Source: a virus
IMG/VR virus record: IMGVR_UViG_3300020182_000126
Coordinates: 1 to 30,721 of that record
DNA: 30,721 bases
Reading direction: 5' to 3' (one strand)
Each line of letters opens with the position of its first letter. The first letter of the stretch is position 1. The notes beneath the pieces were generated by a model, which was given only the letters and a program-made list of their open reading frames with translations, ran no database searches and was not told where the DNA came from. Shown in pieces: positions 1-30,721 of this stretch. A program made the translations under genes and the position numbers.

Positions 1-74
1 TGTCTAATGCTATAGAACGAATTAGTGTAGCAATGACTGCTGTACGTATGAATGAATCAAAAGGAAAAAAATAA
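1..74 (+). CDS. 3' end of an unidentified upstream gene (partial)
   Basis: Only the last 23 codons are visible, in the frame starting at base 3, ending in TAA at 72-74. The peptide ends in ...RMNESKGKK. The stop overlaps the next ATG by one base (TAATG), the junction used repeatedly in this genome, which supports that it is a real coding end coupled to the next gene. Too little remains to name it. In T4 the gene 59/33/32 region lies in a comparable place, but nothing here supports gp59 specifically. Confidence 0.6.
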   Translation, partial: SNAIERISVAMTAVRMNESKGKK

Positions 75-322
75 TGTTGACACGTAATGAAATGATTAGT
101 CAATTGTTAAAAAAAGAATGCCGCGTAATATTTACCAAAGTTAATGGTGAAGAGCGTGATATGACTTGCACACTTATGGCAGAAGCGCTTCCAGCCAGAG
201 CAGCTACCTCAGATGAAAAAGCTGAGCACGGAGCGGTCAATGAAGAAACAATTCCAGTTTGGGATGTTAACAAGCAGGCATTTCGGTCCTTCCGTGTAGA
301 GAACGTGTTATCATTTACATGA
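74..322 (+). CDS. Small SH3-like beta-barrel protein (DUF2693/WYL_2 type)
   Basis: 82 residues. The pattern CRVIFTKVNGEERDMTCTL at residues 16-34, followed near the C-terminus by VWDVNKQAFRSFRVENV, matches the small T4-like phage family formerly called DUF2693 (Sm/SH3-like barrel). From memory this is a widespread accessory protein of T4-like phages with no settled function. A fold of this size could bind nucleic acid or peptide, but that is inference. The ATG overlaps the stop of the preceding gene (TAATG), so translation is probably coupled. A late promoter starts at base 323, immediately after the stop codon, so this gene belongs to the transcription unit upstream of it. Confidence 0.75.
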   Translation: MLTRNEMISQLLKKECRVIFTKVNGEERDMTCTLMAEALPARAATSDEKAEHGAVNEETIPVWDVNKQAFRSFRVENVLSFT

Positions 323-330
323 TATAAATA
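323..330 (+). promoter_or_regulatory. T4-type late promoter TATAAATA
   Basis: Exact TATAAATA directly after the stop codon of the preceding gene. With the T4 convention (element at -13 to -6), transcription would start near 336, leaving a 19-base leader that carries AGGGAG at 343-348 before the ATG at 355. Position, exact match and ribosome site all agree. Confidence 0.75.
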
Positions 331-354
331 GTTTTATACGATAGGGAGATCCAT

Positions 355-558
355 ATGTATTTAGATCCAGAGTTGGTTCAATGGGTAATTGTTGGAGGTG
401 CTACTCTTTGCGCTTTCATGATTGGTAGAGAATGGGGCAACAAAGATAAGAATGATCTGATTGAAGATACAATCACATACCTTTGTGAAGAAGGTTTCAT
501 TAAGTTTAATAAAAAAGCTGATGGTGAGATTGAAATAATTAGAATTGATGAAAAATAA
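355..558 (+). CDS. Small single-pass membrane protein, function unknown
   Basis: 67 residues. A hydrophobic stretch at about residues 8-25 (VQWVIVGGATLCAFMIG) can form one membrane helix. It is followed by a charged C-terminal region of about 40 residues rich in Asp, Glu and Lys. A strong AGGGAG ribosome site lies six bases before the ATG, and an exact late promoter lies 25 bases upstream. The likely role is a late-expressed inner-membrane protein with a cytoplasmic acidic tail. A lysis or superinfection-related function is possible but not shown. I do not recognise the family beyond its resemblance to small membrane proteins common in marine T4-like phages. Confidence 0.7.
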   Translation: MYLDPELVQWVIVGGATLCAFMIGREWGNKDKNDLIEDTITYLCEEGFIKFNKKADGEIEIIRIDEK

Positions 559-561
559 CTG

Positions 562-590
562 TTGACCTTTGGTTAATAATATGTTATAAT
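562..590 (+). promoter_or_regulatory. Sigma70-type promoter (TTGACC-17-TATAAT)
   Basis: The -35 TTGACC is at 562-567 and the -10 TATAAT at 585-590, separated by exactly 17 bp. The predicted start is near 597, with a GGAGG ribosome site at 605-609 and ATG at 617. Such a host-type promoter would let the gene at 617, and gp33 after it, be expressed before late promoters are active. Confidence 0.75.
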
Positions 591-616
591 AAGTTATACA
601 TTATGGAGGTGCCCAC

Positions 617-1201
617 ATGGCTCGTAAGATATTGACTGCTGAACAACAGGCTGCTAAAGTAGCTAAGATGAAAGCTACTAAAGCTGCTAACAAAGCTAAG
701 GCTTTAGAAGAGTTTGGATTAGCTACTAAGCCTGCTAAGAAAAAGTTTAAGAAGAAACGAACTATGACTGACGAGCAGAAGGCTGCTGCTAGTGAACGAC
801 TAGCTAAAGCTCGAGCTAAAAAAGGTCCATCTCAGAACAAGTTGATCGACGAAGGGGTTCGTAACCTCCCTGACGATAATCCACTATCGTTGGTCAACGT
901 TCGTTCTTGGATTAAAGAAAACAAAGAGTTGCTACAGGGCATTAAGTCTCTGAAGGACTCTAAGGATTCTAAAGAGCGAGAACAATATCAGAAGGTTGAG
1001 ACGTATGTTTCTAACCTTGAAGCTTACTTACGTAACGGAGTTTACTTAGATTTCTTCTACGGTTCTCGTATGCAGAATAAAATTAAATTGAGGGTCACTC
1101 ATATGGCATACAATAGCGATGGTACACCTAAGCGTTCTGCAGGCCATTGGTATCCAGACATTGGACTTTACACACAGGAGATGTTTAATAATAATGATTG
1201 A
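617..1201 (+). CDS. Lysine-rich, histone-like N-terminus protein, function unknown
   Basis: 194 residues. Residues 1 to about 72 are extremely rich in Lys and Ala, with heptad-like runs (QQAAKVAKMKATKAANKAKA, then KPAKKKFKKKR), resembling histone-H1-like or nucleic-acid-binding tails. Residues about 88-194 look folded (VRSWIKENKELL, helical; then EAYLRNGVYLDFFYGSRM and a C-terminal GHWYPDIGLYTQEMF). A good GGAGG site sits seven bases before the ATG, under a near-perfect host-type promoter. Its 3' end overlaps the gp33 start by eight bases, so the two are probably co-translated, which suggests a role near transcription or replication. A similar gene next to gp33 is common in T4-like marine phages, as I recall, but has no assigned function. 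Confidence 0.75.
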   Translation: MARKILTAEQQAAKVAKMKATKAANKAKALEEFGLATKPAKKKFKKKRTMTDEQKAAASERLAKARAKKGPSQNKLIDEGVRNLPDDNPLSLVNVRSWIKENKELLQGIKSLKDSKDSKEREQYQKVETYVSNLEAYLRNGVYLDFFYGSRMQNKIKLRVTHMAYNSDGTPKRSAGHWYPDIGLYTQEMFNNND

Positions 1202-1436
1202 AGCAAAAGAGGATAAGCAGTTCCTAACAAAGGCAAAGTTTGCCAAGCTAATTGAGGGGACAGTCACGAAGAAGCGATTGTCCTACATGGATGCAGTAAT
1301 ACATCTATGCGAATCATACGAAGTTGAACTGGAGGAAGTTCGTAAGTTCATCTCTCCAGTGATAAAGAATAAGTTGGAAGCTGAAGCTATGCGGCTCAAC
1401 TTTTTACCAAGAGTCAATGAACTACCTATTGACTAA
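1194..1436 (+). CDS. 33: gp33, late-promoter transcription co-activator
   Basis: 80 residues from the ATG at 1194. The core YMDAVIHLCESYEVELEEV, followed by KNKLEAEAMRLNFLPR, matches the conserved helical region of T4 gp33. In T4, gp33 bridges RNA polymerase (beta flap) and the sliding clamp gp45 and, with the sigma-like gp55, activates TATAAATA late promoters. T4 gp33 is 112 residues, so this is the short form. The frame is open upstream to 1119, but that part lies inside the previous gene and has no family similarity, so the start at 1194 (overlapping the previous stop) is preferred. The exact late promoters in the window are the expected targets. The -35 box of the gp32 promoter overlaps the end of this gene. 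Confidence 0.85.
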   Translation: MIEAKEDKQFLTKAKFAKLIEGTVTKKRLSYMDAVIHLCESYEVELEEVRKFISPVIKNKLEAEAMRLNFLPRVNELPID

Positions 1437-1457
1437 TACTAAATAGTGCTTTATAAT
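1429..1457 (+). promoter_or_regulatory. Sigma70-type promoter of gp32 (TTGACT-17-TATAAT)
   Basis: The -35 TTGACT at 1429-1434 covers the last codons and stop of gp33. The -10 TATAAT is at 1452-1457, with 17 bp between them. The predicted start near 1464 gives a leader of about 35 bases with CGGAG at 1486-1490 and ATG at 1499. This gives gp32 its own host-polymerase promoter. Confidence 0.75.
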
Positions 1458-1498
1458 GATACACACATACAAACATATAAACATACGGAGAATAAAAT

Positions 1499-2425
1499 AT
1501 GTCATTCGCAAATCTAAAGCGTAACAAAACAGATCTATCTAAACTAGTTGAGACTGCACAAGCAGCAGCTGGTGGGTCAAACACTAAGCGTCAATCTGAC
1601 GATCCTCGCTTCTGGCAGCCAACACGTGATAAGGCTGGTAACGGTTATGCTGTTATTCGGTTCTTACCTGGTGATGCAGAAGCAGCCACACCCTGGGTAC
1701 GTTATTGGGATCATGCATTCAAAGGACCATCTGGTCAATGGTATATCGAAAAGTCTTTGACTTCTATCGGTCAGCAAGATCCTTTGTCAGAGTTAAACTC
1801 ACAAATGTGGAACTCAGGCATTGAAGCTGACAAGACTACTGTACGTAATCGTAAGCGTAACTTACGCTATGTTGCTAATGTACTAATCGTATCAGATCCA
1901 TCTTCACCTGAGAACGAAGGCCAAGTGAAACTATATCGCTTTGGTAAGAAGATCTTTGATAAGATTATGGACTCTATGCAGCCTCAGTTTCCTGATGAGA
2001 AGCCTGTCAACCCATTTGATATGTGGGAAGGTGCAGACTTTACTATTAAGATTCGTAAGGTTGAAGGATATCCTAACTATGATGCATCTACGTTCAAAGG
2101 ACCGACACCTGTAAATGGTTCCGACGATGAGCTAGAAGCTATCTACAACAAGCAGCATGTGATGGCTGAGTTTACAGATCCTAAAGAGTACAAGAGCTAT
2201 GCAGACTTGCAGAAACGTCTTGCTACTGTATTGGGTGAGCAAGCTCCTCGTCCTACTATGAAGCAAGAAGCGGCTTTGGAACTCAATGATGAGATCCCTA
2301 CGTTTGATTCTACACCTGCTCCAACAGCACCTGCTGCAGCTCCTGCACCAATTACGACTGCAGAGTCATCTATGTCTGATGATGATACTATGTCGTACTT
2401 TGCTAAGTTGGCTGCTGACGACTAG
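1499..2425 (+). CDS. 32: gp32, single-stranded DNA-binding protein
   Basis: 308 residues (T4 gp32 is 301). Residues 7-11 (KRNKT) correspond to the basic N-terminal 'LAST'-type motif used for cooperative binding. The core has GYAVIRFLPG near residue 50 and WYIEKSLTSIGQQDP near residue 82, followed by an OB-fold region up to about 225. The C-terminus is a flexible Pro/Ala/Thr stretch plus an acidic tail (SMSDDDTMSYF...ADD), the part that in T4 contacts replication and recombination partners. The protein contains no cysteine, so the T4 zinc site (H64, C77, C87, C90) is absent; marine T4-like phages commonly show this. It coats ssDNA in replication, recombination and repair. It has its own promoter and converges on the minus-strand operon with a two-base gap. 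Confidence 0.95.
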   Translation: MSFANLKRNKTDLSKLVETAQAAAGGSNTKRQSDDPRFWQPTRDKAGNGYAVIRFLPGDAEAATPWVRYWDHAFKGPSGQWYIEKSLTSIGQQDPLSELNSQMWNSGIEADKTTVRNRKRNLRYVANVLIVSDPSSPENEGQVKLYRFGKKIFDKIMDSMQPQFPDEKPVNPFDMWEGADFTIKIRKVEGYPNYDASTFKGPTPVNGSDDELEAIYNKQHVMAEFTDPKEYKSYADLQKRLATVLGEQAPRPTMKQEAALELNDEIPTFDSTPAPTAPAAAPAPITTAESSMSDDDTMSYFAKLAADD

Positions 2426-2427
2426 TA

Positions 2428-4191
2428 CTAAGGACCTATAATATTGAAGCCTCCACCATTGAGATTATCAGAGGTGGGGGTTTCATTTGCAACGATTAAC
2501 GAGCTACTAGAATTGTTCACAACACTACTGTCTACAATTACAGGAGTTGTTCCACCCATCCGGGCAGCAGCATTAGCAGTTACACTATTAAGTTTTTCTC
2601 CAGAGAATACATTTACCAATTCACTTATGAAATAATCTACAGCCTTTTGAGTCTTTGTCGATATATTAAGAACCGTTTTATTAGCTTCACCCTCACCAAT
2701 ACCGGTTGCAGAGCTAAATCTTTCTTCTAAGTTCATTGCACCTCCGTAAACCCTCTCTCCAGAGTTCATTCTACCTAATGAACCGTCTGGAAGACTATAC
2801 TGCTTCTCTTTTATACCTCTCGCCCAGTTAGATATATCCTCAACCATGGTTACTGCTCCAGTAATTATCTGTGCTACAGCTGAGACAGACGCTTCTCCTG
2901 AAGTAACAACTCTTCCTTCATTTTCTGCTTTTAAGCGAGCTCGTTCAATACCAGATGTTCCTTCAAGGAAGAAAGCAGCATATCCTAAAGCCTTGCCAGT
3001 ACCTCTAAGAAGTTTATTAGCAGCTCCTTTTCTAGTTGCTGTTGATCTAATCGAATCAACTTGCTCTAACACATCAGTAGCTTTTAAGAACATTGTGGGT
3101 TTGCCTATAGCTCTAAACCTAATACCCTTACCCGTATCTACAGCTTCATATCCTGCCTTTGCCAAATCGTCAGCGTAAGAAGGTGATATTAATTTTAAAG
3201 CAGCTTTTTGTGAAGGTGTATTTGCAACATTAGATATAGTGGCAGCAAATGGAGCACGAGGAACCTTTACAACTGAACCACCTTGGCCTGTTCTAACTGT
3301 TCTACCAGAAGCTACTGGATCTCCCATTTGAGGCAGATCAGTTATATCAAACCCATTCATAGAACTTAATAAACCTCTTTGAGCTCTATTGCTACCCAAT
3401 CTTGCCAACCTATTCAATCGCTTCTGTTCTTTTACATATTCTTTTTGCAATTGCTTTTTGCTTTGAATGTCAGCTTTGTTCCCTCGCTCAATTTGCTCTA
3501 ACTCTATACGAGCTTTACGAGCAGCACGGTATTCTTTTTCAGCCAACTCTTTAGCTTGAAATTTAGCATCAGCGTCTAGTGCATTAGCATTTAATACACT
3601 TCTATTTTTGAATGATTTGGCAGCTTCTTGAAATCGCTGTTGTCTAAACTTCTCTTCTCTTAAAGCAGCTTTTCTATCAGCTTGTATTTTTTTCTGATTT
3701 TCAATAATCTCTGCGCGTTCAGCTTTTACTCTTTTTGCTTCCGCTCCCTCAGCTCTTGCTAAATCTTTTATAGCAAGTCTGTTCATCTTTCGTTGAGTGT
3801 CTAAATTATCAGCTAACGCGTTTTGTATTGCTTTACCTGTTGCGTACATTGTAGTGAAAATAGCTTTCCTAAACACAAACCCAGCTGCAGCGAGTATACC
3901 CTTCACTATCGCCATAGGAGTTAGTCCAGCTAAAAAAGCGAGGGGGTTAAACTTTGATGCAGCTGCACCCACACCTGCTAGTATTCCCTTTCCGCCTCCA
4001 CGTGTGGGTAACTTTCTATTCCTATCGAGCTTATCCTCTAAACTATCCAATCGAGATCGCTCTTGAATGGAGAAAAACCTAGTAAAGTTTTTATCAAGAT
4101 TGTCTAAGCTCTTGTTAGCCTCATCTTGATTCTTAATTATGGTTCCGTTATCTTCTTGGATACGAACTGCTAATTCGGATATACTAGTCAT
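2428..4191 (-). CDS. Tape-measure-like tail protein (gp29-type), putative
   Basis: 587 residues, almost the length of T4 gp29 (590), the tail-length protein. Residues 1-60 are charged and helical (SLEDKLDRNRK). Residues about 68-118 are hydrophobic and glycine-rich (GILAGVGAAAS, PLAFLAGL, MAIVKGILAAAGFVF), as in tape-measure membrane segments. Residues about 130-275 form a long Lys/Glu/Arg/Ala coiled coil. The rest is mixed, with a Gly-rich end. It is not an alignment-level match from memory; the call rests on architecture, length and position directly downstream of gp26 and its frameshift extension, where T4 has 26-51-27-28-29. Its GGA ribosome site overlaps the TAG of the frameshift extension, five bases before the ATG, implying coupling. 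Alternative: another internal virion protein. Confidence 0.6.
   Translation of the reverse strand: MTSISELAVRIQEDNGTIIKNQDEANKSLDNLDKNFTRFFSIQERSRLDSLEDKLDRNRKLPTRGGGKGILAGVGAAASKFNPLAFLAGLTPMAIVKGILAAAGFVFRKAIFTTMYATGKAIQNALADNLDTQRKMNRLAIKDLARAEGAEAKRVKAERAEIIENQKKIQADRKAALREEKFRQQRFQEAAKSFKNRSVLNANALDADAKFQAKELAEKEYRAARKARIELEQIERGNKADIQSKKQLQKEYVKEQKRLNRLARLGSNRAQRGLLSSMNGFDITDLPQMGDPVASGRTVRTGQGGSVVKVPRAPFAATISNVANTPSQKAALKLISPSYADDLAKAGYEAVDTGKGIRFRAIGKPTMFLKATDVLEQVDSIRSTATRKGAANKLLRGTGKALGYAAFFLEGTSGIERARLKAENEGRVVTSGEASVSAVAQIITGAVTMVEDISNWARGIKEKQYSLPDGSLGRMNSGERVYGGAMNLEERFSSATGIGEGEANKTVLNISTKTQKAVDYFISELVNVFSGEKLNSVTANAAARMGGTTPVIVDSSVVNNSSSSLIVANETPTSDNLNGGGFNIIGP
2447..2483 (+). 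terminator. Candidate rho-independent terminator after gp32
   Basis: On plus-strand RNA, CCTCCACC (2450-2457) pairs with GGTGGGGG (2473-2480), with one T-G wobble and a 15-base loop. Three further pairs (AAG with TTT, one wobble) extend it to 11 bp, followed by TTTCATTT. It lies 22 bases past the gp32 stop but inside the 3' end of the convergent tape-measure gene, where it encodes a glycine-rich C-terminus. The U tract is imperfect. Confidence 0.4.
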
Positions 4192-4196
4192 GTTTC

Positions 4197-5092
4197 CTAC
4201 TTTTCTTGTGCTTGACGCTGCATTTCTAAATGGTTAATAAGCATTGTAACGTATATTTCCCTTTCCCAAGGTAGCATTGTATTTAAATCGTTTAGCGAGT
4301 AATTATGATTTTCCATTAGTAAGAAATTGGTTTCATAAAAATTAGCTAGCGTTTCATGGGAAAGGGCTACTCGAAAAAATCCTGTAACCCTGCTAATGTG
4401 TATTTATTGTCAGTCTCACATTTACTACATTTAAATTCTATTTCTTTTACAATCGTTGGTGTGTTTTCCACAAAGGTTCTTAATGAACTAAACTGATTTG
4501 CTGTCAGTGACTCAACAAAATTTGTTAATTCTTCTTTAGTTGAATCTACAGCAAGTAGTCTTTCGTCCTCCGTGCATACAGCTTCAATACAACTTATAAC
4601 TGTACTGAACATTTGTTCTGCAAAGGAAGAAGGATCAATTATTGCGGTGTTGGATATAGCCTCCTTGTAAGGCAGATGCCTCATTTCAATTGATATATCT
4701 TCTGTTATTGATATGTTTCTCGACTCCCTATCAAAGACTTCCACTTCTATACTATCTAAAGCTACAGATGTCTCTGTGACGTGATCACAATCATCTGATT
4801 GACAGATAAGATGCATTGCAATTGTTTCTCCAACAGACTTGGATCTAATTTGAGTAAATAAGTATTCGATGTCATATACAGTTAATAAATCAACATTAAC
4901 GTTGTCTGTATTTAAACATTCGGTTATAAGATTTACAGTCGCATTAAGTATCTGCTTTTCATCTTGTGATTCCAGAGCAATTAATAAAACTTTTTCTTCT
5001 TTTACCAAGTAAGGTCTGTATTGAGTTTTAACTCCGCTAGAGGGAATAACAACATCATATCTTGAGATGTCTGTTAGTTGGGGTAGTGCCAT
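4197..5092 (-). CDS. gp26 with predicted -1 frameshift extension (gp26-gp51-like fusion, 298 aa)
   Basis: This is the predicted longer product of the gp26 gene. Reading runs in frame 0 from 5092 to the slippery site at 4373-4379, shifts -1, and continues for 58 residues to TAG at 4197-4199. The extension begins RVALSHETLANF, continues through NHNYSLNDLNTMLPWERE and ends in a Gln-rich helix (EMQRQAQEK). It has no strong start codon of its own with a ribosome site: its first in-frame ATG is 20 codons in, leaving 39 residues. Its coherent amino-acid content, ending right before the tape-measure ATG, argues for translation. By analogy with lambda gpGT and P2 E+E', the fusion would be a tail-assembly chaperone holding the tape measure. 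By T4 gene order it replaces gp51, the hub-assembly factor absent from the mature T4 virion. Use of the frameshift is inferred from sequence only. Confidence 0.7.
4259..4366 (-). promoter_or_regulatory. Predicted frameshift-stimulating long-range RNA stem
   Basis: On the minus strand, CCCTTTCCCA (4366-4357) starts six bases after the slippery heptamer and is perfectly complementary to TGGGAAAGGG (4268-4259). This gives a 10-bp stem enclosing 88 bases. The spacer length is within the usual 5-9 bases for -1 frameshift stimulators. The 3' arm lies in the codons of the LPWERE motif. Confidence 0.6.
4367..5092 (-). CDS. 26: gp26, baseplate hub / tail assembly protein (T4_baseplate family)
   Basis: 241 residues (T4 gp26 is 208). 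The order of features (N-terminal MALPQLTD; KEEKVLLIALES near residue 32; LLTVYDIEYLFTQIRSKSVGE near 69-89; C-terminal CSKCETDNKYTLAGLQDFFE) matches the T4 gp26-type baseplate family. Four cysteines form two pairs, C97-x4-C102 (then H104) and C222-x2-C225, a possible zinc ribbon. In T4, gp26 is needed for hub assembly. Here the gene sits just before a tape-measure-like gene, and its end carries a frameshift signal, so it may be the short form of a tail-assembly chaperone. AAGGATG about nine bases before the ATG serves as ribosome site. The gp19-like gene ends 16 bases upstream. Confidence 0.85.
   Translation of the reverse strand: MALPQLTDISRYDVVIPSSGVKTQYRPYLVKEEKVLLIALESQDEKQILNATVNLITECLNTDNVNVDLLTVYDIEYLFTQIRSKSVGETIAMHLICQSDDCDHVTETSVALDSIEVEVFDRESRNISITEDISIEMRHLPYKEAISNTAIIDPSSFAEQMFSTVISCIEAVCTEDERLLAVDSTKEELTNFVESLTANQFSSLRTFVENTPTIVKEIEFKCSKCETDNKYTLAGLQDFFE
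4373..4379 (-). other. Slippery heptamer T TTT TTC for -1 frameshifting
   Basis: In the gp26 frame the codons read GAT TTT TTC GAG TAG, giving the canonical X XXY YYZ pattern (U UUU UUC) two codons before the stop. After a -1 slip, the next codon is CGA and the frame stays open for 58 residues. Confidence 0.75.
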
Positions 5093-5108
5093 GATTTAAT
5101 CATCCTTA

Positions 5109-5678
5109 TTATTTTGAAGTCCAATTTGTATATGAAAGCTGGACACTGAGCTTGACTAGTCCATCAAGCTCATTAGTAAATTCAATCGAGTTCATTGTTG
5201 TTGGGAAAGCATCTAATAGCGTACATTCATACACTATCGATTCTCTTGTAGTTATATCTAGGTCTAGATTCAATCCAAAGATTTTATCTATAGGGAAATC
5301 AAATGCCATTCCCTTTTTAAGTTGCTTCACTCTCACTTGCTTAGTAAATTCGTTAGCATAGCCTATTTCGTAAGTGTCTTGATTAACAACTTTATTCTGC
5401 CACGTCTCAAAATACTTTCTTATGTTATAGTCATTCATAACATGAAAGGTTAGGTTGATATCATCCGAAGCAAATCCATTAGGCATCTTGCGAGCCTTCA
5501 TGCCAATCAATCTTTCCTGAGTCATTATCTGTCTACCAGGCATGTTGACATTGGTGCAAAGCACATTTAGCTCTCTTGTATCGTATACTCCCAACGAAGG
5601 TAACTCTACTAAGAATTGATTAGCAGAAGCTAATCCTCTACCTTTACTTACTGCAGCTTTCAATTGGTTTACACTCAT
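5109..5678 (-). CDS. gp19-fold tail tube protein (possible gp54-type tube initiator)
   Basis: 189 residues. The N-terminus LASANQFLVELPSLG, then NVLCTNVNMPGRQIMTQERLIG near residue 38 and DINLTFHVMNDYNIRKYFETWQ near 73, are typical of the T4 gp19 tail-tube family (beta-barrel that stacks as hexamers). The main tube gene of T4-like phages normally lies beside the sheath gene gp18, which is not here. This copy among baseplate and completion genes is therefore more likely a tube-initiating or hub ring protein (the role of T4 gp54) than the major tube subunit. That distinction is inference. The ATG overlaps the preceding stop (ATGA), with AGGAAG before it. Confidence 0.7.
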   Translation of the reverse strand: MSVNQLKAAVSKGRGLASANQFLVELPSLGVYDTRELNVLCTNVNMPGRQIMTQERLIGMKARKMPNGFASDDINLTFHVMNDYNIRKYFETWQNKVVNQDTYEIGYANEFTKQVRVKQLKKGMAFDFPIDKIFGLNLDLDITTRESIVYECTLLDAFPTTMNSIEFTNELDGLVKLSVQLSYTNWTSK

Positions 5679-6262
5679 CTGATCATCTTCCTTGAATCGG
5701 TATACACTTGGCCACCACTACCCTTTTGCCATGAAGCCATTGGAAGAAATGTTGCGATCTCCCATTCTGGAGCTGGGACAATAGCAAATTTGCTTTTAAC
5801 TTGAGCTGTTAGGTAATGCTTATAGCAAGGAGCAAAGTACTTCATCCGAGCTGATTTCTTTAGATAGTTGTACGATACAGCAAACCTTGTCTTCTCATCG
5901 TACGCTTTATTAGTTGTATTATCCAACAACCCATCTAGGAACTTAGCTCTTAGTGTGGGAGGTAGATAATGTAAGTTCAAACCATAGAACCCACCAGGAG
6001 CTGAATCAACAACAATTGTGAGTGGGAAAGAGTCATAGTATGGTAACTTGTCTCTCGTCTTTGGTTGATAAAAGAACATAGCCATGGCACCAGGTTGAAA
6101 CTCACCAGCCAACTCGATTGGTTCTTCTTTCATAATTGCATTACGATTGACACGTCTCATTGACTGGGCCTTTTTACGGAACCATTCTCTGGACTCTTGG
6201 GTACGAGGTGTAATACCTTTACGAAAGGCTTCCATCTCTAGTGTTTGAAATAAATTGCTCAT
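5675..6262 (-). CDS. gp2-like virion completion protein (DNA end protector type), tentative
   Basis: 195 residues. The N-terminal helix (SREWFRKKAQSMRRVNRNAIM near residues 24-44) is followed by a beta domain with AMFFYQPKTRDKLPYYDSFP near residue 60 and GFYGLNLHYLPPTLRAKFLDGL near 91-112. I recognise this as a protein conserved in T4-like phages and recall the name gp2/DNA end protector for such sequences, but T4 gp2 is longer (274 residues) and I cannot check. In T4, gene 2 lies next to gene 4/50; here it directly follows gp4 in the same operon, which fits. In that role it would cap packaged DNA ends against RecBCD and help join head to tail. The ATG has no good ribosome site, and a late promoter ends five bases upstream. 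Confidence 0.5.
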   Translation of the reverse strand: MSNLFQTLEMEAFRKGITPRTQESREWFRKKAQSMRRVNRNAIMKEEPIELAGEFQPGAMAMFFYQPKTRDKLPYYDSFPLTIVVDSAPGGFYGLNLHYLPPTLRAKFLDGLLDNTTNKAYDEKTRFAVSYNYLKKSARMKYFAPCYKHYLTAQVKSKFAIVPAPEWEIATFLPMASWQKGSGGQVYTDSRKMIR

Positions 6263-6267
6263 GTGCT

Positions 6268-6275
6268 TATTTATA
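6268..6275 (-). promoter_or_regulatory. T4-type late promoter (minus strand) abutting a start codon
   Basis: The plus strand reads TATTTATA, so the minus strand has exact TATAAATA, ending five bases before the ATG at 6262. By the T4 convention (-13 to -6), transcription would start at the A of that ATG. It lies between the gp4 stop and the gp2-like start, the only noncoding bases there. Confidence 0.5.
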
Positions 6276-6276
6276 C

Positions 6277-6789
6277 CTATTTTTTAGTCTTTTTCTTACG
6301 GAATGGTTTTAAAGGCTTGAGCTTTTTTAATGCACCCTTTTTAGATTGTTTAGGCATGATGCCCATTTCCGTAAGATGCTTCTCTGTCCATATTTCAAAC
6401 GACCAACCACGATCCTTTGCATAGACTTCAGCAGTCTCCCATTTGTTTCTATTCTTAACATATGTCATAGCTTCGTTGATGTAACGCTTAGACTTGTCTG
6501 GTCGTTTTGGTGGTCGAGTCTCTTTGTCTGGTTTGACTTCAACGAGTAGAGTCTTGCCATTGGTAAATGTGATCTTTAGATCCATAAAGTAACGATGCAT
6601 CCGCTTGTCAACATCCCAGAAGTATGGTATAACCACTTCTTCACTACACCACTTCTTAATATTGTGGCTGTTAGTGACATCGCACCAATAGAAGCAATGA
6701 CGCTCCCACATTGACCTATATACAACTTTATCTGGGTCTCCACTGTACTTTGATCTATTTTTAACTATATACTTTCCTGAATAAGCCAT
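6277..6789 (-). CDS. 4: gp4, head completion nuclease-fold protein
   Basis: 170 residues from the ATG at 6789. The N-terminus MAYSGKY...KYSGDPDKVVYRS.WE is the characteristic start of T4 gp4 (also gp50; 150 residues in T4). The frame is open eight codons further upstream, to 6813, but the family begins at MAYSGK and GGAAG lies about ten bases before 6789, so I chose 6789. The core has VIPYFWDVDKRMHRYFMD (D70) and LLVEVKPDKETRPP (E84, K86), a PD-(D/E)xK/TnsA-like nuclease pattern. The C-terminal 30 residues are very Lys-rich, longer than in T4. In T4 it completes heads before tail joining. First gene of the minus-strand operon. Confidence 0.9.
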   Translation of the reverse strand: MAYSGKYIVKNRSKYSGDPDKVVYRSMWERHCFYWCDVTNSHNIKKWCSEEVVIPYFWDVDKRMHRYFMDLKITFTNGKTLLVEVKPDKETRPPKRPDKSKRYINEAMTYVKNRNKWETAEVYAKDRGWSFEIWTEKHLTEMGIMPKQSKKGALKKLKPLKPFRKKKTKK

Positions 6790-6796
6790 ATAAATA
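6789..6796 (+). promoter_or_regulatory. T4-type late promoter for the gp48 operon
   Basis: Exact TATAAATA on the plus strand, overlapping the first codon of gp4 on the opposite strand. The predicted start is near 6802, giving a leader of about 32 bases before the gp48 ATG at 6834. It is the only strong promoter visible ahead of the long plus-strand gene run. Confidence 0.7.
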
Positions 6797-6813
6797 CTTC
6801 CATAAGATAACAC

Positions 6814-6821
6814 TATTTATT
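6814..6821 (-). promoter_or_regulatory. Possible late promoter of gp4 operon (AATAAATA)
   Basis: The minus strand reads AATAAATA, one base off the T4 late consensus. The predicted start near 6808 gives a 19-base leader containing GGAAG before the gp4 ATG at 6789. The divergent region would then hold two back-to-back late promoters. Confidence 0.35.
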
Positions 6822-6833
6822 GGATAATTACCT

Positions 6834-7865
6834 ATGGATGATTTAAGAGCACAAAGAACATCTAGCTACCGGGCTGTACAGAAGTATGAGTTTCCTCTCG
6901 ATAAAGAATCGACTAAGTATCAAGCTAAGATAATCTTTAACGCTCGAGAAGTAAAGTCGTTTGATGTTAACTTTTTATTCGATATGGCTGCTATGTCTCA
7001 AACTGTTGTTGATACAAACAATCCTAATGAAGTAGCCCAGTTTGAGAGAGATATTAAACAAAAGCAAAAAAGTGCTCAAGAATCTGGAGAGGCTGTATAC
7101 CAATCCAATTACGGTAACGGTATTCAATCCTCTATGCAAAAAGCTACAGGTCAAAGCTTTAAAGGTGGATCAAAAGGTAAGGCTACATTGTACTTACCAC
7201 AAGCAATACAGATTGCTGATCAAGCTAGCTACGATAATATTGACTTGGGTATATTGGGAGCAGGAACTCAATCAGGATTGCAAGCCGGAGCTGCTATTTT
7301 ACCCAAATTATATGAAGATGGAGTTAATGCTGCTTCGTCTATTTTAGCTGCGTTAAGTGGTAACGCTGGTGGAACAACTCAAGAGCTGGCACGATTGGCA
7401 GTGACCCGAGCTGCTAATAAAATTCCTGGGCAGGGAGTATCTGGAGCTGTAAGCGCAGCAACGCGCGTTGCAATCAATCCTAACACAAGAGCACAATTTA
7501 AAAGTATACCACTAAGAGAGTTCACATTCAGTTTTAAAATGATACCTACTTCTAAAGAAGAAACTAATCAGATAAAAGGTTTAATAAAGTTTTTCAGAAC
7601 TCAATTGTATCCGGAGGTAATACCTTTAGGAGACATCAACGCAGGTTATAAGTTTCCTAACGTATTTGAAATTGATATTAAATATGGAGATGATAAACAG
7701 CTTGCCACAAAAATACTTCCATCATATATCAAAACGTTCTTGGCTACTTACAACTCTTCTGGAATGGGTTTTTTAGAAGGTGGTGACTTTAGTGAAGTCG
7801 ACATAACAATGTCCTTTATAGAGTCTGGTACTCTACATCAGAAATTAATAAAAGAGGGTTATTAA
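6834..7865 (+). CDS. 48: gp48, baseplate tail tube cap
   Basis: 343 residues (T4 gp48 is 364). The C-terminal region has LREFTFSFKMIPTSKEE near residue 225, then IKFFRTQLYPEV, FPNVFEIDIKYGD and a final MGFLEGGDFSEVDITMSFIE, the tube-fold signature of T4 gp48. The middle (about 85-200) is low-complexity, rich in Gly, Ala and Gln. It sits on the baseplate hub and starts the tail tube. It is the first gene after an exact late promoter at 6789, with no strong ribosome site seen. It is followed after one base (TAA-T-ATG) by gp53. Confidence 0.85.
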   Translation: MDDLRAQRTSSYRAVQKYEFPLDKESTKYQAKIIFNAREVKSFDVNFLFDMAAMSQTVVDTNNPNEVAQFERDIKQKQKSAQESGEAVYQSNYGNGIQSSMQKATGQSFKGGSKGKATLYLPQAIQIADQASYDNIDLGILGAGTQSGLQAGAAILPKLYEDGVNAASSILAALSGNAGGTTQELARLAVTRAANKIPGQGVSGAVSAATRVAINPNTRAQFKSIPLREFTFSFKMIPTSKEETNQIKGLIKFFRTQLYPEVIPLGDINAGYKFPNVFEIDIKYGDDKQLATKILPSYIKTFLATYNSSGMGFLEGGDFSEVDITMSFIESGTLHQKLIKEGY

Positions 7866-7866
7866 T

Positions 7867-8616
7867 ATGTACTTCAAAAGATTCCCTATGGTATACTATA
7901 ACTTTGGTGATAACGAAGCTAACACCATCTTTCCCAACATAACAGCATATGTCGACATAATAGATCAAGTGAAGCAAGAGGTGTCTTTTTATGACAAATA
8001 CACTATACTAGATGGTGATAGACCTGACACAGTTTCGCAGATGCTATATGATACTCCTGACTTCCATTGGACGTTCTTTGCTATGAATGATGGGTTGAGA
8101 GAGTCTGGATGGCCTTTGGCTTCCCATAAACTCAGAGCTCTTGTAAAGAAAAGATATCCTCATAGAACAGTTACGACAGAATCTAATATTGCTTCTATAT
8201 TTCTTCCAGGTACACCTGTAGTGGGTAAAACATCTGGTACAACAGGTATTGTGATAGAGCGTAACCTTGACTTGGGCCAAATTGTTATTGCTTCTGATAA
8301 AAATGGAGCAGGGTTAAATAACAACTTTGGGCAGACAGAGCAGATTGCTGGTGGTACAACAGCAGAAGAGCAAACTGTTCAGCTAGCTACTTTAATAGGC
8401 GAGTCGGAACAGTTCAACGCTCCTTTGTATTATAAGAACACATCTGGAGACATTGTAGATATTGATCCGTATAATCAAATAACTTCTGGACTTATACCTA
8501 CTACCGTTATGGAAGATAATATGGACTTTAATGATAGGTTAAAAGAAATTATTATAATAAAACCTGATAGTGTAACTAGTGTGGTGAGTGAATACTTCAG
8601 GTTGCTGAAAGATTAA
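7867..8616 (+). CDS. 53: gp53, baseplate wedge protein
   Basis: 249 residues (T4 gp53 is 196). The N-terminus has the gp53 pattern: FPMVYYNFGD, ITAYVDIIDQVKQE, FYDKYTILDGDRPDTVSQML, then DTPDFHWTFFAMNDGLRESGWPL near residues 63-84. In T4, gp53 clamps neighbouring gp6/gp7 wedges together. The region after residue 110 (VVGKTSGTTGIVIERNLDLGQI) is an added small beta domain, and the C-terminus returns to DFNDRLKEIIIIKPDSVTSV. Starts one base after the gp48 stop and ends one base before the next gene. Confidence 0.85.
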   Translation: MYFKRFPMVYYNFGDNEANTIFPNITAYVDIIDQVKQEVSFYDKYTILDGDRPDTVSQMLYDTPDFHWTFFAMNDGLRESGWPLASHKLRALVKKRYPHRTVTTESNIASIFLPGTPVVGKTSGTTGIVIERNLDLGQIVIASDKNGAGLNNNFGQTEQIAGGTTAEEQTVQLATLIGESEQFNAPLYYKNTSGDIVDIDPYNQITSGLIPTTVMEDNMDFNDRLKEIIIIKPDSVTSVVSEYFRLLKD

Positions 8617-8617
8617 T

Positions 8618-10009
8618 ATGTCCGAAACTACTCCTCAAAGCGAATATATAATCGAACGCGCAATATTTACTGCCGATCGATTACCAGGCACAGCAATTGC
8701 TCCTATGGACCTAAGTGGGTCTATCGCAGAGTTGGTGATATATGAAAGTATTGAATTGCCATATCTCACTGGTGCTGTTGCTATAGCTGATAGTGTTAAG
8801 TTCAGAGATGCTATGGGAATAAAAGGAACAGAAAGATTAGAAATAGCTTTACTAGCAACTAAAAATTCTGCTCCTATAATAAAAACATTTATGATAACAG
8901 GTATTGATAAAAACATATCTGTTAACGAACGAACAGATTTAATCACACTTACCTTATTAGAAGAGCACGCTTATCTAAGCGGTGTAATGAAGATGAGTGA
9001 ATCATACACTGGTAAGCCAGAAAATATAATCAATAATATATTATCATCTCAATTGAATAAAGAGTTGTCAAACGAAGGCAATGTAAATCAACAACAAAGA
9101 ATGAAAGTTAATATACCTTATTGGATGCCTCTACAAGCATGTGACTGGCTTAGAGATAGGATGTCTTATTCATACGGCAGTCCATTCTTTTTATACTCTT
9201 CTTTAAGAGACGATAAGATACATCTAGATGACTTAGACAACCTTATGAGAAAGGCTGCATGGAATAAAAGTGACCCATACACATTCTCACAATCAGCTCA
9301 CAATCAAGTACCAGATCAAGTTGGGCCTGATATGAAAAGATCAGAATTTTTTCATGTAAAGTCCTACAGAGCTCAAAAAATAGAAAGTACATTCAGACTT
9401 GCGCAAGCTGGTGCTATAGGGTCTGAATTTAAAACTATGGATATATCTTCTGGATCATTTTTAGATAATGCAAAACATGACTCTAGAGATACATTAAACA
9501 GACTTGTGCAGAGTGTAGAATCAAACTCTGACATAGATGCAGCTATAGGATATGATACAAGCCTTGTTTTGGGCAATGGTAAAGCAATAGGAGAGCTCCC
9601 CTCTAAAGTCTTTAGTGGAGTTGTAACTACAGGGTTGTTTTATGAAAATGATGGTGTGACAACAATAAGCAGTTACCACGAAGAATCTAAACAACAAGCT
9701 CTTTACAAATCAAAGATAAAATCGGCTTCTCTAAGAACTATACTAATGAATAATGTTATTACGATAAATGTACCAGGTGCACCATACATCGCCGCTCAAC
9801 AGAATATAGGGGTAGGGTCTAATCTTACACTTAATTATCCAGCACCAACTCAATCAGCAGAAAGTTTAGCGTCTGGTGAACCGAGCTTAGATAAAAATAG
9901 ATCAGGTAAGTTTTTAATTTATAGAACAATGCATGTGTTTTCAGACGGTAAATATAATGTTCAAATGGATATTGTAAAACTTACTAATAAGATAGGTGGT
10001 GTACAATGA
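8618..10009 (+). CDS. gp27-like baseplate central hub protein, putative
   Basis: 463 residues (T4 gp27 is 391). Features: AELVIYESIELPYLTGAVAIAD near residues 35-56, KGTERLEIALL near 75, FMITGIDKNISVNERTDLITLTLLEEHAYL near 106-135 and PYWMPLQACDWLRDRM near 166-181. This succession of a beta barrel, a helix-rich docking region and a second barrel is that of the gp27/VgrG/P2 gpD hub family, and the position between gp53 and a gp5-like gene fits. It would form the trimeric ring linking tail tube and spike. The assignment is from pattern and context; direct similarity to T4 gp27 is weak by eye. Overlaps the next gene by four bases (ATGA). Confidence 0.7.
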   Translation: MSETTPQSEYIIERAIFTADRLPGTAIAPMDLSGSIAELVIYESIELPYLTGAVAIADSVKFRDAMGIKGTERLEIALLATKNSAPIIKTFMITGIDKNISVNERTDLITLTLLEEHAYLSGVMKMSESYTGKPENIINNILSSQLNKELSNEGNVNQQQRMKVNIPYWMPLQACDWLRDRMSYSYGSPFFLYSSLRDDKIHLDDLDNLMRKAAWNKSDPYTFSQSAHNQVPDQVGPDMKRSEFFHVKSYRAQKIESTFRLAQAGAIGSEFKTMDISSGSFLDNAKHDSRDTLNRLVQSVESNSDIDAAIGYDTSLVLGNGKAIGELPSKVFSGVVTTGLFYENDGVTTISSYHEESKQQALYKSKIKSASLRTILMNNVITINVPGAPYIAAQQNIGVGSNLTLNYPAPTQSAESLASGEPSLDKNRSGKFLIYRTMHVFSDGKYNVQMDIVKLTNKIGGVQ

Positions 10010-11115
10010 GAACAATAAACACAGAGTTTTATGGTGATGATTCCAGATGGTTTATTGGAGTGGTTTCACAGATAGGTGATGTAAGAAACCTAGGTAGAGT
10101 TAGAGTACGTATATTTGGTATTCATAATGAAGATACATCTAAAATCAAGATAACCGATCTACCATGGGCGTCTGTGATTGTACCTGTTACTCAAGGTGGT
10201 GTATCTGGTTCTACTATGCCTGATGGTATACAAGTAGGTGCTCAAGTCTATGGTATATTCTTAGACGGTAAGCATTCGCAATCACCTCTTATATTAGGTT
10301 CTATACCACAAGACTCTGGAATGAGAGTTATAGTAGATGAACCATCAGATTCCTTTGCGTTGGCAAAACCTTCTAAGAATGAAAGTAATATCCGAATCGG
10401 TGATGAAGTTACTAAAGTAGAAGCAGATAAACTTGTAGCAATGGGTGAGCCCAACCCTATTATTGGAACAGTTGTTAATACGAGACAAGCTGAGCTACTA
10501 AATGTGGGTGCTTCTGGATCTGGAATATTAAATCTTAATCTTATTGGTTCTACTCGTCAAGAGCAAGCTTTTAATTATCTTAAAGGTTACTTCGAAACAA
10601 ATGGTAACATTGGTGATCCAGGATCATGTGCTGCAGCATTTGTGGGTAATTTTATCCATGAGTCGGGTCACAATTTGGACCCTAAAGCTAGACCTCCTAG
10701 AGAGCCAGCTGTAGGTATAGCTCAGTGGAATTCAAGACAACCCGAACTAAAACAATTTGCGAATAGTGTATCTGGAGCAAGTTATTTAAACTTCTCAGTT
10801 CAATTAGCATTTGTAGTACATGAGCTGGAGAATAAACAATCAAGAAGAACTTATTCTCGATTAGTCAATTCTAGTACGATTATAGAATACACCGAAGTTG
10901 TTATGGCTCTTTACGAGACTCCTTCTACCGCTTATAACTATCACAAAGAATCATCATTCATAAGCAACTATAACATCCATGCTCGTAACGGTGGTATCAG
11001 AGGTGCTGTAAAGAAAACATCTAGACAGAGTAGTGCTTTATTGGCTTACTCAGCAGCATTTGAGAAGAGATTAATATCCGCTAAGGAAGTATCTAGCAAA
11101 TTTGGAGATGCGTAA
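10006..11115 (+). CDS. gp5-like hub protein: OB domain plus tail lysozyme domain
   Basis: 369 residues. Residues about 1-105 are a gp5/VgrG-type OB fold (WFIGVVSQIGDVRNLGRVRVRIFGIH; LPWASVIVPV; PDGIQVGAQVYGIFLDGKHSQSPLILGSI). Residues about 185-330 resemble the phage tail lysozyme family Phage_lysozyme2: FVGNFIHESGHNLDP with candidate catalytic E219, then VGIAQWNSRQPELKQFA at 236-252. T4 gp5 (575 residues) instead carries a T4-lysozyme-type domain and a C-terminal beta-helix. Both are replaced or missing here, and a separate gene at 12494 supplies a beta-helix. It would cut peptidoglycan during DNA injection. Joined to neighbours by ATGA before and TAATG after. Confidence 0.8.
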   Translation: MRTINTEFYGDDSRWFIGVVSQIGDVRNLGRVRVRIFGIHNEDTSKIKITDLPWASVIVPVTQGGVSGSTMPDGIQVGAQVYGIFLDGKHSQSPLILGSIPQDSGMRVIVDEPSDSFALAKPSKNESNIRIGDEVTKVEADKLVAMGEPNPIIGTVVNTRQAELLNVGASGSGILNLNLIGSTRQEQAFNYLKGYFETNGNIGDPGSCAAAFVGNFIHESGHNLDPKARPPREPAVGIAQWNSRQPELKQFANSVSGASYLNFSVQLAFVVHELENKQSRRTYSRLVNSSTIIEYTEVVMALYETPSTAYNYHKESSFISNYNIHARNGGIRGAVKKTSRQSSALLAYSAAFEKRLISAKEVSSKFGDA

Positions 11116-12494
11116 TGGCAACTATATCAGAAATTAACAGTATATTAAAAAGTGTAAAAGTTGGCGCTGGTTTCAACTCTCTCGTTCAAGATACATCAGC
11201 CGTTGCTTCTAATGTTCAAGCTTTAAACTCAACAAGCCTTGGAGGTCTACTGAATGAGACTCTAAGTGGTGTTCAATCTCTTAATACATCAGTCAACACA
11301 GCATCTAGTATAGCAATACTATCTCAGAACATACCAGGTATACAGGATCAGATAATAAAAGATGTGAGTAGTAGTAAAACAGACCTAGATGCCATAACAG
11401 GTGCTACAGTATCTAATGGTTTTTTGGATGTTGTTATTACATGTCCTACTCCAGAAGGAGTGAAGGCATCGATAGGAGCTATAGCTACTCCAACTGCTTC
11501 ACAGACTGAAACAATTATTGGTAACATAACTCCAAAGAAATATTCAAGTCAAGTCAAGGACATATCTACCAAGGACTTTTCTGATTTCTCAGGTGACTTT
11601 TCCAAATCGTTGGGTTCTTTTGTGTCATCATTTACCAACCAATCGAGCACTCAAACAGGCAATCCAATACAAGATATACTCTTGCAGTCAGATAAAACTC
11701 CTTTGACTGTGATAGAGAACTTTGGAGTTCCTAAAAACCAAGCTGTGGCAGTGCTTGTATTATTACAAGCTAAGGAAGATCGCAAAGCTATAATTCTAGT
11801 TCAACAACTAACTAAGAAACCTATAGGAGATATAGAGACTTTTATATCTTCTGTTCCTATCACTATCAATGAGCAGCTCCAAGTAAATACATCATTTGCC
11901 TCTACAACAGGTACATATGATGTATCAAGTAAGAATAACACATGGGTAGGTCCTACTACCCAAGATAACTACTTTGACATTATTGCTACTCAAGAACAAC
12001 TAATAGTTGAATTTATTGTGGCTAATAGAGAGATAACAGAACTAGTATTTTATGGTCACGAGATGACACCTAATCAAGTACTTACTGCAAAGGATATACA
12101 CGCATCGTATGTTGCAGATGGAAATGATGGCATACCGTTCCACTATGTAATACAATCTAATGGTAACCTACAGCGCGGTAGACCTCTATCAGTAGACGGC
12201 ACATACTCCACAACCCATGATAAGTACTCTGTGGGTATAGTTGTTCCCCACTATCAAAACAGTGATGCTTCGGTTCAGCAAGGTGCTACCATTAGCAAGA
12301 TACTTGCAGCTTTTTATCAAGTATGGCCTGGAGGTCAAGTATTCGATGCGCAAGAGGATTTGGATGAATCTCAAGTATCAGTAGGTGTTTCAATTGCAAG
12401 TTATATGGAAACATTTAAAAAGGTTAATAACGGAGGATCTGGTAGGTCCTTTTCAACAGCTCAGTTAATTAGTGCTGCGCAAGGAAATGTATAA
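11115..12494 (+). CDS. Baseplate protein with amidase-like (Amidase_2/PGRP) C-terminal domain, probably inactive
   Basis: 459 residues. The N-terminal half (1 to about 260) is Ser/Thr-rich and helical with no recognised domain. Residues about 285-432 follow the Amidase_2 order: ELVFYGHEM (H315 as the first zinc ligand), GIPFHYVIQSNGNLQRGRPL (339-358), HDKYSVGIVVP (368-378), then WPGGQVFDAQEDLDESQVSVGVSIASY (404-430). Active members have GH...(D/C)PG in this last block; here the His position is Ala (near 412) and the D/C-P-G becomes V-S-V-G, so two of three zinc ligands seem lost. I infer a structural, perhaps peptidoglycan-binding, role beside the lysozyme-type hub protein. TAATG junctions on both sides. 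Confidence 0.65.
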   Translation: MATISEINSILKSVKVGAGFNSLVQDTSAVASNVQALNSTSLGGLLNETLSGVQSLNTSVNTASSIAILSQNIPGIQDQIIKDVSSSKTDLDAITGATVSNGFLDVVITCPTPEGVKASIGAIATPTASQTETIIGNITPKKYSSQVKDISTKDFSDFSGDFSKSLGSFVSSFTNQSSTQTGNPIQDILLQSDKTPLTVIENFGVPKNQAVAVLVLLQAKEDRKAIILVQQLTKKPIGDIETFISSVPITINEQLQVNTSFASTTGTYDVSSKNNTWVGPTTQDNYFDIIATQEQLIVEFIVANREITELVFYGHEMTPNQVLTAKDIHASYVADGNDGIPFHYVIQSNGNLQRGRPLSVDGTYSTTHDKYSVGIVVPHYQNSDASVQQGATISKILAAFYQVWPGGQVFDAQEDLDESQVSVGVSIASYMETFKKVNNGGSGRSFSTAQLISAAQGNV

Positions 12495-13942
12495 TGGGTA
12501 AGACAAACAATGTGGAATCGGTTGTTAGCCGAGAGGTAGTTCAAGGGTCAGGTGCGGTACACTCTCAGGGGTTGGCAAAGCATCCCTTCTCTGACAATAC
12601 AGGAGCTTACCCCAAAGCTGGGAAAGAAGGCAAGCCAGTAACAACACAAGGTGGATTATTAATTAATACATATGGTGCTGATGTGCCTATCGATACAGCT
12701 CAAGGCAATGCTGCTAATAACACAACTTGTTATGCTCATACAACACCTGCAGGACATACAGTAGAATATAACGATACGCCTGGCTCAGAAAGAATAATGA
12801 TTCGCCATAAGAACGGTGATGGTATAAACATTGGACCTGATGGGTCTATTATCATATCATCTAAGAGACGTATTGATAAAGCTAACGAAGACTATTTCTT
12901 AGAAGTAAAGAATGGTAATCTAAAGTTTGAAGGTAATCTTACCATTGATGTAACAGGTGATTTCAATGTTAATGTTGGTGGTGAGTATAATGTTAACTCT
13001 ACTAAGAAGACAGAAGTAGTTAATGGACCATACACTAGAACAGTTACTGGAGATGATATAAAAACAGTTGATGGTAATCAGACTAATTTAGTTACTGGAG
13101 GAGGAGCTCATCAGTATCTAGAAGGTCTATCAACTGTTGTTAAAGGTGATAGTAGATATATTGTAGAAGGTCCTCACACAGAATCTATATCCGGAGTATT
13201 GACTATGACATCAGAAGCTGAAGTCGTGCTTACTTCACCTGAAGCTAACATAGCTGCTGATAACTTATCGTTGTTTGGTGATACAGGTACTATAGGTGGT
13301 GAAAATATGCAAATGTATACAATGAATTTAAGAGCTGGTGGTACAGTATACGCTGACGTTTCAATGGATACTCCAAAGGGTAATATTACCAGAGTTGCAG
13401 GAACATCAGCTCACTACACTACATTCCATGGTGATCTAAATGGTACTGCTCTAAGATCTAACATTACAGCTGCACAGAATTACCCTGATACAGATCCTGG
13501 TGGCAACACATCCGGATCTGCGTATTCATATACAAATAACTCAGCAGATGATTTAACTAATAACACAGATGAAACTGCTAAACCTACTTCTACTCTTTTA
13601 ACTGATTATAGAACCAAGAGTGACAAAGGTGTGAGAGTTGTTAAGGTTGATCCAGATGATGTCCAAAAGAATAATATTGATCTATCTAAAAAGACTTCTG
13701 GCGTAACAAATAAGAATATAGATGTAGCTCAAGTAAGACGTAAGATGAGAGATCCAGCTCATAGAGATAACGTAGAGTTTACTACTCTGATGTTATCTGA
13801 AGGTAAACTATCACCAGATTATGCTAACGTATCTCCTCCTAACGTAGAAACTGTACAAGACACAGAAACACTGGTTGTACAAGGCAGTTCTGTTTTAGGC
13901 AATCCATCTCAACATCTTACTTCTAAAAGGATTATTAGATAA
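12494..13942 (+). CDS. Beta-helical spike protein (gp5 C-terminal-like)
   Basis: 482 residues. An N-terminal segment (NTYGADVPIDTAQGNAANN near 58-76; GHTVEYNDTPGSERIMIRH near 88-106) is followed by DGINIGPDGSIIISS and a long array of short beta strands (LEVKNGNLKFEGNLTIDVTG; FNVNVGGEYNVNS; YTRTVTGDDIKTVDGN; STVVKGDSRYIVEG), the periodic pattern of a triple-stranded beta-helix as in the T4 gp5 C-domain and VgrG needles. After about residue 330 it becomes Asn/Thr/Asp-rich and less regular, with a C-terminal stretch RRKMRDPAHRDNVEF and ending ...KRIIR. It probably forms the trimeric membrane-piercing needle, here separate from the OB/lysozyme protein. TAATG junctions at both ends. Confidence 0.75.
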   Translation: MGKTNNVESVVSREVVQGSGAVHSQGLAKHPFSDNTGAYPKAGKEGKPVTTQGGLLINTYGADVPIDTAQGNAANNTTCYAHTTPAGHTVEYNDTPGSERIMIRHKNGDGINIGPDGSIIISSKRRIDKANEDYFLEVKNGNLKFEGNLTIDVTGDFNVNVGGEYNVNSTKKTEVVNGPYTRTVTGDDIKTVDGNQTNLVTGGGAHQYLEGLSTVVKGDSRYIVEGPHTESISGVLTMTSEAEVVLTSPEANIAADNLSLFGDTGTIGGENMQMYTMNLRAGGTVYADVSMDTPKGNITRVAGTSAHYTTFHGDLNGTALRSNITAAQNYPDTDPGGNTSGSAYSYTNNSADDLTNNTDETAKPTSTLLTDYRTKSDKGVRVVKVDPDDVQKNNIDLSKKTSGVTNKNIDVAQVRRKMRDPAHRDNVEFTTLMLSEGKLSPDYANVSPPNVETVQDTETLVVQGSSVLGNPSQHLTSKRIIR

Positions 13943-15036
13943 TGGCTCTTAAATATTTACCAGATCTTAGATACTTACCTGAAGGACTTTCTAAAGTAGA
14001 TTCTAATACATCACTTAATAGTGGTATTACTATGGGTAACTTTCTTAAAGGTATTACTCTAGATCACATACCTGAAGTGAAAGATAGAATACAGATAGCT
14101 CGTAATCTATTACCTCAAGCTCAAATACTAAAAGCTATTGGAGAAGATAGTAAACGATTTAGCAGACATAAACTTGTTGTTATAGAAGGTTTGTATAAAG
14201 CAGACCCTCAAGAGCAAATCACTGAGTCTGAAGCTAATACTAATTTCCTAGCAGTATCTGGACGTTCTGTAGTGTATGAGCTAAGACGTAATGATTCTAT
14301 TGATAATGAAAAGACTTTTGAACTAGCTAGGTTTTTACAGACTTATCATCGAACATATGATAAACTAATATTAGATTATGATACTTACAACGAAGGTGAG
14401 TTGAATGTTCAGATTATTATTGAAATGCCAATCATACCTTCTGACTATAATGTTAAGTTTAAAGGTATAGTAGAGACACGATTTAATAATAAGATTCAAG
14501 CTACAAATCAGTTGATTGAAATAACAGAAACTCCGACAACACAATTGCAGTTCCCAGCAGACCTACCTGATGAAGTTACAGGATACTTTACCATTGGTGA
14601 TGTACATGCTAGAAACTTAAAAGTGTTTGGTGGAGATCCATGGCAAACATTTGCTAGGGATGCAAGAACTTCTAGAGATCAAGATATTATTAAGAATATT
14701 AAACTAATTAAAGCTGGTGAAGTAGTTGTGATATCTGCTGGTGTCAATGATGCTATAAGCTCAAACGATACACCTACTCAGATTGCTGAAAGAGTTAAGA
14801 AAATAGTCAACACATCACATCAATTAGGTCACTCTGTCACATTCCTATTATTTAAGATAACAAGTAAAACAAATGTCAAAAGGCAATTAGAAGTAAGACA
14901 AGCTATGGTTACCTCGTTATCTGATTTGACTGATATACGGATTCTAGATTTGAATTCACCTCAATATAGTCTTGGAGTAGATGGTATTAGTTTAAGCAAA
15001 GAGTCTTATATATCAATTTCAAACGTGCTAATTTAA
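13942..15036 (+). CDS. Baseplate protein with degenerate SGNH-hydrolase-like domain
   Basis: 364 residues. Residues about 212-360 follow SGNH/GDSL hydrolase order: GYFTIGDVHARNL (block I, with Val221 where GDS would have the catalytic Ser), VVVISAGVNDA (block III G-x-N-D at 267-270) and LGVDGISLSKESY (block V, with Ser350 where DGxH has His). Two of the catalytic triad residues are thus absent, although the scaffold is clear. Residues about 75-162 (GRSVVYEL at 107-114, then a helix, LILDYD and LNVQIIIE) weakly resemble an M15 peptidase fold without its metal ligands. Probably a structural or glycan-binding hub accessory rather than an enzyme. Last gene of the TAATG-linked spike group; a late promoter follows. 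Confidence 0.6.
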   Translation: MALKYLPDLRYLPEGLSKVDSNTSLNSGITMGNFLKGITLDHIPEVKDRIQIARNLLPQAQILKAIGEDSKRFSRHKLVVIEGLYKADPQEQITESEANTNFLAVSGRSVVYELRRNDSIDNEKTFELARFLQTYHRTYDKLILDYDTYNEGELNVQIIIEMPIIPSDYNVKFKGIVETRFNNKIQATNQLIEITETPTTQLQFPADLPDEVTGYFTIGDVHARNLKVFGGDPWQTFARDARTSRDQDIIKNIKLIKAGEVVVISAGVNDAISSNDTPTQIAERVKKIVNTSHQLGHSVTFLLFKITSKTNVKRQLEVRQAMVTSLSDLTDIRILDLNSPQYSLGVDGISLSKESYISISNVLI

Positions 15037-15038
15037 CT

Positions 15039-15046
15039 TATAAATA
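15039..15046 (+). promoter_or_regulatory. T4-type late promoter upstream of gp25
   Basis: Exact TATAAATA in the 31-base gap between two genes. The predicted start near 15052 gives a 16-base leader with TGGAAG before the gp25 ATG at 15068. It would drive gp25, gp6 and gp7. Confidence 0.75.
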
Positions 15047-15067
15047 ACAGAAATAATTGGAAGACAA

Positions 15068-15514
15068 ATGGCTATAAGAAGAGTTTTATCTACAGAAGAT
15101 GGCAATCTTCAGAAGAGTACGCTGATATCCTCGCGTGCCGTAGACTATTTGGATATAGATTTAACGTTTAGTAAAAGACCTTCTGGGGACATCTATAAGA
15201 AACGAGATGCGGCTGCTGTTAAGCAATCAATAAAGAATCTACTTCTTACCGATTACTATGAAAAACCTTTTCAACCTTTCTTTGGTGGTAATCTCAGAGC
15301 CATGTTGTTTGAGTTAGCTGATGATGATACAGAAGATGAAATAAGATCAAATATTATTACAGCTATTAATAACTATGAACCTAGAGTTGAAATACAAAAC
15401 ATAGATGTAAATGTTCTTCCAGATCAAAATGACATGAGAGTATCAATTGTGTTTAAAATTATAAGCACAGAAGAATTAGTAACATTCACTACGAACCTAT
15501 CGAGGCTAAGATAA
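15068..15514 (+). CDS. 25: gp25, baseplate wedge protein (lysozyme-like gpW/gp25 fold)
   Basis: 148 residues (T4 gp25 is 132). SRAVDYLDIDLTFSKRPSGD near 22-41, VKQSIKNLLLTDYYEKPFQPFFGGNLRAMLFE near 51-82 and NNYEPRVEI with the conserved E104-P-R106 motif identify the gpW/gp25 family. In T4 it joins the gp6/gp7/gp53 wedge core and starts sheath polymerisation. Equivalent proteins (TssE) occur in type VI secretion. One-base overlap (TAATG) with gp6. Confidence 0.95.
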   Translation: MAIRRVLSTEDGNLQKSTLISSRAVDYLDIDLTFSKRPSGDIYKKRDAAAVKQSIKNLLLTDYYEKPFQPFFGGNLRAMLFELADDDTEDEIRSNIITAINNYEPRVEIQNIDVNVLPDQNDMRVSIVFKIISTEELVTFTTNLSRLR

Positions 15515-17337
15515 TGGCAACAACAATTAAGTCAACCAACCTAGACTTTACGTCGATCAAAAGCAACTTAAAAACATTCTTAGCTCAACAAGATGAGTTT
15601 GCGGATTACAATTTTGAGGCTTCTGGGTTATCTAACATACTAGATGTGTTAGCATACAACACTCACTACAATGGATTGATTGCTAACTTTGCTTTGAACG
15701 AGTCATTCCTCGGGACTGCGCAGCTGAGAAGCTCTCTGGTATCGTTAGCCGAAGGTATTGGTTACATTCCTAAGTCAAAGTCAGCATCAAGAGCTACAGT
15801 TAACTTCTCTGTTAATCTAACTTCATTAGCAGAAAGACCCACAACTATATCATTAGCTCCAGGCGTTGTGTTTGAGAGTTCTATAGACGATATAACATAC
15901 ACATTTCAAACAAGAGAAACGGTTGAAGCATCTGATGATGGATCTGGTATCTACCAGTTTAAAAACATTGCTGGCACAACGGATATAGAAATATTCGAAG
16001 GTGCGCAAAGAACAAAAATATTCATTGCCGATGCCGTATCTCAAGATGCTCTTTACATTATACCAGATAAGAATATGGATATCGATACAGCTATTATTAG
16101 GGTGTACGAAAGTCCAACATCAGTAGCTTTTAACACATATCAAAACTTGAAAGATGCTACTCTTATAAATGCTGCCACAGCTCTTTATATCTTAAAAGAG
16201 TCTCCTAACGAGTTCTTTGAATTATCATTTGGTGATGGTGTTACGTTTGGTGTTACTCCAAAAGCGGGATATAAAATAGAAGTAGATTATCTTTCTGTAC
16301 AAGGACCCACAGCTAACGATGGTACATTGTTCACCCCTACAACACAGGTTAATGTGGGTGGTACAGGATATACCATATCAGCTCAGACTGTTACCAACTC
16401 TCTTGGTGGAGATATAAAAGAGACTAACCAGTCTATTAGAACAAATGCTCCATTCCAGTACGCTACTCAGAATAGAATGGTTACTGCAGATGACTACTCA
16501 TCTCTTGTATTAAGAAACTTCTCTACACTAATAAAAGATATCAAATCCTTTGGGGGAGAAGATGCTCTTAAACCTGAATTTGGTGCTGTGTTTATGTCTA
16601 TTGTATTTGAAGATGATGTGTTACCTGGTACTCAAACAGTTACTAAAAACAGCATACAGGAGTTGGTAGATCAACTGTCGATTGTATCATTTAGATTAAA
16701 GTATGTAGATCCAACTACCACGTTCATAGAAACAAACACGTACTTTCAGCTTAATCCTAAACTCACTACACTATCGTTAAACAGCATCACCGATAGTGTT
16801 AATAGTGTGGTAAGAAATTACTTTGCTGGTAACACAGGTAAGTTTGGACAGGCTTATAGACGTTCAAACCTACTCTCTCTAATAGATGACGTTTCACCAG
16901 CTGTGCTTTCTTCTCGCATGGAAGTTAAAATGCAACAAAGAGTTGTCCCAAGGTTAGATGCTCAGAATGATTTTAATATAAGATTCCCTGCTTCTATTGC
17001 TCCTGCCGATGATGTTTTACATATAGTTAACAGTACACCGTTTAATATAGACAATAGGGCGGGTAAAATAAGAAACAAGTTAAACAGCAATAAGCTTGAA
17101 GTTGTGACCTTAGATGGGTTAACAACAATTGTTGATAATATAGGAAGCTTTAATGCCATTGATGGTACTTTATCTATAGTAGGTTTTAAACCCAGCAGTA
17201 TTATTGGAGCGGTTAACTACATTAAAATAAGTGTCACTCCTGCTAATCAAAGTGCCATTGCTCCTCAAAGAGAAGATATTCTTGAATTTGATGAAGATCC
17301 ATCATTTGCATCAGCAGTAACAGTAGAGTCAGTGTAG
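15514..17337 (+). CDS. 6: gp6, baseplate wedge core protein
   Basis: 607 residues (T4 gp6 is 660). The N-terminus has DFTSIKSNLKTFLAQQDEFADYNFEASGLSNILDVLAYNTHYNG near 11-55, the hallmark of T4 gp6 and of the wider gpJ/TssF-type wedge family. The C-terminal half contains TADDYSSLVLRNFSTLIKDIKSFGGE near 320-346. It dimerises to form the inner baseplate ring with gp7 and drives the iris-like opening on contraction. Directly after gp25 (TAATG); gp7 starts one base after its stop (TAG-T-ATG). Confidence 0.93.
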   Translation: MATTIKSTNLDFTSIKSNLKTFLAQQDEFADYNFEASGLSNILDVLAYNTHYNGLIANFALNESFLGTAQLRSSLVSLAEGIGYIPKSKSASRATVNFSVNLTSLAERPTTISLAPGVVFESSIDDITYTFQTRETVEASDDGSGIYQFKNIAGTTDIEIFEGAQRTKIFIADAVSQDALYIIPDKNMDIDTAIIRVYESPTSVAFNTYQNLKDATLINAATALYILKESPNEFFELSFGDGVTFGVTPKAGYKIEVDYLSVQGPTANDGTLFTPTTQVNVGGTGYTISAQTVTNSLGGDIKETNQSIRTNAPFQYATQNRMVTADDYSSLVLRNFSTLIKDIKSFGGEDALKPEFGAVFMSIVFEDDVLPGTQTVTKNSIQELVDQLSIVSFRLKYVDPTTTFIETNTYFQLNPKLTTLSLNSITDSVNSVVRNYFAGNTGKFGQAYRRSNLLSLIDDVSPAVLSSRMEVKMQQRVVPRLDAQNDFNIRFPASIAPADDVLHIVNSTPFNIDNRAGKIRNKLNSNKLEVVTLDGLTTIVDNIGSFNAIDGTLSIVGFKPSSIIGAVNYIKISVTPANQSAIAPQREDILEFDEDPSFASAVTVESV

Positions 17338-17338
17338 T

Positions 17339-18307
17339 ATGCCTAGAGATTATACCTTAAAAGATAACTTGCGTAGAGACTACAGGTTCACTGACCACCA
17401 TATGGTTGACCAAGTCCTACCGGATTATTTTAAAGCAGATTTTCCTAAATTGATAAAGCTTCTTGAAGCGTACAATCAGTTTGAAGACTCAGATCAGTCT
17501 CCTGCTAGGCTTGTACACGATGTTATTACTGCAAGAGATATTACAGCTAATGATTTATCTCTGTTATCTTTTATAGAAGATGAATTGCTTCTAGGTCAAT
17601 CTTACTTTGAAGGATTTGAAAATAAGAGAGCAGCGGCTAAGTTCTCTAACAACCTTTATAGATCTAAAGGTACTCTATACTCTATACAACAGTTCTTTAG
17701 AACATTCTTTGGTGTTACTCCAGATGTGCGATATACTAAAGAAGATAGGTTTATGGTAGGGGAAACTGATTCTAAAATAGGATTTAATTCTCAAAAGTTC
17801 TTAACAGATGATAAACTATACCAAGCATTTGCTATTTTAATTAAAGCTGACATCCCTATTGATAAATGGAGAGAAGCTTATAAGCTTTTTGTACATCCAG
17901 CTGGAATGTATGTTGGAGGTCAAGTATTACTTGAAGCTACAGGAAGCTTTAGCTTTGGTATAATGCCAGACTTTGAAGATATCAATATTGATCCAGTTGT
18001 ACAAGGTGAAGCTTCTCTTGGTACTCCAACACTTCTTACAGACTTAACTGGCGAAGTAGATTCAGCTGGTAGAGGCACATACGCTAAACTTAGAATTGAT
18101 CTCCCAGGCTCTGTTGAAGAAATTCAAAATATATCTATTGACGAGATCAATCAGAACTACAGATCTATTAGTGAACTTATCGGAACTAGCTCACCAAGTA
18201 TGGATGGTGATTCTGCAACCAACGTTGCTGACATGTCTCAGGATAGAGCAATATTTGATACTATGGATGAAGTTAAATATACTTACTATGATTCAGATTC
18301 AGCATAA
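17339..18307 (+). CDS. 7: gp7-type baseplate wedge core protein, short form
   Basis: 322 residues, against 1032 in T4. The segments LPDYFKADFPKLIKLLEAYNQF (27-48), NKRAAAKFSNNLYRSKGTLYSIQQFFRTFFG (95-125) and YKLFVHPAGMYVGG (181-194) line up with the C-terminal part of T4 gp7 as I recall it (MPDSYL...EAYIQYL; YSTKGIEASYKFLFK; FVHPVGFGF). So only the core that pairs with the gp6 dimer is kept and the T4 N-terminal domains are missing. Residues after 205 are acidic and unrelated. Position between gp6 and gp8 agrees with the T4 order. Followed by a late promoter. Confidence 0.8.
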   Translation: MPRDYTLKDNLRRDYRFTDHHMVDQVLPDYFKADFPKLIKLLEAYNQFEDSDQSPARLVHDVITARDITANDLSLLSFIEDELLLGQSYFEGFENKRAAAKFSNNLYRSKGTLYSIQQFFRTFFGVTPDVRYTKEDRFMVGETDSKIGFNSQKFLTDDKLYQAFAILIKADIPIDKWREAYKLFVHPAGMYVGGQVLLEATGSFSFGIMPDFEDINIDPVVQGEASLGTPTLLTDLTGEVDSAGRGTYAKLRIDLPGSVEEIQNISIDEINQNYRSISELIGTSSPSMDGDSATNVADMSQDRAIFDTMDEVKYTYYDSDSA

Positions 18308-18314
18308 TAACCAT

Positions 18315-18322
18315 TATAAATA
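18315..18322 (+). promoter_or_regulatory. T4-type late promoter upstream of the gp10-N-like gene
   Basis: Exact TATAAATA in the 42-base gap. The predicted start near 18328 precedes ATG 18350. It probably drives the gp10-N-like gene, gp8 and the following structural genes. Confidence 0.75.
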
Positions 18323-18349
18323 ATACTAACCACAGATACGGATTTAGCA

Positions 18350-19369
18350 ATGGCAAGACAGAACATTAATAGAGGCACCACAGCCAATGATGGTACAGGC
18401 GATACGCTTAGGATCGCTGCCGGTAAGATAAACGATAACTTTGGAGAACTATACAACCTTCTTGGTGGTGATAGTGCTCAGGTTACTACAAAGATGTCTT
18501 TATCGGACAACGGGTTAATCTTTAAAGGACTAACTTATAATACCACGCTAGGTTTTGTAGAAGGCTCTGCTGCTGTATCAATCAACCTTCCTAACGAAAG
18601 CGGCACTGTTGCTCTTGTGGGTGGTACACAAACACTTGTTAATAAAACATTAACCGACCCTCTCTTAACTCTACCTCAGATTAACGACACGTCAGCTGAT
18701 CATCAGTATATATTTGGTGTGAGTGAATTAGCTGCGGATAGAACTGTTACACTACCTCTATTGGGTGCTAGTGATGAGTTTACGTTCAATGCGCACGCAC
18801 AGACATTAACCAATAAGACATTGACAGCACCTAGTATTGTGAATCCTCAAATCTCAGGACACATCAATGATATCAATGGTGCTGAAGTGTTTGAAATTAC
18901 AGCATCGGCAAGTGCGGTTAACCATCTTCATGTATCAAATGCTGCTACTGGAGGCATTCCTCAGATTGCGGCAAACGGATCTGATGCAAATGTTGGTATT
19001 GGTTTGTCAGGTAAAAACGATGGGCTCGTACACATACAAACGGGTGTAAGATACAGATCAGAAACTGTTAACGCTAGTGCTCAAGCTATCAATTTGCAAA
19101 GAGCAATGTCAATCTTTAACCTAAGCACCGCATCAACAGCTACATTAGCTAACGGCACTTTTGTTGGGGAAACAAAAACATTTGTTAATAGAGCTGTGGG
19201 AGCGGTTACCGTGACTCCTACAACATTCTTTAACGGTACTAGCTTTACAGTAAAACAATACGGTATAGTAAACTGTGTGTGGATTGATAATACAGATGGG
19301 TGGATGTTAATGATGCCTAAATTGTACACATCAAGTGATACAGCAGCACTATACTATATAACAGCATAA
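18350..19369 (+). CDS. gp10-N-like baseplate / short fibre-type structural protein
   Basis: 339 residues. The first 40 residues (QNINRGTTANDGTGDTLRIAAGKINDNFGELYNLLG) correspond closely to the N-terminus of T4 gp10 (QNINIGNVVDDGTGDYLRKGGIKINENFDELY), the wedge-attachment part. The rest differs from gp10: two copies of a QTL(V/T)NKTLT(D/A)P motif near residues 94 and 147, typical of phage fibre shafts, and a beta-rich C-terminus ending ALYYITA. T4 gp10 is 602 residues. I infer a trimer anchored to gp7 by a gp10-type head and projecting a short fibre-like body. Under its own late promoter. Confidence 0.7.
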   Translation: MARQNINRGTTANDGTGDTLRIAAGKINDNFGELYNLLGGDSAQVTTKMSLSDNGLIFKGLTYNTTLGFVEGSAAVSINLPNESGTVALVGGTQTLVNKTLTDPLLTLPQINDTSADHQYIFGVSELAADRTVTLPLLGASDEFTFNAHAQTLTNKTLTAPSIVNPQISGHINDINGAEVFEITASASAVNHLHVSNAATGGIPQIAANGSDANVGIGLSGKNDGLVHIQTGVRYRSETVNASAQAINLQRAMSIFNLSTASTATLANGTFVGETKTFVNRAVGAVTVTPTTFFNGTSFTVKQYGIVNCVWIDNTDGWMLMMPKLYTSSDTAALYYITA

Positions 19370-19379
19370 GAGATATAAC

Positions 19380-20747
19380 ATGCCAGCAATTATTACAGAT
19401 AGATTCAAAAAAGAAATTCTTTTAAACCTTCAAGCTGATATTGACAGCGCAGCAAACAATTTTTATGTTACTGTGGGTAGACCCATTGATTGGAATGGTA
19501 CCGACACCGCTCCAACTCCCACCAATGCTATTAGAACAGTTCGAGATGCTCGGCACAACATGACAGCTATTAAGAATGTTGAAGCTCACTCGTTTGTTAT
19601 ACCAAGATACACATGGTCCTTAGGAGCAATATATCAAGCTTATAATGATAATTCTGTGGGACATCCTTCAAATAGTTTCTATGTGGTTACAGATGAAAAT
19701 AACGTCTATGTTTGTCTTGAAGCGGGTCAAACAGCTTTGGGTCAATCAGTTACATCTACTGTTAAGCCTTCTGGTACATTAAACACAGCGTTTGAAACGG
19801 CTGATGGATATGTATGGAAGTTCTTGTACTCTATTGGTGCTTTGAGAGCATCACAGTTCTTATCAGCTAACTTTATGCCAGTAACTGTTTTTGGTCCATT
19901 TGACTCTGATGATCCAGCTGATCACGTTGAGCAAGTTGGTGTTCAAAATGCTGCTTCTCCTGGAGAAGTGGTTGGATATCAAGTACTGTCTGGAGGTTCT
20001 GGCTATACAACAGTACCTACAGTACAAGTTATAGGTAACGGAGTAGCTGCAAGCGCAACCGCTACTGTTAGCGGTGGTGCTGTAACAAAGATTAATGTTA
20101 AAGACTCTGACGGAAACAAAGCACATGGTAGAAACTTTACACAAGCTTATATTAAAATTACAGGTGGAAATGGTTCTGGAGCTGTAGGAAGACCCATAAT
20201 TGGTCCTAAAGCTGGCTTTGGCGCTGATCCAAGAGATGATCTTAAAGCAACAGCAATGATGTTTACCGCTAAACCATCTGGTGATGAAGGATCTAATTGG
20301 GTGATAGGTAATGACTTTAGACAAGTTACTCTTATTAAAAATATAGAACTACCAGATTCTGATGCTTTATACACAGGTGTTACCGGTAATGCGCTGAGAC
20401 GTATGAAGTTCTCAAATGGAGCACCTAGTTTTACAGCAGATAAAACCTTGGTGGGGAATTCTTCAGAAGCAAGGGCTTATGTTGTAAAAACTGACTCGGA
20501 TGAAGTTTGGTATATCCAAGATTCAGATACAGGATTTGAACCATTTACAGAAGGTGAAGTTGTAGGAGAAGCAGACGGCTCTGGTAGCGGTACTCTAGAA
20601 GCAGCCGGTGTTGATGCTGATGCTAATACTTACCTAAACGGAGATGTGGACACTTCTACGGGTGAAATAATGTATATAGATAATAGAGCAGCAATACAAA
20701 GATCAGCAGATCAAACAGAAGATATAAAAATTATTATCCAACTTTAA
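19380..20747 (+). CDS. 8: gp8, baseplate wedge protein with extra beta module
   Basis: 455 residues (T4 gp8 is 334). The N-terminus (TDRFKKEILLNLQADID; NNFYVTVGRPIDWNGTDTAP near 25-44; TADGYVWKFLYSIG-type motif near 140-150) is typical of T4 gp8. Residues about 190-270 carry an insertion-like module, VLSGGSGYTTVPTVQVIGNG...ASATATVSGGAVTKINV, a beta repeat found in many phage surface proteins. gp8 forms dimers on the outer wedge bound to gp6, gp7 and gp10. Ribosome site AGAGAT lies before the ATG, ten bases after the previous gene. Confidence 0.88.
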   Translation: MPAIITDRFKKEILLNLQADIDSAANNFYVTVGRPIDWNGTDTAPTPTNAIRTVRDARHNMTAIKNVEAHSFVIPRYTWSLGAIYQAYNDNSVGHPSNSFYVVTDENNVYVCLEAGQTALGQSVTSTVKPSGTLNTAFETADGYVWKFLYSIGALRASQFLSANFMPVTVFGPFDSDDPADHVEQVGVQNAASPGEVVGYQVLSGGSGYTTVPTVQVIGNGVAASATATVSGGAVTKINVKDSDGNKAHGRNFTQAYIKITGGNGSGAVGRPIIGPKAGFGADPRDDLKATAMMFTAKPSGDEGSNWVIGNDFRQVTLIKNIELPDSDALYTGVTGNALRRMKFSNGAPSFTADKTLVGNSSEARAYVVKTDSDEVWYIQDSDTGFEPFTEGEVVGEADGSGSGTLEAAGVDADANTYLNGDVDTSTGEIMYIDNRAAIQRSADQTEDIKIIIQL

Positions 20748-20759
20748 TGGAAGACTAAT

Positions 20760-23700
20760 ATGGTAAAAGCATTTACATCCGAAATATTCTCATCTACTTA
20801 CAGGGATGACTTTACAGACAGTGACAACTTTCACAGGATTCTGTTTAACAGTGGACGTGCTTTACAAGCTCGCGAGCTCACTCAATTGCAAACTATTATG
20901 CAAACAGAGCTTGGTCGATTAGGGAAGCACATCTTTAAAGAAGGTGCATCTGTAAATCCCGGTGGAGTTACTGTAAATAATGAATATGAATTTATTAAAC
21001 TAGATACTTCTGTTCTTCCTCTTCCTGCTATTATTACAGACTTGGTTGGAGTAGAGTTTACATCTGACAGCTTAGTTAAATTTAAAGTGATTGAAGTTCT
21101 TGCAGCTACTGCAAGCGATCCTGCTACACTATATGTTACTTACACAGACACAAAAGCAGTTGCCGCTTCTGTTGCTAATTCAACTTCAATAAGAGCTGCG
21201 GCTGGTGAAGCTATAAGCTCATCAAGTTATAGTTTAGCTGTTCAAGCAACCAATACTGTGTCTAACCCAGCAGTTGGACAAGGTACTAAAGCCTCTATCC
21301 ATGCTGGTGATTTCTTTGCTCAGGAACACTTTGTTTTTGCTAGACAACAGTCGCTGATTATTTCTAAGTATACTACTAACCCAACCGTAAGATTAGGTTT
21401 TAAAGTTACTCAAGACATTGTTACATCTTCTGATAACTCTGCTTTATTCGATAACCAAGGAGCTACTCCCAATCTATCATCACCCGGTGCAGATAGGTAT
21501 AGAATAAACTTAACAATTGCTGACTTGGCGTATGTAGATTCATCCGAAAACTTTATTGAAGTTGTTAATATTGTTGGAGGGTTTATTCAATCTCAAGTAG
21601 GCGCTAATGACAACTACAATCAAATTGCAAATGTTATGGCACGACGGACTAAAGAAGAGTCTGGCGACTACATTGTAAAACCTTTCGAGCTCGAGTTTGA
21701 AACTAATGACTCCGATACAAGTAAGATAAACTATATTGTAAGCTCAGGTATTGGTTATGTGGATGGTTATAGAGTAGCCACTTCTGGTCAGACAGCTATT
21801 GTTGTATCTAAGCCTCGAACAACTACAGCAGAAAACAATGAAGTAGTAGCTGCTAACTATGGTAGTTATATTATTGTGTCTGGTGGTAAGGGTATTCCTA
21901 ATATTAACGAACTGCAGATTATGAATTTACGATCTGCTGTTACTCACGGTGGCTCAACAATTGGTACAGCTAGAGTTCGCCACGTAGAAGAAGATGGTGC
22001 TAACTACAGATTGTATATATTTGACATTGCGATGGGCTCAGGTCAGAACTTTGCAGATGTTAAATCAATTGGTACAGGCACTACAGACTTCTTTAACTTG
22101 GTTTTAGAAATAAATAAAGCAGTTTTAAAAGACGCTGCAAACAGCTCTCTATTATTTGAATTACCTAATACTAGACCTCAGTCTATATCTGATATTTCTC
22201 TCACGGTACAGAGACGATTTACTATACCAAATACAGGTGGTACTGGTACTGGGTCTTTATCAGTTCCAGCAAATGGTGAAACCTTTGCGGACACAAACTT
22301 GTGGGTAATGGGTGCATCTGATTCAGACATAGACACTGGAGCAACAATAACCGGTGCTGGTACTGATACAGTAAGCATCACAGGAATTGCACCTAACCAA
22401 ACTTCTTATGAAGTTCTTGCTTATGTTAACAAATCGGCTGGAACGGTAAGAACTAAAACTCTTACAGAAAGAGCTCAAACTTTTACTACAGCGACAGATG
22501 CTGATAGTGATGGTACTGGCAACATCACAGGTTACACATTTGATAAACCAGATATCTTCTCATTTGATATACTTGCTGAAACAGATTCTGCTGGTGAAAA
22601 TAAAGCATCTATATTTGAAACAGACAACGGACAAAGAGATAACTTCTACACCAATGGTAAATTAAATCTAGTTGCAGGCAGTACACCTCCCACCACTCTC
22701 TATGTTAAGTACAAATATTTTGAGCATGGATCTGGTGGCGACTTCTTTGCAGTTAACTCGTACACGGGTCAAGTTAGCTATGAGAACATTCCTAACTTTA
22801 CTAGATCTAGTGGTGATATAATTAATCTGCGTAACGTTGTTGATTTTAGACCTGTAGTTAATACATCAGGAACTTTTGGTTCAGGTGCTAAGATAAATGA
22901 ATTACCAAGACCCACTGATCTTATCACTATGGATGTTAACTATTACCAAGGTCAAGCTGCTAAAGTAGTTATAGGCAATAACGGACAACTTCAAGTTATA
23001 AAAGGTGATGCTGCAATTAATCCAGAGCTGCCTAAGTCTCCAGAAAATACATTAGATTTATTTAACGTAGTTATGAATCCGTTTATGATAGATGATAATG
23101 ATATCAATAGTGAACAGCTTACATATAAGCGATTTACAATGGCTGATATAGGTAAGCTAGAACAGCGAGTATCAAGCTTAGAAGAAACAACGGCTCTTTC
23201 ATTACTAGAATTAGAAACATCTCAGTTTGACATATTTGATGCTAATGGTTTGAGTCGTACTAAGTCAGGCTTCTTTGTAGATAACTTTGCTGATCAAACA
23301 AGAACATTTACAGCAAGCCCTGAATCTAAATCAGCTATTGATCCGGTACTACAAAGCATGAGACCCCAGTTTAGTAATAGAAATACTAACCTCTTCTATG
23401 ATAGTGATGCTTCTGATAACTTTAATGTTCGTATTAAAGGCGACAATGTCATGCTTGATTATGATGATGTCGATTATATCTCTAATGATTTTATAACAGG
23501 CATAGAAAATGTTAACCCATTCTCTGTTGTATTAAAAAGAGGCTTTATGGAGATATCTCCTACTTCAGATGAATGGTTTGATACAGAATTTACTCAACCT
23601 ATTGTTGTTGATGGTGGATTTGTTCAAGGTAGTGTTGTTGGTAGTGTATGGGATGACTGGAGCTTTAACTGGTCTGGTGTTAAAAAGGACCTTAAAGTTG

Positions 23701-25958
23701 GACAATCTTTAGGAATTAATACGGGTAGTAACTTTACAAGTGGTACTCAAATAAAACGTACTGATAAAGAAATAAAAATTTCCGGTATCAAAACGAAAAC
23801 TGAATTTATAGATGAAGAAGGTGTGGAGGTTAGTCGTGCATTCTTACCACATATGAGAACACGCAAGATCTTCTTTAAAGCCCAAGGTTTAAAACCTAAT
23901 ACAAGACATTATCCATTCTTTGGATTAAAAGCGGTTGACCCATGGGTTAAGAAAGAAACTTTCCAAAGATCATCTAGTGTTAATCAAGATTGGAGTACGG
24001 GTTATAATAAACTTACTGCGCATCCAGATGGTAATACAGCTGTATTAGAGACGAATGCTGATGGTGAACTGTCAGGTTCCTTCTTCTTACCCAATACAAA
24101 AGATATTAAGTTTACCTCTGGTGACAAAGCATTTACTTTAATTGATATTAGTAAAAATAATGAAGAAGATTGTACTTCTATAGCAACCGCTAAATATTAC
24201 GCTCAAGGTGTAATAGTTCACAGACAACAAACAGTTCTATCTACTAGATCTACTGATCTAGAAGTAACAACAAGTACAACAGTTGTAGGTGTTGTTCAAG
24301 GTACTAACTATCCTGGTGGCAGCAACAATAGTGATAATGATAATACTCCTACTGGTCCTGGAACTGTGTATAAGGATGGTGTGTTTTATAAACATAACCC
24401 GGTAGTACCAGTACATCCTTTTTCTTCTGGTAATTCTGGAGCAAAAAAATCTACATGTAGTAAAGATCCTCTAGCTCAATCATTCACAGTTGCTGAAACG
24501 TCTGGAGTCTTCATTACTAAGATAGAAGTAAGATTCCAATCTAAACCTGCTATAGGTAAAACTCCTATTGTTGCTCAACTAAGACCAATGGTTAACGGTA
24601 TACCTTCAGCTAAAGATGCTGTACCAGGCTCAACAATATTTAAGAGTCCAGATGCAATTACAGTATCAGAAGACGGCTCAGCAATAACAACGTTTACTTT
24701 AGAAGAGCCTGTATATCTATCAGGTGATGAAGAGTATTGTATAGTTCTATTATCTGACTCTAACGAGTACAATGCATTTGTAGCAGAAGCTGGTAAGTTC
24801 ATTCTTGGTTCAACTGAGAAAAAATTAACTAAACAAGCTACACTAGGTTCACTATTTAAATCTCAGAATGGTAAAACTTGGGAACCAGATCAAACTAAAG
24901 ACTTAACATTTAAATTAGTTCGTGCTAACTTTGCTGCTGGTGGTACTGTAATTTTACAGAACAGTAGTCCAGCAAATGTTAATGTGGCCAATGCTATAAA
25001 GACAACTAATACTTCTAACTCTATGCAAATATTGTTAGCTGATCACGGGTTTATTGTAGGCAGTAAAGTTCAGATTACTGGTGCTTCATCAGTAGGTGGT
25101 ATACCAGCTTCTCAGCTAAATGCAATTCATACTGTGACACACATTTCAGGTGATGAGTTTAAATTTACAGTTGCTTCAAATGCTACAAGTACTACGATAG
25201 GTGGGGGAGACTTCACTATTGAAAGACAGCATATGTTTGAACTTGCTAGGGTTGGAGTAGAGAATATACTACCTCCTGCAACTGCTATAAACGCTAGTGC
25301 TAGATTAACATCTGGTAAGTCTACTGCTGGTACAGAAACAGCTGAGCAAGTAGAAACAAGCTACACTCCTATTGCTATTAACAAAAATGTATACTTTAAC
25401 TCACCTAAACTTTTAGCTACATCTAGAAATGAAACAGATAGAATGTCTGGTAACTCTTCTGCTTTAATTAAGCTTGAATTAGCTGCTGGTAATTCATTTG
25501 TATCACCAGTTGTTGACTTACAGAGAACATCTCTTACAACAGTACACAACAGGATTGATCAAAACAGTTCTTTTAATAGTGTAGAAGAAACAAACTCAAT
25601 TGGTGGGACGACATTAGCTAAACACGTAACAAAACCAGTAACACTCTCGGAAAAAGCTAAAGGTTTAAAGATATTGTTATCTGCTAATAAACCATCCGCT
25701 AGTGACTTCGATGTTTACTTCAGAACAAATAGTGGTGGTGATTTATTAACATCTTCATATACATTGATAGCTCCTGAAACAGGAATACCAGCAAGTGATA
25801 ATCCTCTAATCTTTAGAGACTATAGATATCTACCTGGTGGCATTGGTGGCGACCTCAATGACTTTGATCAGTTCCAAATTAAAATAGTAATGAGATCATC
25901 CAACAACGCAAAAGTTCCTACATTTGGTGACTTGAGAGTTATAGCATTGACGGTGTAA
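20760..25958 (+). CDS. Giant DUF4815-type virion structural protein
   Basis: 1732 residues, the largest gene here. The N-terminus FHRILFNSGRALQARELTQLQT near 24-45, then FKEGASVNPGG, is the DUF4815 signature of large tail proteins in marine T4-like and other big myophages. Later landmarks: an HYPFFGLKAVDPWV block near 1049-1062; ADGELSGSFFLPNT near 1101, typical of adhesin-like beta domains; a Gly/Asn/Asp-rich linker near 1182-1200; and DPLAQSFTVAETSGVFITKIEVRFQSK near 1237-1263, which looks like a jelly-roll/carbohydrate-binding type beta sandwich. Position between gp8 and fibre proteins suggests an outer baseplate or fibre-attachment role, perhaps covering functions of the missing part of gp7 and gp10. 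Exact role unknown. Confidence 0.8.
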   Translation: MVKAFTSEIFSSTYRDDFTDSDNFHRILFNSGRALQARELTQLQTIMQTELGRLGKHIFKEGASVNPGGVTVNNEYEFIKLDTSVLPLPAIITDLVGVEFTSDSLVKFKVIEVLAATASDPATLYVTYTDTKAVAASVANSTSIRAAAGEAISSSSYSLAVQATNTVSNPAVGQGTKASIHAGDFFAQEHFVFARQQSLIISKYTTNPTVRLGFKVTQDIVTSSDNSALFDNQGATPNLSSPGADRYRINLTIADLAYVDSSENFIEVVNIVGGFIQSQVGANDNYNQIANVMARRTKEESGDYIVKPFELEFETNDSDTSKINYIVSSGIGYVDGYRVATSGQTAIVVSKPRTTTAENNEVVAANYGSYIIVSGGKGIPNINELQIMNLRSAVTHGGSTIGTARVRHVEEDGANYRLYIFDIAMGSGQNFADVKSIGTGTTDFFNLVLEINKAVLKDAANSSLLFELPNTRPQSISDISLTVQRRFTIPNTGGTGTGSLSVPANGETFADTNLWVMGASDSDIDTGATITGAGTDTVSITGIAPNQTSYEVLAYVNKSAGTVRTKTLTERAQTFTTATDADSDGTGNITGYTFDKPDIFSFDILAETDSAGENKASIFETDNGQRDNFYTNGKLNLVAGSTPPTTLYVKYKYFEHGSGGDFFAVNSYTGQVSYENIPNFTRSSGDIINLRNVVDFRPVVNTSGTFGSGAKINELPRPTDLITMDVNYYQGQAAKVVIGNNGQLQVIKGDAAINPELPKSPENTLDLFNVVMNPFMIDDNDINSEQLTYKRFTMADIGKLEQRVSSLEETTALSLLELETSQFDIFDANGLSRTKSGFFVDNFADQTRTFTASPESKSAIDPVLQSMRPQFSNRNTNLFYDSDASDNFNVRIKGDNVMLDYDDVDYISNDFITGIENVNPFSVVLKRGFMEISPTSDEWFDTEFTQPIVVDGGFVQGSVVGSVWDDWSFNWSGVKKDLKVGQSLGINTGSNFTSGTQIKRTDKEIKISGIKTKTEFIDEEGVEVSRAFLPHMRTRKIFFKAQGLKPNTRHYPFFGLKAVDPWVKKETFQRSSSVNQDWSTGYNKLTAHPDGNTAVLETNADGELSGSFFLPNTKDIKFTSGDKAFTLIDISKNNEEDCTSIATAKYYAQGVIVHRQQTVLSTRSTDLEVTTSTTVVGVVQGTNYPGGSNNSDNDNTPTGPGTVYKDGVFYKHNPVVPVHPFSSGNSGAKKSTCSKDPLAQSFTVAETSGVFITKIEVRFQSKPAIGKTPIVAQLRPMVNGIPSAKDAVPGSTIFKSPDAITVSEDGSAITTFTLEEPVYLSGDEEYCIVLLSDSNEYNAFVAEAGKFILGSTEKKLTKQATLGSLFKSQNGKTWEPDQTKDLTFKLVRANFAAGGTVILQNSSPANVNVANAIKTTNTSNSMQILLADHGFIVGSKVQITGASSVGGIPASQLNAIHTVTHISGDEFKFTVASNATSTTIGGGDFTIERQHMFELARVGVENILPPATAINASARLTSGKSTAGTETAEQVETSYTPIAINKNVYFNSPKLLATSRNETDRMSGNSSALIKLELAAGNSFVSPVVDLQRTSLTTVHNRIDQNSSFNSVEETNSIGGTTLAKHVTKPVTLSEKAKGLKILLSANKPSASDFDVYFRTNSGGDLLTSSYTLIAPETGIPASDNPLIFRDYRYLPGGIGGDLNDFDQFQIKIVMRSSNNAKVPTFGDLRVIALTV

Positions 25959-25959
25959 T

Positions 25960-26181
25960 ATGGATAGAGTGAAAGTAGAAGGTCACACAGATCTTGTTCG
26001 TGATATGAATAGTGGTGCTGTTATTAGTATAAATAGTACAGAAGCTGAAAATGCTAGACAACGAAAGTATCGACAGCAATTAGAAGAACAAGAACAAAGA
26101 GAACTTAAATCTGACGTGGATCAATTAAAGAATGATATTAGTGTTATAAAAGATTTACTGACAAAACTAGCAGAGAAGTAA
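25960..26181 (+). CDS. Small coiled-coil structural protein, function unknown
   Basis: 73 residues. The N-terminus VKVEGHTDLVRDMNSGAVISIN resembles a small conserved motif seen in T4-like marine phages. The rest is a continuous amphipathic helix (RKYRQQLEEQEQRELKSDVD then LKNDISVIKDLLTKLAEK) with a heptad pattern suited to a trimeric or dimeric coiled coil. It begins one base after the giant gene (TAA-T-ATG) and ends three bases before the fibre gene, so it is likely a co-assembled linker or fibre chaperone. It contains an internal TATAAATA. Confidence 0.7.
   Translation: MDRVKVEGHTDLVRDMNSGAVISINSTEAENARQRKYRQQLEEQEQRELKSDVDQLKNDISVIKDLLTKLAEK
26028..26035 (+). promoter_or_regulatory. Possible internal late promoter (TATAAATA)
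   Basis: Exact TATAAATA inside the coiled-coil gene, where it encodes Ile-Asn context. The predicted start near 26041 would give a leader of about 144 bases for the fibre gene at 26185. The exact match to the element used elsewhere is suggestive, but the coding context allows chance. Confidence 0.35.
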
Positions 26182-26184
26182 GAT

Positions 26185-29100
26185 ATGCCAAAGCAAATTG
26201 TAAACATTAGTGATACAGTAAAGACATTCCAAGAGAAGGTAAACATAATCTCAGCTGATGTGGGTTGGAGAGGTAATCTTACAACCACACAAGACTCTGA
26301 TGTTGTAGGAGCTATCAACGAACACGATGCTGAGTTGGGAACAATAACATCAGCTGCAATGGGTACTACTGCTGGTACAGTATCAACAGCTATAAACGAA
26401 TTAGACACAAGACTAGACTCAATCAACGATACACTGATTAACTCAGCTAAGTTACACATGAGAGACTCTAGTGCTACTAACACTATAAAGGGCGGTTTAG
26501 ACGTCCATAGCAACGTGGACATCGGTGGTGACTTGCAGGTCGACGGTACTCTTACCGTGGACGGTGTTGTTAACATGAAGGCCGGTTCAAACGGATCAGT
26601 CACCCTAGGAGATGCTAATACAGACAACGTTGTATTCTCAGCTGACATTAATTCTAATATTATACCCAACACAGATAATACATATGACCTAGGATCATCT
26701 GCTCAACAATGGCGTGACATACACATTCATGGTACAGGTAATATTGATACTGTATCTGCAGATGATATCACTGTATCTAATACTCTAGATGTAAACACTT
26801 CTGCTACAATAGCTACAGCTAAGATTGAAGATCTTACATCTGGTAGAGTAGTACTAGCAGGCACCGGTGGTGAACTAGAGGATAATGCAAACTTAACATA
26901 CAACGGTACTCTTCTTACGGTAACGGGAAATGCTAAAGTAACAGGTACCTTAGATGTAGATACAAACGCTACTATTGCTTCTGCAAAGATCGAAGACTTA
27001 ACACCTGGTAGACTCACATTTGCGAGTACTGGTGGAGAGCTTGTTGATGATGCAGATTTAACATACAATACTACTACAGATACGTTTGCAACATCTAAAA
27101 TAGACATTGGTGTTCAAGCAGACTTGGCAAGTGCTAAGGTAGAAGACTTAACCGATAATAGAGTTGTTATTGTAGGTACAGGTGGTGAACTAGAGGATCA
27201 TTCAGGCTTTACCTTTGATGGTACAAATCTAAATGTGGGTTCAACAGCTATAGCTCATGCTACTGGTGATACACAAATAGGACGTGACCTAGACGTAGCA
27301 AGAGATTTAGAAGTTGTTGGAGACTTACAAGTAGGTGGTAATGTAACATCTACCGGTTGGGCTCTAAAGATTGCTGCTGAAACTGGAACAATAGATAATA
27401 TTACGCTAGGTGATACAATCACATTCGAAGCTGGCGAAGGTATCAACACAACAGTATCAAACAATAAGATTAACATTACTGGTGAGTTAGCAACAACAAC
27501 TAACAAAGGTGTTGCATCATTCGCTGCAGCAGACTTTAATGTATCATCTGGAGCTGTATCGATTGCTTCAATTGGTAACACACAAATAGACAATAGTTAC
27601 ATTAACATCGCTGCTTCTTCTGGTACGGCTAACGCAGTTAATCTCGGAGAGACATTTACAATTACAGCAGGTGAAGGTATTGATACATCAGTATCAGGTA
27701 ATACTATTACAGTTGCTGGTGAGCTTGCTACAACATCTAACAAAGGTGTTGCATCGTTTAGTTCGGATAACTTTGCGGTTAACTCAGGTGTAGTCACAGT
27801 TAAAAATAACGGCATTATACTTGGAACTGAAACTGTTGGTAACTATATGTCTGGTATTTCAGGCACAACGGATGAGATTACAGTAGTACACAGCGCTGGT
27901 GAAGGGTCGTCAGCAACAATATCTCTACCAGATGACGTCATTATAAGTCGTAATCTTACGGTTACTAACGACCTCACCGTTACTGGAGACTTTGTATTAC
28001 AAGGTGCTACTGTTATATCTGCTCATAAATTTAAAATGGGAGAGCCAACTGCAGGAACTCCTACAATAGACGGTGTGATATCAATTGATAGAGGTAGTTC
28101 AGATAGTGCTCAGCTAGTATGGAGCGAATCTTTAGATAGATGGCAAGCTGGTACTATTAACGATATGCAGCTTATTGCTCTGGAGAATGATAGCGCTAAC
28201 TTTACTCAACTCTCAGTAGACAATAACCTAATCGTTACAGGTAACCTAGAAATTAGAGGTACAACTACTACTGTTAACACAACAGATGTTAACATTGCTG
28301 ATAACTTAATTGTATTAAATAGCAACCACACAGGTGCACCATTAAGTACTCTAAGATCTGGTTTAGAAATTGAACGTGGTAGTGCTACTAATGCTAAACT
28401 ACAATATAACGAGAGTACTGATCAGTGGGAATTCACAGGACCTAAGACAGGTACATTAGCTGTTACTGACGATATAGAAAATGCTACTATTACTCTTACA
28501 GCTGGTACAGATTTATCTACAGGTGGTAATTTCACTACTAACCAAGGTAGTAACGAGACTGTTACTATCAACCATGCTAACATAACAAGAACAAATACTA
28601 CAACAACTGCTGCTCCTGGTTATGGAGCTACATTCACAGCTATTGATACTCTTACAACAAATGCAAGAGGACACGTAACTGGAGCTCGTACTAAGACAAT
28701 TACTTTACCGGCTGCATATTCACATCCAACATTTAACGGTGATGACTTCTCTGTAGATACTGGTGCTTTAACAGGTGCTACTGTAGTCTCAGATATCGAC
28801 ATTAACGTAACAACTGATGGTAACGGTCACGTAACAGACGCTAATGGTTCTGTAGCTACTAGAACCCTTACACTAGCAAATCTAGGATACACTGGTGCTA
28901 CAAATGCTAATAACTATTCATTACCTTTAGCAACTAACACTGTTAGAGGTGGTATTGAATTATTTAATAATACTGATCAATCAGTAGCAGCTAATGCAGT
29001 TACAACCACTGCTAGTAGAACTTATGGTTTACAGCTTAACTCTGCAAATCAAGGTGTTGTAAACGTACCTTGGGTTAATACAGTATACTCACATCCTAAC

Positions 29101-29514
29101 CACACTGGTGATGTTACATCTTCTGGCGATGGCGCTACAACAATTGCAAATGATGCGGTTACTTATGCTAAGATGCAGAACTTAGGAACAGCTAATAGAG
29201 TATTAGGAGCAACAGCTGCAGGAGTTATTGGTGAGACACAGATACAGACTGCAATGATTGCTACAGATGCTGTAACTGGTGCTAAGATTGCCGACAATAC
29301 AATTAACTCAGAACATTATGCAGCTGGTTCAATTGATAATGAACATATTGCTGATAATGCAATTAACTCAGAACATTATGCAGCTGGTTCAATTGATAAT
29401 GAACATATTGCTGATGATGCGGTTGGTGCAGATGAATTAAAAAGTGTTGTTTCTTTAATAATATATAACAGTGCAGGAACAGCATTAAAGACATTGTATG
29501 GCGCAGGAAGCTAA
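26185..29514 (+). CDS. Long repeat-containing tail fibre-type protein
   Basis: 1109 residues. The N-terminal region (about 1-95) is helical with NEHDAELGTI and ELDTRLDSIND, like fibre attachment domains. Then come beta-strand repeats: three copies of an AKIEDLT.GR...GTGGELED unit (from about residues 213, 268 and 318), two copies of a 79-residue unit with GEGI(N/D)T.VS and GELATT(T/S)NKGVASF (from about 396 and 475), and two blocks with IDRGSSDSAQLVWSESLDRW and IERGSATNAKLQYNESTDQW near 636 and 732. The C-terminus has tandem NSEHYAAGSIDNEHIAD repeats. This is the build of a trimeric beta-rich fibre. It likely determines or carries host-binding parts; no enzyme or chaperone domain seen. Confidence 0.75.
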   Translation: MPKQIVNISDTVKTFQEKVNIISADVGWRGNLTTTQDSDVVGAINEHDAELGTITSAAMGTTAGTVSTAINELDTRLDSINDTLINSAKLHMRDSSATNTIKGGLDVHSNVDIGGDLQVDGTLTVDGVVNMKAGSNGSVTLGDANTDNVVFSADINSNIIPNTDNTYDLGSSAQQWRDIHIHGTGNIDTVSADDITVSNTLDVNTSATIATAKIEDLTSGRVVLAGTGGELEDNANLTYNGTLLTVTGNAKVTGTLDVDTNATIASAKIEDLTPGRLTFASTGGELVDDADLTYNTTTDTFATSKIDIGVQADLASAKVEDLTDNRVVIVGTGGELEDHSGFTFDGTNLNVGSTAIAHATGDTQIGRDLDVARDLEVVGDLQVGGNVTSTGWALKIAAETGTIDNITLGDTITFEAGEGINTTVSNNKINITGELATTTNKGVASFAAADFNVSSGAVSIASIGNTQIDNSYINIAASSGTANAVNLGETFTITAGEGIDTSVSGNTITVAGELATTSNKGVASFSSDNFAVNSGVVTVKNNGIILGTETVGNYMSGISGTTDEITVVHSAGEGSSATISLPDDVIISRNLTVTNDLTVTGDFVLQGATVISAHKFKMGEPTAGTPTIDGVISIDRGSSDSAQLVWSESLDRWQAGTINDMQLIALENDSANFTQLSVDNNLIVTGNLEIRGTTTTVNTTDVNIADNLIVLNSNHTGAPLSTLRSGLEIERGSATNAKLQYNESTDQWEFTGPKTGTLAVTDDIENATITLTAGTDLSTGGNFTTNQGSNETVTINHANITRTNTTTTAAPGYGATFTAIDTLTTNARGHVTGARTKTITLPAAYSHPTFNGDDFSVDTGALTGATVVSDIDINVTTDGNGHVTDANGSVATRTLTLANLGYTGATNANNYSLPLATNTVRGGIELFNNTDQSVAANAVTTTASRTYGLQLNSANQGVVNVPWVNTVYSHPNHTGDVTSSGDGATTIANDAVTYAKMQNLGTANRVLGATAAGVIGETQIQTAMIATDAVTGAKIADNTINSEHYAAGSIDNEHIADNAINSEHYAAGSIDNEHIADDAVGADELKSVVSLIIYNSAGTALKTLYGAGS
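26809..27230 (+). repeat. Three degenerate coding repeats (50-55 residues)
   Basis: The codons for AKIEDLT recur at 26818, 26983 and 27133, spaced 165 and 150 bases, each followed by a GTGGELED/STGGELVDD-type block. They are similar at protein level and diverged in DNA, so an old duplication within the fibre shaft. Confidence 0.75.
27370..27816 (+). repeat. Two 237-base coding repeats in the fibre gene
   Basis: The unit starting at 27370 recurs at 27607 (period 237 bases, 79 codons), with shared GEL.TT.NKGVASF (27481 and 27718) and EGI.T.VS blocks. The second copy is slightly shorter at its end. Confidence 0.8.
29301..29420 (+). repeat. 60-bp tandem repeat, two nearly identical copies
   Basis: 29301-29360 and 29361-29420 are identical except for one base (A at 29356, G at 29416). 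Each encodes 20 residues of the NSEHYAAGSIDNEHIAD type. Near-identity at silent positions indicates a recent duplication near the fibre tip. Confidence 0.95.
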
Positions 29515-29518
29515 TTAG

Positions 29519-30502
29519 ATGACTGTAAGAACTCCACTCATTCTTGATGGGTCTAATAATCTTATCGAGATGACAACGGCTCAGATAAATGCTGTTAAGA
29601 ATAGATGTAGATATTTGTATGGATCGGATCCGTCTGTTGCACTATCAATAGTAACATCTGGTGGTAGCTTAGGATCTTTTGCTGATACCAGACTTAGAAG
29701 TGGAGCTGCTTCAGAAAGTGCTGGTAACCAATCAGAAGGTATTCAAGATGCTGATCCTACAAACGCTGATTATCCTCAAGAATCTTCAACAGCGGAACCA
29801 GCGGCATTTAATGCTACTACCTATTCTAAAGTTGACCAGAATGCATCTGATACTGATGCGAGTGCAGATACTGACAATGTGGCTTTTCCTATATATCAAA
29901 CAAGTGGTAATATTCAAGCCATGTCTTTAACTGATGTATATGATACTTTTATTAAACCTGCTTTGACTACAATAGCTAGTGCTGTTGGTCAACCAGGAAC
30001 TTATAGAATGCATACAAGCAATTCTTTATCTGGATATACAAATCTTGGATTAGTATTTACTGACACTAGAGCTAACACAGGTGCATTTACTGCTGCACAA
30101 ATTGGAAATCCAGGAACTTTTCAACAACATGGAACTAGCATACAAAGTTTTTACTTGTTGTCAAAGGATAACATAGCAGCGCCGTCTATGGAACAAATGT
30201 TGTTTATTAGAAACTCTGATAAGAATATAGAAGAATACACTCAAGCAGAAATGGATACTTTTTTAAAGAATAGTATGCGTCACGTAGCATCTGAAGTGAC
30301 TGGTTCAAAGATTAGGTATAAATTAGATACAGGTACAGACGATGTGCAATTAGGATCAGGTATAGTAGATACTATATTGACTGGTGGAGATGGAGTGTAT
30401 ACACAGTATCGTCCAACTGCAAATGAGTATAGAGCGCAAGAGTTTCCAGACGGAACAGCTGCAACAGCTGCTACATATAATTTAAGAATGTATAGAGCAT
30501 AG
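29519..30502 (+). CDS. Virion structural protein of marine T4-like type, function unknown
   Basis: 327 residues. The N-terminus MTVRTPLILDGSNNLIEMTTAQINAVKN is a pattern I recall from structural proteins of marine T4-like phages. Next comes a disordered Ser/Ala/Asp/Thr-rich region (about 60-120), then a helix (MSLTDVYDTFIKPALTTIAS near 138-157) and a beta-rich C-terminal half with GTYRMHTSNSLSGY and GTFQQHGTSIQSFYLLSKD. No enzymatic motif seen. It follows the fibre gene after four bases, so it probably belongs to the same late unit and may be a fibre-associated or neck/collar protein. Ends eight bases before the next gene. Confidence 0.7.
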   Translation: MTVRTPLILDGSNNLIEMTTAQINAVKNRCRYLYGSDPSVALSIVTSGGSLGSFADTRLRSGAASESAGNQSEGIQDADPTNADYPQESSTAEPAAFNATTYSKVDQNASDTDASADTDNVAFPIYQTSGNIQAMSLTDVYDTFIKPALTTIASAVGQPGTYRMHTSNSLSGYTNLGLVFTDTRANTGAFTAAQIGNPGTFQQHGTSIQSFYLLSKDNIAAPSMEQMLFIRNSDKNIEEYTQAEMDTFLKNSMRHVASEVTGSKIRYKLDTGTDDVQLGSGIVDTILTGGDGVYTQYRPTANEYRAQEFPDGTAATAATYNLRMYRA

Positions 30503-30510
30503 GAAAAAAA

Positions 30511-30721
30511 ATGTTAGGATTAGAAGGATATAGTGTTAAGTCAGCCTTTTTTAGAGACAGTGCAAGAACTGTAGTAGAAGTTGTGTGGGAACATTTAGAT
30601 GCTGAAGAGAAGGATCAAGTAGAATATATTAATGCTGCAATTGATAGTAGCGGTGCAGCAGCTGATGCTTCTCCAGAATGGACTAACCTATTAAAGCATA
30701 TCGATATTGCTACAATACATA
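30511..30721 (+). CDS. 5' part of an unidentified gene, runs off the window
   Basis: Open from ATG 30511 to the last base (70 codons seen), with GGAAAAAAA just before the ATG. The protein starts MLGLEGYSVKSAFFRDSART and then has an acidic, helical stretch (EVVWEHLDAEEKDQVEYINA) and PEWTNLLKHIDIATIH. No family recognised. Position after structural genes suggests another virion or fibre-related protein. Confidence 0.65.
   Translation, partial: MLGLEGYSVKSAFFRDSARTVVEVVWEHLDAEEKDQVEYINAAIDSSGAAADASPEWTNLLKHIDIATIH

Follow-up and report, generated by a model that had tools for sequence, protein, structure and literature searches.

A predicted −1 frameshift at the end of gene 26 in an uncultured T4-like phage and its relation to gp26 and gp51 of T4

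The gene 26 locus

The sequence analysed (the window), from a marine T4-like phage, is a stretch of 30,721 nucleotides covering positions 1 to 30,721 of IMG/VR record IMGVR_UViG_3300020182_000126, and all coordinates refer to it unless another locus is named. The features of the gene 26 locus are as follows.

5109..5678, minus strand: gene upstream of gp26 for a gp54/gp19-like member of the tail tube family; phrog_45 (tail tube), E = 2e-28
5092..4367, minus strand: open reading frame of gp26, the putative short tail assembly chaperone (TAC-N), 241 residues; PF12322 (T4_baseplate), phrog_150
4388..4391, minus strand: weak SD-like AGGG in the sequence, 8 bases upstream of the heptamer, a possible stimulator
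4379..4373, minus strand: slippery heptamer T TTT TTC in the phase X XXY YYZ, near the 0-frame stop
4197..4373, minus strand: −1 frame extension (putative TAC-C), 58 codons plus stop, helical; phrog_634 (gp51 family), E = 5e-22; family dN/dS 0.16
4197..5092, minus strand: predicted frameshift product (TAC-NC), 298 residues; aligned by profile with the T4-type gp51 family through the junction (E = 1e-20)
2428..4191, minus strand: tape-measure-like gene, 587 residues, named by position, length and composition only

The gp26 reading frame matches Pfam family PF12322 with E = 1e-49 over residues 11–241 (169.5 bits, the cut-off being 24.5), and its 3′ end reads CAG GAT TTT TTC GAG TAG on the minus strand, with the heptamer placed one codon ahead of the 0-frame stop. 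The −1 frame opens at 4403, being closed by TAA shortly upstream, translates behind the heptamer as RVALSHETLANFYETNFLLMENHNYSLNDLNTMLPWEREIYVTMLINHLEMQRQAQEK* and ends at the TAG at 4199–4197. Five bases (GAAAC) separate this stop from the ATG (4191) of the 587-residue reading frame. The gp26 end, heptamer, 58-codon frame and five-base gap had been described, with their positions, in an earlier reading made from the letters alone (the sequence-only reading) and were confirmed on re-reading. The whole gp26–extension stretch is identical in a second IMG/VR record (L002, 4132 bases, positions 1019–1911), and the heptamer is therefore not a one-off assembly error. Slippery heptamers occur in phase 21 times in the genes of the window, and a long −1 frame follows only that of gp26 (58 codons; 27 in the next best case); a −1 frame open for at least 58 codons is found at only 0.7% of in-gene positions of the window.

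The 587-residue protein is coil-rich, alanine-rich and without cysteine, and is close in length to T4 gp29 (590 residues). No match to T4 gp29 was found by profile comparison, and so its assignment as a tape measure protein is based on position, length and composition. With this reservation as to the name of the downstream gene, the placing of a predicted short and long pair directly ahead of a tape-measure-like gene is supported.

Elsewhere in the window, the gp5-like hub lysozyme seems to be split over several reading frames (10006–13942), comprising one with OB and phage tail lysozyme domains, an amidase-like one and one matching the gp5 profile over 339–579. A reading frame of 1109 residues at 26185–29514, after the wedge genes, gave no PHROG match.

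Conservation of the heptamer and of the −1 frame

The first relatives comprised 85 loci (80 from IMG/VR and five from isolate phages), and in all 85 the extension follows T TTT TTC, T TTT TTT or T TTT TTA in the −1 frame. In a wider set the extension was found in frame −1 behind T TTT TTN in 178 of 180 resolved loci. Cronobacter S13 and Stenotrophomonas YB07, which were read by hand, carry the same −1 extension and heptamer type, and 16 further loci of this type bring the total of related loci with a phased T TTT TTN and the extension to 196. Since the arrangement is conserved across relatives, its presence in the window is not a matter of chance. Nowhere in these relatives is the 298-residue TAC-NC annotated as a single protein.

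Clustering at 85% nucleotide identity gave 111 clusters, for which possession of the heptamer was an entry requirement; the fair denominator for its frequency is therefore given by the locus counts above. Among these heptamer-selected clusters the leading six T's are invariant, and the codon before TTT is GAT, AGT, TCT, AAT, GCT or GGT (Asp, Ser, Asn, Ala or Gly), always ending in T. Judged by the codons used in the rest of these genes, with the two Phe residues held fixed, the invariant T's and the T-final preceding codon have naive log10 P values of about −15 and −21, which treat the clusters as independent and overstate that independence because the clusters are related.

The sequence-only reading had named an interrupted −1 frame, or a conserved start of its own for that frame, as findings that would speak against it, and neither was encountered when the homologous loci were aligned; both the heptamer and the −1 reading frame proved to be conserved.

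The extension as a protein

The extension is under selection at the protein level. Its median dN/dS is 0.16 (0.25 for the C-terminal part of gp26), and its substitutions fall on codon positions 1, 2 and 3 in proportions of 31, 18 and 51%, a third-position bias. All 40 of the extension members tested matched the gp51 family (phrog_634). The structure model consists of two helices (pLDDT 81), for which no fold match was found in the PDB.

Most deposited annotations treat the extension as a small protein in its own right, a short gp51 whose translation would begin independently or be reinitiated past the gp26 stop codon. Cyanophage, pelagiphage and vibriophage records list it as a gene of its own, `baseplate hub assembly catalyst', and a TAATG stop–start overlap that fits reinitiation is found in Vibrio nt-1, Vibrio D506 and Cygsa01. 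This explanation is nevertheless improbable. In 63 of the 111 clusters, that of the window's phage included, there is no ATG, GTG or TTG ahead of codon 8 of the extension, and the first ATG in the window is codon 19, which lies within a conserved helix. In 22 of the 111 clusters a stop directly before the heptamer shuts the −1 frame. The annotated starts are internal and inconsistent in place, in T4 gp51 the extension is fused to a gp26-like part, and reinitiation would have no need of six invariant T's. The start-codon and frame evidence led us to reject a start of its own for the extension, and the separately annotated gp51 entries are probably misannotated slippage products. Deposited genes of this kind with differing internal starts are found at L001 (3069–3203), L085 (3034–3225), L086 (3076–3222) and L099 (2576–2713).

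Signals flanking the heptamer

An SD-like element is present upstream of the heptamer in 78% of clusters, compared with 52% when synonymous codons were redrawn, and Glu at this site is coded by GAG in 41 of 62 cases (27% elsewhere). Downstream, RNA folding is stronger than in dinucleotide shuffles only just behind the heptamer (mean z of −1.57 at +5); some 50 bases beyond this the z value is back near zero, as it is across most of gp26. A stem of at least eight pairs occurs in about one fifth of clusters, compared with 6% with the partners shuffled, and compensatory changes (for example CTC/GAG to CGC/GCG) are seen in the stems of cyanophages. The register and sequence of these stems vary from clade to clade; no single hairpin with a pairing common to all of them emerged, and the consensus fold across clusters was empty. 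The strong hairpin of cyanophage-like loci (L034, L132, L138, L142, L173, L177 and others), of up to 11 pairs between +5 and +36, is a good candidate for a frameshift stimulator. The window's own signals are weak, with a downstream z of about −0.4 and a short SD-like element.

The same −1 product would be obtained if RNA polymerase slipped on the T run and added an extra U to some transcripts, and the six to eight T's at the site among the relatives are in keeping with this. The six T's present in the window are short for transcriptional slippage, however, and the run is always phased like a ribosomal heptamer, with SD-like and hairpin signals on either side that are stimulators of ribosomal shifting; slippage during transcription thus appears even less probable than a separate start. 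A sequencing error or a decayed gene, in which the extension would in truth belong to the gp26 frame or be meaningless sequence, could be suspected from the homopolymer at the junction. It can be dismissed, since isolates and metagenomes show one and the same frame relation at every resolved locus and the extension is under purifying selection.

A programmed −1 frameshift, as first proposed in the sequence-only reading, is supported by the conserved phased heptamer, the selected −1 extension and the start-codon evidence. Gene 26 is very likely to encode both TAC-N and, by predicted −1 slippage on the heptamer, TAC-NC.

Loci without the canonical heptamer

A frame −1 extension without the canonical heptamer was found in 18 Ackermannviridae loci plus Vi01 (L194–L211 and L186), in Vibrio D506 (L185) and in Pseudomonas Cygsa01 (L091). 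These sites read GAR ATT TTC ATY TAA or similar, with ATT TTC or CTT TTC before the stop; TAATG is present in Limestone-like loci as well as in D506 and Cygsa01, and around the stop of the kuttervirus loci there is no standard start codon. An intact extension lacking the heptamer had also been named beforehand as counter-evidence. It is not seen among close relatives and is confined to distant ones (two besides the Ackermannviridae), all of which keep the extension in the −1 frame. One distant gp26-like locus (L228, 1001–1615) has an early stop in the frame and no extension, and is possibly damaged or built differently.

Tentatively, the gp26 family may have changed its route to the long chaperone more than once, using the heptamer in the window's phage, cyanophages and vibriophages, two genes in T4 and a −1 extension without the heptamer in the Ackermannviridae and in D506/Cygsa01-like phages, although we consider this somewhat doubtful. 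If it were true, the heptamer-less route would be either an unusual single-tRNA slip or a stop–start reinitiation giving free TAC-C.

Relation to gp26 and gp51 of T4

Both T4 gp26 and T4 gp51 appear among the hub assembly chaperones in PMC3004832, and gp51 is absent from the particle. The two proteins are related to each other (blastp E = 2e-6; T4-type profiles, E = 8e-18). The fused product of the window aligns to the gp51 family profile over 191 columns, continuously across the shift point (E = 1e-20), and the extension alone matches the C-terminus of T4-type gp51 (hhalign, E = 2e-9), as was found when the profile comparison proposed in the sequence-only reading was run. From the homology of gp26 and gp51 and these two alignments it follows that T4 gp26 corresponds to TAC-N and T4 gp51 to TAC-NC, and T4 would therefore make its short and long chaperones from two genes. 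The proposal that gp26 and gp51 are the T4 version of a chaperone pair is thus upheld by the homology, with one amendment: on the alignments gp51 is more than the extension, namely the full TAC-NC with a gp26-like N-terminal part. In T4, genes 26 and 51 are separate and on opposite strands and no frameshift is needed, whereas the phage of the window has one gene with a heptamer.

Comparison with known chaperone systems

T4 genes 26 and 51 are reportedly named, together with frameshifting in several other T4-like groups, in the abstract of an earlier study of T4-like tail assembly chaperones. According to the papers that cite it (PMC10885494 and PMC12846349), that study (Vladimirov, Gautam and Davidson; Virology 2022, 566:9–15) described a gp26-family TAC-N, a gp51-like TAC-C and a −1 frameshift in several groups, to which the window's phage is the same in kind; polyT slippery sequences in the TAC-N genes of T4-like phages are attributed to it in the paper on phage Adele (PMC12846349). 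The remark in the sequence-only reading that it knew of no such arrangement described for the T4 gp26 family is not supported in view of this work as so cited. The arrangement in T4-like phages was thus already published in 2022, and the locus is a new example of a known arrangement; what is new here is only the locus of this uncultured phage.

In lambda (G/GT) and HK97 (gp13/14; Xu, Hendrix and Duda 2004), too, the gene just ahead of the tape measure gene gives a short product and a longer one made by frameshifting, and the predicted pair in the window, ahead of its tape-measure-like gene, is alike in this respect. In a Foldseek search of the PDB with the gp26 model (pLDDT 93), the most probable match was the HK97 tail assembly chaperone (2ob9; probability 0.93, E = 0.25), a partial match over about 90 columns; a sequence search of the PDB gave nothing meaningful, and no sequence similarity of the window's chaperone to frameshifted chaperones of the lambda/HK97 type was found. 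The TAC-N of the window differs from those of lambda and HK97 in being larger (241 residues) and in having a CxxC-containing β part, and the heptamer of its family is T TTT TTY, compared with the GGGAAAG type of lambda. In the Vandenendeviridae phage Adele (PMC12846349) a chaperone −1 frameshift at a polyT slippery site likewise lies ahead of the tape measure gene, although Adele belongs to a different phage family and has the invariant motif GTTTTT.

Proposed mechanism and implications

Both tail assembly chaperones would be produced from the single gene 26. Most ribosomes are expected to terminate at the TAG and release the 241-residue TAC-N, and a minority, at a rate that is likewise presumed, would move back by one base at the T TTT TTC heptamer and read on to give the 298-residue TAC-NC. 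The 58-residue helical tail of the latter (TAC-C) would be the counterpart of the gp51 C-terminus of T4. By analogy with lambda G/GT we infer a chaperone function in which TAC-N and TAC-NC together would coat the tape measure protein and recruit tube subunits; the gene structure, its conservation, the selection on the extension and the gp26/gp51 homology are direct observations.

The locus and its relatives provide independent confirmation, from a much larger environmental sequence set, of a lambda-type chaperone pair in T4-like phages. Sullivan et al. 2010 (PMC3037559) described cyanophage gp51 as reaching only some 20% of its full length and noted the lack of gp51 in Aeh1; in AS-szw, a relative of Aeh1, the heptamer and extension are present and unannotated. 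The proposed slippage would explain both the `truncation' of cyanophage gp51 by about 80% and the seeming loss of gp51 in Aeh1. Many deposited records would then carry a wrong separate start for gp51, for which the proper annotation would be a ribosomal-slippage CDS.
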